A DNA stretch of 64,000 bases. It comes from Bacillaceae bacterium JMAK1. Lineage in GTDB: Bacteria; Bacillota; Bacilli; Bacillales; Marinococcaceae. The stretch is taken from contig JIBW01000004.1 in NCBI GenBank assembly GCA_012970285.1, positions 186,001-250,000 of the forward strand, given 5' to 3'. Shown here piece after piece: positions 1-64,000 of the stretch (its first letter is position 1; every line of letters starts with the position of its first letter). The notes beneath the pieces were generated by a model. That model saw only the letters and a list, made by a program, of their open reading frames with translations, had not been told where the DNA came from and ran no database searches. Both the position numbers and the translations under genes were made by a program.

Positions 1-346
1 GAATTCAGAATATAGGTAAAAGATCCTAAAGTCAATACTGATTGATTTGATTTTAAATAAGTTGAGTGTATTTTTTGGGTTTCTTTTGTAAAAAGACAAT
101 TGAATTTTTTGTTTTAAAAGCACACATTCGTTCAATTATTCATATAATTCACACTTGACAAATAGGTATTATAAGATTAGCATACAAAGTAATAACTTGA
201 CGTCTCATGTTCATCAGAGGGCATGAGTGTATGCGACGTATTTAAAGATAGAAATGATCGCAAAGCTCTAGAATTGAACGAGCTGAGCGTTCATTCGGAT
301 GTATGTGCGATTCATAAATTTTTTACGAGTGGGAGTGGATGTTTGT
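1..346. other. AT-rich intergenic region with leader hairpin
   Basis: No convincing gene is present in the first 346 bases. The region is AT-rich and carries one promoter-like sequence (155-183). Downstream of it is a two-part inverted repeat: CGTC 201-204 can pair with GACG 235-238, and TCATG 205-209 with CATGA 222-226. No run of T follows, so it is not a terminator. It could shape the leader of the FMN reductase mRNA. I do not recognise it as a known riboswitch. Confidence 0.4.
155..183 (+). promoter_or_regulatory. sigma-A-type promoter upstream of FMN reductase
   Basis: TTGACA (155-160) is followed after 17 bases by TAGCAT (178-183). The -35 is perfect and the -10 is a weak match. Transcription from here would give a leader of roughly 155 bases ahead of the FMN reductase start at 347. 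Prediction from consensus only. Confidence 0.45.
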
Positions 347-889
347 ATGAATCATGTTGTCGTTATTTCGGGAAGTCCAAGTGAACCATCAAAAACGAGT
401 CATGTGTTACATGAGGTTGCTGGGCGGTTACAAGCAGATTGCTCCGTTGATTTTATCAATGTCCGTGACTTACCGGCTGAAGATTTATTGCATGCGAAGT
501 TCGGTTCTCCGAGTATTAAAGAAGCATCGGCTTTAGTTGAGCGTGCTGAAGTAATTATTATAGGAAGTCCGATTTATAAAGCTTCAATTACAGGTGGCCT
601 GAAAGCATTTCTTGATTTATTGCCAGAAGGGGCGTTACGAGGGAAGACGGTCTTGCCTCTTGCTACGGGAGGAAGTATTGCACATTACCTCTCGTTAGAC
701 TTTTCATTATTACCTGTGTTGCATACACTTGGCAGCACTCACTTGTTAAAGCCTGTTTATGTGTTAAGTAGCGATATTCACATTGATGGTGATCGATTAT
801 TTATTCAAGATATTGATACTGCAGCGAGAGTTGATCAAGCTGTTGACCAAATTTTGCAAGGGTTTCAGAGCTATGAAAAAGTGAATTAG
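347..889 (+). CDS. NADPH-dependent FMN reductase (SsuE/MsuE family)
   Basis: A 180-residue flavodoxin-fold protein that should reduce FMN with NAD(P)H, typically to feed flavin-dependent monooxygenases in sulfonate or sulfur use. Visible are the N-terminal phosphate-binding loop SGSPSEPSKT right after the first strand, and the second flavin-loop region GSPIYKASITGGLKAFLD near residue 75. An in-frame ATG exists 48 bases upstream, but the ATG at 347 follows GGGAGTGG (331-338) with good spacing and begins the fold directly, so I chose it. No monooxygenase or sulfonate transporter is adjacent, so the partner enzyme is unknown. A terminator follows at once, so it is probably monocistronic. The family is clear; the sulfonate role is not shown. 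Confidence 0.85.
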   Translation: MNHVVVISGSPSEPSKTSHVLHEVAGRLQADCSVDFINVRDLPAEDLLHAKFGSPSIKEASALVERAEVIIIGSPIYKASITGGLKAFLDLLPEGALRGKTVLPLATGGSIAHYLSLDFSLLPVLHTLGSTHLLKPVYVLSSDIHIDGDRLFIQDIDTAARVDQAVDQILQGFQSYEKVN

Positions 890-899
890 TTCGTAAGGA

Positions 900-927
900 A
901 AGACACTTCTATATAGAAGTGTCTTTT
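900..927 (+). terminator. rho-independent terminator after FMN reductase
   Basis: AGACACTTCT pairs with AGAAGTGTCT across a short AT-rich loop and is followed by a T run. It sits 11 bases after the stop codon. Confidence 0.9.
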
Positions 928-1073
928 TCGTATGTATAGCGGTAGTCGAAATAGGGATTCGAAATGGATTCTTTTAGGATCTTAAAATGATTCAATCATA
1001 AATTAAAAGCAATAGATTGAGCGTTTAATCTGTGATGGAAGTCGGGAATTGATAAGAATAGCGATTATTTTGA

Positions 1074-2432
<1,359 letters not shown>

Positions 2433-2455
2433 ATTAAATAAGGAGAGTTTGAAAA

Positions 2456-3262
2456 ATGAACAGCTCAAGAGGTTTTGGCATCATGCTCGCCTTTTTCTTA
2501 ATAATCCTAATTGAACCAATCCGGGTAATGATAACTGGGAATCAGGTGATGGACAGTTATTGGTTCATATTGTTTGGATTTTTAGTTATTCTAGCGATCG
2601 TTTTCCTACGTTTTACGGTTCAAGCAGTAAGACGTAATCGTGCAAGGTCGCGACATCAAGAATTAGACACGCTATCTACGACGATTGAACTAACTGGCGA
2701 TTTTCAATATCAAGAACCGATTGACATGATGCATGATCATCCAGTGCAAGTGTACGACGCTGCTGGTAATCCGGTTGCAACTTACAAGTATAGGTTTCGT
2801 AATACCCTAGAAAAGTGGTTCTCGCTCTCGGGTTTTATGGATTTTCGGAACATTGAAGTTACGAGCCATCATAACGATGATATCGTTCTTTTTCAAGCGC
2901 ATCCATTGCACAAAAATTTTTGGCGACCGAAGTGGAATGTTTATTTGAATGGAGAAGAGCGAGGGTTGTTTGAGGTCGCACCGTTGTCGATGAAGCAAAT
3001 TCAGAAAGAAATGGTTTTTGATTATCGTGTCGATAATAAGAAGTATCAGCTGATCAGTCCACGACTTTCAACAGATTCTAAAATTAAGAGTAATAAAACA
3101 ACGTTGATGGAAATTAATCGTACATTCTTCAGCATGACCAGTAAGGGGGACGATGGAGAACGTGGTCGCAAGCATGAACTAACGGTCGTTAACGACGATG
3201 AATTAAGTTTTTTAGAGAAGATTGGTTTATATCAACAATCGATGACGCGTACTCGTAATTAA
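2456..3262 (+). CDS. membrane-anchored protein with tubby/LURP-like domain
   Basis: A 268-residue protein with two N-terminal membrane segments (about residues 7-25 and 33-53), a basic stretch (RRNRARSRH), then a soluble beta-rich domain to residue 260. The soluble part (DAAGNPVATYKYRF, VLFQAHPLHKNFW, WNVYLNGEERGLFEV) resembles the tubby C-terminal-like fold found in many Bacillus proteins of unknown role. I judge this from pattern memory, not alignment. Membrane topology suggests a cytoplasmic domain facing the inner leaflet. It follows gdhA by 23 bases with its own AAGGAG site, and a terminator follows. Biochemical function is unknown. Confidence 0.6.
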   Translation: MNSSRGFGIMLAFFLIILIEPIRVMITGNQVMDSYWFILFGFLVILAIVFLRFTVQAVRRNRARSRHQELDTLSTTIELTGDFQYQEPIDMMHDHPVQVYDAAGNPVATYKYRFRNTLEKWFSLSGFMDFRNIEVTSHHNDDIVLFQAHPLHKNFWRPKWNVYLNGEERGLFEVAPLSMKQIQKEMVFDYRVDNKKYQLISPRLSTDSKIKSNKTTLMEINRTFFSMTSKGDDGERGRKHELTVVNDDELSFLEKIGLYQQSMTRTRN

Positions 3263-3263
3263 T

Positions 3264-3290
3264 AGAAGTTACCTAGTGGTAGCTTCTTTT
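3264..3290 (+). terminator. terminator after 2456-3262
   Basis: AGAAGTTACC pairs with GGTAGCTTCT (one G-U pair) around a TAGT loop, followed by TTT. It starts two bases after the stop codon. Confidence 0.75.
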
Positions 3291-3333
3291 GCATTGTATA
3301 ATAGAGAAAAGTCAGTAGGAAAAGGATGATTTT

Positions 3334-4386
3334 ATGGGTGAATCAACTTTATTTGGTGTGAAATATCCGATTATTCAAGCAGGTATGGCTGGAGGGGCTA
3401 CGTCTCCACAACTCGTCGCAACTGTTTGTAACTTTGGAGGGTTAGGAACAATTGGTGGTGGATACATGTCACCCAATGATTTACGAACAGCAATTCAAGA
3501 AGTGAAAAAGTTAACCGATCAGCCATTTGCGGTCAACCTTTTTATTCCTGAGCAATCGTTTACAGCTGAGGAAATTGCAATACATAGTAAGAGAGGAATG
3601 GAGTTAACACAAACGTTTAGAGACCGCCTCGGTTTAGCGACTAAGACTGTTGAGAAAGTCCAAGAATCGTTTGAGCAACAATTCCAAGTCGTACTCGACG
3701 AAAAAGTCCCAGTATTTAGCTTCACGTTTGGAATTCCAAGTGGAGATCAAATCGCTGCGTTGAAGGCGGCAGGCATTGTTACGTGTGGGACGGCAACAAC
3801 AGTTGAGGAAGCCAAACAGATCGAGCAAGTAGGGATTGATACGGTCGTAGCACAAGGCAGTGAAGCGGGTGGTCATCGTGGTAGCTTCATACAAAGTGAA
3901 CATTTGCCGTTAATTGGAACGATGGCTCTTGTCCCACAAATTGTTGATCACGTCAGGATTCCAGTTATTGCGGCAGGTGGAATTATGGATGAACGTGGGG
4001 TAGCTGCAGCGTTTGCATTAGGAGCTTCAGGCGCGCAAGTAGGAACAGCGTTTTTAACGACGACTGAAAGTGGTGCGCATTCACTTCATAAAGAGCAGTT
4101 GTTGCAAAATAATGAAGCGAATACAGAGGTGACCTATGCTTTTTCTGGCAAAGCAGCAAGAGGAATTCGAAATGCCTTTATCGAAGCTCATTCAAGTACA
4201 CGTTTAGAAGAAATCCCCCCGTACCCGATTCAAAATGCAGTTACGCAAGATCTGCGAAAGGCATCGTCAGTAGAAGGAGATTGGAATATGATGTCCTTAT
4301 GGGCGGGCCAAGGTATACGGTTGGCTGAACAATTGTCAGCAGAGCAGTTGATGCAGAAACTAACAAAGGCTATTCCTCGTCTGTAG
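3334..4386 (+). CDS. nitronate monooxygenase (2-nitropropane dioxygenase family)
   Basis: A 350-residue FMN-dependent TIM-barrel enzyme that oxidises nitronates such as propionate-3-nitronate. Visible are the N-terminal substrate/FMN stretch YPIIQAGMAGGATSP, the motif VAQGSEAGGHRGSF near residues 172-185 holding the catalytic histidine region, and the phosphate-binding segment AAGGIMDERGVAAAFALGA followed by GAQVGTAF. The FabK enoyl reductase branch of this superfamily is an alternative, but GSEAGGHRG favours nitronate monooxygenase. The ATG follows AAAAGGATG. The 3' end overlaps the convergent cupin gene by 17 bases with no terminator between them, so the two transcripts must be antisense at their tails. 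Detoxification is the usual role. Confidence 0.88.
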   Translation: MGESTLFGVKYPIIQAGMAGGATSPQLVATVCNFGGLGTIGGGYMSPNDLRTAIQEVKKLTDQPFAVNLFIPEQSFTAEEIAIHSKRGMELTQTFRDRLGLATKTVEKVQESFEQQFQVVLDEKVPVFSFTFGIPSGDQIAALKAAGIVTCGTATTVEEAKQIEQVGIDTVVAQGSEAGGHRGSFIQSEHLPLIGTMALVPQIVDHVRIPVIAAGGIMDERGVAAAFALGASGAQVGTAFLTTTESGAHSLHKEQLLQNNEANTEVTYAFSGKAARGIRNAFIEAHSSTRLEEIPPYPIQNAVTQDLRKASSVEGDWNMMSLWAGQGIRLAEQLSAEQLMQKLTKAIPRL

Positions 4387-4873
4387 GAAGGGTTTCGTAC
4401 GCCAGTAATCGAATAATCGCTTCATGGTCAGGATAATCATCGATTAACTCATCTTGTGTGAACATTTCAAAGTCTGCATAGTCAAAGCCTGGGGAAACGA
4501 CACAACTGACAAGTGAATAGTCTGATGAAACGGTGGAGCCAAAAATCGTCCCTGCCCGTACAACGGTGCTTAGCTGTTGACCACGGTCGATTTGCGGACC
4601 AACGTTGACGTGTTCATATGAACCGTCCGGGTGAAGCATGTGTACCGTAAGTGGAGCCCCGTAGTGGTAATACCAAACTTCGTCACTTTTAAGACGGTGA
4701 AAATGAGAAGGGCTTTTCGTCGTTAATAAGAAATAAATACTCGTATATAATTGTCTGCGGTCTCCAGTTTGACTTTTGATTTGCTCATTAGACATGAAAC
4801 TTTCTGTAAAGTATCCGCCTTCCTGATGAGGTTGTAATCCGAGCTGGTCGATCCAATAGTTAGGGTGTTTCAT
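4370..4873 (-). CDS. cupin-fold protein (DUF985-type)
   Basis: A 167-residue single-domain cupin of the DUF985/cupin_5 group. Diagnostic segments are the N-terminal LGLQPHQEGGYF, the first cupin motif PSHFHRLKSDEVWYYHYG with the likely metal-ligand histidines, and the later GTIFGSTV and SLVSCVVSPGFDY strands. Function in this family is not firmly known; a sugar-related role is often guessed. An in-frame upstream start exists, but AAGGAGG lies seven bases ahead of the ATG at 4873, which fixes the start. It converges on and overlaps the nitronate monooxygenase gene. Confidence 0.8.
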   Translation of the reverse strand: MKHPNYWIDQLGLQPHQEGGYFTESFMSNEQIKSQTGDRRQLYTSIYFLLTTKSPSHFHRLKSDEVWYYHYGAPLTVHMLHPDGSYEHVNVGPQIDRGQQLSTVVRAGTIFGSTVSSDYSLVSCVVSPGFDYADFEMFTQDELIDDYPDHEAIIRLLAYETLPTDEE

Positions 4874-5022
4874 AATAGGCCTCCTTGAGATGTGTTCAAC
4901 ATGTCGCAAATGTGAATAGACCGAGTAACGACGCTTACATGATTTTTTCGTAACATTCTCATAAAAATATGCATGGTTTGAATAAGATAAACCAAACGAA
5001 GTCGTAGCGGAGGTGAATCATT

Positions 5023-5526
5023 GTGGACTGTAACCATTTGCAAAACGTGCGTGCAGAGGTCATCCGTGAAATTAGTGACCTTACAGAGCAAGAGCTTAAT
5101 GCGAAACAACGTCAAGATGTTTGGAGTATCGGTCAAATTTGTCATCATTTAATTTTGTCAGAAGGAGCGTTTGCTGATGCAATTGAGCAAGGGCTAAAAA
5201 AAGATCAAGAAGCATCTGTGCGTGAAAAGCCGATTGAACGTGCACTTGATCGTTCTGTAAAAACCGACGCTCCAAAAAACATTTTACCAAACGATGGTCC
5301 TTTCCAAGTTAGTCAAATTTTAGAGGGGTTTGAGCATTCAAGGCGACATTTTTTACGAGTTGTACAAAGTGTTTCGTCAGAAGAAGATTACACTCATAAA
5401 TCAGTAAGGCACCCTAAATTCGGACGGCTGTCGATTAAACAATGGATTGAATTATTACCGTACCACGAAACACGACATATCGAACAAATTCAAGAGTTGA
5501 AAGCATATCTTTCAATTAATGCGTAA
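5023..5526 (+). CDS. DinB/YfiT-family metal-binding protein
   Basis: A 167-residue four-helix-bundle protein of the DinB superfamily. Members usually bind a divalent metal through three histidines and include putative thiol transferases. Candidate ligands are in QICHHLILSEGAF near residue 43 and YHETRHIEQIQEL near residue 150. The start is GTG at 5023, eight bases after GCGGAGGTG. It is one of three DinB-like genes in the window (with 11986 and 29191), none adjacent to the others. The substrate is unknown. Confidence 0.75.
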   Translation: MDCNHLQNVRAEVIREISDLTEQELNAKQRQDVWSIGQICHHLILSEGAFADAIEQGLKKDQEASVREKPIERALDRSVKTDAPKNILPNDGPFQVSQILEGFEHSRRHFLRVVQSVSSEEDYTHKSVRHPKFGRLSIKQWIELLPYHETRHIEQIQELKAYLSINA

Positions 5527-5550
5527 AAGAGCCGTAATTCGGCTCTTTAT
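5526..5550. terminator. bidirectional terminator between DinB-like gene and alkA
   Basis: AAAGAGCCG and CGGCTCTTT flank a five-base loop, with A and T runs outside. It separates two convergent genes and can serve both. Confidence 0.85.
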
Positions 5551-5555
5551 TCATT

Positions 5556-6431
5556 TTACGCTTGTAACGTTCTCCACAAATAAAATACAGCATACGCTTC
5601 AAACCCTCGCCAATGTTGTGCATAACTCATGATCGTTTCCTTTGATGGTTTATCTTGTAAACATAATGCTTTTTTCATCGCATTTTGAAAGCCTGCATCG
5701 TCAATTGGAAAAGCACGTGCATACCGTAAGCAACGCATAAGCACATAATTTGCTGTCCACGGGCCGATACCACGAATGCTCGTAAGTTGGGTTTCAGCAG
5801 ATTCTAGTTGAGAGGACAATGCAGCTTTGGAGAGTGAGCCTTCTGCAATTCGTTTCGCAACTTGAATTAGGTATTCACTTTTTCTTTGGCTCAGTTGTAA
5901 AGGTAGTAAGTCATCAACTGTAAGTTCTGCAATAGTAGCTGGTTGTGGAAAAAGAGACAGTGAATGGTTTTTGAAAGGTATGGTTTGACCATAGGTCTCA
6001 ACAAGTCGTTTTTTTAACGTGTAGGCAAAGGTTAAGTTCACTTGTTGGCCGATAATACCCCAAGCTAGTGCCTCAAATAAATCAGGAATTCCGATGAGTC
6101 GAAGCCCTTTATAATCGTGAATAACAGTAGAAAGCAAAGGGTCAACTGTTGCCATCTCATAAAACGATGAAAGTGGATAGTGAAGGTCAAACCAATCAAT
6201 AACAAAATCGTGTACGACTTGAGGGTTTCCTTCAAACGTATGAATCTGTAATTTTCCTTCATAATCAGAGAGTTGGAAGATGTGTATGTGGTCATCGACT
6301 TCAATAGCTCTTATAATCTTGTTTCCTTCAATTACATACATCGGTTCAAGAGAAGAGCGCATTAAATAGGTGAGATTCTGTTCAAATGAAAAAGAATAGA
6401 TAAGAACACCTCCAATATGTAGAGTAATCAT
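5556..6431 (-). CDS. alkA: DNA-3-methyladenine glycosylase II-like (AlkA/HhH-GPD)
   Basis: A DNA repair glycosylase that removes alkylated bases. The C-terminal half has the helix-hairpin-helix TSIRGIGPWTANYVLMR and, shortly after, AFPIDDAGF with the expected catalytic aspartate; FEALAWGIIGQQVNL upstream is typical of the AlkA branch. The ATG at 6431 gives 291 residues but has no visible ribosome site. A strong GGAGGTG lies inside the frame, seven bases before an in-frame ATC at 6401, so the N-terminus is uncertain. The next in-frame ATG is 23 residues into the frame, within LTYLMRSS, and would remove part of the N-terminal domain. It is a single gene with a terminator downstream. Confidence 0.88.
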   Translation of the reverse strand: MITLHIGGVLIYSFSFEQNLTYLMRSSLEPMYVIEGNKIIRAIEVDDHIHIFQLSDYEGKLQIHTFEGNPQVVHDFVIDWFDLHYPLSSFYEMATVDPLLSTVIHDYKGLRLIGIPDLFEALAWGIIGQQVNLTFAYTLKKRLVETYGQTIPFKNHSLSLFPQPATIAELTVDDLLPLQLSQRKSEYLIQVAKRIAEGSLSKAALSSQLESAETQLTSIRGIGPWTANYVLMRCLRYARAFPIDDAGFQNAMKKALCLQDKPSKETIMSYAQHWRGFEAYAVFYLWRTLQA

Positions 6432-6552
6432 AGCGAATTGTGTGCTTAGTTGCTTAAATTTTCTTTTAGTGTAACAAACATAAAAAGAGAACGACTGTAT
6501 TATTGAAAAATATGGTTACACGAATAGACGAAGACGTGTGTGAGGAGGAGTC

Positions 6553-7170
6553 ATGGATAGTATTATATTTGATCTAGACGGGACACTTTGGGATTCTAGC
6601 GATGTTGTACTCAGCGCTTGGCAATCGAAGCTTACGGGAGATTCACGGATTAAGAAAACGATTCATAAAGAAGATCTACAACGTGTAATGGGTTTACAAA
6701 TGGAGGAGATTGGGGAGCAATTATTCCCAAGCTTAACAAGTGAAGAACGAAAGACGTTACTCGAGCAACTGAGTGAAGAGGAAAACGCGGCGTTGCATCA
6801 ACATGGTGGAAAACTATATCAACAAGTGGAGTCTACGATTGAACAATTGGCGTCTCATTATCAACTGTACATCGTTAGTAATTGTCAAGATGGTTATATT
6901 GAAGCCTTCTACCATTATCACAACTTAGGTAAGTACTTTCGTGACTTCGAGAATCCTGGAAGAACAGGCTTATCGAAAGCTGAGAACATACAATTAGTGA
7001 TGAATCGTAACCAATTAAAAAATCCTGTCTATGTTGGCGATACGTTAGGTGATCAAGCAGCAGCCAAAGAAGCAGGGATTCCGTTCATCTATGCAGCGTA
7101 TGGATTTGGTGACGTTGAGTCTTATCATAAGATCATCCACGAGCCAAAAGAACTCCTTCATATTTTTTAG
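6553..7170 (+). CDS. HAD-superfamily hydrolase (phosphoglycolate phosphatase-like)
   Basis: A 205-residue haloacid-dehalogenase-type phosphatase. Motif I is IIFDLDGTLWDSS at the N-terminus with the nucleophilic aspartate, motif II is YIVSNCQDGYI, and motifs III/IV are in SKAENIQLV and VYVGDTLGDQAAAKEAG. An alpha-helical cap lies between motifs I and II. Substrate cannot be told from sequence; phosphoglycolate or other small phosphomonoesters are usual. The ATG follows GAGGAGGAG. It is a monocistronic gene closed by a terminator shared with the convergent gene. Confidence 0.85.
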   Translation: MDSIIFDLDGTLWDSSDVVLSAWQSKLTGDSRIKKTIHKEDLQRVMGLQMEEIGEQLFPSLTSEERKTLLEQLSEEENAALHQHGGKLYQQVESTIEQLASHYQLYIVSNCQDGYIEAFYHYHNLGKYFRDFENPGRTGLSKAENIQLVMNRNQLKNPVYVGDTLGDQAAAKEAGIPFIYAAYGFGDVESYHKIIHEPKELLHIF

Positions 7171-7173
7171 AAA

Positions 7174-7199
7174 AACACCCTTCACTTAAGAAGGGTGTT
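7174..7199. terminator. bidirectional terminator, HAD gene / DUF1450 gene
   Basis: AACACCCTTC and GAAGGGTGTT pair around a six-base loop. A runs upstream and the convergent gene layout support use from both sides; it overlaps the stop codon of the minus-strand gene. Confidence 0.85.
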
Positions 7200-7446
7200 A
7201 CATAGAATAAAGTTCGAGTTCGACTTCAATTCGGAATTGTAATTTCTCCAAGCACTCTTCAGGACTATCTCCAAAAATTCGATTACCATTAACGAGTGCA
7301 AACGGTCGAAGTGCACAAAGTCCACAAGTGGACAGACATTCTGATTCAATCACGTCAACCTCGGGATATTTTTCTTCTAGAATTGATTCAATCTCGAGCT
7401 TTGTAATGGCGTTGCTCTGACATAACTCAACGATGATAATTCCCAC
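7198..7446 (-). CDS. DUF1450 / YuzB-like small cysteine protein
   Basis: An 82-residue protein of the DUF1450 group common in Bacillus. It keeps four cysteines, at residues 9, 37, 41 and 44 (the last three in SECLSTCGLCALRPF), an arrangement that suggests a metal or iron-sulfur site; that is inference. The start is GTG at 7446, eight bases after AAAGGATGA. Function is unknown. The next minus-strand gene upstream is 53 bases away, so cotranscription is possible. Confidence 0.75.
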   Translation of the reverse strand: MGIIIVELCQSNAITKLEIESILEEKYPEVDVIESECLSTCGLCALRPFALVNGNRIFGDSPEECLEKLQFRIEVELELYSM

Positions 7447-7499
7447 TGAACAATCATCCTTTCTTGCAACGCTATCTTAGCGTGTAACGGTTATGAAAG

Positions 7500-7997
7500 T
7501 CAACGAGCAGACTTGCGCTTCGGATAGATGAATACAACGCGAATTAAAATAAACGTAAGGTAAACAACACTAAGTCCAATCCAGATTGTCTCAAGTAAAG
7601 CAGAGCCAATTAATATTGTAATTCCCAGTCCAATTACAGGTAGAATGGCCGCAAATGCTGCAATCTTATACAACATAAAAAAGTTCATTTTGCGGTTTGT
7701 GAATTTCGCAACAAGTAGCGCAAGTAATGTGATAACGATAAGCGGGATGAGTACAGATAAGACGAAAAATGGGTAGTAAACAAAGAAAAAGAAAACGAGA
7801 AAGATCGGTAAAGCGACTTCTGCAGCCATGTTTTCACCAGATAATGCCATTTGAACACCAAGTGGTAAGCTTACGAGCAACAGGATGAAACATAGGAAAA
7901 CAATCGGTAATCCAAAACCTTCACGGTTTAACGTAAATACTGCCTCTTTTTGTGGCAGGCGAATGCTATTTCTTAAAAAGTCGAGCATCGTTTTCAT
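7500..7997 (-). CDS. integral membrane protein, DUF1189-like
   Basis: A 165-residue membrane protein with about four hydrophobic segments (roughly residues 30-50, 65-95, 95-115 and 125-155) and a short N-terminal region SIRLPQKEAVFTLNREGFG. The combination of a short helical start and FxxxxxG before the first segment recalls DUF1189/MalA-type proteins of Bacillus, but I am not sure. An upstream in-frame ATG exists; the ATG at 7997 follows AGAAAGG and is preferred. Function is unknown. Confidence 0.6.
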   Translation of the reverse strand: MKTMLDFLRNSIRLPQKEAVFTLNREGFGLPIVFLCFILLLVSLPLGVQMALSGENMAAEVALPIFLVFFFFVYYPFFVLSVLIPLIVITLLALLVAKFTNRKMNFFMLYKIAAFAAILPVIGLGITILIGSALLETIWIGLSVVYLTFILIRVVFIYPKRKSAR

Positions 7998-8320
7998 AGA
8001 AACTGCCTTTCTAAACATGTAGTTAACAAGACTAGTATACTAAATCTCACTTTTAGATACGAGGTTATTCATCGTATTGTCATGGTTCATTACATCACCT
8101 AAAGTATTGGCATGTCCTCCATGCTTCCAAATTGTGCACACTTTATTAAAGTCTCATTAGCAACGTACAGTCATAAATTAAACGTAACATGTATGTAGAA
8201 TTCTGATCATGGCATAAGAGTTGAACGTGGAAGTACAATGAAGCGAATGTGACAAAAATAGACGGATAAACAATTATTTCCCGGGAAATCAACAAAAAAA
8301 TAGCAGGGGAAAATCCCCTG
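7998..8320. other. intergenic region, no gene seen
   Basis: Apart from the terminator at its right end (8294-8323), this 323-base stretch shows no ORF with a ribosome site, no RNA I recognise and no repeat. It must contain the promoter of the minus-strand genes ending at 7500, but I see no strong -35/-10 pair. Confidence 0.4.
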
Positions 8321-8323
8321 CTA
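8294..8323 (-). terminator. terminator of the 47-residue membrane-protein gene
   Basis: On the minus strand TAGCAGGGG pairs with CCCCTGCTA around a five-base loop and runs into seven T. It overlaps the stop codon of the gene ending at 8321. Confidence 0.9.
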
Positions 8324-8464
8324 CATTCGTCGGCCACTAACAAGTTGAACGATGAGAACTACGAGGGCAACAACGAGTAAAAGGTGAATCAGTCCTCCTC
8401 CAACTCCGCCAATTAGTCCTAATGCCCATAAAACAACAATAATTAATAGCAATGTCCAAAGCAT
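8321..8464 (-). CDS. lmo0937-family small membrane protein
   Basis: A 47-residue hydrophobic peptide (begins MLWTLLLIIVVLWALGLIGG, ends LVSGRRM) with two membrane segments separated by the glycine-rich turn GGVGGGLIH. This matches the lmo0937-type membrane peptides of Firmicutes, often general-stress genes; that role is known of relatives and not shown here. The start ATG follows AAGGAGG with seven-base spacing and a terminator closes the gene, so expression as a one-gene unit is well supported. Confidence 0.8.
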   Translation of the reverse strand: MLWTLLLIIVVLWALGLIGGVGGGLIHLLLVVALVVLIVQLVSGRRM

Positions 8465-8560
8465 GTATGTTCCTCCTTATTCGTTTGGAATCACTGTCTC
8501 ACTCAAGTTTATGATTGTTCGTCCGAGGGAATGCATACATTATCTGTTGGAGGTGGGCTT

Positions 8561-8755
8561 GTGGGAATAAAGAAGCGTATGTATCACGGGATCATGTCTG
8601 CAGTTATTCTTGGAATAATTTCCCTTATTATTAGCTTTTCAAAGGGACAAATGGATTGGGCAAGTTTGTGTTTCCTCTCTGTTTCTGGCGTAATATTTGG
8701 TGCTGCTATCTTGCCAATTTTAGTGCGGGGTCGAAGAAATCGATCAAAAGTCTAA
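8561..8755 (+). CDS. small two-segment membrane protein
   Basis: A 64-residue protein from GTG at 8561, chosen because TTGGAGGTG (8548-8555) lies just upstream; an ATG 30 bases earlier has no ribosome site. Two hydrophobic segments (about residues 9-25 and 33-54) flank a short loop containing SFSKGQMDW, and the C-terminus is basic (RGRRNRSKV). I do not recognise the family. Confidence 0.55.
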   Translation: MGIKKRMYHGIMSAVILGIISLIISFSKGQMDWASLCFLSVSGVIFGAAILPILVRGRRNRSKV

Positions 8756-8861
8756 TGCGCATTCATATAAGTTAAAGCAATTCGAGTATGAAAGTGATCT
8801 ACTCTTATGAACATGCTATAGTTAATGTGATACCTGCAAGAAGTTCATTGGAGGGACGAAG

Positions 8862-9218
8862 GTGCAACCTAAAATTACGAGTATAACCATAACAGTTCAA
8901 CAGTTAGATCGTGCGTATCGCTTTTATAAAGACGTGTTTGAGTTACCTTTCGAGCAAATATTAATCGAAAGTGATCATATTGCGTTTTTCTTTGAACAAG
9001 GAATATCAGTTGTCTTAATGGAAGGCGCAGTTGAAGAGCCTGCACTTATGTTCACTCAAGAAGCAACATCAACGCTAGAAGTCGACCAACTTATTGAAAG
9101 AGCTCAAAAAGCTGGAGCTGAAATTGTTGAAAAGCCGACGGAGGAACAAGGAACTTATGCGGGCACGTTTCAAGATCTTGATGGGTACCTTTGGGAAGTC
9201 ATTACTTGGAATATGTAA
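8862..9218 (+). CDS. VOC-family (glyoxalase/bleomycin-resistance-like) protein
   Basis: A 118-residue single vicinal-oxygen-chelate domain with two beta-alpha-beta-beta-beta halves: ITITVQQLDRAYRFYKDVFEL at the start and GTYAGTFQDLDGYLWEVITW at the end, where the last glutamate is a likely metal ligand. The first-half ligand position is not an obvious histidine. The start is GTG after TTGGAGGGAC. Members range from lyases to resistance proteins, so substrate is open. Confidence 0.75.
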   Translation: MQPKITSITITVQQLDRAYRFYKDVFELPFEQILIESDHIAFFFEQGISVVLMEGAVEEPALMFTQEATSTLEVDQLIERAQKAGAEIVEKPTEEQGTYAGTFQDLDGYLWEVITWNM

Positions 9219-9240
9219 ACAATGCAATGTGTAAATAATT

Positions 9241-9299
9241 TTATATAAATAAGAGACAAGGGCGAATAATAAACTCGCCCTTGTCTCTTATTTATATAA
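9241..9299. terminator. 25-bp perfect inverted repeat, probable terminator
   Basis: Arms 9241-9265 and 9275-9299 are perfect reverse complements around a nine-base loop. The inner 14 pairs are GC-containing (GAGACAAGGGCGA) and the outer part is AT-rich (TTATATAAATA), so the right arm provides the T-rich tail of a terminator in both directions. It lies 22 bases after the VOC gene. The stem is much longer than the others in this window. Confidence 0.75.
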
Positions 9300-9431
9300 G
9301 TACGATTTTTGAGTGGGGAAATTATTTCACAAGTGAAATTCCTTATTTTGTAATTTTTCCTCAATTTAGGTTTGGAAAAAAGAAGATTTTGGGTATAGTA
9401 CACCACACAAAGATGGGGGGAGGCGTTTGCA

Positions 9432-9986
9432 CTGAGATGGAAATATGTAATCTTTATTTTCTTATACGTTGTACTCGTTGCGTGTAGTTCAGAGGCAAGA
9501 GCATTTAGAGATTTCCAAGAGCGCCTTCCGATTGACTTTACGATGAAGGAAGTCGAGATAGAAGATGTGACGAGTTATTCGTGGGAGGAAATTGAAGTTC
9601 GAGTAAACTATTTGACATCAATTATTGAAGAAAATGAGTCAACCTATACGTTTCAATCAGAGGAGTTTGACGAAGTAACTTTAATCTTAGATCATTTTGA
9701 CGACCCTAGTAACTTTTATAATAGAAGTATTCATTTATTCATTGATGATGATAACGGTCATGTTGAGATTGTTGATCTCTCATCCTCAAGTGAAGGTGAT
9801 TCAGATGTTCGATGGGTCGAACATGATATGTACATGACGTATGATGAGGATTGGACTGTGATCCACGTTAGAGGAGAGTGGCAAGGCGCCTATGTCATTG
9901 ACGGTCAAGAGCTTTCTTTTACAGAGCAAGATCATTGGAAAGTGCTCATTAATCCAGAAACGATGGCAGTAAGGGTAGGAGAATAG
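9432..9986 (+). CDS. uncharacterised lipoprotein with apparent CTG start
   Basis: The open frame runs from a TAG at 9396 to 9986. The first ATG (9543) begins inside a mature domain, but upstream in the same frame lies a textbook lipoprotein signal: basic RWK, a hydrophobic core (YVIFIFLYVVL) and lipobox LVAC followed by SSEARAF. No ATG, GTG or TTG occurs in frame between the TAG and the signal. CTG at 9432 does, eight bases after GGAGG (9419-9423). This gives 184 residues. The mature part is acidic, with EEIEVRVNYLTSIIEE and DEDWTVIHVRGEWQG. I do not recognise the domain. The protein should be anchored on the outer membrane face. A sequencing error near the G run is the main alternative. Confidence 0.65.
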   Translation: MRWKYVIFIFLYVVLVACSSEARAFRDFQERLPIDFTMKEVEIEDVTSYSWEEIEVRVNYLTSIIEENESTYTFQSEEFDEVTLILDHFDDPSNFYNRSIHLFIDDDNGHVEIVDLSSSSEGDSDVRWVEHDMYMTYDEDWTVIHVRGEWQGAYVIDGQELSFTEQDHWKVLINPETMAVRVGE

Positions 9987-9996
9987 ATAAGCGATG

Positions 9997-10028
9997 CGGT
10001 ATTTCGATGTCGAAGTGCCGATTTTTTT
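9997..10028 (+). terminator. terminator after lipoprotein gene
   Basis: CGGTATTTCGA pairs with TCGAAGTGCCG (two G-U pairs), followed by seven T. Confidence 0.75.
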
Positions 10029-10150
10029 ATGCTTACTTGTCGGATCAAGGGAGAGAAGTTTTTAAATGGCGATGAATACTATTAATATTCTAAAAACTAT
10101 GACATAATAAACCCACAGTTGAAGGCTGTAAGAAATTAGGAGGTGCCCTA

Positions 10151-10318
10151 ATGTTCACGATCATAAGAGTTCGAAATGGGGTTACAGAAACCCTAAAGGA
10201 ATCTAGCAGCCACTTGGAAAAAACCTTTGTCGACTCTGTTACTGCAAGTAATCTAGCTTATGCCTTAAATCGTCATTTATTACCAAATACAGCAAAGTGG
10301 GAAATTAGATCAATCTAA
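10151..10318 (+). CDS. 55-residue hypothetical protein
   Basis: A short frame from ATG 10151 with a strong TTAGGAGGTG ribosome site and a terminator 16 bases after the stop, both of which favour a real gene. The peptide starts MFTIIRVRNGVTETLKE, is soluble, and ends NTAKWEIRSI. A run of small polar residues (SSSHLEKTFVDSV) lies in the middle. No family recognised. Confidence 0.55.
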   Translation: MFTIIRVRNGVTETLKESSSHLEKTFVDSVTASNLAYALNRHLLPNTAKWEIRSI

Positions 10319-10334
10319 CATAGAAGTGATGTGA

Positions 10335-10357
10335 AGTGAGCCTTGCTCGCTTTTTTT
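10335..10357 (+). terminator. terminator after the 55-residue ORF
   Basis: AGTGAGC pairs with GCTCGCT (one G-U) across a three-base loop, followed by TTTTTT. Confidence 0.75.
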
Positions 10358-10444
10358 AATGGTTTTTTATGATTCCGACGTTTATGTCGAGAACTGTTTG
10401 TGGAATAGAAAGGAAAAGGTTCGAGATATAAAGGAGGAATCTAG

Positions 10445-11176
10445 TTGAAAGTAGCGTTTAAACTTGCGATAGCGCATATCATTACCTTAATTATTATGAT
10501 CATATTAAATTATAGCTCTGCAACGAATGTGGGAGATGTCGCGAATCAAGATCAGCCGCTGATTCAACCCGCGGGTTTTGCGTTCTCAATCTGGGGAGTT
10601 ATCTACGTATTGTTACTCATTTGGATTTTACGAACGTTTCTAAGTGGACGTTCTACGAGAGGGGTCTATGAAAGAGTAGGCATTCTCCCATCGATTAACT
10701 TTCTATTAAATGGTGCGTGGATTATCGCTTTTACACAACAATGGCTCGTCGTATCGACGATTATCATTTTCCTGTTGTTACTCACGCTTGTTGTGATGTA
10801 TTTACGAATCACGCATTCACGGGATGCTAAGTTCTTTGACCGTTTTCCTTTTTCGATGTACTTAGGTTGGATTACCGTTGCAAGTATCGCGAATGTATTT
10901 GTCACACTCGTTCAAAATGATGTTCAAACGGTTCTCGGCTTAAACGAAATGGTTTGGTCAGTAACGATGTTATTGATCGGAGCTGCACTAGCAGTTGGTA
11001 TTACGCTTTATTTTAAAGATGTTATTTATCCGCTCGTGATTGTATGGTCGTATGTGGCAATTTTTGCTGAAACGCCATCTACGTTTATTCAGGTCATTAC
11101 GGTCGTGAGTGTGATTGTTATTCTTATAATCTTGTTATTTGTCGTACGACAAAAAGCACGCCAACGCTCTCGTTAA
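10445..11176 (+). CDS. TspO/MBR-related membrane protein
   Basis: A 243-residue polytopic membrane protein related to the tryptophan-rich sensory proteins. The hallmark is QPAGFAFSIWGVIYVLLLIW near residue 42, followed by NFLLNGAWIIAF. It is longer than classical TspO (about 160 residues), with extra C-terminal helices, as in the Bacillus long form. The family binds porphyrins and steroids in other organisms; the role here is unknown. The start is TTG at 10445, directly after AAAGGAGGAATCTAG. The 3' end overlaps the convergent plsC gene by four bases. Confidence 0.75.
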   Translation: MKVAFKLAIAHIITLIIMIILNYSSATNVGDVANQDQPLIQPAGFAFSIWGVIYVLLLIWILRTFLSGRSTRGVYERVGILPSINFLLNGAWIIAFTQQWLVVSTIIIFLLLLTLVVMYLRITHSRDAKFFDRFPFSMYLGWITVASIANVFVTLVQNDVQTVLGLNEMVWSVTMLLIGAALAVGITLYFKDVIYPLVIVWSYVAIFAETPSTFIQVITVVSVIVILIILLFVVRQKARQRSR

Positions 11177-11874
11177 GGAGTGTTGACGCTGCTCGTGATC
11201 AATGTATGAATGTGCTCATTAAGCGTTGAAGCACTCGCATACTCCTCTGGGTTTACTAAAGGATGGACGGTGACAACGACGTTTGCTGGTTTGATTTTGC
11301 CATCATTTGCTTCCATAACACGATAAGATCCACTAATGCTCACTGGTAAGACTTGTACACCTGCTTTTTTAGCCATTCTAGCGCCAGCATTACTAAATGG
11401 TTGCACTGAATTGTCTTTGCTTCGATGACCTTCTGGAAAAATACAAAGTGGCGTACCATGCTTCACTTGCTCGCCTCCTTTAGCAAGTTGGCGCACAGAC
11501 TGCCTTGGATCAGATTGATCAATAAAGATACAACGCTTTAAGGTCATCCAAGTACCGAAGAGCGGAACCTTTTGTAGTGACGTTTTGGCAATGAAAGCAA
11601 GACTTGGGTTGACGTGAGACAGTAGAATCGGAATGTCGAAGTTTCCTTGATGATTAGAAACGAGCACATAGCGTTCGTCATCCGGAATGTTTTCTATTCC
11701 GTTCACGACCACCTTCGTTTTGGCAATTCGTAACGTACGTTTAGATAATGTTTTGGCAAATTGATTCGTTTTACGATAAGCGTGCTCGTCTTGTTTTCGC
11801 CTAAGCATGAACATCGGCGGAAGAAGACGTAGTAAGTAGAGCGCAGCATGTGTGTATGCTAAAAATGTTCTCAT
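11173..11874 (-). CDS. plsC: 1-acyl-sn-glycerol-3-phosphate acyltransferase
   Basis: A 233-residue PlsC-family acyltransferase that adds the second acyl chain to make phosphatidic acid at the inner membrane face. The catalytic HX4D is in VSNHQGNFDIP near residue 75 and the phosphate-binding motif is IFPEGHRSKD near residue 145. A hydrophobic N-terminus (YTHAALYLLRLLPPMFML) may associate with membrane. The ATG follows AGAGGTGA. The genome may hold other PlsC paralogues, so which step it serves is not settled. Confidence 0.85.
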   Translation of the reverse strand: MRTFLAYTHAALYLLRLLPPMFMLRRKQDEHAYRKTNQFAKTLSKRTLRIAKTKVVVNGIENIPDDERYVLVSNHQGNFDIPILLSHVNPSLAFIAKTSLQKVPLFGTWMTLKRCIFIDQSDPRQSVRQLAKGGEQVKHGTPLCIFPEGHRSKDNSVQPFSNAGARMAKKAGVQVLPVSISGSYRVMEANDGKIKPANVVVTVHPLVNPEEYASASTLNEHIHTLITSSVNTP

Positions 11875-11985
11875 GTTGTGTCACCTCTTAAAATCAGTAC
11901 GAGAGTACTATACCGCGTCAGTAATTCGTTATCAACTACTTTGAATGACAGGAAATCAACAATTCTCATAGGGGAGTGAACGATT

Positions 11986-12438
11986 TTGAAAAGACCATTT
12001 GAATCATTTACACAGACCATTGTAGAGATTGAACGATTACAAGAGGTTCCCGAACAAGATCTCGTAGAGCCGATTGACGAAGGAAAATGGTCAATTCGAG
12101 AGATTGTCGCTCATTTGAACGCTTGGGACGAACAATGCTTGCACAATTGGTTACCTGAAATGAAAGAAGGCTCCGTATTAGAGGAGTTTCCAGAGGTAGA
12201 ACGATTTAATAAAGAACAGCTACAAGTACGTGAAGAGCAAGGGGTCAAAGAGATTATCACAGCGTTCACAACAGACCGAAGAAAACTTGTGCACCAATTA
12301 TCGACGGTAGACCCTGAGGTTCGGTTTACAATTGGAGAAGGCGAGCGCCAATTTTCTGCGGAAAGCTTTGCAAAAATGTTTGCCAAACACGATCAACACC
12401 ATTTAGAGCAAATACACACTAAATTAAATGAACAATGA
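11986..12438 (+). CDS. DinB-family four-helix-bundle protein
   Basis: A 150-residue DinB-superfamily protein with likely metal ligands in REIVAHLNAWDEQ (residue about 44) and AKHDQHHLEQIH (about 133-138). WDEQ after the first ligand is typical. The start is TTG 11986 after GGGGAGTG. Substrate unknown; relatives include bacillithiol-transferase-like proteins. It is the second DinB-like gene in the window. Confidence 0.75.
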   Translation: MKRPFESFTQTIVEIERLQEVPEQDLVEPIDEGKWSIREIVAHLNAWDEQCLHNWLPEMKEGSVLEEFPEVERFNKEQLQVREEQGVKEIITAFTTDRRKLVHQLSTVDPEVRFTIGEGERQFSAESFAKMFAKHDQHHLEQIHTKLNEQ

Positions 12439-12521
12439 GTCATAGTTTCTTCTCAATTCATTGTGAAAAGCCTTACAAACGTACATGCAAAAATTGACGA
12501 TTATTTTTTGCTTTAAATGTG

Positions 12522-12550
12522 TTGACAGTCCTTCAGAATAGGAGTACTCT
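12522..12550 (+). promoter_or_regulatory. possible promoter of the 12713 gene
   Basis: TTGACA (12522-12527) and TACTCT (12545-12550) are 17 bases apart. The -10 is weak. It would give a leader of about 160 bases. Confidence 0.4.
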
Positions 12551-12570
12551 AGTCTCCGGCTACCATAAAT

Positions 12571-12699
12571 AACATTGTTGGCAAATTGTCACATTCATCA
12601 TTTTTGGAGCCTAATTTTCCGTGCTGTAGGTAAATGAAATGGATTTTATTATCTTACGTGCATAAGCTGTATAGATTCACAGCACGAGACTGCAATGTT
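12571..12699 (+). promoter_or_regulatory. nested inverted repeats in leader of 12713 gene
   Basis: Two nested pairs are visible: AACATTG (12571-12577) with CAATGTT (12693-12699), and inside it CGTGCTGT (12620-12627) with ACAGCACG (12679-12686). The outer right arm ends immediately before the GGAGG ribosome site, so folding could affect translation. I do not recognise a known riboswitch. Confidence 0.4.
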
Positions 12700-12712
12700 G
12701 GAGGATTAGGGG

Positions 12713-12982
12713 ATGAAGTACTACGAGTTCTTTGCGCCATTTTATGCGTTAGTAAAGGCACCGACGAAGCAGAAGGCAATGAGTATCTATAAGAAAAGAG
12801 TTTGGGAGAATGGGCCAGATGACTGGAGAGAGTGTTCTAGAGATTACGCCCTTATGCGCTTTGCAATGGACCATCATCCAGCAACGACCGACATTCCAGT
12901 CGCACTCAATGAATTTACAGATACTGATGCCGATGTTTTAATCGTCACTTGCCAGCCTGGTGGATTACAAAACGCAAATTAA
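12713..12982 (+). CDS. 89-residue hypothetical protein
   Basis: A compact protein starting MKYYEFFAPFYALVKAPTKQ and ending IVTCQPGGLQNAN. The ATG follows TTGGAGGATTAGGGG, and a strong terminator follows, so it is very likely expressed. The aromatic start and KAMSIYKKRVWE helix resemble small proteins I associate with phages and plasmids, but no mobile-element gene is near. A structured leader precedes it. Function unknown. Confidence 0.6.
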   Translation: MKYYEFFAPFYALVKAPTKQKAMSIYKKRVWENGPDDWRECSRDYALMRFAMDHHPATTDIPVALNEFTDTDADVLIVTCQPGGLQNAN

Positions 12983-12995
12983 TAGAATGAACATG

Positions 12996-13025
12996 CGCTG
13001 CGAGTGATCGCAGCGTTTTATTTTT
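12996..13025 (+). terminator. terminator after 12713-12982
   Basis: CGCTGCGA and TCGCAGCG pair around GTGA, followed by TTTTATTTTT. Confidence 0.9.
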
Positions 13026-13170
13026 GTCTGAATCTGGGAAGCTTAATTAAGACCATGTTTACTATTAAATCAAAGAAGATCGTTTCAACCGTTAAAAACT
13101 TGTCACGTTTTAGTTCCTATTTATTAGAATAAAGCGTGTAGGATAGAAGAGAAGAAAGGAGTATTATCTT

Positions 13171-13812
13171 ATGAAATATCTTGTTTCAGTAACGATTGCG
13201 TTGGCAGTGATTATAATTGCAGGCTTTTACTTTCTCTATCCTGGCAGTCAAGACTCGATCGAACAAATAGAGATTGAAACTCAACCCACTCTCGGTAATG
13301 AAGAAGCTGAAGTTACGATTATTGAATTTGGTGATTATAAATGCCCGGCTTGTAAAGTTTGGGATGAGACGGTTTTCCAACAACTAAAAGACGATTACAT
13401 AGAGAACGGACAAGCGAATTTTGCGTTTATTAATGCCCCTTTCCATGGTGCAGAATCAATGCTTGCAGCTCTTGCTAGTGAATCGGTTTGGCACAACCAT
13501 CCTGAAGCGTTTTGGGAATATCATGAAGCTCTTTATCAGGCGCAACCAGAAGATGCGGGGCATGATTCACAATGGGTGACCGTAGACGAGCTACTTCGTG
13601 TTGCTGCAGAAGACGTTGACGAAGAGATTGATCTTGAGGTTTTGACAGACGATCTTCTAAATCAGACGTACAGCGAGCAGGTCGAGGAAGATATTGATCT
13701 CATTCAAGAGCATGACATTCAATTAACACCCACAATTGTAATCAACGGTCACGTGATGGAGGATCCTTTTGATTATGAAAAAATCGTTGAGACGATTGAG
13801 GCAGAGTTATAA
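13171..13812 (+). CDS. membrane-anchored DsbA/BdbD-like thiol-disulfide protein
   Basis: A 213-residue extracytoplasmic thioredoxin-fold protein with an N-terminal membrane anchor (residues 4-24) and no lipobox. The active site CPAC is at residues 58-61 in EFGDYKCPACKVW, and the cis-proline loop is QLTPTIVING near residue 190. The long insertion between them is the helical domain of DsbA. The class oxidises or isomerises disulfides in exported proteins, as BdbD does with BdbC in B. subtilis; no BdbC-type partner is adjacent. The domain is rich in Asp and Glu, as expected for an exported protein of an alkaliphile (inference). ATG follows AGAAAGGAG. Confidence 0.85.
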   Translation: MKYLVSVTIALAVIIIAGFYFLYPGSQDSIEQIEIETQPTLGNEEAEVTIIEFGDYKCPACKVWDETVFQQLKDDYIENGQANFAFINAPFHGAESMLAALASESVWHNHPEAFWEYHEALYQAQPEDAGHDSQWVTVDELLRVAAEDVDEEIDLEVLTDDLLNQTYSEQVEEDIDLIQEHDIQLTPTIVINGHVMEDPFDYEKIVETIEAEL

Positions 13813-13828
13813 AAAATAAAGCGTTGAG

Positions 13829-13862
13829 GCAATGATCGTCGTAAAGGACATCATTGCTTTTT
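13829..13862 (+). terminator. terminator after DsbA-like gene
   Basis: GCAATGAT pairs with ATCATTGC around a 13-base loop and is followed by TTTTTAT. Confidence 0.75.
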
Positions 13863-14023
13863 ATATGTACAAACAATGTGAAGTTCATTCAATACATTAT
13901 AGATATACATACTAATGAATAATGTAAAATTGAATTTTAGGGATAAATATAGGCAGTTGCATGATTTCATTCGTTGTTTCCCATGCTATAATAATACGTA
14001 GTGTTAAAGGGGTTTGATGCAAC

Positions 14024-14467
14024 ATGTCAAAACAAAAGGTGACGGCGTACATTACTCGAGAATACGCTGGTGAAACACAGTTACTAACGTTAACTTCTGA
14101 GGATACGAATTGGGCAGGTGTAGAAGTTCCAGGTGGTACCGTTGAACCTGGAGAAACGTTAGAACAAGCATTGTTTAGAGAAATTGCTGAAGAGTCAGGA
14201 ATCTCCAGAAGTCAATTAACGATGGTCCAATATTTGGGGTACAATACCTATCAATCGCGTACAACGCAGGAAATCATGACAAGGCACAACTACCATTTAA
14301 TTTATACTGGTGATAGTAAGCATGTATTTACTCATAGTGTTCAAAGTAACGACATTGATCATGGATGGTTATATCACTACGAGTGGCGATCGATGCACTC
14401 CAACCAATTAATTAAACTCGCAGACAAATTGCAACCTGGATTAGTTGAACTTTACAAATTGCTTTAA
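14024..14467 (+). CDS. Nudix hydrolase
   Basis: A 147-residue Nudix-fold pyrophosphohydrolase. The Nudix box is clear: GGTVEPGETLEQALFREI then AEESGI, with the REXXEE metal-binding glutamates near residues 52-57. The substrate (nucleoside diphosphate-X compounds) cannot be told. The ATG lies after AAAGGGG with ten-base spacing, and promoter-like AT-rich sequence (TATAATAATAC) precedes it. Probably monocistronic. Confidence 0.85.
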   Translation: MSKQKVTAYITREYAGETQLLTLTSEDTNWAGVEVPGGTVEPGETLEQALFREIAEESGISRSQLTMVQYLGYNTYQSRTTQEIMTRHNYHLIYTGDSKHVFTHSVQSNDIDHGWLYHYEWRSMHSNQLIKLADKLQPGLVELYKLL

Positions 14468-14641
14468 AAGGCGAGCGGAATGCTTCGTCTTTTTTTGTCT
14501 GAAAAATAGTTGAATGAGTCCGTTACTATTTGAGCATATTAAGCAAAGAAACATCGGAATCGGCGAAAAATGCACATTTCCGTTCATATCCAATGTGAGA
14601 GCAAAGGCTTGATAGCACAGGTTTTTTTATTGGAAAAGCCG

Positions 14642-14818
14642 ATGAATAAACATTCATCTAAAAAAAAATATAGACAAATAGCAAACATACATAATATGAT
14701 GTATCTACTGTTTGAGAAAGAAGTCGACGAAACTTTCCAATCACATCTCAAAAGGAAATTAACGATATTATTTAACGATTATGAAATATTAGATTATATT
14801 GTTTGCCATGTGGTTTAG
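14642..14818 (+). CDS. doubtful 58-residue ORF before gltT
   Basis: An AT-rich short frame (starts MNKHSSKKKYRQIANIHNMM) with only a weak GGAAAAG ribosome site. It ends 13 bases before the symporter start, with its stop next to that gene's ribosome site. An ATG at 14570 in the same frame would extend it to 82 residues. No family recognised; it may be leader RNA that is not translated. Confidence 0.25.
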   Translation: MNKHSSKKKYRQIANIHNMMYLLFEKEVDETFQSHLKRKLTILFNDYEILDYIVCHVV

Positions 14819-14831
14819 GGGAGGAATTTTA

Positions 14832-16067
14832 ATGAGTTTAACAAAAAAGATTATTATTGCATTAGTTGCCGGCTTAATTGTCGGTCTTTCTTTAAATGCT
14901 TTTCTACCTACAGAAACGTTCAATCAAATTGATTATTACCTACTTAGCCCAGTAGGAGACATTTTCTTAAGAGCCATTTCCATGCTCGTTGTTCCACTCG
15001 TATTCTTCTCGTTAGTGCTTGGTGCTGCGAGTATGAGTGATGTGAAACGGCTTGGACGTATCGGTGGATTCACCATGGGTTTTTATTTATTAACGACACC
15101 GATAGCGCTTACAATTGGTATTGCTGTTGCGTACCTTCTACAACCCGGTACTGAAGGTTTAATGAATCAGAACATGGATGGTTATGAGCCGAATGAAGCA
15201 CCGCCAATTATGGAAACGCTCGTAAATATCATTCCGAACAACCCTGTCGAATCATTAGCAACAGGTGAAATGCTTCAAATTATCGTTTTTGCCCTACTCA
15301 TCGGTTTTGGTATTGCAATGCTTGGTGAGAAGACAAAGGGTTTATTAAGTCTTGTAGAACAAGCCAATGAGGTTATGATCTGGCTCGTTAAGCTTGTTAT
15401 GAAGCTTGCGCCATTTGGAGCATTTGCATTAATCGCTTCAGCCATTGGAGAACTTGGTTGGGGTGCTTTACAGTCAATGTTTATGTATATGCTTGCAATT
15501 ATTCTTGCATTAGGAATTCAAATGATGCTCGTATATGGTGGACTAGTATCGGTATGGGGAAGAATGAATCCAATTGCATTCTTTAAAGGCTTTGTGCCAG
15601 CAATGGCAGTTGCCTTTAGTACGTCTAGTAGCTCTGCAACGCTTCCTGTAACAATGCGTTCAGTAGAAGAAAACTTAGGTGTTCCAAAATCGATTAGTTC
15701 CTTTACGTTACCGCTAGGTGCAACGATTAATATGGATGGTACGGCCATCATGCAGGCCGTTGCAACGATCTTCTTAGCCCAAGTATATGCCGTTGACTTA
15801 GGCGTAACTGAGTTATTAACGATCATCTTAACTGCAACTCTTGCAAGTCTAGGAACGGCAAGTGTTCCTGGAGCAGGAATTATCATGCTTGCGATGGTAT
15901 TACAATCGGTAGGAATTCCGCTCGATGGTATTGCGTTAATTCTAGCCGTAGACCGTATTCTAGATATGTCACGAACCGCTGTTAATATTACAGGTGACGC
16001 TGCTGCATCCGTCATTGTTGCACGTATGGAAAAGAAGCGTGATTACAAAAATACAGAGGAATTATAA
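14832..16067 (+). CDS. gltT: dicarboxylate/amino-acid:cation symporter (GltT/GltP-like)
   Basis: A 411-residue DAACS-family transporter that brings in glutamate, aspartate or C4-dicarboxylates with sodium or protons. Visible are the re-entrant loop serine motif FSTSSSSATLPVTM (near residue 260), the substrate-site segment LGATINMDGTAIMQ, and the late VDRILDMSRTAVNITGD with the ligand arginine and asparagine. The ATG at 14832 follows AGGGGAGGAA, and is preferred over an in-frame start 33 bases upstream. A strong terminator follows. The nearby YjiH and GabT genes suggest amino-acid catabolism, though each has its own unit. Confidence 0.88.
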   Translation: MSLTKKIIIALVAGLIVGLSLNAFLPTETFNQIDYYLLSPVGDIFLRAISMLVVPLVFFSLVLGAASMSDVKRLGRIGGFTMGFYLLTTPIALTIGIAVAYLLQPGTEGLMNQNMDGYEPNEAPPIMETLVNIIPNNPVESLATGEMLQIIVFALLIGFGIAMLGEKTKGLLSLVEQANEVMIWLVKLVMKLAPFGAFALIASAIGELGWGALQSMFMYMLAIILALGIQMMLVYGGLVSVWGRMNPIAFFKGFVPAMAVAFSTSSSSATLPVTMRSVEENLGVPKSISSFTLPLGATINMDGTAIMQAVATIFLAQVYAVDLGVTELLTIILTATLASLGTASVPGAGIIMLAMVLQSVGIPLDGIALILAVDRILDMSRTAVNITGDAAASVIVARMEKKRDYKNTEEL

Positions 16068-16068
16068 A

Positions 16069-16100
16069 AAAGATGAGTGCTTAGGCACTCATCTTTTTTT
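16069..16100 (+). terminator. terminator after gltT
   Basis: AAAGATGAGTGC and GCACTCATCTTT pair across TTAG, followed by a T run. Confidence 0.95.
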
Positions 16101-16225
16101 GTTTAATAACCTTAAGAAATAAGCGGCACATTTGCAATTCTCTTATTTTTATAGAGTCATTATTTTACAATTGCATACTTATTATTAATAATGTATATTA
16201 ATGAATATAGAAATGAGGGAATGAC

Positions 16226-17590
16226 ATGAAGTCAGCAATTCAATCTACAAATACAAATACAACAAATCATAAATTAAAGTTTTTAATACCAACGATCATT
16301 GGTGCATTTTTATTTCTTATTCCACTTCCTATTGACGGTCAATGGCTCGTACTTATTGCTGTCTTGGCAAACAGTGCTCAAAGTTTTCTTGAGCCAGTTA
16401 TTGTTGAACTGCTCGTAGCAGTGTTGTTTTTCTCAGGTTTTGGGTCACTACTCGCAACGATGACCAAACCAAGTTGGTTAATGAAATCGAATCTTCATCC
16501 ACTTGTCGTCGTTCATCCAATTTGGCTTACCATTCGTGTTGTGGGTGCCGTATTCGCTGTGATGGTTTATTTTCAAATTGGACCAACGGTCGTCTTGGAT
16601 GAAACAACCGGTGGAGAAGTATTAACAGGATTATTACCAACGCTTGCCGTGTGGACATTCGTGATGGGGATGTTGTTGCCGTTGCTCGTTAACTACGGTC
16701 TTATGGAATGGCTCGGAACGATGGCTCGTAAAGTGATGCGTCCGTTTTTCCAACTTCCAGGAAGGTCTGCCGTCGATGCAATGGCATCATGGATGGGAAA
16801 CAACATGGTAAGTATTTTAATTACAATTGATCAATATGAAAATGGTTATTATTCAAAGAAAGAATCAGCGGTCATCGTAACAAACTTTACGATTACGAGC
16901 ATCGGCTTTGCATTAATTATTGCTTCAATGTTAGAACTCGAAGGCATGTTCTTACCTTTCTATGGAACGGTACTCGTAGGGGTGTTTGTTGCAGCAATCA
17001 TCTGCCCAAGAATTCCACCACTTTCTAAAATGCAAAATGAGTATTACGGTCCAGTTGGGAAACAAATAAAAGAAGAAGTACCAAACAATCAATCAACGTT
17101 ATCCTTTGCGTTTGAACGAGCGGTCCAAAAAGCTGCTCAATCGGACAAGCCTGTGCATATTATTAAAAAAGGATTGTTCAATGCAACGGATATTTGGCTA
17201 GGGATGCTTCCGATTGTTATGGCGATTGGTACACTGGCACTAATCATTGCTGAGTTCACGAGCTTTTTCCAAATCATTTCGTATCCGTTAATTCCAATTC
17301 TTGAATGGATGCAAATTCCTGAAGCGCACTTAGCAGCTCCTGCACTACTTGTAGGCTTCGCAGACATGTTCTTGCCAGCGATCCTCGCAAGTGGCATAGA
17401 GAGCGAATTGACTCGTTTCGTCGTCGGTGCTGTTTCTCTCACGCAGCTCATCTATTTATCTGAAATTGGAGTTATGCTGATTCGTTCGAAGATTCCTGTG
17501 AACTTCTGGCAACTGCTTGCACTTTTCTTAATCCGTACAGCGATTACACTACCGATCGTTGTTCTCATTGCTCATTTCGTTATTTTTTAA
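16226..17590 (+). CDS. YjiH-family GATE-domain membrane protein (copy 1)
   Basis: A 454-residue polytopic membrane protein of the YjiH family, which has nucleoside-recognition GATE domains and unproven transport function. The conserved block TGGEVLTGLLPTLAVW, then NYGLMEWLG and RPFFQLPGRSAVDAMASW, is shared with the paralogue at 34406, as are FADMFLPAI and SEIGVMLIRSKIP near the C-terminus. The substrate is unknown. It is followed after a terminator by gabT; the paralogue sits beside a ureohydrolase. This suggests amine or amino-acid transport (inference). The ATG follows AAATGAGGGAATGAC, a modest ribosome site. Confidence 0.8.
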   Translation: MKSAIQSTNTNTTNHKLKFLIPTIIGAFLFLIPLPIDGQWLVLIAVLANSAQSFLEPVIVELLVAVLFFSGFGSLLATMTKPSWLMKSNLHPLVVVHPIWLTIRVVGAVFAVMVYFQIGPTVVLDETTGGEVLTGLLPTLAVWTFVMGMLLPLLVNYGLMEWLGTMARKVMRPFFQLPGRSAVDAMASWMGNNMVSILITIDQYENGYYSKKESAVIVTNFTITSIGFALIIASMLELEGMFLPFYGTVLVGVFVAAIICPRIPPLSKMQNEYYGPVGKQIKEEVPNNQSTLSFAFERAVQKAAQSDKPVHIIKKGLFNATDIWLGMLPIVMAIGTLALIIAEFTSFFQIISYPLIPILEWMQIPEAHLAAPALLVGFADMFLPAILASGIESELTRFVVGAVSLTQLIYLSEIGVMLIRSKIPVNFWQLLALFLIRTAITLPIVVLIAHFVIF

Positions 17591-17612
17591 GTATAATAAA
17601 GCAAACGATGTT

Positions 17613-17638
17613 GAGGCTCCCGAGCGGGCCTCTTTTCT
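17613..17638 (+). terminator. terminator between yjiH copy 1 and gabT
   Basis: GAGGC and GCCTC with inner CC/GG pairs form a short stem followed by TTTTC. It is weaker than most terminators here, so partial read-through into gabT is possible. Confidence 0.65.
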
Positions 17639-17656
17639 ATAGAAGGAGACGTTTTC

Positions 17657-18934
17657 GTGTCACATAATAATTGGAATCACCTTATTGAGAAATTACCAGA
17701 GCGTTTAGCACCGAGTATGGCAAAAGACCATCCGAATTTACCGGTCGTCAAAGAAGAAGGCGTTTACTACTACGGCCTTGACGGAAAGGAATATCTCGAT
17801 TTCACGTCTGGTATTGCGGTAACAAACGTTGGTCATCGACATCCAAAGATTGTACAGGCAATTAAAGATGCGGCGGATGAATTAACGCACGGACCGATTG
17901 GCGTCATTCAATACGAATCAATTTTGAAATACGCGGATGAACTTGCAAACGTAATGCCAGGTGACTTAGATTGCTTTTTCTTTGGTAATAGCGGGACAGA
18001 AGCGATCGAAGGCGCGTTAAAGCTTGCACGACACGTTACGAAAAAACCGTATGTCATCTCATTTGTCGGAGGCTTTCATGGCCGTACACTCGGGTCGTTG
18101 GCCGTAAGTACATCCAAAGCAAAATACCGTAAACATCAACCCGTAAGTGGAACATATCAAGTTCCGTACTATGACCCGAATGATGATGAACAAACTGCAA
18201 TCCAAAAACTTGATGACCAGTTCCAAAATCTTTTCGCACATCAGGTGGAAGCAGAAGAAGTCGCAGCGGTTATTATGGAACCAGTGCTTGGCGAAGGTGG
18301 CTATGTGATTCCACCAAAAGGATGGGTACAGCGTATTCGAGAAATTTGCGATGAAAAGGGACTTCTCTTGATTTTTGATGAAGTACAAACAGGGTTTGGT
18401 CGTACAGGGGAATGGTTCGCATCAGACGTTTTCGACGTCGTCCCTGATATTATGGCAATTGCTAAAGCAATGGCTTCAGGACAACCCATTAGTGCCACCG
18501 TTGCGAATCATCAACTGATGCAACAATGGCCACTCGGAAGTCATGCCACGACCTATGGTGGAAACCCAATCGGATGCCGCGTCGGCCTCGCAACGCTAGA
18601 GGTTCTAAAAGAAGAAGAGTTGCTGTCGAATGCAAAAAACGTCGGTGCATACGCACATGAACAATTAGAAAAACTCAAAGAGAAGCATCCAATGATTGGT
18701 AGCATTCGTTCACTTGGGCTCATGATTGGCATTGAAATTATAGATCCAGAAACAGGTAACGCTGACGGAGAGCGTTCCATGCGCATCCTCGACCTTGCCC
18801 TTGAAGAAGGTGTCCTCTTTTACTTCTGTGGCAACAAAGGTGAAGTCATCCGCATGATCCCACCACTCACCGTTACAAAAGAGCAAATTGACGATGGTTT
18901 ACGGATGCTTGATATAGCATTGGAACGACTTTAA
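17657..18934 (+). CDS. gabT: 4-aminobutyrate aminotransferase-type class III transaminase
   Basis: A 425-residue PLP-dependent class III aminotransferase, most like GABA transaminase, which converts GABA and 2-oxoglutarate to succinate semialdehyde and glutamate. Seen are [18 protein letters not shown] (phosphate loop), [14 protein letters not shown], the cofactor aspartate in [15 protein letters not shown], and the Schiff-base lysine in [15 protein letters not shown]. The start is GTG after AGAAGGAGAC. No gabD lies adjacent. Specificity within class III cannot be fixed from sequence alone. The 3' flank is a 21-bp repeat array, then a terminator, so the mRNA would carry the array as its 3' UTR. 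Confidence 0.82.
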
Positions 18935-18988
18935 TATTTGCGAAGGGTCAGGAATAGGGCACTGATGTAGTGAGGAGCGCGTGAGGTG

Positions 18989-19386
18989 TAGCAAGAGCCG
19001 GGCTTGGTGTAGCAAGAGTCGTGCGAGGTGTAGCAAGAGCCAGGTGCGGTGTAGCAAGAGCCGGGTATGCTGTGGCAAGAGCCGGGCGCGGAGTAGCAAG
19101 AGCCGTGCCTGGTGTAGCAAGAGCCGTGCGCGGAGTAGCAAGAGCCGTGCCTGGTGTAGCAAGAGCCGGGCCTGGTGTAGCAAGAGCCGTGCGTGTTGTA
19201 GCAAGAGCCAGGTGCGGTGTAGCAAGAGCCGTGCGTGTTGTAGCAAGAGCCGTGCGTGTTGTAGCAAGAGCCGGGTCTGGTGTAGCAAGAGCCGAGCGTG
19301 TTGTAGCAAGAGCCGTGCGTGGTGTAACAAGAGCCGAGCGAGGAGTAGCAAGAGCCAGACAAAGTGTAGCGAGCCAAGCGACATAG
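18989..19386 (+). repeat. 21-bp tandem repeat array 1 (19 units)
   Basis: Nineteen units start at 18989 and follow every 21 bases to 19367; the last is shortened and decayed. The near-constant core is TAGCAAGAGC. The rest varies around CGKGCSTGGTG. The block is far more GC-rich than its surroundings. It fills the space between gabT (stop 18934) and the terminator at 19390-19427. The TAG of each unit is in the reading frame of gabT. There are no constant spacers, so it is not CRISPR. The other frames stay open because 21 is a multiple of 3, giving false ORFs. A sister array is at 48433. Origin and function unknown. Confidence 0.9.
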
Positions 19387-19389
19387 ATA

Positions 19390-19427
19390 GAAAACCCCCA
19401 GGACGAAAAATTGTCCTGGGGGTTTTC
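19390..19427. terminator. strong bidirectional terminator after array 1
   Basis: GAAAACCCCCAGGAC and GTCCTGGGGGTTTTC pair over 15 bases around an eight-base A-rich loop. It separates the convergent gabT/array unit from the minus-strand gene. Confidence 0.9.
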
Positions 19428-19432
19428 ACATA

Positions 19433-19834
19433 TTAAACTCCAGCTTCGATTTTAGCTGCCCGGTGTTGGCGCAGTGCGAGAAATCCTGCAATGGTAATTG
19501 GGGTAAACATGAAGAACGAGCTAATGAAAAAAACAAAGTCGAATTCAGGGTCGAAGCTAATTAGCAAGGATAAAGCGAATAGGATAATCCCTGTTGCTAG
19601 TAATTGTTTGGCTGCTCGACCTTTTTTCTTATGTAAGTTAATAGTCCCTAAAATTCCAAGTGTTAAGAGTAGAAGTGGGATTCCTACAATTACAGCTACG
19701 ATGAGGAGTAACATCCAAGTTCCTTCTTCTGGTAGAAAAAATGATACAAATCCTGTGACAAACAAGATACTAATTATATAACTAACCAACTGTACGAGAC
19801 TGACGATGGAAAGAATAAGTTGTGCAACGTACAT
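19433..19834 (-). CDS. small integral membrane protein, four segments
   Basis: A 133-residue membrane protein with about four hydrophobic segments and short loops (INLHKKKGRAAKQ between the second and third). The ATG at 19834 is chosen because AAGGAGG lies eight bases upstream; a GTG nine bases earlier falls inside that ribosome site. The family is not recognised. Divergent from the small membrane gene at 19910. Confidence 0.55.
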   Translation of the reverse strand: MYVAQLILSIVSLVQLVSYIISILFVTGFVSFFLPEEGTWMLLLIVAVIVGIPLLLLTLGILGTINLHKKKGRAAKQLLATGIILFALSLLISFDPEFDFVFFISSFFMFTPITIAGFLALRQHRAAKIEAGV

Positions 19835-19909
19835 TAGTGCCACCTCCTTTACTAAGATTTATGACTAAATTGGGTTGTCCATTCATACGTTGTGAGTGAG
19901 GTGTTGTAC

Positions 19910-20173
19910 ATGTCTACGTTTGGGATGTTAATTATGTTTCAATTCGTTGCGATCGTACTTTTACTTGGGGTGCTTAGCTTTATAGCTCTTCATATATCAG
20001 AGCGAACGCCTGTGAATAGCAAGCGAACGATTTTGTGGATTGTTATTGTCACGATGATCGGTGTATTGATTGTTGATCTAGTGAATCAAGGGAATTTTCA
20101 AGTAACTGCGTATGTCGTTCCCGCAATTGTAATTGTGATTGCAGCTTCAATGCTAACGAAAACAAAAAAATAA
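19910..20173 (+). CDS. small membrane protein, three segments
   Basis: An 87-residue hydrophobic protein (starts MSTFGMLIMFQFVAIVLLLG) with three likely membrane segments and a basic SKRT loop between the first and second. The ATG follows GTGAGGTG. No family recognised. It converges on smpB with a shared terminator. Confidence 0.55.
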   Translation: MSTFGMLIMFQFVAIVLLLGVLSFIALHISERTPVNSKRTILWIVIVTMIGVLIVDLVNQGNFQVTAYVVPAIVIVIAASMLTKTKK

Positions 20174-20197
20174 AGAGGCAGTGTAGACCCCTTTATT
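20169..20197. terminator. terminator between 19910 gene and smpB
   Basis: AATAAAG and CTTTATT form the outer stem with GG/CC inside. It overlaps both stop regions of the convergent genes. Confidence 0.6.
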
Positions 20198-20669
20198 CCA
20201 TCCCTTTCATGCGTTGACCAACTGCTTTGTCCATTTGACGCTTGGCGTCTTTCTTTTTCAATGACTCGCGTTTGTCGTAGTGCTTTTTCCCTTTTCCGAG
20301 ACCGAGCAGTACTTTTGCAAAGCCGTTCTTTATATACACCTTTAATGGGACGAGTGCGTAGCCTTGTTGTTGTGACTTGCCGGTTAGTTTCTTAATTTCT
20401 TGTTTGTGTAAGAGAAGTTTTCTCGTACGCACAGGATCGTGGTTATGGCGATTCCCTTGTTCATAAGGGTTAATGTGTGCCTGATAGAGTAGGATTTCGC
20501 CATCTTCAATGCGGGCAAAGCTTTCTTTAATATTCATCTGGCCTGCTCGAATAGATTTGATCTCTGTTCCTTTTAGCACGATGCCTGCTTCGTACGTTTC
20601 TTCAATGAAAAATTCATGATTGGCTTTTCGGTTCTGTGCCAAAATTCGATTGTCATTTTTCTTCGCCAT
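20193..20669 (-). CDS. smpB: SsrA-binding protein
   Basis: A 158-residue tmRNA-binding protein that acts with SsrA in trans-translation to free stalled ribosomes. Signature segments are [21 protein letters not shown] near the N-terminus (written in part: [10 protein letters not shown]), [15 protein letters not shown], and the basic tail [19 protein letters not shown]. The start ATG follows AAGGATG. The tmRNA gene itself is not visible here, and rnr, often next to smpB, is also absent. Confidence 0.95.
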
Positions 20670-20760
20670 AGTCGTGCATCCTTTGTTCGATTGTCGTTAT
20701 CTTATCGTAGCAAAAAAGGCCAAGCCCTGCAATTGAGACGTCATTACTCAAGCGATGAAA

Positions 20761-20790
20761 AGATCCGCCAATCAAACAATTGGCGGATCT
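20761..20790 (-). terminator. terminator downstream of ilvE
   Basis: AGATCCGCCAAT and ATTGGCGGATCT pair around a short loop; on the minus strand the stem runs into TTTTC. Confidence 0.85.
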
Positions 20791-20794
20791 TCGC

Positions 20795-21865
20795 TTATAA
20801 AATAGTCGTCCATCCGAATGGATCGTCTAGACGTCCCGTTTGAATACCAGTAATTGCGTTATGCAGTCGGTTGGAAATATCGCCTGTTTTATTGTTGTTA
20901 ATCGTGTACTCGCTATCTTTGTAGTCGAGAATTCCGATTGGCGAGATAACTGCAGCCGTTCCTGTACCGAATGCTTCCTCGAGTGTGCCGTTTTGATGGG
21001 CTTGGACTAAATCATCCATAGCAATTCGACGTTCATGAACAGGAATGTCCCAGCTACGTAGAAGTTCAATAACGCTTTTCCGGGTTACCCCTTCAAGAAT
21101 CGTCCCGTTGATTTCTGGGGTATGAATTTCTCCGTCAATTTTAAAGAAAACATTCATGCTTCCCACTTCTTCAACGTATTTCTTCTCAAGACCATCCAAC
21201 CAAAGGACTTGTGAGCGTTGGTGTTTTGTTGCACGCTCTTGTGCTTTGTAAGCTGCACTATAGTTCCCAGCCGTCTTCGCATAGCCAGTCCCTCCTGGAG
21301 CGGCACGTGTATAAAAATCTTCAACAAAGATGCTGACAGGGTCGATGCCTTCTGAGTAATAAGAGCCGACTGGAGATAAAATAACGAGAAACGTATACGT
21401 TTTCGAAGGCGCAACAGAAAGGTTCGCTTCTGTATTAATAACAAATGGTCGGATATAGAGTGATTTGCCAGCGGTAGTTGGAATCCAATCTTTCTCGAGA
21501 CTGACGAGTTCTTTAATGTAGGACAATGTTTCTTGTTCATCGAGAGTCGGAATGCTTAAACGTTCATTCGAACGGTTAAGCCGCTTCATATTCTCTTCTG
21601 GACGGAATAATCGCACATTCTCATCATGATCTTTATACGCCTTTAACCCTTCAAAAACGGTCTGTCCGTAATGAAAGACCATTGCTGCTGGATCAAGGGT
21701 AAGTGGCTCATAAGGTACGATGCGAGGGTGGTACCACCCTTTGTCGCTATGATAATCAATCAGTAACATATGATCAGTGAAATATTTTCCAAAACCTAAC
21801 GCTTCGGGATCAGGCTTTGGCTTATGAGTCGTTGTCTTGATGACTTCTAATGTTTGAGATGTCAT
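20795..21865 (-). CDS. ilvE: branched-chain amino-acid aminotransferase
   Basis: A 356-residue class IV PLP aminotransferase for leucine, isoleucine and valine. The long-form signature is present: MVFHYGQTVFEGLKAYK, RPFVINTEANLSVAPS, GGTGYAKTAGNYSAAYKAQ with the PLP lysine, YVEEVGSMNVFF, and GTGTAAVISPIG. The ATG follows CGGAGG with a slightly long spacing. No T-box or other leader element was recognised upstream. Monocistronic. Confidence 0.93.
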   Translation of the reverse strand: MTSQTLEVIKTTTHKPKPDPEALGFGKYFTDHMLLIDYHSDKGWYHPRIVPYEPLTLDPAAMVFHYGQTVFEGLKAYKDHDENVRLFRPEENMKRLNRSNERLSIPTLDEQETLSYIKELVSLEKDWIPTTAGKSLYIRPFVINTEANLSVAPSKTYTFLVILSPVGSYYSEGIDPVSIFVEDFYTRAAPGGTGYAKTAGNYSAAYKAQERATKHQRSQVLWLDGLEKKYVEEVGSMNVFFKIDGEIHTPEINGTILEGVTRKSVIELLRSWDIPVHERRIAMDDLVQAHQNGTLEEAFGTGTAAVISPIGILDYKDSEYTINNNKTGDISNRLHNAITGIQTGRLDDPFGWTTIL

Positions 21866-21980
21866 AACTAAAGCCTCCGCTACTTTGATAAGTGTTATTT
21901 TATAAAACTATATCATGAATTTTAGTCATTGTGCGGGAATTGCTAGAATTAATAGACAAAAGAATAAAAACATCCTAACA

Positions 21981-22009
21981 AAAAAACTCGCCCAAGCGGA
22001 TTGGGCGAG
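21981..22009 (-). terminator. terminator after the sodium symporter gene
   Basis: On the minus strand CTCGCCCA pairs with TGGGCGAG and is followed by TTTTTT (21981-21986). Confidence 0.9.
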
Positions 22010-22017
22010 AAAGTACG

Positions 22018-23787
22018 TTAAGATTTAGCGAAAAATTCTTCTTTTACATGTGAAATTACTTTCGTTACGAGATAAATTGCAAAAATCGAGATTCCGATAC
22101 TAATTGCAATGAAAACGAGATCTGTAACGATGCTTAATGGCCCTGATAACGGTGGAAAAGCGGTTGATTCAACCGATGAACGGTTAATGAGCATAATCGC
22201 AAATAGACCGACCCATACGCCACCAAGTACGATAATATCTTTATTTGAATCGACGGTTTCTTTGTTAGCAAACATCGCTTTACACTCGTTCGACATGAGT
22301 GATCTTCCATCAGTACGATCGATGAGACTAATTCCAATATAAAGAGTAAACGCGATGAGTAGCCCCCATAGAATAACAGGGATATCGAGAAAACCACTGC
22401 CCGCGAATGCTTCCCAAACGCCACCAACTTGAATGATCATAAGAATCGTTGCGATTGACGTAATGAGACAGCCCCAAAAGGCCGCTTTTTCCGTCATGCT
22501 CTTCCAATACAAGGCGAGGAAGACGAGCGGGACAATCGTTGAAATTAATATGATCTGGATTCCTACAGCAGCAATGACAATCCCATTAGAAGAAATAAAT
22601 GGACCGAAACCGATGGCAACGATTCCGATAACAGCGGTAAACACGCGTGTGTACTTTAACTGCTGACGGTCGGTCATGGCTGGTTTGATTTTTTTCAAGA
22701 TGTTGTGAACGATAATTCCACTACCGGCATTCAAGTAGGTTGAAATGGTCGACATCGCTGCAGCTGCAACAGCTGTTACAACAAGCGCTGCACCAAGCAG
22801 AGGCAATGTGTCTTGTACGAGTCGAATGACGACTTCATCGGTATTCACAAGTCCAGGTAGCAAAACCGCGCCATAGGCTCCGATTAAGACTAGAATCCAA
22901 GCATTAAACCAATCTAACGCGAAAAAGCTGTATACGCCTCTACGGCTGTCTTTGACCGATTTGGCAGCGAGTGATCGTTGTACGAAGCCAAGGTCGACAG
23001 GGATCCAAAAAGACGTCGCAATAATATAGGCGATCAACGCAAACAGCGTCATCTCTGGCGGTAACGTAAATAAATCCGTAAATCCAGGGAACAACGTAAG
23101 CTCTTCAGCAGATGAGGAAAGCGTAAACCCATCGCCACCTACATAACCGCTCATAAAGTTCGTGAAGAACCCGTGCTGGAACGTAAGCATTATGAACAAT
23201 GCCGTGATACCAAATACGATAATGAGCATTTGCAAAGCATCGGTTAACACAACGGCTTTCAGCCCACCGGTCATCGTATAAAGTATGGTTACGATGGCGA
23301 TTGGACCGATGCTATACGCCCAGGAAATCCCGGTAATGACCTCGATGATGAGTGAGACCCCGAAAAGGGACATACCGATAATGAAAATCCCCCAACTCAC
23401 TTGCCATACACTCATTAACACTTCAACTCGGCGGCTGTTCCCAAAACGAGCGGTTGCTAAGTCACTAATGGTCATTAAATTCATAGCGCGTAACCGTGCG
23501 CCAAAACGACTCAGTAAAATGATTCCGATAGTTGTCGCAGAGAGTGCTGCCCAGAATACGTATGTAAAGCCACTGGAGTAGGCAAAACCAGGTTGGCCCA
23601 TGACCGTTGCCGTATTAGCGACTGTAGCGGCAAAGGTTAAGGTCAGGACGAACCAAGGCAAGTTACGTCCGCCTAAAATATAATCATCGAGCGAGTGCAT
23701 CGTCTTCGAAAGTTTAAATCCAACGTATAAGAGGCCGCTGAAGTATACGGCAGCGACGAGCAAAATGACGAGGATTTCAGCGCTCAT
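22018..23787 (-). CDS. sodium:solute symporter (SSS family)
   Basis: A 589-residue transporter of the PutP/PanF-type sodium:solute symporter superfamily with about 13 membrane segments. Early signature: SLDDYILGGRNLPWFVLTLT, then GQPGFAYSSGF. The central motif TMTGGLKAVVLTDALQ near residue 175 is the classic SSS block. The C-terminal third has extra segments, and length exceeds the usual 480-550. Substrate is unknown. It starts two bases after the peptidase-like hydrolase gene ends, with AAGGAGG in that gene's tail, so they form an operon; import of a peptide-derived amino acid such as proline is a guess. Confidence 0.82.
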   Translation of the reverse strand: MSAEILVILLVAAVYFSGLLYVGFKLSKTMHSLDDYILGGRNLPWFVLTLTFAATVANTATVMGQPGFAYSSGFTYVFWAALSATTIGIILLSRFGARLRAMNLMTISDLATARFGNSRRVEVLMSVWQVSWGIFIIGMSLFGVSLIIEVITGISWAYSIGPIAIVTILYTMTGGLKAVVLTDALQMLIIVFGITALFIMLTFQHGFFTNFMSGYVGGDGFTLSSSAEELTLFPGFTDLFTLPPEMTLFALIAYIIATSFWIPVDLGFVQRSLAAKSVKDSRRGVYSFFALDWFNAWILVLIGAYGAVLLPGLVNTDEVVIRLVQDTLPLLGAALVVTAVAAAAMSTISTYLNAGSGIIVHNILKKIKPAMTDRQQLKYTRVFTAVIGIVAIGFGPFISSNGIVIAAVGIQIILISTIVPLVFLALYWKSMTEKAAFWGCLITSIATILMIIQVGGVWEAFAGSGFLDIPVILWGLLIAFTLYIGISLIDRTDGRSLMSNECKAMFANKETVDSNKDIIVLGGVWVGLFAIMLINRSSVESTAFPPLSGPLSIVTDLVFIAISIGISIFAIYLVTKVISHVKEEFFAKS

Positions 23788-23789
23788 GC

Positions 23790-24650
23790 TCAGTCCTCCT
23801 TCATTACGAAGCGGCGAACATCAGATAGAAACTGTTCCTGTTCTTCGATAAAGGGGTTATGACCACTTTTTTCATAAACGTAAAGCGTTGCATTCGGGAT
23901 GAGCTCGTTCATGACTTCTGATTGTGACGTTGGCGTAATCCAATCGTGGCGTCCAGATGCAATAAATACAGGCGCTTTAATCGCCGTAATCTCGTCACGA
24001 TAATCGTAATGAGGCATGATGTGTTTAAACGTATAATTACTAATGCCTAGCGATTCAATCGGACGATGCCCTGTTTCGTACATGATTTTTTCATCTTGAT
24101 GATAGAAATAGAGCCCATAGTTTTCTGCCCACCATTCAATTTGGGCTTCTTCACTTTCAAGGTTGCCTTCGAACAGTTTTGGTATCAGCTCCAACTGTCT
24201 AGGTGTTGCAACTTGTTTGGCAAATGCTAACGCATCTTCATAAAAATGATGGCTCGGAGCAGTATTAATAAGGAATAACTTCTCAATCGCTTGTGGGTGA
24301 CGTACAGCGAGAATTTGGGCGATCATTCCTCCGAAGGAATGACCGAGTACGAAGACTTTGTCCAATCCTAAGTAATTTCGGAGAGCTTCAATGTCATCAG
24401 CCATCGTCTCCATCGTACACGTTTCTAGGTCAACGCGGTCAGACTGTCCGTTGTTTCGTAAATCAACGTAAATCATTTGCATTGTATCTTGAAGTGGACT
24501 TAACCACGGTTTGAAATCTGAATGATCACTTCCAGGTCCCCCATGGATCGCGATGCAGACGGGTCTTTTTTTCATCGTTGGACCTTCGGGTACGTAACTT
24601 GATCCTTCAACATCAAAGAATAATCTTGTTCCATTTACTTGTGCGAACAT
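23790..24650 (-). CDS. alpha/beta hydrolase, proline iminopeptidase-like
   Basis: A 286-residue alpha/beta hydrolase with the oxyanion-hole motif AIHGGPGSDHSDF, the nucleophile elbow GHSFGGMIAQ (serine near residue 110), acid residue in SGRHDWITP and the C-terminal catalytic histidine in YEKSGHNPFIEE. HGGPG is typical of prolyl aminopeptidases that release N-terminal proline from peptides. It is first in an operon with a sodium symporter. The exact substrate is inferred from family only. Confidence 0.82.
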   Translation of the reverse strand: MFAQVNGTRLFFDVEGSSYVPEGPTMKKRPVCIAIHGGPGSDHSDFKPWLSPLQDTMQMIYVDLRNNGQSDRVDLETCTMETMADDIEALRNYLGLDKVFVLGHSFGGMIAQILAVRHPQAIEKLFLINTAPSHHFYEDALAFAKQVATPRQLELIPKLFEGNLESEEAQIEWWAENYGLYFYHQDEKIMYETGHRPIESLGISNYTFKHIMPHYDYRDEITAIKAPVFIASGRHDWITPTSQSEVMNELIPNATLYVYEKSGHNPFIEEQEQFLSDVRRFVMKED

Positions 24651-24716
24651 CTAAATCTGAGCTCCTTTTTCTACAAACTTAATCTATTATTCCACAAAAG
24701 CGATCGTTTTACTATG

Positions 24717-24746
24717 AAAAAAAGAAAGAAGCGAGTTTTTCGCTTC
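24717..24746 (-). terminator. terminator after htpX
   Basis: GAAGCGA and TCGCTTC pair around GTTTT; on the minus strand a T-rich tail follows. Confidence 0.8.
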
Positions 24747-24749
24747 TCT

Positions 24750-25628
24750 CTACATGTTCATCAACCGTTCAATTCGTTCTGTTGGGTCCGGATGAGTTGA
24801 AAACAATCCTGATACTTTCTTCTTTAATGGATCTGCGAAATAAAGAGAAGCAGAGCTACTTGAAGCTTCTCGTACAGGCGTATCAACACCTGTAATCTTT
24901 TGTAGCGCTGAGGCGAGTGCTTCAGGGTTTCTTGTGAGCTCTGCTGCACTTGCATCGGCAAGGTATTCACGATTTCTTGAAATTGCCATTTGAATGAGCA
25001 CGGCGATCAGCGGTGATAAAATCACTAACGCTAGAGCTAAAATCAAAACGAATGGATGCTGCTTATTATTGCCACCACCACGTGAGAAGAACATCATTCG
25101 CATACCAAGATCAGACAAGATGGCTACAGCTGAAACGAGCGCGACTGCAATCGTTGATAACCGAATGTCGTAATTCTTGATGTGTGCAACTTCGTGTGCA
25201 ATGACTCCTTCAAGTTCATCATGATTTAAGTGATCCAACAAACCTGTCGTTACCGCAACGGCACCGTTTTTAGGTGATGTCCCTGTTGCGAATGCATTCG
25301 GACTATTGTCTTTAATGATGAACAATCGCGGCTTTTCGATGCGCGCAACCATCGCCATGTTATCAACCATTTCCCATAGTTGAATGTTTTGAGAGCGCTC
25401 TGTAATTTCTTGTGCATGGTTCATCCGCATAACAACGTTTGTACTGCTGAAGATCATCATTGCACTATAGCCGCCACCAATAACAAGTGCCATCAATAAG
25501 CCTGTAAAGATCTCGCCGTACAAACTGTACGTAAGAGCCGCCCCTACAAATAGAACGAATAAAATAAAGCCAGTAACGATGACGACGGTTTTTCTTTTAT
25601 TATGTTGAATTTGTTTTAATCGATTCAT
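24750..25628 (-). CDS. htpX: membrane zinc metalloprotease HtpX (M48)
   Basis: A 292-residue membrane protease of quality control. Two N-terminal membrane segments (about 16-34 and 38-56) precede the cytoplasmic catalytic domain with the zinc site HEVAH near residues 142-146 and the third-ligand region NREYLADASAAELT. Two further segments (near 155-172 and 195-215) follow the active site. FATGTSPKNGAVAVTTGLL is family-typical. It starts 11 bases after lemA ends, the common lemA-htpX pairing. The ribosome site AAGGCGGG is acceptable. Confidence 0.93.
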   Translation of the reverse strand: MNRLKQIQHNKRKTVVIVTGFILFVLFVGAALTYSLYGEIFTGLLMALVIGGGYSAMMIFSSTNVVMRMNHAQEITERSQNIQLWEMVDNMAMVARIEKPRLFIIKDNSPNAFATGTSPKNGAVAVTTGLLDHLNHDELEGVIAHEVAHIKNYDIRLSTIAVALVSAVAILSDLGMRMMFFSRGGGNNKQHPFVLILALALVILSPLIAVLIQMAISRNREYLADASAAELTRNPEALASALQKITGVDTPVREASSSSASLYFADPLKKKVSGLFSTHPDPTERIERLMNM

Positions 25629-25639
25629 GGCGACCCGCC

Positions 25640-26209
25640 TTAAAATTCTACTTTTACATTTTCACGCTCTTCTTCCGGCGTTTCAAGCATTTCATACTGC
25701 AGGAAGTTGTGTACATTTGCAACGAAGTTCGTCGGAATCGATTGCACGGCGATATTATAGTCGCGAACGGTTGAATTGTACGTTTGTCTTGCATAGGCGA
25801 GCTTACGCTCCATTGAAGTCAGTTCTTGTTGTAAATGCATAAAGTTTTCATTTGCTTTTAAATCGGGGTAATCCTCACGTAAAGCAAATAAACGGCCGAG
25901 CATTTGTTCCGCTTCATTGTTTGCATGCATTTGCTCATTACGTGACACATTTGAATCTTGCATTTGATTTCGTTTCTCGATGACTTGTGTTAACGTTTCT
26001 TGTTCGTGTTTGGCGTATCCTTTTACGGTGTTAACAAGATTTGGAATCATGTCATAGCGTTGTTTAAGCATGTTGTCAATTTGTGCCCAGCTTTCCTCCG
26101 CCCACATTCGATATTTCACAAGACGGTTGTACGAGCTGAACCAGAATATACCGATCGCTACGGCAGCTCCAATTACGATTAAAAGCAAAACGATGAGTAC
26201 GACAGTCAT
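25640..26209 (-). CDS. lemA: LemA family protein
   Basis: A 189-residue LemA-family protein with one N-terminal membrane segment (residues 3-24) and a long helical domain. Signature: YNRLVKYRMWAEESWAQID, then QRYDMIPNLVNTVKGYAKHE, NENFMHLQQELTSMERKLA and ARQTYNSTVRDYN. The family has no settled biochemical role; it is often paired with HtpX, as here, and is thought to assist membrane quality control. ATG after AAGGAGCG. Confidence 0.9.
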   Translation of the reverse strand: MTVVLIVLLLIVIGAAVAIGIFWFSSYNRLVKYRMWAEESWAQIDNMLKQRYDMIPNLVNTVKGYAKHEQETLTQVIEKRNQMQDSNVSRNEQMHANNEAEQMLGRLFALREDYPDLKANENFMHLQQELTSMERKLAYARQTYNSTVRDYNIAVQSIPTNFVANVHNFLQYEMLETPEEERENVKVEF

Positions 26210-26348
26210 TCATAACGCTCCTTTCTTCTACTTAATTGATACGATTTAGTATCTAGGTAAGTTTCACTATTTTATCATGAACTTCTAATTCACTGTAGGT
26301 GCATTATTCAGATGGATTTAGTATTATTTACACAAAGGAGTTGAGAAA

Positions 26349-27509
26349 GTGATGTCAGATATGTTCGCTTTAAGCAACCAACAAGAACGGAAAGAGTTTT
26401 TAGCAAAAACGGTAGAAGCGTTCGCAGAACGTGCGCATCAACACGACGCTGAAGGTAGTTTTCCCCACGAGAATTTTACTACCCTGAAAAGTATTCGTTA
26501 CCCAGGATTAAGTGTACCAAAAGAATATGGAGGAAAGGGGATTTCGCTTACAGAATTGCTGGAGCTCCAAGAAATTATCGCGAAGGCAGACGGATCAACT
26601 GCGCTATCGATCGGTTGGCACATGGGAATCATCATGACCCTCGGTGAAAAAGGGACTTGGGATGAGGCTGTGTACCGAGAAGTCGTTAACGATGTAATTG
26701 AAAATGGAGCGCTTCTTAACAATGCTGCGAGTGAACCTGCAACTGGTAGCCCTACAAGAGGAGGAAGACCTGAGACAACAGCGGTGAAAGTGGACGGTGG
26801 TTATGAAATTACAGGACGGAAAACGTTTACGACACTTGCGCCAACACTTGATTATTTCGTCGTAAGTGCAGCGATTGAGGGAAGCGATGAAGTAGGGAAT
26901 TTCCTGATTCGTCGAGATCTCGACGGAGTAGCTGTTAAGAATACGTGGGACGCACTTGGTATGAGAGCAACTGGAAGTGATGATTTAATTCTAAACCGTG
27001 TCATCGTTCGTGACAAAGATTACGTTGAGACATTAACCCCAGGCTTTAAAGATGCAGCAGGGTGGCTCTTACATATTCCAGTCACGTATTTAGGGATCGC
27101 ATCGGCCGCGTTATCATATAGCGCAAGTGCCGCGAACAATTACTCACCAAATAGTATTGACGGTACGATCGCCGACTTGCCGAATGTACAACAAAAGATT
27201 GGTGAAGCTGAATTGTTACGTGTTAGAAATCAACATTTCCTCTATGCTGTATCGAAAAAGTGGGATGAAAGCTCTGATGAAGAGCGGAACAACATGAAGC
27301 TTGAACTAGGTGCTGTGAAGCATAGCGTCGTAAATGACGCGCAAACGATTGTTGATCTTGCGATGCGAGTTGTTGGTGCGAGAAGTCTTGCAACGGGTAA
27401 TCCGTTAGGACGGTATTACCGGGACGTACGTGCGGGGTTACACAATCCGCCGATGGACGATATGACAATTACCCAACTAGCGAAAGCGACATTTGAGCGG
27501 AATCCATAA
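26349..27509 (+). CDS. acyl-CoA dehydrogenase-family flavoprotein
   Basis: A 386-residue FAD enzyme of the acyl-CoA dehydrogenase fold. Seen are VPKEYGGKGISLTELLE, NNAASEPATGSPTRGG in the flavin-binding beta-domain, YEITGRKTFTTLAP, and GMRATGSDDLILNRV. No clear catalytic glutamate of true dehydrogenases stood out, and the PTRGG segment recalls the monooxygenase branch (DszC/SfnB-like), so it may be a flavin-dependent monooxygenase. Start is GTG 26349 or ATG 26352; AAAGGAG ends at 26340. Monocistronic with a terminator. Confidence 0.75.
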   Translation: MMSDMFALSNQQERKEFLAKTVEAFAERAHQHDAEGSFPHENFTTLKSIRYPGLSVPKEYGGKGISLTELLELQEIIAKADGSTALSIGWHMGIIMTLGEKGTWDEAVYREVVNDVIENGALLNNAASEPATGSPTRGGRPETTAVKVDGGYEITGRKTFTTLAPTLDYFVVSAAIEGSDEVGNFLIRRDLDGVAVKNTWDALGMRATGSDDLILNRVIVRDKDYVETLTPGFKDAAGWLLHIPVTYLGIASAALSYSASAANNYSPNSIDGTIADLPNVQQKIGEAELLRVRNQHFLYAVSKKWDESSDEERNNMKLELGAVKHSVVNDAQTIVDLAMRVVGARSLATGNPLGRYYRDVRAGLHNPPMDDMTITQLAKATFERNP

Positions 27510-27512
27510 GTA

Positions 27513-27543
27513 AAAGACAAGTTGCCATGGCGACTTGTCTTTA
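27513..27543. terminator. terminator after acyl-CoA dehydrogenase-like gene
   Basis: AAAGACAAGT and ACTTGTCTTT pair around a ten-base loop; it also lies just past the end of the convergent small gene at 27550. Confidence 0.8.
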
Positions 27544-27549
27544 TGATTT

Positions 27550-27714
27550 TTATACATCCGAATAGTAAGGTTCATACCGAGCTTCTGTGTAATAAGGTGG
27601 ACGAAAAGAAATCGAAGGTACTTGGAACGTATGGTCCGTGTAGTGCATGACTAACGGTTGTGGACTCGTTTCATAAAGGCGAGTAACCTCTGGAAAAAAT
27701 TCAATGGAATTCAT
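27550..27714 (-). CDS. 54-residue hypothetical protein, tyrosine-rich C-terminus
   Basis: A short frame (starts MNSIEFFPEVTRLYETSP) with GGAGGTG five bases before its ATG and a terminator just past its stop. The C-terminus is aromatic: FRPPYYTEARYEPYYSDV. Small tyrosine- and proline-rich proteins often occur in spore coats, but that is only a suggestion. Divergent from the short-chain dehydrogenase gene. Confidence 0.55.
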   Translation of the reverse strand: MNSIEFFPEVTRLYETSPQPLVMHYTDHTFQVPSISFRPPYYTEARYEPYYSDV

Positions 27715-27822
27715 TGGAACACCTCCATACGTTACGTTACGCTTTGATCCGTAACTTGAGCTTGACTTCTTTCACATCCGCATCTGCCTAGCATAGGCTG
27801 TGGATAAAGGAGATGGTCGTTC

Positions 27823-28800
27823 GTGAATGACAAATTATCTCAAGAGAAATTGGAAGAAATCCGCGAGTATCAGCGCTGGTACGAAGAAAATCTAGTCATT
27901 GATCCGTATCCGCAGTATCCGAATCTTGGTACGATTAAACGCTATGAAGAAATTCCTTTATCTCAACCAGAGCAACGACAGTTACGCCAACCAGGGGTTG
28001 AAGATGTGATGGTACCGAGACCGATCGTTGAGAACCCGAATGACAAAGGCAGTGGAAAACTTCGCGGTAGAGTTGCGCTCATTACTGGTGGAGATAGTGG
28101 AATTGGCGCTTCTGCAGCGATTAGTTATGCAAAAGAAGGTGCAGATGTTGCGATTTCTTACCTGGATGAACATGACGATGCCAACCGTACAAAACATCGG
28201 ATTGAACAATTAGGACAACAGTGCCTTTTGATGCCGGGAGACCTTAGCGATAAAGAGCAGTGTAAAAAAATTGTACAAGAAACGATACAAACCTTTGGTG
28301 GGTTGAACATACTCGTCAATAATGTTGGCATACAGTTTCATCAAAATGAAATCATGGATATTAGTGACGAACAATTTGATGAAACATTTAAGATCAATAT
28401 CTACTCTCATTTTTATACGACTCGAGAGGCGGTGCCTCATTTACGTGCAGGAGATGCAATTATTAATACAGCTTCAGTCGTTACGTATGTAGGAGAAGCA
28501 AGGCTCATGGATTACACCGCAACGAAGGGTGCCATTGTCGGTTTTACACGAGCATTAGCACGAAATATTGCACCGAAGAAGATCCGTGTCAATGCGGTTG
28601 CACCAGGGAAGATCTGGACTCCGCTTATCCCTGCAAGCTTTTCATCGGATGAAAATGCGTTGCAGGGTCTAAATCTCTTTGATCGAATGGCGCAGCCTTT
28701 TGAGTTAGCTCCGACGTATGTGTATTTAGCATCTGACGATTCAAGGCACGTAACTGGTCAAGTGCTTCATGTAGATGGTGGTGAATCAATGAGCTCATAA
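27823..28800 (+). CDS. short-chain dehydrogenase/reductase (YhdF/YdaD-like)
   Basis: A 325-residue classical SDR with a long N-terminal extension (about 70 residues with [19 protein letters not shown]) typical of the Bacillus general-stress SDRs. The cofactor motif is [15 protein letters not shown], followed by NNVGIQFH, the catalytic YTATKGA and [13 protein letters not shown]. It reduces or oxidises small alcohols or sugars; the physiological substrate is unknown. The start is GTG after AAAGGAGATGG. No sigma-B promoter was evident to me. Confidence 0.85.
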
Positions 28801-28801
28801 C

Positions 28802-28833
28802 AAAACCCACGGGCAAATCCCCCGTGGGTTTTT
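28802..28833. terminator. bidirectional terminator, SDR / PT-rich gene
   Basis: AAAACCCACGGG and CCCGTGGGTTTT pair around a seven-base loop between convergent genes. Confidence 0.95.
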
Positions 28834-28834
28834 G

Positions 28835-29050
28835 TTATCCATTTGTTGTTGTAGGTGCTGTTGGGAATGTTGGAACTGTTGGTGTCGTTGGGGTGGTTGG
28901 AACTGTAGGGATCTGACCTCCACCAACAACTCCGGGACCGTTAATTAAATTGTTGTTGATTTCTACTCTATATCCGTGACGTTTTTTTCCGTGACGTTGA
29001 CGCGTGTTGCTACGACTGTTTCGCCATAGATGATAATTTTCACGAGGCAT
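28835..29050 (-). CDS. 71-residue protein with Pro-Thr repeat tail
   Basis: A basic N-terminal half (LWRNSRSNTRQRHGKKRHGYR), a short VEINNNLINGPGVVGGG linker, then a tail of PTVPT/PTTPT repeats to PTTTNG. No signal peptide or membrane segment. Such a basic-plus-PT layout suits a surface or spore-associated protein, but I do not recognise it. The ATG follows AAAGGGAG. A terminator lies just past the stop. Confidence 0.5.
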   Translation of the reverse strand: MPRENYHLWRNSRSNTRQRHGKKRHGYRVEINNNLINGPGVVGGGQIPTVPTTPTTPTVPTFPTAPTTTNG

Positions 29051-29190
29051 AATTGCACTCCCTTTCTAACTAGGTAATGGTCTATTGTATGTCATGGTCG
29101 TTGAGTCGGTTCATGGAAATGTAGCAGGAAAATTGTAATTGATGTGGAATAGGTATTCTTTAAAGCGATATGGAAGGGGTACAGTGGTAC

Positions 29191-29682
29191 ATGGGAGCAC
29201 AGCAGGTTTTTCTCAGACAATTGTCGGCATGTCATGATGAGAACCATTGGTTTGCATGTTTGCAACAAGCATTAGCTGGAATGAACGAAGCGCAAGCAAA
29301 TTGGAAAGAGCGTGTTGATCTTCATAGCATCCATGAGATTGTGAATCATTTAATCACCTATAATGGTCGTTGTTTGGACCGTTTTCAAGGTGAGCCTGTA
29401 CCACCGATTGAGGAACGAAATGAAGATACATTCGTATCTGGGACAGAAATGGATTGGGAAGTAACCGTTGCGACCATCACGACAATCATGGATGACTGGA
29501 TGCAAGTCATTCAAGAAACAGAAGAATGGGAATGGGAGCAACAAATCAGTGAATATACAGATGAAACGTGGGCGATGATGGTGGCGAATATGCTCATTCA
29601 TACGGGTTATCATATTGGACAAATTGTCATGTTACGAAAACAACAGAACGTTTGGGATGTTGAAGCTGAAATGTATGAGTAA
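29191..29682 (+). CDS. DinB-family protein
   Basis: A DinB-superfamily four-helix protein of about 163 residues, with candidate metal ligands in HEIVNHLITYNGR and NMLIHTGYHIGQIVMLRK, the latter being a classic DinB end motif (HxGYHxGQ). The start is uncertain: ATG 29170 lacks a ribosome site, while ATG 29191 follows GAAGGGG with long spacing; I chose the second. Third DinB-like gene in the window. Function unknown. Confidence 0.72.
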   Translation: MGAQQVFLRQLSACHDENHWFACLQQALAGMNEAQANWKERVDLHSIHEIVNHLITYNGRCLDRFQGEPVPPIEERNEDTFVSGTEMDWEVTVATITTIMDDWMQVIQETEEWEWEQQISEYTDETWAMMVANMLIHTGYHIGQIVMLRKQQNVWDVEAEMYE

Positions 29683-29697
29683 GACGTGCATATGAGG

Positions 29698-29729
29698 ACC
29701 TCCTTCTAATATAGATATAGGAGGGAGGT
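29698..29729 (+). promoter_or_regulatory. possible ribosome-site-sequestering hairpin before catalase
   Basis: ACCTCC (29698-29703) can pair with GGAGGT (29724-29729), which is part of the catalase ribosome site GGAGGGAGGTG. The loop is about 20 bases and AT-rich. If it forms, it would mask initiation. No T run, so not a terminator. Confidence 0.4.
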
Positions 29730-29736
29730 GTGTACG

Positions 29737-31788
29737 TTGGCGAAAGATCAAGATCGTTATTGGAACGACAAAGACCATCAACTAGATAAATTTACACAAG
29801 ATAATAAAGGTAAGGAACTGTCTTCAAACGAAGGAACGAAGATTTCAAACGACGAGAATACATTAAAGGCAGGTATACGTGGACCGACTTTACATGAAGA
29901 TTTTTTGTTTCAAGAAAAGCTTGCTCACTTTGATCGGGAGCGTATACCAGAACGAGTCGTGCATGCAAGAGGCTACGGAGCGCACGGCGAATTTCAAGTG
30001 TATAAATCGTTAGCACATTTAACGAAAGCGTCGTTTTTACAAGATCCCAACAAAATTACACCCGTGTTCGTACGGTTTTCACAAGTAGCAGGTTCAAGAG
30101 GGGCGAATGAAACGAATCGCGATGTGCGCGGGTTTGCGACGAAGTTTTATACAGATGAGGGGAACTTTGACCTCGTAGGAAACAACATTCCTGTCTTTTT
30201 TATACAAGACAGTATTAAGTTCCCTGACTTGATCCATGCTGTAAAGCCTGAGCCACACACTGAATTTCCTCAAGGTCAGACGGCTCATGATACGTTTTGG
30301 GATTTTATCGGCAGCAATACCGAATCGGCTCATATGATGATGTGGATTATGTCTGATCGAACGATCCCAAGAAGTTTTCGAATGATGGAAGGGTTTGGCG
30401 TTCACACGTTTCGACTCGTCAACCGTGAAGGGACTTCGCATTTCGTGAAGTTTCATTGGAAGCCAGTGCTAGGCGCTCATTCATTCATCTGGGATGAAGC
30501 GCAAAAACTCGGAGGAGCAGACCCTGACTTTCATCGGCGAGATTTGTACAACAATATCGAGATGGGAAACTTTGCTGAATACGAGCTAGGCCTGCAAATT
30601 ATATCCGAAGATGATGAGTTCATGTTTGACTTCGATATTTTAGATGCGACGAAACTATGGCCCGAAGAAGAAGTTCCTGTTCAAATCGTCGGTAAAATGA
30701 CGTTGAATCGTAATGTTAACAACGTATTTGCTGAAACGGAACAAAGTGCACTGCATCCAGGGCAGATCGTGCCAGGCATTGATTTCTCAAATGACCCGCT
30801 ACTTCATGGAAGAGTCTTTTCTTATTCGGATACGCAATTGTATCGAGTCGGTACAAATTATCAAGAGCTTCCGATTAACCGCCCTGTTTGCCCGATCCAT
30901 AACAATCAACGAGACGGTCAAGGTCGTATTACGATTAACAAAGGGCAAGTGGCTTACCATAAAAATTATTTGGCTGGTAATACGCCGAAAGAAGTGCCAC
31001 CTCGAGAAGGCGGATTTAGCACGTATCCATCAACCGTAGAAGGTATTAAAGTTCGTAAGACGGCTCCAAGTTTTGAAGATCACTATTCTCAAGCACGGCT
31101 TTTCTGGAACAGTATGAGCCCCGTTGAGAAAGACCATATCATTCAAGCTTTCTCGTTTGAACTTGGAAAAGTGGAAACGGTTGAAGTTCGTCAACGTGTT
31201 GTGAATATGCTCGGTAAAATCGACCATGAGCTTGCGGCCCTCGTTGCGAAAGAAGTTGGAGTGAAACGACCGAATGTCTCTCAAGTACCAGTGCAACAAT
31301 CTTCTGCAGCATTAAGCTTAATGAATCAGCCACGCTATCCGAACACATTAAGAGTCGGTGTGCTCATTGATGATGGGTTTGACGGAGATGAGACGAAATA
31401 CATTCTAAGTGAGTTAGAAGAAGCTGGGCTTGAACTCGTTTTTGTCGGGGAGCGGCTTGGAGACGTCCAAGGGTCAGATGGTGTTACGTATTCGATTGAT
31501 GAGACGTTCCTAACAGGTTCACCACTTCTATATGATGGATTGTACGTCGTTGGTGGAAGCGATCCGAGTCGATATTTCATGCGGAAAACGAGAAACTTTG
31601 TACGTGACACATACAATCATTTCAAACCAATCGGTGCGACGGAAGAAGGCACGGCGATTATTGAACAAATGAACATTACTAGTAAGCCAGGTGTGATTGT
31701 TGAGCGAGAAGCAAGTACATTTGCGAATGAGTTCGTAACGGCAATGGCAGAGATGCGTTTTTACAGTCGCGTCTATCGGAATGTTTAA
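29737..31788 (+). CDS. katE: large-subunit catalase (clade 2, HPII-like)
   Basis: A 683-residue monofunctional heme catalase that splits hydrogen peroxide. The core has VVHARGYGAHGEF with the distal catalytic histidine, RDVRGFATKFYTDEGN, and the proximal heme tyrosine in RVFSYSDTQLYRVG. Length over 650 and the C-terminal flavodoxin-like/GATase-1-like domain (from about residue 530, TLRVGVLIDDGFDGDE, then LYVVGGSDPSR) mark the large clade. The first codons in frame (GTG at 29728) overlap the ribosome site; TTG 29737 after GGGAGGTG is the better start. In Bacillus this class is often sporulation- or stress-controlled; no such promoter was identified. Confidence 0.92.
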   Translation: MAKDQDRYWNDKDHQLDKFTQDNKGKELSSNEGTKISNDENTLKAGIRGPTLHEDFLFQEKLAHFDRERIPERVVHARGYGAHGEFQVYKSLAHLTKASFLQDPNKITPVFVRFSQVAGSRGANETNRDVRGFATKFYTDEGNFDLVGNNIPVFFIQDSIKFPDLIHAVKPEPHTEFPQGQTAHDTFWDFIGSNTESAHMMMWIMSDRTIPRSFRMMEGFGVHTFRLVNREGTSHFVKFHWKPVLGAHSFIWDEAQKLGGADPDFHRRDLYNNIEMGNFAEYELGLQIISEDDEFMFDFDILDATKLWPEEEVPVQIVGKMTLNRNVNNVFAETEQSALHPGQIVPGIDFSNDPLLHGRVFSYSDTQLYRVGTNYQELPINRPVCPIHNNQRDGQGRITINKGQVAYHKNYLAGNTPKEVPPREGGFSTYPSTVEGIKVRKTAPSFEDHYSQARLFWNSMSPVEKDHIIQAFSFELGKVETVEVRQRVVNMLGKIDHELAALVAKEVGVKRPNVSQVPVQQSSAALSLMNQPRYPNTLRVGVLIDDGFDGDETKYILSELEEAGLELVFVGERLGDVQGSDGVTYSIDETFLTGSPLLYDGLYVVGGSDPSRYFMRKTRNFVRDTYNHFKPIGATEEGTAIIEQMNITSKPGVIVEREASTFANEFVTAMAEMRFYSRVYRNV

Positions 31789-31822
31789 GAAAAGCAATGG
31801 GAGCCCGCTCCCATTGCTTTTC
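31789..31822. terminator. bidirectional terminator, catalase / ureohydrolase
   Basis: GAAAAGCAATGGGAGC and GCTCCCATTGCTTTTC are perfect complements with two bases between; inner pairs will open to form the loop. Serves convergent genes. Confidence 0.9.
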
Positions 31823-31846
31823 TTCGTGTTATGAAAGATAATGCGT

Positions 31847-32791
31847 TTACAAACGTCCAGCTTTTTCTAAGGCAACGAGAGAGATCATTTCGAACGCTAC
31901 AGCTGATGCAAGAGCGGCAGTAATGTCTCCGTTGTCGTATGCAGGGAGCACTTCAACGAGGTCAAAGCCTAAGATGTTCAAGCCTTTCAGTCCACGAACG
32001 TATTGAAGTGCTTCGTGACTCGTCGGACCACCAACTTCTGGTGTTCCTGTTCCTGGCGCATACGCTGGATCAACAAAATCGATATCAAAAGAAACGAAAA
32101 CAGGTGCACCGGTAGCACGTTGGTGGATGCGTTTTAACACGGTTTCAACACCAAGTTCATGAACCTCGTCCATAAGAATCGTCTCAAATCCGAGGTCGCG
32201 AGGATCGGTTACATCTTCTGGACCGTAAAGCGGACCGCGCAAACCGACTTGAATCGAGTGATCTACGTCGATCAAGCCTTCTTCAACCGCTCGACGGAAT
32301 GGGGTACCATGCATATATTTCTCACCAAAGTAGTTGTCCCACGTATCACTATGTGAATCAAAGTGAACGAGTGCGACAGGACCGTATTTTTCTTTAAATG
32401 CACGTAGCGTACCGAGTGATGTTGAATGATCTCCACCGAGAATAATCGGACGAATTTCTTTATCGAGTAAAGGTTTTAGCCCTTCTTGAATCCGTTCGTA
32501 TGTACGGTGAATATTACCTGGGATAATATCAATGTCACCATAATCTACGCCTGAACAATGATCAAAGATGTTAATGTCTTGGGAAGCATTGTATGGTCGC
32601 AACAAAACGGAGAAATCGCGAATATGTGCGGGACCGTAACGAGCGCCTGTTCGATTTGATACAGCCGTGTCAAACGGTACTCCGAGAACGGCAAAATCAA
32701 TGTGATCTGTCGTTTTAATATTAGGTAAACGCATGAATGTTCTTACACCACTAAAGCGTGGGGATGTAGATGAATCTTTCGGTTTATACAT
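31847..32791 (-). CDS. ureohydrolase: guanidinobutyrase/agmatinase type
   Basis: A 314-residue arginase-superfamily enzyme with a binuclear manganese site. Metal motifs are ILGGDHSTSLG, VHFDSHSDTWD and SFDIDFVDPAYAPGTGTPE. The N-terminal PRFSGVRTFMRLP matches guanidinobutyrase/proclavaminate-amidinohydrolase relatives more than SpeB, so cleavage of 4-guanidinobutyrate to GABA and urea is my preferred reading; agmatine is the alternative. On the minus strand a GG-N10-GC sigma-54 promoter lies 39 bases upstream, and a divergent sigma-54 activator gene starts at 32869. A second GABA-related gene, gabT, is in the window. Specificity is not provable from sequence. Confidence 0.82.
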   Translation of the reverse strand: MYKPKDSSTSPRFSGVRTFMRLPNIKTTDHIDFAVLGVPFDTAVSNRTGARYGPAHIRDFSVLLRPYNASQDINIFDHCSGVDYGDIDIIPGNIHRTYERIQEGLKPLLDKEIRPIILGGDHSTSLGTLRAFKEKYGPVALVHFDSHSDTWDNYFGEKYMHGTPFRRAVEEGLIDVDHSIQVGLRGPLYGPEDVTDPRDLGFETILMDEVHELGVETVLKRIHQRATGAPVFVSFDIDFVDPAYAPGTGTPEVGGPTSHEALQYVRGLKGLNILGFDLVEVLPAYDNGDITAALASAVAFEMISLVALEKAGRL

Positions 32792-32827
32792 CTTGCAACA
32801 CTCCTTATCAATATCTAATCATGTTTA

Positions 32828-32845
32828 ATGCAATTTTTATACCAA
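32828..32845 (-). promoter_or_regulatory. sigma-54 promoter of the ureohydrolase gene
   Basis: On the minus strand TTGGTATAAAAATTGCA has GG (32843-32842) and GC (32831-32830) exactly ten bases apart, the -24/-12 spacing. The -24 box is TGGTAT rather than TGGCAC, so it is a weaker match than the other three in the window, but the adjacent activator gene supports it. Confidence 0.65.
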
Positions 32846-32868
32846 CTTCGTAGTGAGGTGAAACGCTA

Positions 32869-34293
32869 ATGACGAACAACTTAGAATTAGAACTTGATGC
32901 AGTGCTCAATCATTCAACAGATAATATTGTTATTACAGACGGAAGAGGAAATGTGTTGCGGGCAAGCCCAAGTTGTGCGGAAATCTACGGGGTTACTCAC
33001 AACGCGTTAATAGGAAAAAACGTCAATCAATTAGAAGAAGAAGGGGTCTTCAAACCTTCGATTACGAAACTCGTGATGCAAACGGGGAAGCAGCAACAAG
33101 TGATGCAAGCGACTGTGACTGGTCGTACGGTTATGGCAACAGCTTTCCCGGTTCGAGATGAAGAGAAAGAAATCGTTCGAGTGGTTAGCGTTTCGCATGA
33201 CCTCACTGAAATTCAGGAGATGAAAAAAGAATATGAAACATTGCAAGTGCAAAGCGAGCGCTATCAAAATGAACTCGATGTGTTGCGAACGAGAGAGCAG
33301 ACATTTCATTCGATTGTCCATGAGAGTAAAGCGATTAGTCGTATAAAAACGCTCATTAGTCGTACTGCCCCTTCCGATGCTTCTGTCATTTTTTACGGGG
33401 AATCTGGGGTTGGAAAAAGTATGTTTGCCCGTGAACTACATAAAGAAAGTAAGCGGCTTGATGGTCCTTTTATCGAGATTAACTGTAGCGCAATTCCCGA
33501 TACGTTGTTCGAAGCAGAGCTGTTCGGTTATGAAAAAGGAGCATTTACCGGTGCGGACCGTCAAGGTAGGGTCGGTCTCGTTGAGTTATCAGACGAGGGC
33601 ACTCTGTTTCTTGATGAAATCGGCGATATTCCCCTCCAGATGCAAGGCAAGTTGCTACAAGTGTTGCAAGAAAAGAAGGTTACGCCCATTGGTGGGCGTG
33701 TCGCAAAGCATGTGGACTTCCGCCTCGTAGCTGCAACGAATCGGAACTTAGAGCAACTCGTCGAGAAAGGGTTGTTCCGAGAAGATTTGTTTTACCGTAT
33801 TAATGTAATTCCGATTACAGTTCCATCTTTACGAGATCGTAGCGAAGACGTTCCGGGGTTGATCTTTAAAAAGGTTGAAGAAATAAATGAGCGCTATGAT
33901 TTGAAGCGAAAGCTTCACCCTCAAGTGTTAGAGCGGCTGTACCATTATCACTGGCCTGGGAATGTACGAGAACTCGAGAACTTCTTATCGCGATTATTGT
34001 TAACGAGTTCAGAAGAGATTGTAACGGTTGAAGATTTGAAAGGGATTTTTGAATCAAAAGAACGGCGCTCGCTGCCTGTTACAGAAGGTGAGCCGTTATT
34101 AAGTGAAGGGTTTCGACTAAAGGAAGAACTGAAAAAGGTAGAATGTCATTGGCTACAACTTGCTTTTAACGAGTGCAATACGACGTATGAGATGAGTAAA
34201 GTTCTAGGAATGAGCCAACCTTCTGTCGTCCGAAAGTTAAAAGAGTACAAAATTGATACAAAAACAAATCGCGATTCAAAAACAAATCAATAG
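32869..34293 (+). CDS. sigma-54-dependent activator (PAS-AAA-Fis), RocR-like
   Basis: A 474-residue enhancer-binding protein. An N-terminal PAS sensor (residues about 8-118) is followed by a coiled linker and the AAA+ domain: Walker A GESGVGKSMF near 177, GAFTGA near 223, Walker B GTLFLDEIG, and arginine-finger region FREDLFYRINVIP. The C-terminal Fis-type helix-turn-helix ends EMSKVLGMSQPSVVRKLKEY. It should activate the flanking sigma-54 promoters of the ureohydrolase (minus strand) and yjiH (34348). Its last codons contain two copies of the presumed enhancer sequence. The inducer could be the amine or guanidino compound. Confidence 0.9.
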   Translation: MTNNLELELDAVLNHSTDNIVITDGRGNVLRASPSCAEIYGVTHNALIGKNVNQLEEEGVFKPSITKLVMQTGKQQQVMQATVTGRTVMATAFPVRDEEKEIVRVVSVSHDLTEIQEMKKEYETLQVQSERYQNELDVLRTREQTFHSIVHESKAISRIKTLISRTAPSDASVIFYGESGVGKSMFARELHKESKRLDGPFIEINCSAIPDTLFEAELFGYEKGAFTGADRQGRVGLVELSDEGTLFLDEIGDIPLQMQGKLLQVLQEKKVTPIGGRVAKHVDFRLVAATNRNLEQLVEKGLFREDLFYRINVIPITVPSLRDRSEDVPGLIFKKVEEINERYDLKRKLHPQVLERLYHYHWPGNVRELENFLSRLLLTSSEEIVTVEDLKGIFESKERRSLPVTEGEPLLSEGFRLKEELKKVECHWLQLAFNECNTTYEMSKVLGMSQPSVVRKLKEYKIDTKTNRDSKTNQ

Positions 34294-34323
34294 CACCCTG
34301 ATTTGATTTATTTTTGAATCAAA
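34255..34323 (+). promoter_or_regulatory. enhancer-like repeats upstream of yjiH copy 2
   Basis: Three related elements: GATACAAAAACAAATC (34255-34270), GATTCAAAAACAAATC (34273-34288) and, in the opposite sense, GATTTATTTTTGAATC (34305-34320) within longer TTTGATT/AATCAAA arms (34302-34323). They lie 25-95 bases ahead of the -24 box. Two overlap the end of the activator gene. Such repeated palindromes are what an enhancer-binding protein needs; which protein binds is inferred. Confidence 0.65.
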
Positions 34324-34347
34324 TGATGACATTCATCGTTTTATTAT

Positions 34348-34364
34348 TTGGCACGTTTCTTGCG
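34348..34364 (+). promoter_or_regulatory. sigma-54 promoter of yjiH copy 2
   Basis: TTGGCACGTTTCTTGCG: GG 34350-34351 and GC 34362-34363 are ten bases apart. This is an almost perfect match to the TTGGCACG-N4-TTGC consensus. Confidence 0.9.
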
Positions 34365-34405
34365 TTTTAGTATTGCATAGAAAAAATACACATCTTGGAG
34401 GACAT

Positions 34406-35758
34406 ATGAATACGCAAGTAAAAGAAACGAGCCATTGGCGTTTTATCCTTTTTGCTATTTTGGGAATCGGTATGTTCTTAATTCCAATTCCAGTCGGTGA
34501 TGAAATTACGATCGGTGTCGGAATTATGGCCTCTTACGTACAGGGGTTATTGGGTGAGAGCATTCCGATCATTGTCACAGTGTTACTCGTCATATCTGCA
34601 GTCGGTTCAATAATCGTATCTAAAATCCAACCGACTCGCGTGATGGAAAATGGGTTCATACGTGATCTGTTTTATGTCAGTAATGTTTGGTTAATTTGGA
34701 GGATTCTCGGTGCAATCTTTGCGATTGTCGTTATTTTCCAAGTTGGACCGAGTTGGATTTGGGACAGTGCCACAGGGGGAGAAGTACTAGGCTCTCTCGT
34801 ACCCGTATTGTTTACGTGGTTTTTGTTTGCCGGTTTATTTTTACCGATTTTAACTGAATACGGCTTAATGGAATTTTTCGGTACATTGCTTAGAAAAATT
34901 GTTCGTCCATTGTTTACGGCTCCTGGTCGGTCATCGGTCGATATGATCGTTTCGTGGCTCGGAAGTGGTACAGTAGGTGTTCTCGTTACGATGCAACAAT
35001 ATGAGCGGGGATTTTATACCGGTCGTGAAGCTGCTGTGATCGCGACGAACTTTAACATTGCGTCCATTGCGTTTAGTATTCTAATTGTACAGTTTTTGGA
35101 TATCAGTCACATGTTCATACAGTTTTATATTACAGTCTGTGTCGCAGGGTTTATAGCAGCGGTCATCACACCTAGAATCCCACCACTTTCATGGAAGAAA
35201 GACAAGTATTATGAACGTGCAGAACAAATTACAACGGAAGATCCTGTACCTGAAAATACGTCCGTCTTTAAGTGGGGTTATCATAAGGCGGTGACAAAAG
35301 CATCTAATACACCAAGTGCAGGTGTGATGCTCAAGCAAGGATCGAAAAACGTGTTAGACATTTGGTTTGGGTTGCTGCCACTCGTGATGAGCTTGGGGAC
35401 GCTCGCACTGATTATTGCGGAATACACACAAATTTTCCACATTATTTCGTACCCATTCGTACCATTCTTACAATTGCTTCAGATTCCAGAAGCCTCTGAT
35501 GCAGCCGTTGCGGTTGTTGTCGGGTTTGCCGATATGTTTTTACCTGCCATTGTTGGTTCAGGAATTGATAGCGAACTGACGAGGTTTGTAATTGCCTGTG
35601 TGTCGATGACACAGTTAGTTTATATGTCAGAAGTCGGTGTGCTTATTCTACGCTCGAAAATACCACTTAACCTTTTAGATTTAGTATTGGTATTTATTAT
35701 TCGTACATTAATTACTCTACCGATTATCGCCTTCATGGCACATTTCTTATTCTTCTAA
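34406..35758 (+). CDS. YjiH-family GATE-domain membrane protein (copy 2)
   Basis: A 450-residue paralogue of the protein at 16226, with the same blocks: TGGEVLGSLVPVLFTWFLF, TEYGLMEFFGTLLRK, APGRSSVDMIVSWLGSGT, FADMFLPAIVGSGIDSELT and SEVGVLILRSKIP. The ATG at 34406 follows CTTGGAGGAC; an in-frame ATG 33 bases upstream lies beside the promoter and is not preferred. A sigma-54 promoter and enhancer repeats precede it, so it is coregulated with the ureohydrolase. This context suggests a transport role for the guanidino/amine substrate or its product. Transport itself is unproven for the family. Confidence 0.82.
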   Translation: MNTQVKETSHWRFILFAILGIGMFLIPIPVGDEITIGVGIMASYVQGLLGESIPIIVTVLLVISAVGSIIVSKIQPTRVMENGFIRDLFYVSNVWLIWRILGAIFAIVVIFQVGPSWIWDSATGGEVLGSLVPVLFTWFLFAGLFLPILTEYGLMEFFGTLLRKIVRPLFTAPGRSSVDMIVSWLGSGTVGVLVTMQQYERGFYTGREAAVIATNFNIASIAFSILIVQFLDISHMFIQFYITVCVAGFIAAVITPRIPPLSWKKDKYYERAEQITTEDPVPENTSVFKWGYHKAVTKASNTPSAGVMLKQGSKNVLDIWFGLLPLVMSLGTLALIIAEYTQIFHIISYPFVPFLQLLQIPEASDAAVAVVVGFADMFLPAIVGSGIDSELTRFVIACVSMTQLVYMSEVGVLILRSKIPLNLLDLVLVFIIRTLITLPIIAFMAHFLFF

Positions 35759-35760
35759 AA

Positions 35761-35802
35761 AACAAACCTTCGTTCCCTAATCGGACGAAGGTTTGTTTTT
35801 TT
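35761..35802. terminator. terminator after yjiH copy 2
   Basis: AACAAACCTTCGT and ACGAAGGTTTGTT pair around an 11-base loop and are followed by a T run. It overlaps the stop of the convergent gene ending at 35777. Confidence 0.9.
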
Positions 35803-36088
35803 GCGATTGTTCCTCTACGACAGCTGCTAAATCAGTATTCCCAAATAGTTGTAGGACTGACAATACAGTAGCCGTGTCAATTTCTTCAGCTTCTTCTTTT
35901 GGAACAGTAACATCCTCAATCGTTTTGCGATGTTCTGGGTGCATCGGTTGTGATGGGTAAGCTTTCTCATATAACTCGACGGGGTCTAGATCATGATTTA
36001 CACACCACTGAGCAAACACCATAATCATCATGTTCTCATCTTGTTGAAACTGCTCGATGACTTTCTTTTCCATCTCTTTATTGTTCAA
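35777..36088 (-). CDS. 103-residue acidic hypothetical protein
   Basis: A small soluble acidic protein: NNKEMEKKVIEQFQQDENMM at the start, AQWCVNHDLDPVELYEKAYP in the middle, and a low-complexity EEAEEIDTATV region. TTG at 36088 is chosen as start because GAGGG lies six bases upstream; an ATG 18 bases earlier overlaps that ribosome site. Function unknown. Confidence 0.6.
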   Translation of the reverse strand: MNNKEMEKKVIEQFQQDENMMIMVFAQWCVNHDLDPVELYEKAYPSQPMHPEHRKTIEDVTVPKEEAEEIDTATVLSVLQLFGNTDLAAVVEEQSQKNKPSSD

Positions 36089-36220
36089 GTAGATCCCTCT
36101 TTTCATGTTTAGCGTAGGAGTTCAGTCCCCTCTTGTCAATGACTTTAAATGATACAGAGGAGACCTAGTGAAGTGAATAGGTAACGGTGTTATAATGAGG
36201 AATACGAAGGTGGTTAGAAA

Positions 36221-36670
36221 ATGACAACAACTGATTGGAATCAAGAACAAACTCTAGCACTAAAACTATTCGTTGTAATGACACGCTCACTTGAATCAGT
36301 GAAGAGAAATGTAGAACATGATATTCGATCACACGGGTTAAACCCTACGGAGTTCGCAGTGATTGAACTTCTTTACAATAAAGGAGATCAACCTGTCCAG
36401 AAAATCGGAGAAAAAGTATTAATTGCAAGTAGCTCCATTACGTATGTTGTAGACAAATTAGAAAAAAGAGGCTATACAGTGCGGAAACCCTGCCCAACTG
36501 ATCGGAGGATTACATTCGTATCCATAACCGAAAAAGGCCGAAAATTTATGGATGAGATTTTCCCGAGTCATGTAGAAGCCATTGAGTCAATTATGGAAGG
36601 TCTTGATTTAGAAGAAAAGGAACAAGCCATTGAACTTCTAAAGAAATTGGGGAAATCAACAAAGTTGTGA
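36221..36670 (+). CDS. mhqR: MarR-family repressor, MhqR-like
   Basis: A 149-residue MarR/DUF24-era winged-helix regulator: NPTEFAVIELLYNKGDQPVQ, then the recognition region IASSSITYVVDKLEKRGY and wing CPTDRRITFVSITEKG. In B. subtilis MhqR (YkvE) represses dioxygenase and quinone-reductase genes and responds to methylhydroquinone. Here the gene is followed by a terminator, two palindromes of the MhqR type (36709-36728, 36754-36771), a ring-cleaving dioxygenase-like gene and a WrbA-like quinone reductase. That context is the reason for the MhqR name. Confidence 0.8.
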   Translation: MTTTDWNQEQTLALKLFVVMTRSLESVKRNVEHDIRSHGLNPTEFAVIELLYNKGDQPVQKIGEKVLIASSSITYVVDKLEKRGYTVRKPCPTDRRITFVSITEKGRKFMDEIFPSHVEAIESIMEGLDLEEKEQAIELLKKLGKSTKL

Positions 36671-36673
36671 TAG

Positions 36674-36703
36674 AAAGTCTTGACATATCGCAAGACTTTT
36701 TGT
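36674..36703 (+). terminator. terminator after mhqR
   Basis: AAAGTCTTG and CAAGACTTT pair around an eight-base loop, followed by TTTGTT. Confidence 0.85.
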
Positions 36704-36708
36704 TATGA

Positions 36709-36728
36709 TTATCTCAAATTAGAGATAA
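36709..36728 (+). promoter_or_regulatory. MhqR operator palindrome 1
   Basis: TTATCTC and GAGATAA arms surround AAATTA. It matches the known Bacillus MhqR box pattern TATCTC-N6-GAGATA. It lies upstream of the -35 of the dioxygenase promoter. Confidence 0.75.
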
Positions 36729-36744
36729 ATCAATTCCATATTTT

Positions 36745-36778
36745 TTGCTTAAATATCTCGAATTAGAGATAATATAAT
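36745..36778 (+). promoter_or_regulatory. promoter overlapped by MhqR operator palindrome 2
   Basis: TTGCTT (36745-36750) and GATAAT (36768-36773) are 17 bases apart; TATAAT follows at 36773-36778. The palindrome TATCTCGAATTAGAGATA (36754-36771) covers the spacer and enters the -10, so repressor binding would exclude RNA polymerase. Confidence 0.78.
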
Positions 36779-36837
36779 TAATTATAATCAATATCCTTTC
36801 TAATCTCTGGACATTCTAAACAAAGGGAGGCTTAGGT

Positions 36838-37776
36838 ATGAAAACAAAAGGAATACATCATATTACGGCGATCGTCGGTGACCCTCAAGAAAATGTTGAT
36901 TTTTACGCAGGTTTTCTAGGAATGCGACTCGTGAAGAAAACCATTAATTTCGATGATCCAGGTACGTATCATCTGTATTTCGGAGATGACAATGGAAGTC
37001 CAGGTACGATTATGACGTTCTTCCCTTGGCCAGGCGCTCATAAAGGAGCTATTGGAGGAGGGCAAGTCGGTCGAACAGACTTTGCAATTCCACCGAGAAC
37101 AATGGATTTTTGGAAAAAACGGTTTGCAAAATTTAACGTTACGTACGAAGAAGTAACTCGCTTCGGTCAGACGTATCTACAATTTGAAGACCCTCATGGG
37201 CTTCAGCTGTCTCTTGTAGAACAAGAATCAGGAAGAAACAGTCAATGGCCGTTTAACGGCATCAGTGAGATTGAAGCAATTAAAGGGTTTAGCGGGGCGA
37301 CACTTCTCTCTGTGCACTTTAAAGAAACAGCAACGTTATTAGAAGAAACGATGGGCTTTGAAAAAGTTGCAGAACAAGACGGGTATATCCGTTTTACATC
37401 AAGCGCAACGATCGGTGGGACCATTGATTTATACGCTGACAATGTTGGCACTGGCCGTTTAGGTTCTGGCACGGTACATCATATTGCTTATCGTGCAAAA
37501 GATGATGAAGAACAAGTAAATTGGCAACAGCATGTCGCAAATGCAGGATATCAAGTGACTCCAATTCAAGATCGTCAATATTTTAACGCGATTTACTTCC
37601 GTGAGCGTGGCCAATTGTTGTTTGAGATTGCTACAGATCCCCCAGGATTCGCACACGATGAGTCATACAAGACGATGGGGGAGAAGTTAAAGCTACCGGA
37701 ATGGTATGAATCAGACCGGGACAAAATTGAAGCAAATCTTCGCCCGGCTGAAGTTCGGACGATTAACCATCTTTAA
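36838..37776 (+). CDS. VOC ring-cleaving dioxygenase-like protein (MhqO/MhqA type)
   Basis: A 312-residue protein of four VOC modules: HHITAIVGDPQENVDFYAGF at the N-terminus with the first metal histidine, FEDPHGLQLSLVEQ in the first domain, then the second domain with GTVHHIAYRAKDDEEQ and RGQLLFEIATDPPGF carrying histidine and glutamate ligands. Relatives in Bacillus cleave or detoxify hydroquinones and catechols under MhqR control. ATG after AAAGGGAGG. It is the first gene of an operon with the quinone reductase. Reaction is inferred from family and context. Confidence 0.85.
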   Translation: MKTKGIHHITAIVGDPQENVDFYAGFLGMRLVKKTINFDDPGTYHLYFGDDNGSPGTIMTFFPWPGAHKGAIGGGQVGRTDFAIPPRTMDFWKKRFAKFNVTYEEVTRFGQTYLQFEDPHGLQLSLVEQESGRNSQWPFNGISEIEAIKGFSGATLLSVHFKETATLLEETMGFEKVAEQDGYIRFTSSATIGGTIDLYADNVGTGRLGSGTVHHIAYRAKDDEEQVNWQQHVANAGYQVTPIQDRQYFNAIYFRERGQLLFEIATDPPGFAHDESYKTMGEKLKLPEWYESDRDKIEANLRPAEVRTINHL

Positions 37777-37810
37777 TTTTACGTAGGAGGTGGAGAGGGA
37801 GAGAGTAATT

Positions 37811-38482
37811 ATGGGATTTTTAGCTAGATTATTCGGGAAAGACCATACTGAGGAACCAACAAAGGAGAAGGATATCATGGTTAAAGTAGCAATTATTTAT
37901 TACAGTTCAACAGGAACAAACTACAAAATGGCAAATTGGGCAAAAGACGCTGCAGAAAAAGAAGGCGCAGAAGTAAAGCTAGTTAAGGTTCCAGAACTTG
38001 CACCGATGGCAGCAATAGAATCTAACCCAGCTTGGAAAGCTCACTATGAAGCAACACAAGACGTACCAGAAGCAACAATGGACGATCTTGATTGGGCAGA
38101 TGCAATCATTTGGAGTGTACCAACTCGCTTTGGTAACGTCCCTGGTCAAGTAAAACAATACATCGACCAAGCAGGCGGTCTTTGGGCACAAGGAAAGCTT
38201 GTTAACAAAGTCGTGAGTGCGATGAGTTCAGCGCAAAACCCACACGGTGGTCAAGAAGCAACGGTTCTTGCTCTTTACAAAACAATGTTCCACTGGGGAA
38301 CAATTATTGCCGCACCAGGGTATACAGATCCAGTTACATTTGAGTCAGGTGGTAACCCGTACGGAACGAGTGCAACCGTTGACGGTGAAGGAAATATTCA
38401 AGAAAACAAACTTGATGAAGCCATTGCAAATCAAGCCAAGCGTACAGTAACGATTGCAAAAGCGATTACAGCAAGCAACTAA
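37811..38482 (+). CDS. wrbA: WrbA-type NAD(P)H:quinone oxidoreductase with N-terminal extension
   Basis: A flavodoxin-like FMN enzyme that reduces quinones by two electrons. The core begins MVKVAIIYYSSTGTNYKMA (phosphate loop SSTGTNY) at 37877 and includes IIWSVPTRFGNVPGQVKQY and the tail motif YGTSATVDG. From ATG 37811 there is an extra 22-residue segment starting MGFLARLFGKDHTEEPTK, which could form a short amphipathic helix. Both ATGs have ribosome sites: GTAGGAGGTGGAGAGGGAG before 37811 and AAGGAGAAGG before 37877, so two forms may be made. It lies 34 bases after the dioxygenase-like gene and fits quinone detoxification under MhqR. Confidence 0.88.
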   Translation: MGFLARLFGKDHTEEPTKEKDIMVKVAIIYYSSTGTNYKMANWAKDAAEKEGAEVKLVKVPELAPMAAIESNPAWKAHYEATQDVPEATMDDLDWADAIIWSVPTRFGNVPGQVKQYIDQAGGLWAQGKLVNKVVSAMSSAQNPHGGQEATVLALYKTMFHWGTIIAAPGYTDPVTFESGGNPYGTSATVDGEGNIQENKLDEAIANQAKRTVTIAKAITASN

Positions 38483-38493
38483 ATGAAGTATAG

Positions 38494-38525
38494 AAACGGT
38501 CCCAGGTTTGGGGCCGTTTTTTTTA
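38494..38525 (+). terminator. terminator after wrbA
   Basis: AAACGGTCCC pairs with GGGGCCGTTT (one G-U) and runs into eight T. Confidence 0.9.
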
Positions 38526-38985
38526 TGAGCTAGCCTCAACGAGACGTCGATACTAGATGGCAGATTTCCATCATGGACCTTCGGTTTCTTCATTCGCACT
38601 TACACTTACACAGCACGGACCAAGTGATTGAAACAGTATTGTTGTAGCTAGTCGCGACATCAATAACATTTGTTTATGCGTTTACGCTTACACCAAAAGG
38701 GGAAAATCCAACTGGGATTGTAGCCACTTCCGTATCCGGATATGACAAGGACTGTTACTGTATTATTGAGTACACTTTGTTTGTTTTTGGGACAATAATT
38801 CAATTGATCCTTTCATTCTATTCGTGATCTAGCATATGAATGAGAAGGAGACTCGTATAAATCGATCAATTCGATGAAAAAGACATGTACAAGTGAACGT
38901 AGTGGAAGACTGCTCGTTCGACAAAGTGCTCAGTTTGAGTAGCAGTTTGGTATAATAAATCTAAACAACATAGAGGAGGCAGCGG
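38526..38985. other. 460-base region without an intact gene
   Basis: No intact gene with a ribosome site is present. It holds a coding-like fragment (38648-38827, listed separately). A -10-like TATAATAAAT at 38952-38961 probably belongs to the esterase promoter. Confidence 0.45.
38648..38827 (+). pseudogene. possible remnant of a membrane-protein gene
   Basis: A 59-codon open stretch after a TAG (38645-38647) and without a start codon or ribosome site. It encodes LVATSITFVYAFTLTPKGEN, a loop with GYDKDCYC, then a hydrophobic stretch YTLFVFGTIIQLILSFYS and a stop. It reads like the C-terminal part of a small membrane protein with two segments. I do not recognise the parent. Confidence 0.35.
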
Positions 38986-39864
38986 ATGGAAAGTGCAGGG
39001 AGTCGAATGTTCAAATTCATGTTAAAAGTGACGAGGCGAAAGCAGTTTTGGCAACAAACGGGTGAGTCGTTGCGAAAAGGGATTGAAACGAGACGAAACT
39101 TAGATTATACGCCGCCATTGAAGGTGTTAACGAACTTGGATGTAGAACGGCTAGATTATGGCAATGTTCCTGTTTACGTGTTGCGTCCAAAAGGTGAGAC
39201 ACCGAAACGTCATCTGTTTTATTTGCATGGTGGAGCGTATGTTCACCATATTACGGTCACTCATTGGTATTTTTTGCAACGTATCATTGAACATTTTCCA
39301 TGTACAATCACAGTTCCTTTGTATCCGTTAGCACCTGAACATACGTATGAAGAAACGATCACTGCTACTGAAGAGATTCTTCATGAACGCTTTCCAGATG
39401 TCATTATGGGGGATTCAGCAGGGGCAGGGCTTGCCTTATCGCTCGTCCAAAAGTTAAAAGAAAATAACCAAGAACAACCTGACAAAACCATACTTATCTC
39501 GCCGTGGCTAGACGTATCGATGACGAATGCTGCCATTCAAAAAATTGAAAGCAAAGATGTATTTTTAGCGACTCCTGGCGTTAAAGAGGCGGGGCGTTGG
39601 TATGCAGGTGATTTGGAACTTGATCACCCATTGGTCAGCCCAGCTTACGGTACATTAGATTTCGATTCGAAACTTACAATTTTCATGGGCACTCATGATA
39701 TTTTGCAACCTGATGTTAAGAAGTTCGTAGAAAAGGCCCAACGTGATGGTAAAAAGGTTACATACATCGAAGCAAAAAAGATGATGCACATGTACCCGAT
39801 GTTTACGTTTAAAGAAGCTAAAAAAGGGTTCCAGCAGCTGATGGAAGTGTTAGAAAAACAATAA
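38986..39864 (+). CDS. alpha/beta hydrolase, hormone-sensitive-lipase-type esterase
   Basis: A 292-residue carboxylesterase of the HSL family. The oxyanion motif is YLHGGAYVHH near residue 82, the nucleophile is in VIMGDSAGAGLALSLV near residue 145, the acid is likely in GTHDILQPDVKKF and the histidine in KKMMHMYPMF. No signal peptide is present, so it is cytoplasmic. Substrate unknown. ATG follows TAGAGGAGG. A terminator shared with coaA follows. Confidence 0.85.
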   Translation: MESAGSRMFKFMLKVTRRKQFWQQTGESLRKGIETRRNLDYTPPLKVLTNLDVERLDYGNVPVYVLRPKGETPKRHLFYLHGGAYVHHITVTHWYFLQRIIEHFPCTITVPLYPLAPEHTYEETITATEEILHERFPDVIMGDSAGAGLALSLVQKLKENNQEQPDKTILISPWLDVSMTNAAIQKIESKDVFLATPGVKEAGRWYAGDLELDHPLVSPAYGTLDFDSKLTIFMGTHDILQPDVKKFVEKAQRDGKKVTYIEAKKMMHMYPMFTFKEAKKGFQQLMEVLEKQ

Positions 39865-39894
39865 AAAGGAACGCTGCAAGCAGCGTTCCTTTTT
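39863..39894. terminator. bidirectional terminator, esterase / coaA
   Basis: AAAAAGGAACGCTG and CAGCGTTCCTTTTT pair across CAAG between convergent genes. Confidence 0.95.
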
Positions 39895-40834
39895 ACAACT
39901 TTCGAACATGAATACGTTCTACTTTATGACCTTCACCTTTTTGTAAGATAAGATCGGCGCGGTTTCTCGTCGGAAGAATATTCTCAACGAGATTTACACG
40001 GTTGGTTTCTTTCCAAATACGATCTGAGACGGCTCGCGCTTCGTCTTCAGTTAGGTCTTTAAACTTCTGGAAGTATGATTCCGGCTGTTGGAACGATGTT
40101 TTTCTAAGTAAGTTGAACCGGTTTTTGTACCATTGTTCAATCATCGGCTCTTCGGCATCGATGTACATAGAAACGTCAAAGAAGTCTGACACGAATGTTC
40201 TCGCTTGATGCTTTCCGAGCTTTGGTGGTTGTAATACGTTAATGCCTTCTACAATAACAACGTCTGGTCGCATTAACACTTGCTCTTCGTCTTGTAGAAC
40301 ATTGTACTTCATATGAGAATAAAGAGGTGCAGTGACCCGTTCTTCTCCAGACTTCAATTCAGATAAAAATCTGAACAGACGAGATACATCGAAGCTTTCT
40401 GGGAAGCCTTTTTTCTTCATGAGGCCGAGTTCTTCAAGTTGTTCATTTGAGTATAAGAAACCATCGGTTGTGACAAGTTCAACTCGTGGTTTACCAGGCC
40501 ATTGGGATACTAAATGTTCGATAATCCGGGCGGTGGTGCTTTTTCCGACCGCGACACTTCCTGCGATACCGATAATAAAAGGAACTGTAAGCGTATCCAA
40601 TTGCAAGAATCGGTTTGTATCCTGATGTAATTCTTTTGCTTTGGTATAATGTAAATGTAAAAGACGAGAGAGTGGGACGTAAATGTCAGCCACTTCCGTC
40701 ATCGACAATCGCTCATTTAATCCTTGTAATTCGCGTAAATCGACATCGGTTAGTGACCAGTCGCTCATTTGTCTAAAATCTGCCCACTGGGTTCTTTCGA
40801 ACGTGATATATGGCGAAAATTGCTGTGAATTCAC
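39893..40834 (-). CDS. coaA: type I pantothenate kinase
   Basis: A 313-residue P-loop kinase that phosphorylates pantothenate, the first step of coenzyme A synthesis. Visible are YITFERTQWADFR near the start, the P-loop GIAGSVAVGKSTTARI near residue 94, LVTTDGFLYSNEQLEELG, GFPESFDVSRLFRFL and VIVEGINVLQP. GTG at 40834 is preferred because GAGG lies eight bases upstream; an in-frame TTG six bases earlier is too close to it. Monocistronic. Confidence 0.93.
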   Translation of the reverse strand: MNSQQFSPYITFERTQWADFRQMSDWSLTDVDLRELQGLNERLSMTEVADIYVPLSRLLHLHYTKAKELHQDTNRFLQLDTLTVPFIIGIAGSVAVGKSTTARIIEHLVSQWPGKPRVELVTTDGFLYSNEQLEELGLMKKKGFPESFDVSRLFRFLSELKSGEERVTAPLYSHMKYNVLQDEEQVLMRPDVVIVEGINVLQPPKLGKHQARTFVSDFFDVSMYIDAEEPMIEQWYKNRFNLLRKTSFQQPESYFQKFKDLTEDEARAVSDRIWKETNRVNLVENILPTRNRADLILQKGEGHKVERIHVRKL

Positions 40835-40933
40835 GTGCAAGACCTCACTTTACCTATGTATAAAAAACTATAAAATAAATGCCTCCACTAAGACTTAAAC
40901 ATATTTTTGCGAGAATTGGAAGGAGTAAATGTG

Positions 40934-41467
40934 ATGAACATACAACTTAAATCCATTGATTCGTCGGATTATGACAGCATTTTTTTAGGTATGAGTGATT
41001 CAGAAAGTTTAGATTTAACGGGTACGAGACACACATTTACGAAAGAGCAGATTAAAGAAGTGTATGAGAGATTTGCTCAAGATTCAACAAGATATGACTT
41101 TGCAATTTATCACCAAGGTCAGAAAGAAACGATCGGCGATGCGGCAATTATAGATATTGATGAACATCATTCTGTTTGTGGATTTCGAATTGCCCTTCAT
41201 CAACGCAAAGATTGGAACAAGGGGTACGGGAGTGAAGCGGTGCGTTTGTTGCAAGCGTACGTGTTTGAAACATTGCAATTGAATCGACTTGAACTTGAGG
41301 TGTTGTCCCACAATGTGAGGGCAATCCGAGCATATGAAAAAAATGGGTTTGTTCGCGAAGGCGCTCGTCGGCAAGCCGTTCATGTGAACGGCATTAGACG
41401 TGATGAAGTACTGATGAGCATGTTAAAGGAAGAGTATGAACTTAAAAAGCAGGGCGAGTTGGCGTGA
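40934..41467 (+). CDS. GNAT-family N-acetyltransferase
   Basis: A 177-residue acetyltransferase of the RimJ/RimL-like GNAT group. The acetyl-CoA loop is in QRKDWNKGYGSEAVRLLQAY, and the C-terminal LEVLSHNVRAIRAYEKNGF is the usual signature. ATG 40934 follows GGAAGGAG. Its end overlaps the start of the next gene (a sigma-54 activator) by four bases, so the two are translationally coupled. The substrate is unknown. Confidence 0.8.
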   Translation: MNIQLKSIDSSDYDSIFLGMSDSESLDLTGTRHTFTKEQIKEVYERFAQDSTRYDFAIYHQGQKETIGDAAIIDIDEHHSVCGFRIALHQRKDWNKGYGSEAVRLLQAYVFETLQLNRLELEVLSHNVRAIRAYEKNGFVREGARRQAVHVNGIRRDEVLMSMLKEEYELKKQGELA

Positions 41468-43116
41468 ACATGGATGTTACGTACAAAACGTTTACGTGCG
41501 GTGAAAAAAGCGAGCGAGCGACAATCGTGGCATTTGAAAATCAGGATATGCAATCGTGGTTAACGATCGTTGTTCAAACGAAGCATCCAATTGTTATCAT
41601 CGATCAACACCACCAACCGATTGGTACGGTGACACTTGAATTCATTGCAAAGCGTCTAGTGGAAAGTTCGAGTGAATACATTCTTCCAAAACACGAGTTG
41701 TTACCGATTCAATGTGTTAAGAAAAGCGACCCATTCCCTGTTGAACAGCGAACGTTATCGGTTGTGATTGACGGCGAGGGAATCGTTGGTGTCATAACCC
41801 AACACATGCTCCAAACGGTCCGAGATCAAGATCGTGCCACATTATCGTTAATTTTTGACTCTGCGTATGAAGGGATCGTCATCATTGATCGTAATCAAAC
41901 GATTACGTCGATGAATCAATCGTACCGAGATTTTCTTGGTGGACTGAAAGAACGTGATGTGATCGGGCGTGACGTGACGTCTGTCATTGATAACACAGAA
42001 CTTCATCAAGTTGTAAAGACGGGCATTCCAGAGCGGGGTAAAGTCCAAACAATCCAAGGTCAGAAGATGGTCGTTCATCGACTTCCGATTTGGCAAGAAG
42101 GCGAGATTGTCGGGGCAGTCGGAATGTTAATCTTTGAAGGGATGACCGAGTTGCATCGCATTTTACAGCATGAAGTCGCTTCAAAGGCGGGGGCTGTAAA
42201 TACAGAACGAGAAGGTGCAGTGCAAACATTTGAAACGATGATCGGCAAAAGTCCAAGCATCCAACGAGTGAAAAGTCTCGCAAGAAAAGCGTCGCGAACG
42301 AAAGCATCTGTTGTCATTCAAGGGGAAAGTGGAACAGGGAAAGAGTTGTTTGCACAAGGCATTCATCATATGAGTTCGCGGGCAGAAGGACCGTTTGTGG
42401 CCATCAATTGCTCAGCATTTCCAGAGAACTTACTCGAGTCTGAGCTGTTTGGCTATGAAGGTGGGGCGTTTACTGATGCTCGTAAAGGAGGAAGACGTGG
42501 GAAGTTTGAACAAGCTCACGGTGGAACCCTTTTTCTCGACGAAGTATCAGAAATGTCATCATCAATGCAAGCGAAGATTCTACGCATACTTGAAACGAAA
42601 GAAATTGTAAGAATCGGTAGTGAACAAGTCATTCATAGCGACTTCCGAATTGTCGCTGCGACGAACAAAGATTTAAAAGCACTCGTTCAAGAAGGTCAAT
42701 TCCGACAAGATTTATTTTATCGTCTCCATGTTATTCGTTTAACAGTACCGCCTTTGCGAGAGCGAAAAGAAGACATTCCTAAATTGCTCGGCTTTCATAT
42801 GGAGCGCCTTGCTCAAGAGTATGGAATCGAGAAAAAAGCAATTAGTGAAGAAGCAATGCGGTTATTTTTACAGTATCACTGGCCAGGTAATGTCAGAGAG
42901 CTCGTTAACGCGGTAGATTATGTTGTGACAATGACAGATGGACAACCTGTCTTAGCGGACCACCTACCAGAGCCGTTTACAAGCCCTACGTTAGAGATTG
43001 ATGATGAGTGTTCGGAACTTGAACGTGTACTTCAAGAAGTAGGAGGGAATAAAACGAAGGCAGCCGAGAAACTAGGCATCCATCGTGCGACATTGTATCG
43101 GAAGTTGCAACAGTGA
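41464..43116 (+). CDS. sigma-54-dependent activator with CBS-like and PAS domains
   Basis: A 550-residue enhancer-binding protein. The N-terminal 125 residues have CBS-like features (VVIIDQHHQPIGTVTLEFIA and VVIDGEGIVGVITQHML); a PAS domain follows (about 130-230); then the AAA+ domain with Walker A QGESGTGKELF near 286, Walker B GTLFLDEVSEM, and a Fis-type helix-turn-helix (GNKTKAAEKLGIHRATLYRK) at the end. The sigma-54 contact loop reads GAFTDA, not GAFTGA. It should control the -24/-12 promoter 60 bases downstream that drives the alcohol/semialdehyde dehydrogenase operon. Start is GTG 41464 or ATG 41470. Confidence 0.88.
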   Translation: MNMDVTYKTFTCGEKSERATIVAFENQDMQSWLTIVVQTKHPIVIIDQHHQPIGTVTLEFIAKRLVESSSEYILPKHELLPIQCVKKSDPFPVEQRTLSVVIDGEGIVGVITQHMLQTVRDQDRATLSLIFDSAYEGIVIIDRNQTITSMNQSYRDFLGGLKERDVIGRDVTSVIDNTELHQVVKTGIPERGKVQTIQGQKMVVHRLPIWQEGEIVGAVGMLIFEGMTELHRILQHEVASKAGAVNTEREGAVQTFETMIGKSPSIQRVKSLARKASRTKASVVIQGESGTGKELFAQGIHHMSSRAEGPFVAINCSAFPENLLESELFGYEGGAFTDARKGGRRGKFEQAHGGTLFLDEVSEMSSSMQAKILRILETKEIVRIGSEQVIHSDFRIVAATNKDLKALVQEGQFRQDLFYRLHVIRLTVPPLRERKEDIPKLLGFHMERLAQEYGIEKKAISEEAMRLFLQYHWPGNVRELVNAVDYVVTMTDGQPVLADHLPEPFTSPTLEIDDECSELERVLQEVGGNKTKAAEKLGIHRATLYRKLQQ

Positions 43117-43118
43117 GT

Positions 43119-43143
43119 GTCGCTTTTTGCGACGGTGCAAAAA
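43119..43143 (+). promoter_or_regulatory. inverted repeats, probable enhancer site
   Basis: Two overlapping palindromes lie just past the activator's stop codon: GTCGC-TTTTT-GCGAC (43119-43133) and TTTTTGC-GACGGT-GCAAAAA (43124-43143). They are about 35-55 bases ahead of the -24 box, a short but usable enhancer distance. Confidence 0.5.
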
Positions 43144-43174
43144 CTTACGTCTTAGAACAACAACGGTTTCACTC

Positions 43175-43191
43175 TGGCATCGCTTTTGCAA
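43175..43191 (+). promoter_or_regulatory. sigma-54 promoter of adh/mmsA-like operon
   Basis: CTGGCATCGCTTTTGCA has GG (43177-43178) and GC (43189-43190) ten bases apart, a good -24/-12 match. It lies between the activator gene and the dehydrogenase start. Confidence 0.85.
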
Positions 43192-43216
43192 TAAAGCGTA
43201 GTAAGGAGGGATTCCA

Positions 43217-44416
43217 TTGGTAAAACGTATTGTACATCTTCCTCAAATCATTCATTACGGTAAGGACAGCTTTTTAGGAGTCGGTGAAGAAGCGAAGAAG
43301 CTCGGATCCAAAGCTTTAATCGTAAGTGATCGAATAATGGAACAGCTCGGAAATGTTCAGCAACTTCATGATCATTTACATTCGGCAGACGTTTCTTATG
43401 TGGAGTACTTAGGCGTGGAGACTGAGCCGAAAGATACATACGTCGACGAGGCGTTACAGTTGTTGAGAGCTGAACAATGTGATCATGTTATTGCTTTAGG
43501 AGGTGGTAGCTGCATTGATACAGCTAAAGCCGTTGCGGTGCTTGCGACCAACACGGGGCGAATCCATGACTATATGAATCAAAAACAATTAGCAACAGTA
43601 AAGCCACTCCCACTCATTGCAGTGCCAACGACTGGTGGTACAGGGTCTGAAGCGACGGATGTTACGGTCATTACAGATACGAAAGAAGACATTAAAATGA
43701 TGATCAAACAACAAGCCTTTATGCCGCTTGTTGCGATCGTTGATCCGGTATTAACTGTCTCAACCCCGAAGTCGGTAACTGCCGCGACCGGTGTTGACGC
43801 ACTCACACATGCTATTGAATCACTCATAAGTCGAAAAGCTCAACCATTCACACGCACGTTGAGCCTTCAAGCGATTGAGTTGCTCTATGCAAACATTCGC
43901 GAAGCTTATCACAATGGCGATAATTTGGAGGCTCGGGACCAAATGATTTACGGTTCAATGCTTGCAGGGATGGCGTTCTCTAACGCTTCGACATGTCTCG
44001 TACACGGAATGTCGCGTCCATTAGGAGCTGTGTTCCACGTTCCTCACGGAGTGTCGAATGCAATGTTACTTCCGATCATATTGGAATATACGAAAGTAGA
44101 CTGCCAAGAAGACCTCGCAACAATTGCGAGAATGATCAATAAAGATGTTAAAGATGAATCCGATGAAGAGCTTAGTAACTGGCTCGTCGAAGAGATTGAG
44201 CACTTATGTGAAGAGCTTGAGATTCCAACCCTTTCAGGATGGGGAATTGACCGAGAAGCGTTTGATCTAGTAAAAGAAAAGATGGCTGAAGACGCGCTCA
44301 TTAGTGGAAGCCCTGCAACAAATCCGAAAGTACCGACAAAAGAAGAAATTGTAGAACTTTACGATCAACTCATGAACTACTCATACACAAAAAGGAGCGA
44401 GACACATGCTAACTAA
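43217..44416 (+). CDS. iron-containing alcohol dehydrogenase
   Basis: A 399-residue group III (Fe-ADH) NAD(P)-dependent alcohol dehydrogenase. The cofactor motif is [17 protein letters not shown], then [17 protein letters not shown]; iron ligands lie in [12 protein letters not shown] and [18 protein letters not shown]. The start is TTG after AAGGAGGG. It overlaps the next gene, a CoA-acylating semialdehyde dehydrogenase, by 11 bases. Together they could oxidise a hydroxy acid such as 3-hydroxypropionate or 3-hydroxyisobutyrate to a semialdehyde and then to an acyl-CoA; the exact substrate is inferred. Expression should depend on sigma-54. Confidence 0.87.
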
Positions 44417-45845
44417 TTATATTAACGGTGAATGGGTCAAAGCGAAAACGTCAGAATACGAATCTGTTCCAAACCCAGCAACAGGCGAAGAAATTGCTAG
44501 AACGCCATTATCAACGAAAGAAGATGTTGATGATGCTGTACAAGCTGCAAAAGCGGCCTTTAAATCATGGAAAAAAGTTCCTGTTCCAAAGCGCGCGCGC
44601 TACTTATTTAATTATCAACAACTCCTCATTCAAAAGCATGATGAGCTAGCAGGATTAATTACGAAAGAAAACGGTAAAACGTTTGATGATGCATACGGTG
44701 AAGTACAGCGTGGAATTGAGTGTGTAGAATTTGCAGCTGGCGCTCCAACATTAATGATGGGTGAGAGCTTGCCAGAGATTGCAACGGGGATTGAATCGGG
44801 AATGTATCGCTATCCAGTTGGGGTTGTTGGCGGAATTACACCGTTTAACTTCCCAATGATGGTACCTTGTTGGATGTTCCCGCTTGCGATTGCTACAGGA
44901 AATACGTTCGTTCTAAAACCTTCGGAGCGTACACCACTTCTTGCAGAAAGACTCGTTGAGTTGGCAACCGAAGCAGGCATTCCAAAAGGGGTGTTGAACC
45001 TTGTACACGGTGCGCATGACGTTGTGAACGGTTTGTTGGAACACGAAGATGTACCAGCGATTAGTTTCGTTGGCTCACAACCAGTCGCTGAATACGTATA
45101 TAAAACAGGTGCTAGCTATGGTAAAAGAGTACAAGCGTTAGCTGGAGCAAAAAATCACTCAATAGTTTTGGCAGATGCCGATCTTGATAAAACGATTGAA
45201 GGAATTACGAGCGGGGCGTTTGGAAGTGCAGGTCAACGTTGTATGGCAACCGCTGTCGTCGTTGCTGTAGAAGAAATCGCTGATGAACTCGTTGAGCGTT
45301 TGAAGAAATCAGCAGATGAATTGTTAATGGGTGATGGCAGTGATCGCTCGATTACATTAGGACCGGTTATTCGCCAAAGTCATTTAGACAAAGTAAAAGG
45401 ACAAATGGAAGAAGCAATCGGTGAGGGCGCGAAGCTCGTAAGGGATGGTCGAGACGTACCGACTGAAGCTGGGAATGGTTATTTCCTAGGGGCGAGCATT
45501 TTTGATCACGTCACGCCAGAAATGAAAATTTGGCAAGAAGAAATCTTTGCACCTGTCCTTTCAATTGTTCGAGTGAAAGACCTCACAGAAGCAATTGAAC
45601 TCACGAACAAATCCAAGTTCGGTAACGGCTCAGTTCTTTATACGAACAGCGGAAAAGCCGTACGTGAATATCGAGAAGACATTGAGGTAGGGATGCTCGG
45701 AGTGAACGTAAACGTTCCAGCACCGATGGCATTCTTCCCATTCTCAGGTTGGAAAGACTCGTTCTACGGTGACCTTCATGCGAACGGAAAAGACGGCATT
45801 AACTTCTATACGAAACGCAAAATGCTTACGCAACGTTGGCACTAA
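44406..45845 (+). CDS. mmsA: CoA-acylating methylmalonate-semialdehyde dehydrogenase-type
   Basis: A 479-residue aldehyde dehydrogenase of the MmsA/IolA class, which converts malonate or methylmalonate semialdehyde to acetyl- or propionyl-CoA with release of CO2. Seen are [50 protein letters not shown] and the catalytic-cysteine block [15 protein letters not shown], all typical for MMSDH. It is the second gene of the sigma-54 operon, with its ribosome site (AAAAGGAGCG) inside the upstream gene. A terminator follows. Confidence 0.9.
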
Positions 45846-45854
45846 ATAAATGAT

Positions 45855-45881
45855 AAAACTCCCCGTCTGGGGAGTTTTTTT
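45855..45881 (+). terminator. terminator after mmsA-like gene
   Basis: AAAACTCCCC and GGGGAGTTTT pair across GTCT, followed by T's. Confidence 0.95.
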
Positions 45882-45944
45882 GTTATGCGTTCTGGCTTAC
45901 ACTAATAGAAAGGAAAAGTTAACCTAAACAGGAGTTGACGCTCG

Positions 45945-47021
45945 ATGGCAGAACCGATTAAAAACATGTTTCATCAGGAGTATTTACAGACGGTCGCGAA
46001 CAAGGTGCAAAGTGTGCATGGTGATTTTCACGTCGATGCCTTTGTAAAAAACGTTCAAACAGAACCGTGGGCAGAACTAGAAATGATGGATCGAATCAAT
46101 AAGATAACGGAGACCCTTCATAGTCATTTACCTACTGATTACAAAGAAGCCGTCACCATTTTAGCGGATGCAGCAGATGCTAAAGGTGCAGAAGGGTACA
46201 TGTTCTTCCCTCATTTCGTTGCGAAGTATGGATTAGATGACTGGGAGACGTCTATAACGATGCTGCGGAGGTTTACTTCCTATGCGAGTTCAGAATTTGC
46301 TGTCCGACCATTTATTGAAAAAGACCCAATAGAAATGGTCAATGTCATGAAAGAATGGGCGACGAGCGAAAATGAACACGTGCGAAGGCTTGCAAGTGAA
46401 GGGGCGAGGCCGAGATTGCCGTGGGGTAAGACGTTGTCAGCATTCATAAAAGATCCAACGAAAACGACAGTGATTTTAGAAGTACTAAAAGAAGATTCGT
46501 CTAAATACGTGCGAAAAAGTGTCGCCAACCATCTGAATGATTTTTCAAAAGACCATCCAAATTATGTTCTGCAACTGGCGAAGTCATGGCAAGGAAAGTC
46601 TGAACGAACGGATTGGATTATTCGTCACGGGTGCCGAACGTTAATCCGAAAAGGACTCCCGGAAGCGTACGAGCTGTTCGGTTACGGAGGGAGTGTAAGA
46701 GACGGATTGGTGATGATTCAACCGCCTTCTATTGTAATTGGAGAAAGCATCACGATGGATTACAGCTTTACGGTTGAACGAGCAGGGGCAATGCGAGTGG
46801 AGTACGGGATTCAATTCGTTAAAGCGAACGGAAAGCGCTCAGAAAAGAAGTTTCTTCTTGTGGACCGAACGTATCATACTGGTGAAAAAGTCAAACGTGA
46901 ACGGACGCATTCATTTGCAGATTTATCGACAAGAAAGCACTATTCAGGTACACACATCGTAACGATTTATGTGAATGGTTTAGTGGTGTCTGAGGCCTCA
47001 ATCAATGTCATAAAAAAGTAG
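45945..47021 (+). CDS. DNA alkylation repair protein, AlkC-like (HEAT repeats)
   Basis: A 358-residue HEAT-like repeat protein of the AlkC/AlkD DNA glycosylase superfamily. The helical part includes WATSENEHVRRLASEGARPR, LPWGKTLSAFIKDPTKT and DSSKYVRKSVANHLNDFSKD; these are typical AlkC/AlkD. A C-terminal domain of about 100 residues (from VIGESITMDYSFTVE, beta-rich) follows, consistent with the Ig-like domain of AlkC. It should remove small alkyl adducts such as 3-methylcytosine or 3-methyladenine. ATG follows ACAGGAG. AlkA is elsewhere in the window. Confidence 0.85.
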   Translation: MAEPIKNMFHQEYLQTVANKVQSVHGDFHVDAFVKNVQTEPWAELEMMDRINKITETLHSHLPTDYKEAVTILADAADAKGAEGYMFFPHFVAKYGLDDWETSITMLRRFTSYASSEFAVRPFIEKDPIEMVNVMKEWATSENEHVRRLASEGARPRLPWGKTLSAFIKDPTKTTVILEVLKEDSSKYVRKSVANHLNDFSKDHPNYVLQLAKSWQGKSERTDWIIRHGCRTLIRKGLPEAYELFGYGGSVRDGLVMIQPPSIVIGESITMDYSFTVERAGAMRVEYGIQFVKANGKRSEKKFLLVDRTYHTGEKVKRERTHSFADLSTRKHYSGTHIVTIYVNGLVVSEASINVIKK

Positions 47022-47036
47022 TGAGAATTATTTTCA
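47022..47036 (+). promoter_or_regulatory. Fur box 1
   Basis: TGAGAATTATTTTCA fits the 7-1-7 Fur pattern TGATAAT-N-ATTATCA with two changes. It ends nine bases before the -35 at 47045 and overlaps the stop codon region of the AlkC-like gene's flank. Confidence 0.65.
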
Positions 47037-47044
47037 ATTAGTTA

Positions 47045-47073
47045 TTGACACTAGTCTGAAAACCATCTAATAT
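47045..47073 (+). promoter_or_regulatory. sigma-A promoter flanked by Fur boxes
   Basis: TTGACA (47045-47050), 17-base spacer, TAATAT (47068-47073). A near-consensus promoter; start of transcription is expected about 47080. No coding start is near it. Confidence 0.8.
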
Positions 47074-47085
47074 AGTAAGTGACAT

Positions 47086-47100
47086 TGATATTCATTATCA
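47086..47100 (+). promoter_or_regulatory. Fur box 2
   Basis: TGATATTCATTATCA differs from the 7-1-7 Fur consensus at a single position. It lies over the expected transcription start of the small RNA, a classic repressor position. Confidence 0.75.
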
Positions 47101-47179
47101 ATTACTTATTTGAGAAGACGTTGTCGAGGTTCTCGCTACGTTTTGCTCTCAAACATCCCCCTTTATGTAATACCTATTG

Positions 47180-47216
47180 GCAATATGCCCTCCCAAGGCA
47201 TATTGCGCTTTTTTTT
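47180..47216 (+). terminator. terminator of the candidate small RNA
   Basis: GCAATATGCC and GGCATATTGC form a perfect ten-base stem with a CTCCCAA loop, followed by GC and eight T. It lies upstream of, not after, a coding gene. Confidence 0.92.
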
Positions 47217-47242
47217 GGGTAAATTACAGTGGGGTGATATTG

Positions 47243-47452
47243 ATGGATCACAAGGAAAACAAAGAGAACAATGGTGAACGAATCGAACGAATCATTAACG
47301 ATACGATTGAGAACATAAATGAAGCGGAAAATTTTCAACAAGCGCACCTTGGTGAAATGAGCGAAAAAGACCAGCAAGATCTTGATGAAAAAAACCGTCG
47401 AAGAAGAGACAGCGTTGACGCGTTGCGTCACGAAATTGAAGATGAGCGATAG
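47243..47452 (+). CDS. tlp: Tlp-type small acid-soluble spore protein
   Basis: A 69-residue charged protein that resembles B. subtilis Tlp: ERIERIINDTIENINEAENF then EKDQQDLDEKNRRRRDSVDA and RHEIEDER. Tlp is a minor spore-core protein made in the forespore. ATG 47243 follows GTGGGGTG; an in-frame upstream ATG falls in the small-RNA terminator and is rejected. A forespore-type promoter was not clearly seen. It supports endospore formation in this organism. Confidence 0.85.
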   Translation: MDHKENKENNGERIERIINDTIENINEAENFQQAHLGEMSEKDQQDLDEKNRRRRDSVDALRHEIEDER

Positions 47453-47484
47453 ACTTGCGATCCACTTTTGCAAGTCTTTTTTTT
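47450..47484 (+). terminator. terminator after tlp
   Basis: AGACTTGC and GCAAGTCT pair around an 11-base loop, followed by TTTTTTT. Confidence 0.85.
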
Positions 47485-47535
47485 GCATAGAAAAAGGCTC
47501 TGGAACAGAAGCTAGCTATGCTAGGGGGAATCTGC

Positions 47536-48435
47536 ATGGCTCTTTATGATTGCGCCATTATTGGAGGAGGAATCGCTGGAATTCAAGCCTCAATCCAACT
47601 CGGGCGTTACAAGCGAAATGTGCTCGTCCTTGATAAAGGCAAAGGAAGGTCAACACTTTGTCGGAAGTATCGCAACATCCTCGGCTGGCCAGATGGAGTA
47701 AGTGGTGAAGATCTTAGAAGGATCGGCAAACAGCAAGGAAAAATGCTCGGTGTGCATTATCGAACAGAAGAAGTCGTTGCCATTGAACGAGCCGATCATT
47801 TCCAACTGTTAACACGATCAGGGCAATCGTATGAAGCCAAGCGGCTTTTATTTGCTACGGGTGTGACAGATCCGAACCCTCTCCCGCAATTAGAGTCATG
47901 CCTCGGAAGCACTGTATATATTTGTCCAGACTGTGATGGATATGAAGTTCAAGGAAAAAAAGCACTCATTTTAGGCTCTGGGAAATCAGGCGTTCATATG
48001 GCGAAACGATTGCACCAATGGGCGAGCGAACTTATTTATATTAATCATACAAGTGAAGCAATCCGAGAAAAAGATAAAGCACAACTATTCGGCATGAAGG
48101 TTCATTACATCGAAGAGCGCATTCAAACCCCCCTCGTCACCGATCACCAATTTAACGGGGTGATTTTGAAATCAGGTGAATTAATTGAAGCGAAGCACGC
48201 ATTTATCGCCTTTGGGAAGATTACCCCACAAACAGACCTCGCCCGAAAACTAGGCTGCGAACGAATGGAAAACGGTCATTTGATTACTGAAGCAAGAACG
48301 AAAAAAACAAACGTCGAGCACATCTACGCAGCCGGTGATATCGGCGTACACGCTGAACAAGTGACCATTGCAATGGGTGAAGGCACGCTCGCCGCAGTAT
48401 GGATTGAGAAGTCGCTGGCGGAGGGTACAGTGTAG
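47536..48435 (+). CDS. thioredoxin-reductase-like FAD oxidoreductase
   Basis: A 299-residue flavoprotein of the thioredoxin reductase fold. The N-terminal FAD motif is AIIGGGIAGIQASIQLGR, the redox pair is CPDC in VYICPDCDGYEV near residue 135 (CATC in classical TrxB), and the second dinucleotide site is ALILGSGKSGVHMAKRL with a GxGxxG-like core. The C-terminal FAD motif is IYAAGDIG. A thioredoxin-like or ferredoxin partner is unknown. ATG 47536 follows GGGGGAATC. The stop codon TAG is the first TAG of the 21-bp array. Cytoplasmic. Confidence 0.82.
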   Translation: MALYDCAIIGGGIAGIQASIQLGRYKRNVLVLDKGKGRSTLCRKYRNILGWPDGVSGEDLRRIGKQQGKMLGVHYRTEEVVAIERADHFQLLTRSGQSYEAKRLLFATGVTDPNPLPQLESCLGSTVYICPDCDGYEVQGKKALILGSGKSGVHMAKRLHQWASELIYINHTSEAIREKDKAQLFGMKVHYIEERIQTPLVTDHQFNGVILKSGELIEAKHAFIAFGKITPQTDLARKLGCERMENGHLITEARTKKTNVEHIYAAGDIGVHAEQVTIAMGEGTLAAVWIEKSLAEGTV

Positions 48436-48838
48436 CAAGAGCGGGGTGCGGTGTAGCAAGAGCGAGGCCGTGTGTAGCAAGAGCGGGGCATGGTGTAGCA
48501 AGAGCGGGGTGCGGTGTAGCAAGAGCGGGGTGCGGTGTAGCAAGAGCGAGGCGTGGTGTAGCAAGAGCGGGGCATGATGTAGCAAGCGTGGGTCGAGGTG
48601 TAGCAAGAGCGGGGCATGGTGTAGCAAGAGCGGGGCCTGGTGTAGCAAGCGCGGGGTGCGGTGTAGCAAGAGCGAGGTGCGGTGTAGCAAGCGCGGGGTG
48701 CGGTGTAGCAAGAGCAAGGCGTGGTGTAGCAAGAGCGAGGCCAGGTGTAGCAAGAGCGAGGCCAGGTGTAGCAAGCGCGAGGCCTGGTGTAGCAAGAGCG
48801 ATGCCAGGTGTAGCAAGACCAAGCGCCTGGTGTACCAT
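48433..48838 (+). repeat. 21-bp tandem repeat array 2 (19 units)
   Basis: Units start at 48433 and continue every 21 bases to 48811, 19 in all; a decayed partial copy follows after 22 bases. Core is TAGCAAGAGC, the rest near GGGGYGYGGTG. Three or four units have TAGCAAGCG instead. The first unit supplies the stop codon of the upstream gene, and all later TAGs are in that same frame. A terminator at 48908 ends the transcript. The core and period match array 1 (18989), 29 kb away, with a different variable half, so the arrays are related but have diverged. Function unknown. Confidence 0.9.
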
Positions 48839-48907
48839 GCCCGACCTGCCTTAACAAGGTGAACTCACACTGAACGTGCTCCACTTTCAAGTACACATCA
48901 ACAAAAA

Positions 48908-48931
48908 AAACCGCCCAGTAATGGGCGGTTT
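48908..48931. terminator. bidirectional terminator after array 2
   Basis: AAACCGCCCA and TGGGCGGTTT pair across GTAA. An A run on the left gives a T tail for the minus-strand sigO operon. Confidence 0.9.
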
Positions 48932-48938
48932 CCAAAAG

Positions 48939-49142
48939 CTATGACCGGAAGCGGTTTTTGAACTCTTCAAACGTGGGAGCGTTGTCTTCATTGAATGTGT
49001 GGATAATTTCTGTAAGCTTCAAGTATAGAACTTGTCTTAAATCGTCGCGTTCTTCTGGGGTAGTTTCAAGCAAGCATTTTCGGATTTTTGGTTCGAACTG
49101 TTGAATAATCTCTTCAATTTTTTTTGGATGATTCATCGTCAT
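48939..49142 (-). CDS. rsoA: RsoA-like sigma co-factor (sigma region 2 type)
   Basis: A 67-residue protein: after MTMNHPKKIEEIIQQF comes EPKIRKCLLETTPEERDDLR, then QVLYLKLTEII, which resembles the core-binding region 2 of sigma factors. In B. subtilis RsoA supplies region 2 to the truncated sigma-O. ATG 49142 is chosen (GTG 49151 is possible), after AGAAGGTAAGTG. It overlaps yvrJ by 29 bases and lies in the sigO operon. Confidence 0.75.
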   Translation of the reverse strand: MTMNHPKKIEEIIQQFEPKIRKCLLETTPEERDDLRQVLYLKLTEIIHTFNEDNAPTFEEFKNRFRS

Positions 49143-49281
49143 TTCTCTCACTTACCTTCTCTATAAAAAGTTGTTCGAGACGTTCTAACCGTCGTTCAAA
49201 ACGGAACAATAAATAAAGAGTGATGGCAATCGGGAATCCGTACTTGGACATAATCTCAACAAGTGACGATATCTCAATCAT
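49114..49281 (-). CDS. yvrJ: YvrJ-family small membrane protein
   Basis: A 55-residue peptide (starts MIEISSLVEIMSKYGFPIAI) with one membrane segment (about residues 14-26) and a charged helical tail (RFERRLERLEQLF). It matches YvrJ, linked to the sigO locus in B. subtilis. It overlaps the sigO stop by eight bases and the rsoA start by 29, so all three should be translationally coupled. GAAGGGACTGGCA provides a ribosome site. Confidence 0.8.
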   Translation of the reverse strand: MIEISSLVEIMSKYGFPIAITLYLLFRFERRLERLEQLFIEKVSERNDDESSKKN

Positions 49282-49867
49282 TGCCAGTCCCTTCTTTCAT
49301 AACGTTTTGTAAAAAACGAATGGTTGATAAGCGCATACGTGAAACAGCTTGTTGGCTAACGTTTAATTGATCGGCAATTTCTTGATTTGTGAGTTCGAAC
49401 TTGTAATAACCGATGAGGATTTTCTTCTGTTGTGGTGTTAACTTTGTTAGAGCGTGACTGAGCCTGGGATTGGAAGACCATGATTGCACGTCAAGCGTTT
49501 CGCATACAATTGAATAGTCAGGTTCAACAGCAATCGTATAGTCAGTGACCGATGGGTTGTCCACGATTAGTGGATTTCTGGCTCTTTGCTTTCGGCGTTT
49601 CTGATCATATTGAATGGCAGTCCAATAAAGTGTCTTCGAAACGTAACGAGTAAATTGTGCATTAAGATAAAACGATTGGAAATGGTCATCTAATCGCTGT
49701 TGGTTGGTGTCGGTTGGCTCACGAATACTCTGAATGAATAAATTCCTCGCTTGTGGACTAGATAAAAAATGCTGCATGATGGGCTGTTCGAACAGCTCCC
49801 TATGATTTTGAATAAATAATTCTAGTTCGGGGCACTCGTCCATTAGTTGCTTAACGATCCACTGCAT
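49274..49867 (-). CDS. sigO: sigma-O-like RNA polymerase sigma factor (region 4 type)
   Basis: A 197-residue sigma-70-family protein whose C-terminus is a clear region 4: ALTKLTPQQKKILIGYYKFE, LTNQEIADQLNVSQQAVSRM. The N-terminal half is not a normal region 2, which fits sigma-O of B. subtilis, where RsoA fills that role. It is first in the operon sigO-yvrJ-rsoA. ATG follows AGAGGGTG. In B. subtilis the pair responds to acid or envelope stress and drives oxdC; no such target is in this window. A phage-type sigma is the alternative, made unlikely by the neighbours. Confidence 0.78.
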   Translation of the reverse strand: MQWIVKQLMDECPELELFIQNHRELFEQPIMQHFLSSPQARNLFIQSIREPTDTNQQRLDDHFQSFYLNAQFTRYVSKTLYWTAIQYDQKRRKQRARNPLIVDNPSVTDYTIAVEPDYSIVCETLDVQSWSSNPRLSHALTKLTPQQKKILIGYYKFELTNQEIADQLNVSQQAVSRMRLSTIRFLQNVMKEGTGND

Positions 49868-50210
49868 TTTATATCACCCTCTTTAACGGTATATGCCAAA
49901 AAGAACAATTGCGTGTGGGTTGTACAACAAAAAGGGGAACATTCGTTCTTTAATCATAAAGGTTGGGACCGAACCTGTAAATATTTAAAAATATCGCTTG
50001 ACATTTCTTTTGCCTTTAAGTATAGTATTAAGAATAACATTAAAAGCGCGAAGGTCTTTGGCATAATTGAGAGAATTTGCAATTTGAAGTAAAGATTGAA
50101 TATTCTGACGAATGTATACGTTTAGTATTCTAGAAAGTAGGGTATATACAATATGTTAATAAGAGGGTGCGCGCAGATAAGTTAAATATAGAGGTAAGAG
50201 GTGAGTGAGG
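49868..50210. other. intergenic region between sigO and 50211 gene
   Basis: This 343-base divergent region holds the sigO promoter (not recognised) and a strong plus-strand promoter (49998-50026). The remaining leader has no convincing ORF. A GGTTGGGACCGAACC partial palindrome is at 49959-49973. Confidence 0.4.
49998..50026 (+). promoter_or_regulatory. strong sigma-A promoter, long leader
   Basis: TTGACA (49998-50003), 17 bases, TATAGT (50021-50026). It would produce a leader of about 178 bases ahead of the small gene at 50211. Confidence 0.75.
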
Positions 50211-50393
50211 ATGAAGTTATATGTACTATTATTTATTGTTGTCAGCATGGTACTATCAATAACAGCACTCGTATTTGGAATTATTGCACCTACCGCAATT
50301 GCAAGTACATTGGCACAAATCATTGGTTTTTCCGGACTTGTATTTACATTTCTTTATGGATTGCTGATGAATCGTTCAACAGCGAAAGTATAA
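50211..50393 (+). CDS. 60-residue two-segment membrane protein
   Basis: A small hydrophobic protein starting MKLYVLLFIVVSMVLSITAL, with two membrane segments split by GIIAPTAIASTLAQ and a basic tail (NRSTAKV). ATG follows AGAGGTGAGTGAGG. A terminator follows. No family recognised; a signal-peptide-like N-terminus could also be read, but the second segment favours an integral protein. Confidence 0.55.
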   Translation: MKLYVLLFIVVSMVLSITALVFGIIAPTAIASTLAQIIGFSGLVFTFLYGLLMNRSTAKV

Positions 50394-50395
50394 TG

Positions 50396-50424
50396 AAATC
50401 CCGCACCGTTTGCGGGATTTGTTT
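50396..50424. terminator. terminator between 50211 gene and GNAT gene
   Basis: AAATCCCGC and GCGGGATTT pair around a seven-base loop, followed by GTTT. Confidence 0.8.
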
Positions 50425-50427
50425 ATG

Positions 50428-50928
50428 TTATGAGTAACAATAGATGTCCACGAGTTTCCCCCATTTTTCCACTTGTTGTTCATACGTCATCCCAATTCGT
50501 TTTGCAACCCGTACTGAAGGTTCGTTTGCAGGGTCAATTATTGAGATTAGACGTGTAATCCCGAGCTGCTCATTGGCATACTCACAACAAGCGGAAGCGG
50601 CTTCAGTCGCATAACCATTTCCCCAAGCTTCTCGTTTGAATAAATAGCCTACTTCCATTTCAATCTTTTTGTTCACTTTCTGAGGGACAATTCCACACTG
50701 ACCTAAGAAATCTCCGGTTTCTAAATCTTCGACTACCCAAAGCCCTAGATTAAATTTACGATAATTTTCTAACGTCCATTTGATCCATTCCGTCGTTTCG
50801 GATTTTGATTTGATTGCTGGATAGTACTTCATAGCAACGGGATCACTGAAGATTGTGAGTAGCTGCGTAACATCTTCATAATTCATTTCCCGAAGACGTA
50901 AGCGTTCGGTCTCTTGTATAACGTTCAT
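50428..50928 (-). CDS. GNAT acetyltransferase, RimJ/RimL-like
   Basis: A 166-residue GNAT enzyme: TERLRLREMNYEDVTQLLTI at the start, then LGQCGIVPQ, the CoA-binding loop KREAWGNGYATEAASA and the closing ITRLISIIDPANEPSVRVAK. It acetylates a small amine or a protein N-terminus; substrate unknown. The ATG follows AAGGAGGATCAAC. Monocistronic. Confidence 0.82.
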   Translation of the reverse strand: MNVIQETERLRLREMNYEDVTQLLTIFSDPVAMKYYPAIKSKSETTEWIKWTLENYRKFNLGLWVVEDLETGDFLGQCGIVPQKVNKKIEMEVGYLFKREAWGNGYATEAASACCEYANEQLGITRLISIIDPANEPSVRVAKRIGMTYEQQVEKWGKLVDIYCYS

Positions 50929-51043
50929 AAGTTGATCCTCCTTGCTCTATTAAGTATACAAGGTAATCCATTACTAGAAAATAGAGAAAAAATCTAAGAC
51001 TTATGTCATAATCAGAAGAAAGTGTGTAGCGAGGAGACAGATT

Positions 51044-52303
51044 ATGAAAAAGTTAACGAGCGTAATGGTCACAATGGCTGCTATGGCATTAGTGCCGAGC
51101 GTCATCCAAGCGAACGAAGACCCAGCTTTTTTTGATGTTGATGCAACGAATACTCATTATGAAGCAATCGAACGTATGACTGACCGAGGAATCATTCAAG
51201 GGTATCAAGACGGTACATATCGACCAAGCGCCAATATTAGCCGTGGTCAAGTTGCAACACTGATTGCTCGTGCTTTAGAGTTACAGTTGCCAGCTGAAGA
51301 GGAATTGCCAGCGTCAATTTACCGTGACGTGCGTCAAGATCATATACAAGCAGCTGCAATTTATGCTGTGCAAGAAGCAGGCGTTATGACGGGTAATAAT
51401 GATTATTTTAATCCGAGCGCACAGATTAGTCGTGAACAAATGGCAACCGTTCTCGTTCGTGCGTTTGAGCTTGAGCGCATTGTTGAAGGTGGGAACCAAG
51501 ACCCGGTGACGGATTTAACGAGAGCGAGTGCTACGCACCGTGCGAATATTAGCATTCTATCTCAACATGAAATAACGAGAACGTCTGATGGATCGTTTCG
51601 ACCCCGTAGCCAAGTGACTCGAGGTCAGTTTGCGTCCTTTATGGATCGTGCGTTGAGTGTCATCTATACGCAGGAGCTCGGGATTACTCGTGTGCAACAA
51701 GTTGACGATTACACGTTTGACGTCCATTTTACAGATGACATTGAGCGATTATCGCCAGATAACTTCTCATTTGATGGGGATGTGGATATTCTTGATGCGT
51801 ATCGTTTAGAAGGATTAGAAACGATTCGTCTCATTACTATAGAAGCAACATTTGGTGTTCGTTCAACGTTATTATACCAAGAAGGACGCACGAGTTATTC
51901 ATTTCTAGGGACGGGTGGAAGTGATATTGAAGGCATGTTACCGATGGGAACATTGCTAGATGAAGTCATTAAAACGAAAGGCACACCTAATAATGAAGGT
52001 TTTTTCTTAGGTGGACCTTATGTGTTGTATGACAAGAATGGGTATTTTTATGATTATTTCGACGATACACACCCGGTGACGGGATATTGGATTGGCAATC
52101 CAACGACGAGCATATTTGGAGCAAGAGTTGGAATGACATTAGAAGAGCTGAACAGTCATTTTGGAACGAACGTAAGGGCATCTTTTTCGGAAGATGAAGG
52201 CATGTATACGTTTGATTTTAAGATAAATGGGTATGATCTTTGGTTTTCTGCAGAGCGCCCAACAGGCAAGTCAACGGATGTCATTATACAGAAACAATCA
52301 TGA
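51044..52303 (+). CDS. S-layer-homology (SLH) surface protein
   Basis: A 419-residue exported protein. A signal peptide (KLTSVMVTMAAMALVPSVIQA) is followed by three SLH repeats: FFDVDATNTHYEAIERMTDR with GIIQGYQDGTYRPSANISRG, IYRDVRQDHIQAAAIYAVQE with NPSAQISREQMATVLV, and a diverged third ending SFRPRSQVTRGQFASFMDRA. SLH repeats bind pyruvylated cell-wall polymers. The C-terminal 210 residues have no domain I recognise, except internal repeats of the pattern LPMGTLLDEVIKTKGTPNNE and GARVGMTLEELNSHFGTN, which recall small lipoprotein-type domains. ATG follows GAGGAGAC. Confidence 0.85.
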   Translation: MKKLTSVMVTMAAMALVPSVIQANEDPAFFDVDATNTHYEAIERMTDRGIIQGYQDGTYRPSANISRGQVATLIARALELQLPAEEELPASIYRDVRQDHIQAAAIYAVQEAGVMTGNNDYFNPSAQISREQMATVLVRAFELERIVEGGNQDPVTDLTRASATHRANISILSQHEITRTSDGSFRPRSQVTRGQFASFMDRALSVIYTQELGITRVQQVDDYTFDVHFTDDIERLSPDNFSFDGDVDILDAYRLEGLETIRLITIEATFGVRSTLLYQEGRTSYSFLGTGGSDIEGMLPMGTLLDEVIKTKGTPNNEGFFLGGPYVLYDKNGYFYDYFDDTHPVTGYWIGNPTTSIFGARVGMTLEELNSHFGTNVRASFSEDEGMYTFDFKINGYDLWFSAERPTGKSTDVIIQKQS

Positions 52304-52312
52304 TATAAGAGA

Positions 52313-52346
52313 GCCGCTACGACCTGACGAGTTGTAGCGGTTTTTA
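52313..52346 (+). terminator. terminator after SLH gene
   Basis: CCGCTAC and GTAGCGG pair around a 13-base loop, followed by TTTTTATT. Confidence 0.8.
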
Positions 52347-52377
52347 TTAATTTTGGCTATTTGCTTCCTAATATCGA

Positions 52378-52640
52378 AGGTTTTGCACTACATTACAAAA
52401 GCGTTTGAACTCGATATCCTTGTTGCACAAGTACTTGTTAATATCCGACGACATCGATTGATTTATGGATTTTCAAACGATTTCAGTCAGTCGTTTGAAT
52501 GTTTAACGAATCGTGAAAGTGAAACGTTATAGATGCTGAATAAAGAGCTTGCTAATCGCTTGCACTCTCTAAAGGGATGGTCGAAGTCTACAATTATGTC
52601 ATTATTAAGAAGTTAAACGTTAAAAATTGAACCGATCACT
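52378..52640 (+). pseudogene. decayed LuxR/NarL-type response regulator, C-terminal part
   Basis: With frame changes and two stops, this stretch reads like the linker and DNA-binding part of a response regulator: AFELDILVAQVLVNIRRHR, then CLTNRESETL with a stop (compare LTxREREVL), ELANRLHSLKG, and in another frame SKGMVEVYNYVIIKKLNVKN followed by a stop and TDHYKT, the usual GTVKTxVxNILxKLNVKNRT motif. No receiver domain remains. The rest of the 52347-52852 gap shows nothing else beyond possible promoter sequence for iclR. Confidence 0.55.
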
Positions 52641-52852
52641 ACAAGACCTTCTGTTTAGAGGTAGGGTAGGGGTTGGTGTTTTTTAGGTGGTATTGACAAC
52701 TAAGAGATGTAGAAGTCTAAAGAGTTGACGGTTAGCTTTTTAAAAATTAATCGTTTCATTTCTCATCCTGTGAGAAAAAGGGATTCAGTGATGAGAATAT
52801 TCATGTTAACATGTGTAACATTACGTCAGGTGAGAGAAGAGGCTACGTAGAA

Positions 52853-53608
52853 ATGTCAGAAGTTTTAAAAAGAAGCGCTGTTCTTTTAGAGGCGCTTCGA
52901 CCGACAGAAATGAGGAATTCATGGACCTTAACGGAAATTAGCCGCCACGTGGACATACCGACGCAAACGGTCCATCGCCTATTAAATCAACTCGTTGAAC
53001 TAGGGTTCGTGTATCGCGATCATGAGTCGAAAACGTATCGATTAGGGTTAACGCTCATGCAACTTGGACTATCGATTGTCGATCATTTATCGGTGCGTAA
53101 TGTTGGACTTCCAATCATGCGTAAGCTTGGACAAGAAACGAATGAAAGTGTGTATTTAACGATCCCAGAAGGTACGGATGGCATTTTCATAGAGTGTATC
53201 GAATCTCCACATTTCTTTAAGATCGTTGAGCCGGTTGGTATGCGACGACCATTACATAAAGCAGCTTCAAAGAAAGTCATTCTTGCATTTTACAATGAGG
53301 AGTATCGTAACCAAGTTATTCAACTCCTGAGAGAAAGTTACCGTAATGAGTTGAGCGGAATTGAAGCTGAATTAGAGCAAATTAATCGTAATGGCTATGC
53401 GGTTTCATATGGTGAGACAACAGAAGGAACAACGAGTATTGCAGCTCCAGTTTTCTCTTGGGAAGGTGAGGTTATTGCATCCTTAAGCGTCGCTGGTCCA
53501 AATACAAGGTTTAAAGCGTCACGGTGTAGTGAATTGACACGTTTGACGAAGCGTTATGCACAGGAGTTATCAACAGAATTAGGATATCTACCAACAACAA
53601 TGAGGTGA
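52853..53608 (+). CDS. IclR-family transcriptional regulator
   Basis: A 251-residue regulator: N-terminal winged helix (LTEISRHVDIPTQTVHRLLN, then LGFVYRDHESKTYRLG) and a C-terminal effector domain (ETNESVYLTIPEGTDGIFIE, AASKKVILAF, GYAVSYGETTEGTTSIAAPV). ATG 52853 is near AGAGAAGAGG; an upstream in-frame ATG has no better site. Its stop TGA lies in the ribosome site of the next gene. It probably regulates the amidohydrolase/oxidase/symporter operon it heads. Confidence 0.85.
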   Translation: MSEVLKRSAVLLEALRPTEMRNSWTLTEISRHVDIPTQTVHRLLNQLVELGFVYRDHESKTYRLGLTLMQLGLSIVDHLSVRNVGLPIMRKLGQETNESVYLTIPEGTDGIFIECIESPHFFKIVEPVGMRRPLHKAASKKVILAFYNEEYRNQVIQLLRESYRNELSGIEAELEQINRNGYAVSYGETTEGTTSIAAPVFSWEGEVIASLSVAGPNTRFKASRCSELTRLTKRYAQELSTELGYLPTTMR

Positions 53609-53613
53609 AATCA

Positions 53614-54864
53614 ATGATAAATCGAACTCGTCTACTACAAAAAATTGAAGAATTAGGACAGATTGGACAAGATCCTGCTGGAGGCTTAACACGTACGACT
53701 TTCACACCACCGGAATTAGAGGCTCGAAACTGGTTAATTCAGCAATTAGAAACCATTAACGTAGACGTTCATATTGATCCAGCTGCGAACATTTGGGGAA
53801 GAACTGAGGGAACACGTAAGGGGGCACCGAGTATTGTTTTTGGATCTCACATTGATACGGTACCGAATGGTGGTAAGTATGACGGTGCGCTTGGCGTGTT
53901 AATCGCGCTTGAGATCTTAACGTCTCTACGTGAACGAGGCGTAAAAACGATGCATCCGCTCGAGCTCATTTCATTTAGTGGAGAGGAACCGAACCCATTT
54001 CGCTTATCAACATTTGGAAGTCGCGCGCTAACAGGTAAATTAAAAAAAGAACAAATACAATCTGTTACGGATTCTTCTGGAAATGTCTTAACCGAACGTC
54101 TTGAAGCAGCGGGGGGTAGTTATGAGCAGTTTAACGAAACGCAAAGAAACCCCTTGGATTTTGCTCATTATTTAGAAGTGCATATCGAACAAGGAAAACG
54201 ATTATTGAATCAGGGGATTCCAGTTGGCGTCGTACGGGGAATTACAGGAATCTATCGTGAGCGAATTACCGTTCAAGGACAAGCCAATCACGCAGGAACA
54301 ACGATGATGGGAAGCGATCGTCAAGATGCGCTGACAGCGGCATCACAACTCGTATTAAAGCTTGAACAAATTACTACCGAATCGCCAATTGCTGAATTAG
54401 TGGCAACAGTCGGTGAGCTACACGTCTATCCAAATGCGGCAAACATTGTGCCAGGAGAAGTATCATTCACGATGGAAATTCGCGGAGAAACCGAAGAACA
54501 AATTGCAAGTGTTCGAACGCAAATGGAAACAGAGTTTGCTAGCGTCGAGAGACAGCGAGATGTGGTAGTTACCCGGGACGTTATTTTGGATCAACCGGGC
54601 GTGCCAATGGACGAGATGGTCATGAAGACGATGGAAACAGTCTCAACAAAGCTTGGTCATAAAACGCTCATACTAGGTAGTATGGCCGGTCACGACGCAG
54701 CTCACATGGCGGGTGTAACGTCTTCTGGAATGTTGTTCGTACCAAGCCTAGAAGGCAAAAGTCATTGCCCAGAAGAAGAAAGTCGAATGGATGATATTGA
54801 AATCGTTGCAAACGTGCTATATGAAACGATTCTAACATTGGATTCAAAGGGGAATGACGAATGA
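53614..54864 (+). CDS. M20-family N-carbamoyl-L-amino acid hydrolase/allantoate amidohydrolase-like
   Basis: A 416-residue zinc amidohydrolase. Metal-site motifs are FGSHIDTVPNGGKYDGALGV, FSGEEPNPFRLSTFGSRAL and LEVHIEQGKRLLNQG; VRGITGIYRERITVQG and AGTTMMGSDRQDA are typical of the carbamoylase/allantoate branch. It hydrolyses N-carbamoyl amino acids, ureidoglycine-type or similar compounds. ATG 53614 follows GAGGTG, in preference to a GTG inside that site. It is followed with a four-base ATGA overlap by a sarcosine-oxidase-like gene. Confidence 0.83.
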   Translation: MINRTRLLQKIEELGQIGQDPAGGLTRTTFTPPELEARNWLIQQLETINVDVHIDPAANIWGRTEGTRKGAPSIVFGSHIDTVPNGGKYDGALGVLIALEILTSLRERGVKTMHPLELISFSGEEPNPFRLSTFGSRALTGKLKKEQIQSVTDSSGNVLTERLEAAGGSYEQFNETQRNPLDFAHYLEVHIEQGKRLLNQGIPVGVVRGITGIYRERITVQGQANHAGTTMMGSDRQDALTAASQLVLKLEQITTESPIAELVATVGELHVYPNAANIVPGEVSFTMEIRGETEEQIASVRTQMETEFASVERQRDVVVTRDVILDQPGVPMDEMVMKTMETVSTKLGHKTLILGSMAGHDAAHMAGVTSSGMLFVPSLEGKSHCPEEESRMDDIEIVANVLYETILTLDSKGNDE

Positions 54865-55979
54865 AAAATTACGATGTAATTATTGTTGGCGGCGGTTCTA
54901 TGGGAATTGCGGCTGCTTACTATTTACAAAAACATCAACAAAATGTGCTCGTCCTTGAACAATCAACGATACCGAACACGATTGGGAGCCATCACGGGGC
55001 AACTCGTATTTTACGAATGGGTTATGGAAATGGTGGACAGTATGTTCCAATTCTAAAAGAAGCATTGCAACTTTGGAAAGATCTTGAGAAAGAAACGAGT
55101 AAAGAACTTTATCATCCGGTAGGAGCATTGTCGCTCGGTCATAAGAATTCAACATTTGTTAAGGAAACGATTGAAAGCTCACTTGCGCATGACTTGCCAC
55201 ATGAACAATTAACTGCAGCAGAGATGATGGATCGTTACAAGGGAATTCGAATTCCAGATGATTATGTCGGTTGTTATGATCCACTCTCAGGCTTTCTTAT
55301 GAGTGAAACGTGTATTAAAACGTATAAAGAGGAAGCCATCAGACTTGGCGCAACAGTGTTAGAAAACACAGCCGTCACAAACATTAATACGGTCGCAACA
55401 CACCCTGTTGTAGAAACTAGTTCTGCAATCTATGAAACGAGGAAAGTGATCGTAACCGCGGGTGCCTGGAACGGAAAACTATTAGCTGATTTTGAGTTAC
55501 CGATGAAGCCAGTAAGAAAAACAATTGGCTGGTATGAAACCGATAGGCAAACGTACACGAATGATTTCCCCGTTTTCGTATTTGATACGTTACATGATGG
55601 ACATTTTTACGGATTTCCTGATTATGACGGGAAGGGATTAAAGATTGGAAAAATGGAAGGCGGCGACACAGTTAACCCTGACGCAATGGAGCGGGTGTTT
55701 ACCGACCAGGACAGTGAAGAACTAGAATTGTTTACATCGAAATACTTGCCGAATGTATCTTCACGAAGATTGGACGGGAAAGTTTGTTTATTTACAAATA
55801 CGCCAGATGATGACTTTATCGTCGACTTTTTAAATGAGCAAAAAAATGTGATCGTAGCGGGTGGATTTTCTGGTCATGGTTTTAAGTTTGCTAGTGTAAT
55901 TGGCGATATTTTACGAGAAATGGCAATAGAGGGTTCGACAAGTCGGAACATAGATTATTTAAAGAAATCACGATTTTAG
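54861..55979 (+). CDS. sarcosine oxidase / N-methyl amino acid oxidase-like (MSOX family)
   Basis: A 372-residue FAD-dependent amine oxidase like monomeric sarcosine oxidase and N-methyltryptophan oxidase. The FAD site is IIVGGGSMGIAAAYYLQKHQ; HHGATRILRMGYGNGG follows; the cysteine that covalently binds flavin in relatives lies in KVCLFTNTPDDDFIVD near residue 310; the ending is GGFSGHGFKFASVIG. It would oxidise a secondary amine such as sarcosine, releasing H2O2 and formaldehyde. Overlaps the amidohydrolase gene by four bases, suggesting sequential action on a carbamoylated N-methyl amino acid (inference). Confidence 0.83.
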   Translation: MKNYDVIIVGGGSMGIAAAYYLQKHQQNVLVLEQSTIPNTIGSHHGATRILRMGYGNGGQYVPILKEALQLWKDLEKETSKELYHPVGALSLGHKNSTFVKETIESSLAHDLPHEQLTAAEMMDRYKGIRIPDDYVGCYDPLSGFLMSETCIKTYKEEAIRLGATVLENTAVTNINTVATHPVVETSSAIYETRKVIVTAGAWNGKLLADFELPMKPVRKTIGWYETDRQTYTNDFPVFVFDTLHDGHFYGFPDYDGKGLKIGKMEGGDTVNPDAMERVFTDQDSEELELFTSKYLPNVSSRRLDGKVCLFTNTPDDDFIVDFLNEQKNVIVAGGFSGHGFKFASVIGDILREMAIEGSTSRNIDYLKKSRF

Positions 55980-56015
55980 AACCTATAATGTGAGACTGGA
56001 GATGAAGCTAAGAAA

Positions 56016-57380
56016 ATGGACATTACGATTTGGAACATTATGACGGATGTTGGAATCATGTCGGTTTTACTTATGGTTGGAATCTTGCTTAAAGCAAAAG
56101 TTTCTTGGATTCAAAAAACATTTATGCCTGCAAGCTTTATCGCTGGTCTCCTCGGTCTTCTGTTTGGACCTAATGGACTTGGTTGGTTACCATTTTCTTC
56201 GTGGATTGAACTGTATCCAGCGGTGTTGATCGCTGTTGTGTTCGCATCCATTCCAATTGGGGCCGTTAAAAAGCGTTTTAAAGAACAATCTTCCCGAATC
56301 CGAAATGTGTGGATCTACGGTGTATTCATCTTAATGCTCTTTTATGCGGTTGGTTTGTTATTAACTCAGCTGTTTCTAACTCCGGTTATGAACGTTCCCG
56401 TCGGAGCAGGAATGATGCTTGGCGTAGGCTTCTTTGGAGGGCATGGTTCGGCGGCTGCTATTGGTGAGACGTTTGCGTCACTCGGTTGGGAAGAAGCAAC
56501 GAGTCTTGGATATACGTCGGCAACAATCGGTATGGTGATTGCAGTCTTTTGTGGAATGTTAATCATTAAACGGGGAACAAATCAAAACGAAGCCCATTTC
56601 GTTTCAGACTTTAAACGGCTACCAAACGAGTTAAAAACAGGGTTAATGCCAAAAGAAAAACGCCAATCCATTGGAGAAACGACGCTCTCACCAAACGCTG
56701 TTGATCCATTGCTTGCACACATTGGCTTAATTGCGATCGCAATTCTACTGGCATATGGTGCGAAAATAGGAATTGAAGCCGTGTTTCCGATGTTATCATT
56801 GCCATTGTTTAGTTTTGCTATTTTAACAGGGATTCTTATCCAATGGTTACTACGTAAAACGAAGAGTGATGACTACGTTGATAAACGTGTCGTTGATCGG
56901 ATTGGAGGGACTGCAACCGATTTAATCGTTATGTTTGGGATCGCTTCTATTAACTTAACTGTCGTAGCAAGTTATGCCGTACCGCTGGCAATTTTGTTCA
57001 TTGTTGGTTTACTCGTTGCTTACATAAGCTTTCGGATTCTTGCACCTCGAACGTTTCGGACGTATTGGTTTGAAAATGCCGTGTTCAGTTGGGGGTACAC
57101 GACCGGAACCGTTGCAATGGGTGTCGCTCTACTGAAAATTGTTGATCCAGAATTAAAGAGTACAGCACTCGAAGATTTCGGTGTTGCATACTTGGGGATC
57201 ATGCCATTTGAAGTGCTCACGTTAACCTTCTTGCCGCTAATCATCATGAGTGGTTTCGGTTGGGTGTACACGATTGTCGCGATCACAATCTGTTTAAGTC
57301 TGATTATCGTCTCAAGAAGTCAAGGTTGGATTACATCTATAAAATATTCTAACGATCAGTCAAGAACGCATAGCCAATAA
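56016..57380 (+). CDS. GltS-like sodium:glutamate-type symporter
   Basis: A 454-residue ESS-family membrane transporter, somewhat longer than classical GltS (about 400). Seen are FMPASFIAGLLGLLFGPNGL, GGHGSAAAIGETFASLGWEE (the conserved glycine/serine-rich pore loop) and WGYTTGTVAMGVALLKIVDP in the second half, an inverted repeat of the same motif. It lies 36 bases after the oxidase gene, in the same operon; a sequence resembling GGAGATGAAGCTAAGAAA precedes its ATG. It probably imports the acid substrate of this operon rather than glutamate itself, but that is a guess. A terminator follows. Confidence 0.85.
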   Translation: MDITIWNIMTDVGIMSVLLMVGILLKAKVSWIQKTFMPASFIAGLLGLLFGPNGLGWLPFSSWIELYPAVLIAVVFASIPIGAVKKRFKEQSSRIRNVWIYGVFILMLFYAVGLLLTQLFLTPVMNVPVGAGMMLGVGFFGGHGSAAAIGETFASLGWEEATSLGYTSATIGMVIAVFCGMLIIKRGTNQNEAHFVSDFKRLPNELKTGLMPKEKRQSIGETTLSPNAVDPLLAHIGLIAIAILLAYGAKIGIEAVFPMLSLPLFSFAILTGILIQWLLRKTKSDDYVDKRVVDRIGGTATDLIVMFGIASINLTVVASYAVPLAILFIVGLLVAYISFRILAPRTFRTYWFENAVFSWGYTTGTVAMGVALLKIVDPELKSTALEDFGVAYLGIMPFEVLTLTFLPLIIMSGFGWVYTIVAITICLSLIIVSRSQGWITSIKYSNDQSRTHSQ

Positions 57381-57400
57381 CATAGGCTATGCGTTTTTTT
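57365..57400 (+). terminator. terminator after gltS-like gene
   Basis: AACGCATAGCC and GGCTATGCGTT pair around a nine-base loop, followed by TTTTT. Confidence 0.95.
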
Positions 57401-57515
57401 GTGCCTTCCAGCAAAGCTAATTCATATCTGATTCAGTAATTCATACATGGTCACCCAACCAAATGTAAGCGCATTCATAAATGTTGAATTAACGCCGTTT
57501 GTTGATTTTTCGGAA

Positions 57516-57533
57516 TTGGCATGATAATTGCTT
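57516..57533 (+). promoter_or_regulatory. sigma-54 promoter of carboxylase/Dpp operon
   Basis: TTGGCATGATAATTGCTT: GG 57518-57519 and GC 57530-57531 are ten bases apart, a very good match. It overlaps an in-frame upstream ATG at 57521, which therefore is not the start. The cognate activator was not found next to it. Confidence 0.87.
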
Positions 57534-57571
57534 ATTTAGTTGAGTACAACAAGGACGAGGAGAGTGACCGT

Positions 57572-59128
57572 ATGAGTTGGCACACAGAAATTGAAGAGTT
57601 ACAGCGTTTAAAAAAGTTGGCCGAGAATATGGGTGGGGAAGCGAGCGTCCAAAAGCAAAAATCGAGGGGAAAGTTAACCGTTCGAGAGCGTATCGAACAA
57701 GTTCTTGATGACGATACGTTTCACGAGTCAGGGGCTCTAGCGGGCAAAGCCACGTATGACGAAGAAGGTAAAGTGAAAACATTTATGCCAGCGAATTTTC
57801 TACTCGGCACAGGGAAAATTGACGGACGTAAGGTCGTCGTTGGAGCTGATGATTTTACCGTTCGTGGCGGTGCATCGGACGGCGGGATTAAAGCCAAGCA
57901 AGAGTATGCCGAATTAATGGCACATGAGTTGCAATTACCGATGGTCCGTCTCGTTGATGGAACGGGTGGTGGGGGCAGTGTGAAGAGTCTAGACTCTAGC
58001 GGCTCAACGTATGTTCCAATTAACCCTGCATGGGACCATGTTGTCAAAAACATGGGTAGAGTTCCAGTAGTTGCAGCAGCACTAGGGGCGACTGCAGGCC
58101 TTGGGGCAGCGCGTGTTGCAGCGTCTCACTTTTCAGTAATGGTAGAAGAGCTTTCACAAATTTTCGTTGCCGGTCCACAAGTCGTGAAGTTCGGCATGGG
58201 GCAAGACTTGACGAAAGAAGAACTCGGTGGCACGGCTGTTCACCGTGCAAGCGGTGCGGTCGATAACATTGCGACGTCTGAAGAAGATGCATTTATGCAA
58301 ATGCGAACGTTTCTTTCTTATATGCCGAGCAACATCTTTGAATTACCACCTGTTATGGAGTCAGAGGATGACCGAGACCGCCGCGAAGAATCACTCATTG
58401 AAGCAATTCCGAGAAACCGTCGTCGCCCATACAAAGTACGTGAATTACTTGAGAAAGTGCTAGATGAAAATAGCATCTTTGAGATTGGCAAACATTTCGG
58501 TTCGAGTACAGTCACTGGTCTTGCTCGATTGAATGGTCATCCGGTCGGTTACTTAGCGAATGACCCGTACGTGTTAGGTGGGGGTATGACGAGGGAGAGT
58601 AGTGAGAAGATCGAACGGTTCGTCGATCTTTGCCAAACGTTTCACCTTCCAATCGTGAATTTCGTTGATCAACCAGGGCTTGTTATCGGTGTTGATGCGG
58701 AGAGGAAAGGAACGATTCGTAAAGGCGTTCGTGCCATTTCTGCCATTTATCAAGCACAAGTACCGATGATTGAAATCATCCTGCGCAAAGTGTTCGGAGT
58801 TGGTGGCGCAGGGATGATTAATGGACACGGTTTGCATCAGCGCTATGCATGGCCATCAGGAGACTGGGGATCATTACCGGTTGAAGGAGGCGTTCAAGTC
58901 GCTTATCGCCGTGAACTCGAAGAAAGTGAAAACCCTGAAGAACTGCTCCAAACGTTAATGGAAAAAATGGAGTCAATTCGTTCGCCATTTCGAACGGCTG
59001 AAGCATTTGGGATTGAAGAGATCATTGATCCTCGTGATACGAGACCGCTTTTGTGTGATTGGGTTGAAGATGCATATAAACGTTTGCCACAATTGCTCGG
59101 TCCATCAAGCTTTACGATGAGACCGTAA
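57572..59128 (+). CDS. acyl-CoA carboxylase carboxyltransferase (beta) subunit
   Basis: A 518-residue carboxyltransferase of the propionyl/methylmalonyl-CoA carboxylase or decarboxylase type, which moves carboxyl between biotin and an acyl-CoA. Signatures: GKLTVRERIEQVLDDDTF, GADDFTVRGGASDGGIKAKQ, LVDGTGGGGSVKSLDSSG, FVDQPGLVIGVDAERKGTIR and GVGGAGMINGHGLHQRYAW. No biotin carboxylase or biotin carrier gene is in the window. ATG 57572 follows GAGGAGAGTG. It is the first gene of a sigma-54 unit; the peptide ABC transporter starts 16 bases after. Confidence 0.88.
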   Translation: MSWHTEIEELQRLKKLAENMGGEASVQKQKSRGKLTVRERIEQVLDDDTFHESGALAGKATYDEEGKVKTFMPANFLLGTGKIDGRKVVVGADDFTVRGGASDGGIKAKQEYAELMAHELQLPMVRLVDGTGGGGSVKSLDSSGSTYVPINPAWDHVVKNMGRVPVVAAALGATAGLGAARVAASHFSVMVEELSQIFVAGPQVVKFGMGQDLTKEELGGTAVHRASGAVDNIATSEEDAFMQMRTFLSYMPSNIFELPPVMESEDDRDRREESLIEAIPRNRRRPYKVRELLEKVLDENSIFEIGKHFGSSTVTGLARLNGHPVGYLANDPYVLGGGMTRESSEKIERFVDLCQTFHLPIVNFVDQPGLVIGVDAERKGTIRKGVRAISAIYQAQVPMIEIILRKVFGVGGAGMINGHGLHQRYAWPSGDWGSLPVEGGVQVAYRRELEESENPEELLQTLMEKMESIRSPFRTAEAFGIEEIIDPRDTRPLLCDWVEDAYKRLPQLLGPSSFTMRP

Positions 59129-59144
59129 GAAAGGGAGATCGTGT

Positions 59145-60677
59145 ATGCGTGTAGCATATCAAACGTTATTTAGAACTGCAATTTTGTTGGCGCTTTCATT
59201 ATCTGGTTGTTCTAATGATGAGTCTGTAGGGGCAACAAGCGAACTAAAGGAGCATGAAAAAGTAACCGTAGCGTATAGCACAGATTTGAATACATTTGAT
59301 CCTGTGTTTGGAAGTGCAGGGAGTGACCATTCGCTCCTTTATCCGCTCTATGACACGCTCATTTCTTTTGATGAAGATTTATTTCCACAACCAGGTCTAG
59401 CAGAAGAGTGGGAATATCTGGATGATACAACACTTGAACTTCGTTTACGAGAAGGAGTCCTATTTCATGACGGAACAATCATGGATGCAACAGCGGTTGC
59501 TTTTAATCTTGAGCGAGCTGCATCAGAGGAATCGTACATTAGTGACTTGAACGCTGTTGAGACCGTTGAAGTTATTGATAATTTAACCGTTCGCCTTCAT
59601 CTTCAATATCCCGATTCTTCAATTGTACTGGCGCTAGCCGATCGGGCAGGGATGATGGTGTCCAAAGAAGCGATTGAACAAAATCCTGATACAATCCAGC
59701 GAGCGGGAGTTGGAGCAGGGCCGTATGAACTCGTTGCCTGGGAAACAGGAGAAAGGATTACGTATCGGAAGTTTGATGATTACTGGGCAGAAGGCGAACC
59801 GAAAGCGGAGATTCTAGAAATCCAAGTGATGCCGAATCAAATGACGAGAATGAATGCATTGCAAACGGGTGAAATCGATTTTGCAACGAGTCTACCAGCT
59901 GGAGAGATTACGAGTTTATCTGACGAAAAGAAGTTTACGATCATTGAAGGTTCGGCCGTTCCGGTGAATATGCTCTATTTAAACATAACGAGTGCTCCTC
60001 TTGATCAAAAGGCAGTACGACTTGCATTGCAACATGGCATTGATCGTAACGCGTTAAATGAAGCGATTCACTATGGGCAAGGAGAAGGGGCGTATCAGCC
60101 GTTTCCGAGCAGTTATTGGGTACACAATGAAGCATTAAATGACTTATATGATCCTGACTACGCTCGAAAGGTTTTAGAAGAAGAAGATTTAGTCGGAACA
60201 GAGGTGACGATTGCTCATTACCCAGAAGCGTATGACGAGCGAGTCATTGATATTCTGCGGCATCAATTAGCAGAAGTTGGCATCGTCGTGAACGGTCAAG
60301 CGATGGAGATTCAAGCGGGAATTTCCGCCTATTTTGATGAAAAGTCCGTACCTTCATTCATGTCTCGGTGGACGGGAAGACCGGATCCACAAATGACGAT
60401 GACGATGCTTTATCACTCGACGAGTTATTACAATACGGGAAGCTATTCGACTGAAGAGATTGAAGGTTTGTTAGCAGAAGCAGCAGGAACCATTGATAAT
60501 CCTGAACGACGGGCTGAGATTTATGATGAAGTCAATGAGATTGGTCTTAAAGAAGAAGCCATTTTTATTCCATTAACGTTTCAGCCAGATATCGTTGCTA
60601 TGAGCACTGACGTTAAAGGATACGAACCGAACATGCTCGGGAAACCGAAGTTTCAAATGCTATATAAAGAACCGTAA
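59145..60677 (+). CDS. oligopeptide/dipeptide ABC transporter substrate-binding lipoprotein
   Basis: A 510-residue SBP family 5 protein. The signal peptide ends with lipobox LSGC (LALSLSGCSNDE), so it is lipid-anchored outside the membrane. Domain hallmarks are VAYSTDLNTFDPVFGSAGSD, GLAEEWEYLDDTTLELRLRE, FHDGTIMDATAVAFNLERA and GAGPYELVAWETGERITYR. It delivers peptides or similar ligands to the permeases encoded downstream. ATG follows AAAGGGAG. First ABC gene of a five-gene operon; specificity (peptide, nickel, glutathione, other) unknown. Confidence 0.9.
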   Translation: MRVAYQTLFRTAILLALSLSGCSNDESVGATSELKEHEKVTVAYSTDLNTFDPVFGSAGSDHSLLYPLYDTLISFDEDLFPQPGLAEEWEYLDDTTLELRLREGVLFHDGTIMDATAVAFNLERAASEESYISDLNAVETVEVIDNLTVRLHLQYPDSSIVLALADRAGMMVSKEAIEQNPDTIQRAGVGAGPYELVAWETGERITYRKFDDYWAEGEPKAEILEIQVMPNQMTRMNALQTGEIDFATSLPAGEITSLSDEKKFTIIEGSAVPVNMLYLNITSAPLDQKAVRLALQHGIDRNALNEAIHYGQGEGAYQPFPSSYWVHNEALNDLYDPDYARKVLEEEDLVGTEVTIAHYPEAYDERVIDILRHQLAEVGIVVNGQAMEIQAGISAYFDEKSVPSFMSRWTGRPDPQMTMTMLYHSTSYYNTGSYSTEEIEGLLAEAAGTIDNPERRAEIYDEVNEIGLKEEAIFIPLTFQPDIVAMSTDVKGYEPNMLGKPKFQMLYKEP

Positions 60678-60694
60678 GGGGAGGGGGAAAAGTT

Positions 60695-61642
60695 ATGTTT
60701 TTACGGTTTCTCACGAAACGTTTGTTCTATGTGATTCCGATGCTTTTTATAACGACGTTCATCGTTTTTTCGTTTATTCTTCTTATCCCAGGGGATCCAG
60801 CTCTCGCGATACTTGGGGAGAATGCTTCAGATGAAAACTTAGCGCAACTACGTGCACAGCTTGGATTAGATCAATCGTTATTCATTCAGTATTGGAATTG
60901 GTTGACAAGTGCACTCGTTGGAGATTTAGGAGAATCATTTTTCACTGGGGAATCGGTTCAGGAGGCTGTTTTTTCAAGGATGGGTATTACGTTCCAACTC
61001 GTAACGACAGCGATTGTAATTGCCTTCGTGTTTGGTACAACATTGGCGATCGTTTCGATGATGAAGCCGGGAAGTTGGATTGATGAGTTTGCTCGCCTCG
61101 TAAGTACGATGGGGACAGCAATTCCGAACTTCTTACTTGCGATGCTCTTACTTGCAGTCTTTAGTTTATCCCTCGGTTGGTTGCCTGCGACAGGGTTTAT
61201 TAGTCTGTTTGAAGATCCAATCGGTTTCTTACGCTCAGTTCTACTTCCATCGATTGCGCTCGGTGCCGTAGGGATGGCGCAAATTACAAGACATATGAGG
61301 TCTGCATTAATCGAAGTTTTTGAAACCGATTACATTCGAACGGCATTCTCGAAAGGGCTATCGATTCGACAGACAATTTTCCATCATGGGATTCGTAATG
61401 CAATCTTACCCGTTGTTACAACAGTTGGTATTCTTTATGGCAATCTAATGGGTGCAACGGTCGTCGTGGAAACGATCTTCTCAATTCCTGGGATTGGTCA
61501 GCTTGCTGTTGATTCAATCATGCAACGAGACTTTGCAATGCTTCAAGGGGTCGTCCTCGTGATGGTTGTAATTATTATCGTCATTAACTTTGCGACGGAC
61601 ATCATTTATTCACTTCTCGACCCAAGAATTAAATATGAATAA
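60695..61642 (+). CDS. peptide ABC transporter permease (DppB-like)
   Basis: A 315-residue inner-membrane permease with six segments. The N-terminal FLTKRLFYVIPMLFITTFI and PGDPALAILGENAS are typical of DppB/OppB, as are the EAA loop DYIRTAFSKGLSIRQTIFHH and VVVETIFSIPGIGQLAVDSI. ATG follows AGGGGAGGGG. 17 bases after the binding protein gene. Confidence 0.92.
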   Translation: MFLRFLTKRLFYVIPMLFITTFIVFSFILLIPGDPALAILGENASDENLAQLRAQLGLDQSLFIQYWNWLTSALVGDLGESFFTGESVQEAVFSRMGITFQLVTTAIVIAFVFGTTLAIVSMMKPGSWIDEFARLVSTMGTAIPNFLLAMLLLAVFSLSLGWLPATGFISLFEDPIGFLRSVLLPSIALGAVGMAQITRHMRSALIEVFETDYIRTAFSKGLSIRQTIFHHGIRNAILPVVTTVGILYGNLMGATVVVETIFSIPGIGQLAVDSIMQRDFAMLQGVVLVMVVIIIVINFATDIIYSLLDPRIKYE

Positions 61643-61657
61643 CTAGGGGGGTTCTAC

Positions 61658-62497
61658 GTGACGGGTAAAGAAATGCTCCGCCGTTTTATGAGGCAACGAG
61701 CAGCTTTTATAAGTGGTATTTTTGTTGTTCTACTCATTGTCGTTGCACTGCTCGCACCATGGCTTGCACCCTATCCACCAGATTTACCGAACTACGATCG
61801 CGTCATGGCCGTTCCGAGCCTCGCTCATTGGCTCGGAACGGATGAACTTGGACGTGACGTGTTGAGTCGATTGATGTACGGTGCACAAGCAGCCATTCAG
61901 GCAGCGCTTATTGCCATCATTATTCCACTCGTCATCGGTGTCCCTCTAGGCATTCTATCTGGATACCTTGGTGGGGTTTTTGACGAAGTATTTATGCGAA
62001 TCGTTGATGGTATTCTAGCGATTCCTGCGATCCTTTTAGCTCTCGGCATTACGGCAGCACTCGGGGTGAATTTATGGAATGCGATGATTGCAATCGGAAT
62101 TGTGTTTACACCGCAATTTGCTCGATTGGCAAGAAGTCAAACGCTACAAATACGAAGTGAAGCGTACGTCTATGCCGCAAAAGTATCCGGAGCTGGTGCG
62201 TTTTGGACGATGGGAAAACATATTATCCCGAATATTTCACCACCGATTATTGTTCAATCATCTTTTAATATGAGCTTTGCAATTCTAGTCGAAGCCTCTT
62301 TAAGTTTCTTAGGACTCGGCGCACAATCGCCGCAAATTAGTTGGGGGGGCATGATTCAGCAAGCATACAGCTTAATGTACATGAATCCTTGGCTGATTTT
62401 AGCACCGGGAGTCGCAATTATGTTGACGATGCTCGCTGGCAACATAATGGGCGACGGCCTTCGTGTTGCGCTCGACCCGAAATTGAAGAAAGTGTAG
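61658..62497 (+). CDS. peptide ABC transporter permease (DppC-like)
   Basis: A 279-residue second permease. Features: APWLAPYPPDLPNYDRVMA, HWLGTDELGRDVLSRLMYGA (the DppC/OppC signature), EAA loop EAYVYAAKVSGAGAFWTMGK and LEASLSFLGLGAQ-like (VEASLSFLGLGAQSPQISWG). Start is GTG after TAGGGGGG. Pairs with the previous permease. Confidence 0.92.
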   Translation: MTGKEMLRRFMRQRAAFISGIFVVLLIVVALLAPWLAPYPPDLPNYDRVMAVPSLAHWLGTDELGRDVLSRLMYGAQAAIQAALIAIIIPLVIGVPLGILSGYLGGVFDEVFMRIVDGILAIPAILLALGITAALGVNLWNAMIAIGIVFTPQFARLARSQTLQIRSEAYVYAAKVSGAGAFWTMGKHIIPNISPPIIVQSSFNMSFAILVEASLSFLGLGAQSPQISWGGMIQQAYSLMYMNPWLILAPGVAIMLTMLAGNIMGDGLRVALDPKLKKV

Positions 62498-62515
62498 AGA
62501 GGAGGAGGAGGAAGA

Positions 62516-63535
62516 ATGACGAAGCGAGAAACGTTACTAGAAATAAACAATTTAAGAGCGTATGCCGGTAAGGCCGGAGAGTCACGAAGTCAGCTCGTGA
62601 ACGGTGTGAACTTTCGGATTGACAAAGGCGAGATCGTTGCTCTTGTAGGGGAATCTGGATGTGGAAAGAGCGTCACTGCACTTTCAATCTTAGGTTTAAA
62701 TGCGGCATCGATCGAATACGAGAATGATAGTGAAATACGATTTCATGAAGAGAATCTGTTGCAACTGTCAGATCGCAAGCTTCGTAAACTACGAGGCAAT
62801 GACATTTCAATGATTTTCCAAGATCCGATGTTTTCTTTGAATCCTCTAAAGAAGATTGGTAAACAAATGACCGAAGCGTTACTTCAGCATAAAGCAGCAG
62901 ACGTTCGAACGGCTCGTCAAGATGCGGAGAAGATGATTGAGCGTGTCGGAATTACTGATCCCAAACGACAGCTTGATAATTATCCTTATCAGCTTTCTGG
63001 TGGGATGCGTCAACGCGTCATGATCGCGATGGCTCTCTTATGTAAACCTGAACTGTTAATTGCGGATGAACCGACGACCGCATTAGATGTGACGATTCAA
63101 GCGCAAATCTTAGAAATTATGAAAGACTTGCAACAGGAACTTGACGTGAGTATTCTCCTCATTACTCATGACTTAGGGGTTGTCGCTGAAATGGCTGATC
63201 GGGTCGTTGTCATGTATAGCGGGCAAGTTGTTGAAGAAGCTGATGTGTATGCGTTGTTTGAACAACCGTTACATCCGTACACAAATGGACTATTAACGAG
63301 CGTTCCAAAGCTTGAAGGTGCAAGTGATGAACGCATCTCAGCGATCCGGGGGACTGTGCCAAGCCCACAAGAATTGCCAAAAGGCTGTAACTTCTATGAG
63401 CGGTGCACTCATCGCTCAGATCGTTGTAAAGAAGAAGAGCCAGTGCTCGCCAATCATGGTGGTCGTAATGTCGCATGTTGGCATCCTGTCGTGGAAGGGG
63501 CGAATGATGTTGAACGAACCGCTATTAGAAATTAA
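62516..63535 (+). CDS. peptide ABC transporter ATP-binding protein (DppD-like)
   Basis: A 339-residue ATPase. Walker A is ALVGESGCGKSVTALSILG, the Q-loop is DISMIFQDPMFSLNPL, the ABC signature is YPYQLSGGMRQRVMIAMALL, Walker B is LLIADEPTTALD, and the H-loop is LLITHDLG. The C-terminal extension (GCNFYERCTHRSDRCKEEEP) has the four-cysteine pattern of DppD/OppD proteins, which in some relatives binds an iron-sulfur cluster. ATG follows AGGAGGAGGAAG. Confidence 0.93.
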   Translation: MTKRETLLEINNLRAYAGKAGESRSQLVNGVNFRIDKGEIVALVGESGCGKSVTALSILGLNAASIEYENDSEIRFHEENLLQLSDRKLRKLRGNDISMIFQDPMFSLNPLKKIGKQMTEALLQHKAADVRTARQDAEKMIERVGITDPKRQLDNYPYQLSGGMRQRVMIAMALLCKPELLIADEPTTALDVTIQAQILEIMKDLQQELDVSILLITHDLGVVAEMADRVVVMYSGQVVEEADVYALFEQPLHPYTNGLLTSVPKLEGASDERISAIRGTVPSPQELPKGCNFYERCTHRSDRCKEEEPVLANHGGRNVACWHPVVEGANDVERTAIRN

Positions 63536-64000
63536 TGGACTAAAAAAATACTACCCGAAGAAAGACGGATTCTTTCAAGGAAAGAAAAGCTGGATTAAAG
63601 CGGTTGACGGTATGGATTTAACGATTGGAAAAGGTGAAACACTCGGACTTGTTGGTGAGTCTGGATGTGGCAAATCAACGACTGGGCGAATGATTGTTGG
63701 TCTAGAGGACCCAACAGAAGGCACCGTGTCATTTCAAGGAAACAACCTAAGTCAAGTTGATAAGCGTGAGCTCGGAAAGCAAATGCAAATGATCTTTCAA
63801 GACCCCTTTTCTTCTTTGAATCCGAGAATGAAAGTGTCGGATGTCATTGCGGAACCGCTTCGTTTACACAAGGTCGGTTCAAGAATAGAACAACAAAAGC
63901 GAGTCGATGAGCTGCTTGAACGCGTCGGATTGCGTTCGGAGCACGGGAGGCGGTTCCCGGCAGAGTTCTCTGGGGGACAACGACAACGAATTGGTATTGC
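63507..64000 (+). CDS. peptide ABC transporter ATP-binding protein (DppF-like), partial
   Basis: The first 164 residues are seen; the gene runs past the window end. It starts at ATG 63507 after GGAAGGGG and overlaps dppD by 29 bases. The N-terminus reads LLEINGLKKYYPKKDGFFQG, Walker A is GLVGESGCGKSTTGRMI, the Q-loop QMIFQDPFSSLNPRM and the signature FPAEFSGGQRQRIGI are in place. Completes a standard binding-protein, two-permease, two-ATPase importer. Confidence 0.93.
   Translation, partial: MLNEPLLEINGLKKYYPKKDGFFQGKKSWIKAVDGMDLTIGKGETLGLVGESGCGKSTTGRMIVGLEDPTEGTVSFQGNNLSQVDKRELGKQMQMIFQDPFSSLNPRMKVSDVIAEPLRLHKVGSRIEQQKRVDELLERVGLRSEHGRRFPAEFSGGQRQRIGI

Follow-up and report, generated by a model that had tools for sequence, protein, structure and literature searches.

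A probable Fur-controlled small RNA of Geomicrobium with predicted pairing at the ribosome sites of miaB, sdhC and sdaAB

A stretch of 64,000 nucleotides of contig JIBW01000004.1 from Bacillaceae bacterium JMAK1 (the window) was analysed, and a compact unit lies at 47022-47216 on its forward strand, with its elements in the order box 1, TTGACA, 17 bases, TAATAT, box 2, RNA and terminator. Fur box 1, TGAGAATTATTTTCA (47022-47036), has two mismatches to the 7-1-7 palindrome and stands upstream of the -35 element TTGACA (47045-47050), which reads TTGACT in a diverged relative, G003. The -10 element TAATAT occupies 47068-47073, and the promoter as a whole, TTGACA(17)TAATAT at 47045-47073, matches the consensus at 10 of 12 positions. 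Fur box 2, TGATATTCATTATCA (47086-47100, one mismatch), would lie just inside a transcript whose start we place seven bases after the -10 and whose end we place at a T tract, which gives a proposed small RNA of 137 nt (47080-47216). As RNA, box 2 is predicted to fold into a 5' hairpin (47084-47102). Downstream of it are a central hairpin whose UGC bulge is conserved (47109-47153, from the predicted fold and a four-genome alignment), a largely unpaired and conserved seed region (47154-47179) with CCCCC at 47157-47161 and UACCUA at 47171-47176, and an intrinsic terminator (47180-47216) consisting of a ten-pair stem at 47180-47206 with the loop CTCCCAA, followed by GC and T8. An earlier note on this DNA had described a near-consensus promoter between two Fur-type palindromes and a ten-base terminator stem with no open reading frame before it in the unit, and our analysis bears out both descriptions, with every element in place and no credible ORF. 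Promoter-like and terminator-like sites are common as such, with 6 of the former (2.0 expected) and 4 of the latter (0.9 expected) in 1.1 kb.

On the 3' side of the terminator lies a gene for a small acid-soluble spore protein Tlp (47243-47452; PF19824). The protein encoded upstream of the unit has a weak match to a DNA-alkylation-repair domain, and its nearest named relatives, at 83%, belong to Geomicrobium sediminis DSM 25540 and Geomicrobium sp. JCM 19038. Of the 13 loci found, the remaining 11 come from Bacteroidota records and match at 38-45%. The corresponding DNA-alkylation-repair-like gene of G003 (L004, 425-1520) is split over several frames, by decay or by sequencing error; the last of these frames crosses Fur box 1, with its stop at the 3' end of the box.

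The consensus Fur box, TGATAATNATTATCA, is a 7-1-7 palindrome, and in the 64-kb window just two sites, those at 47022 and 47086, come within two mismatches of it. Dinucleotide shuffles of the window (200) held a mean of 0.535 such sites, and in none of them did neighbouring sites fall 21-100 bases apart. With up to three mismatches allowed, 12 sites were found where 6.6 were expected, so that lone weak boxes carry little meaning. The whole genome (4.12 Mb, with three FUR-family genes) contains 65 near-consensus boxes with at most two mismatches, against 23 for a reversed pattern; the same counts were 62 and 23 in G001 and 48 and 20 in G003. Fifteen of the genome's box loci were fetched and 12 were read, with gene identities assigned by eye and without a profile scan. 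On that reading four of the 12 (L105, L108, L112 and L114) face siderophore-binding-protein-like genes, two face an AraC-regulator-like gene, two (two copies) face an ABC-transporter-like gene with a carboxylase-like neighbor, and the remainder face a reductase-like gene (one), only a short frame (two) or no gene (one). These sequence data suggest a probable role of such boxes in iron control in this genome. An operator for an iron repressor, a feature of FsrA and of the class of iron-sparing small RNAs, is present at the sequence level as the two Fur-type palindromes at the promoter.

In a DNA search of 61 genomes, which gave matches in 37, the whole unit was present in three close genomes (G000, the genome under study, with G001 and G002), and the diverged G003 matched at 78% over 155 bases; these four genomes were used for the conservation comparison. 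Of the loci found outside the genus, 26 were read by eye and share little beyond the Fur boxes and the promoter, and several of them precede siderophore-binding-protein-like genes. A Fur box-promoter-Fur box arrangement alignable to this promoter was seen by eye before such genes at L005, L006 and L022, which represent three other families. At L008 (1501-1660; G053, of another family), we noted by eye a Fur box, promoter and Fur box followed by a terminator-like hairpin with CCCCC in its loop, upstream of a flavodoxin-like gene, which may be a second iron-responsive RNA or an attenuator.

With a covariance model (R1) that leaves out the Fur hairpin of the RNA, one copy was found in each of the four Geomicrobium genomes compared. 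The 25 other genomes of the family yielded a sole match, in G005 at an E value of 0.94. From the order, 299 sampled genomes were searched under stricter filters, with a listing that does not show whether G002 and G003 were included, and yielded G000, G001 and four weak matches (G083, G099, G120 and G232; E values of 0.02-0.09). We took these four and the G005 match as chance; no Fur-like site with up to three mismatches lies within 400 bases of the middle of any weak locus, except for one three-mismatch site near L097. Between G000 and G003, the box 1 region (47022-47040) and the box 2 region (47086-47104) are each identical at 19 of 19 positions, the -10 at 6 of 6, and the stretch from the -10 to box 2 at 12 of 12, while the -35/-10 spacer agrees at only 4 of 17. 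This distribution of identities looks like a footprint.

The RNA at 47080-47216 is predicted to fold at -35.1 kcal/mol (z = -4.55), as well as which none of 200 shuffles folded, into the 5' Fur-operator hairpin, the central hairpin with its UGC bulge, a single-stranded CCCCC stretch and the terminator. Ensemble probabilities of being unpaired are 0.97-1.0 for the C-run, 0.91-0.97 for UACCUA and 0.44-0.58 for the AUGU between them. Folded alone, the G003 RNA also beats its own shuffles (z = -3.35), and its outer stem differs somewhat. Pairing was scored in the four-genome alignment on a structure that we had named ourselves from both sequences. All 91 of its 91 cells pair, compared with 28-52% for slid structures. 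Four of the 23 pairs carry double changes that keep the pairing, one in the central stem and three in the terminator (3 of its 10 pairs, in G003), and one-sided changes are found in three pairs. For four measures (paired cells, doubly changed pairs, doubly changed cells and covariation score), 3 of 500 shuffles reached the observed value; the count of further pair types is non-discriminating, as all 500 reached it. Within the central hairpin, the 13 pairs at 47111-47151 show one double change, three one-sided changes and none broken, and the two outermost pairs of the hairpin are lost in G003. Drawn from three close genomes and one diverged one, the covariation evidence is modest but consistent.

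The conserved seed reads CAUCCCC(C)UUUAUGYAAUACCUA in all four genomes, with a C-run of C5 in G000-G002 and C4 in G003. The earlier note had singled out two C-rich elements of the RNA, of which the CCCCC run holds as both unpaired and conserved, whereas the C-rich terminator loop is present in this species but not conserved (TCGGCTG in G003). The only ATG frame of at least six codons within the RNA of this species has 10 codons and lies in the terminator. These comparisons support the view that a unit without a credible ORF evolves like a structured small RNA. The combination of non-coding RNA, own terminator and conserved structure that characterizes the iron-sparing class is found here, the structure being a predicted one. 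From its sequence, the unit very probably encodes a Fur-controlled small RNA.

The reading that we favor, and consider probable, is a genus-specific, Fur-repressed and probably iron-sparing, trans-acting small RNA of Geomicrobium. In the presence of iron, Fur would occupy both palindromes, before the -35 and just after the start, and block transcription; in its absence, transcription would yield the 137-nt RNA and stop at the intrinsic terminator. The unpaired CAUCCCC(C)UUU could then pair with G-rich ribosome sites and block translation, and the repression of iron-using enzymes, most likely those of miaB, sdhC(AB) and sdaAB-sdaAA, would spare iron.

Candidate targets were ranked in stretches of G000 and G003 that cover about a fifth of the genome, using crude gene prediction. 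Of 323 reciprocal best pairs, 14 were dropped, which left 309 in which both species have a ribosome site. Each pair was ranked on its duplex energy in whichever species gave the weaker value, in a narrow window (-35 to +12) and a wide one (-58 to +12), the latter chosen after UAGGUA had been noticed upstream of sdhC. In the narrow and wide windows respectively, miaB (TIGR01574, a radical-SAM enzyme) ranked 1 and 3 of 309, sdhC 10 and 1, and sdaAB (TIGR00719, the beta subunit of an iron-sulfur-dependent serine ammonia-lyase) 8 and 12. The gene for aconitase, acn (citB), ranked 18-19 and 28-29 and leuC 61 and 62, while rlmN, mqnC-like and mhqO-like genes, named by eye, ranked 156 or worse; all five are at background against permuted RNAs. 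Of the two enzymes that the earlier note had named as places to look for pairing, succinate dehydrogenase has a well-ranked predicted duplex, its sdhC standing 10th or first, and aconitase does not rise above permuted RNAs. In a sample of 398 G000 genes that have a ribosome site, weaker sites having been dropped, nine reach the -21.3 kcal/mol of sdhC.

When the RNA columns were permuted jointly (160 trials), ranks as good as those observed were obtained 4 and 3 times for sdhC, 2 and 1 times for miaB, and 2 and 6 times for sdaAB. At least three of eight iron genes fell in the top 12 with 2 of the 160 permuted RNAs in either window, and an equal or better mean log rank of the eight was seen in 2 and 0 of 160. 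A rank test on these eight genes, whose list was drawn up by eye and not blind, with some ranks already known, gave P values of 0.015 and 0.008; with three later operon genes added it was weak (P = 0.085 and 0.038), and a motif-based Fe-S list of five pairs showed no enrichment (P = 0.43 and 0.32). The reversed RNA gave ranks of 83 and 17 for sdhC, 55 and 64 for miaB, and 78 and 95 for sdaAB. Near-complements of the seed (15-mer, up to two mismatches) numbered 8, 9 and 8 in G000, G001 and G003, against 9, 4 and 6 for the reversed seed, which is no clear excess, and the counts for G000 and G001 include the RNA locus itself. Some near-complements precede genes, such as a thiD-like gene in both G000 and G001; none was convincing.

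The cleanest predicted contact is that with miaB, where AAAGGGGAUG, located over the ribosome site at -13 to -4, would pair with CAUCCCCUUU in both species; the duplex in G000 leaves out one C. At sdaAB the C-run is likewise predicted to cover the ribosome site in both species. The sdhC gene was found in all four Geomicrobium genomes, and its ribosome site reads AGAGGGGGA in G000-G002, where the RNA has C5, and AGAGGGGA in G003, where it has C4. This joint change of C- and G-run lengths is one event, and miaB and sdaAB keep G4. Contact at the sdhC ribosome site is predicted in both windows for G000 and in the narrow window for G003, at -16.4 (rank 38 of 309 for that species). The best wide-window duplex of G003 (-24.5, pairing CCCUUU with AAAGGG and UACCUAC with GUAGGUA) lies at -30 to -53, upstream of the ribosome site, so the first rank in the wide window shows no single conserved contact. 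A two-anchor model for sdhC, with the C-run on the ribosome site and UACCUA on UAGGUA, was dropped, the best contacts of G000 and G003 being different; because of this difference we set our estimate for sdhC lower. On these models, sdhC is a plausible true target in a judgment that leans slightly against it, and miaB stands about equally near the balance. Action by pairing on the mRNAs of some iron enzymes is, on these predictions, rather likely.

A test set beforehand concerned lut/glc-type genes (PF02754), which were predicted to fall in the best 5% (about -18). Ten of 14 loci were scored, and in G001 and G003 some gene starts were not reached; the prediction missed, with a GlcF-like gene at -15.0 (17.5% of 724 genes), a FadF-like gene at -12.8 (33%), and a LutA-like gene, found only in G003, at -9.9 (70% of 460). 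Given this miss, the regulon, if iron-sparing, differs from that of FsrA; it is not a copy of it. The FsrA-like logic put forward in the earlier note stands in part. It is supported by prediction, since the sampled pairing sites with better conservation include the ribosome site of sdhC, but acn, leuC and the lut/glc-type genes do not follow it.

The same data bear on a reading that we consider unlikely but the strongest of the alternatives, in which a Fur-regulated small RNA has another job, titrating an RNA or protein or acting on mRNAs other than those of iron enzymes, and the miaB, sdhC and sdaAB matches are what any C-rich RNA gives. C-runs fit strong G-rich ribosome sites generally, and well-scoring pairs include DinB-like, PgsA-like and MreB-like genes, which by eye are not iron genes; the missed lut/glc-type prediction and the position of the best G003 sdhC duplex off the ribosome site also agree with this reading. 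Against it, three iron-enzyme genes stand in the top 12 of 309, a result rare among the permuted RNAs, and in both species the contacts predicted for miaB and sdaAB lie over the ribosome site.

Kinship with FsrA was examined with Rfam models. A tRNA scan and an Rfam scan of the whole window at gathering scores found nothing, and the FsrA model (RF02273) had no match at the locus up to an E value of 10. None of the 61 relatives was over the model's cut-off, even though 52 had some match at E values up to 10; 11 of 14 controls matched, one of them (presumably B. subtilis, which was among the 11) over the cut-off. By eye, the ten best weak matches (L031-L040) are terminators and coding sequence, with no Fur-boxed small RNA among them, and FsrA membership, which the earlier note had inferred, was rejected. 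Three other families gave weak matches at the locus that we took as chance, namely sau-5949, rliB and Aar (RF02375; 27.3 bits, E value 0.038, against a gathering score of 60), the Aar alignment beginning in the promoter and containing several non-standard pairs; no other Rfam family matched there. We consider it very unlikely that the RNA is a diverged FsrA orthologue below the reach of the model. It has the same type of regulator, a C-run and one predicted target in common with FsrA, and FsrA homologues are stated to occur across Bacilli, Staphylococci and Listeria in the available part of PMC12871923, but this has to be set against the model's silence at the locus and in the relatives and against the nature of its ten best weak matches.

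In the available portions of PMC9410917 and PMC12871923, FsrA of B. subtilis is described as Fur-controlled and C-rich, binding the Shine-Dalgarno sequence of targets that include sdhC. The Geomicrobium RNA shares sdhC as a predicted target, and differs in having no covariance match and no support for citB, leuC or lut-type targets. FsrA works with the chaperones FbpA, FbpB and FbpC, and its targets also comprise citB, leuCD and lutABC. IsrR of staphylococci has two Fur boxes at its promoter, unpaired C-rich regions and genus-wide conservation, and is reported to be non-orthologous to other iron-sparing small RNAs despite shared targets (PMC9410917, in part); it represses miaB at the Shine-Dalgarno sequence (PMC11448259, in part). 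Compared by description, the two RNAs are alike in their two Fur boxes, genus-wide conservation, unpaired C-rich region, predicted Shine-Dalgarno pairing and miaB, and differ in that IsrR has 174 nt and three C-rich regions and the Geomicrobium RNA an estimated 137 nt and one conserved C-run. RyhB, PrrF and MrsI, also iron-sparing and non-orthologous to IsrR (PMC9410917, in part), share the physiological logic but belong to other bacterial groups. In layout the Geomicrobium RNA resembles IsrR, and its predicted targets recall those of both FsrA and IsrR; no homology to FsrA was detected.

Our favored reading of a genus-specific iron-sparing RNA can be extended, tentatively, to the suggestion that Geomicrobium invented its own such RNA, unrelated to FsrA and IsrR, which converged on sdhC and miaB and in which the transcribed Fur operator doubles as the 5' hairpin. 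Iron-sparing RNAs have been described in only a few lineages, and this one, if true, would be a further independent case. It would mean that the solution arises repeatedly and reaches the same few mRNAs, here in a lineage of the Bacillales without an FsrA-model match. The predicted targets miaB, sdhC and sdaAB, with leuC and glcF as predicted non-targets, form a compact set. Among the papers listed in our literature searches, none, judged from its listing and the opening of its abstract, dealt with a small RNA or with Fur of Geomicrobium.

Two further alternatives take the RNA to be part of a message. It could be a leader or attenuator of the tlp gene, whose start at 47243 is 27 bases past the T tract, but a strong terminator stands between them and G003 retains the RNA with no tlp frame listed after it within the locus read, so that we consider this highly improbable. 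Fbp are Fur-regulated short basic proteins of B. subtilis, and an mRNA for a small protein of that type is the least probable alternative: a TTG frame here and an ATG frame in G003 do open at corresponding positions downstream of the Fur hairpin, beginning with RRR(C/H)R, but no Shine-Dalgarno sequence is seen before them by eye, they diverge through indels after 14-15 codons, the frame of this species continues through the terminator, and substitutions track RNA pairing.

Further downstream, directly after an oxidoreductase gene, 48430-48818 contains 18.5 copies of the 21-base unit GTGTAGCAAGAGCGGGGCGCG. With a period that is a multiple of three, the array keeps several frames open, and the repetitive ORFs that result look spurious.
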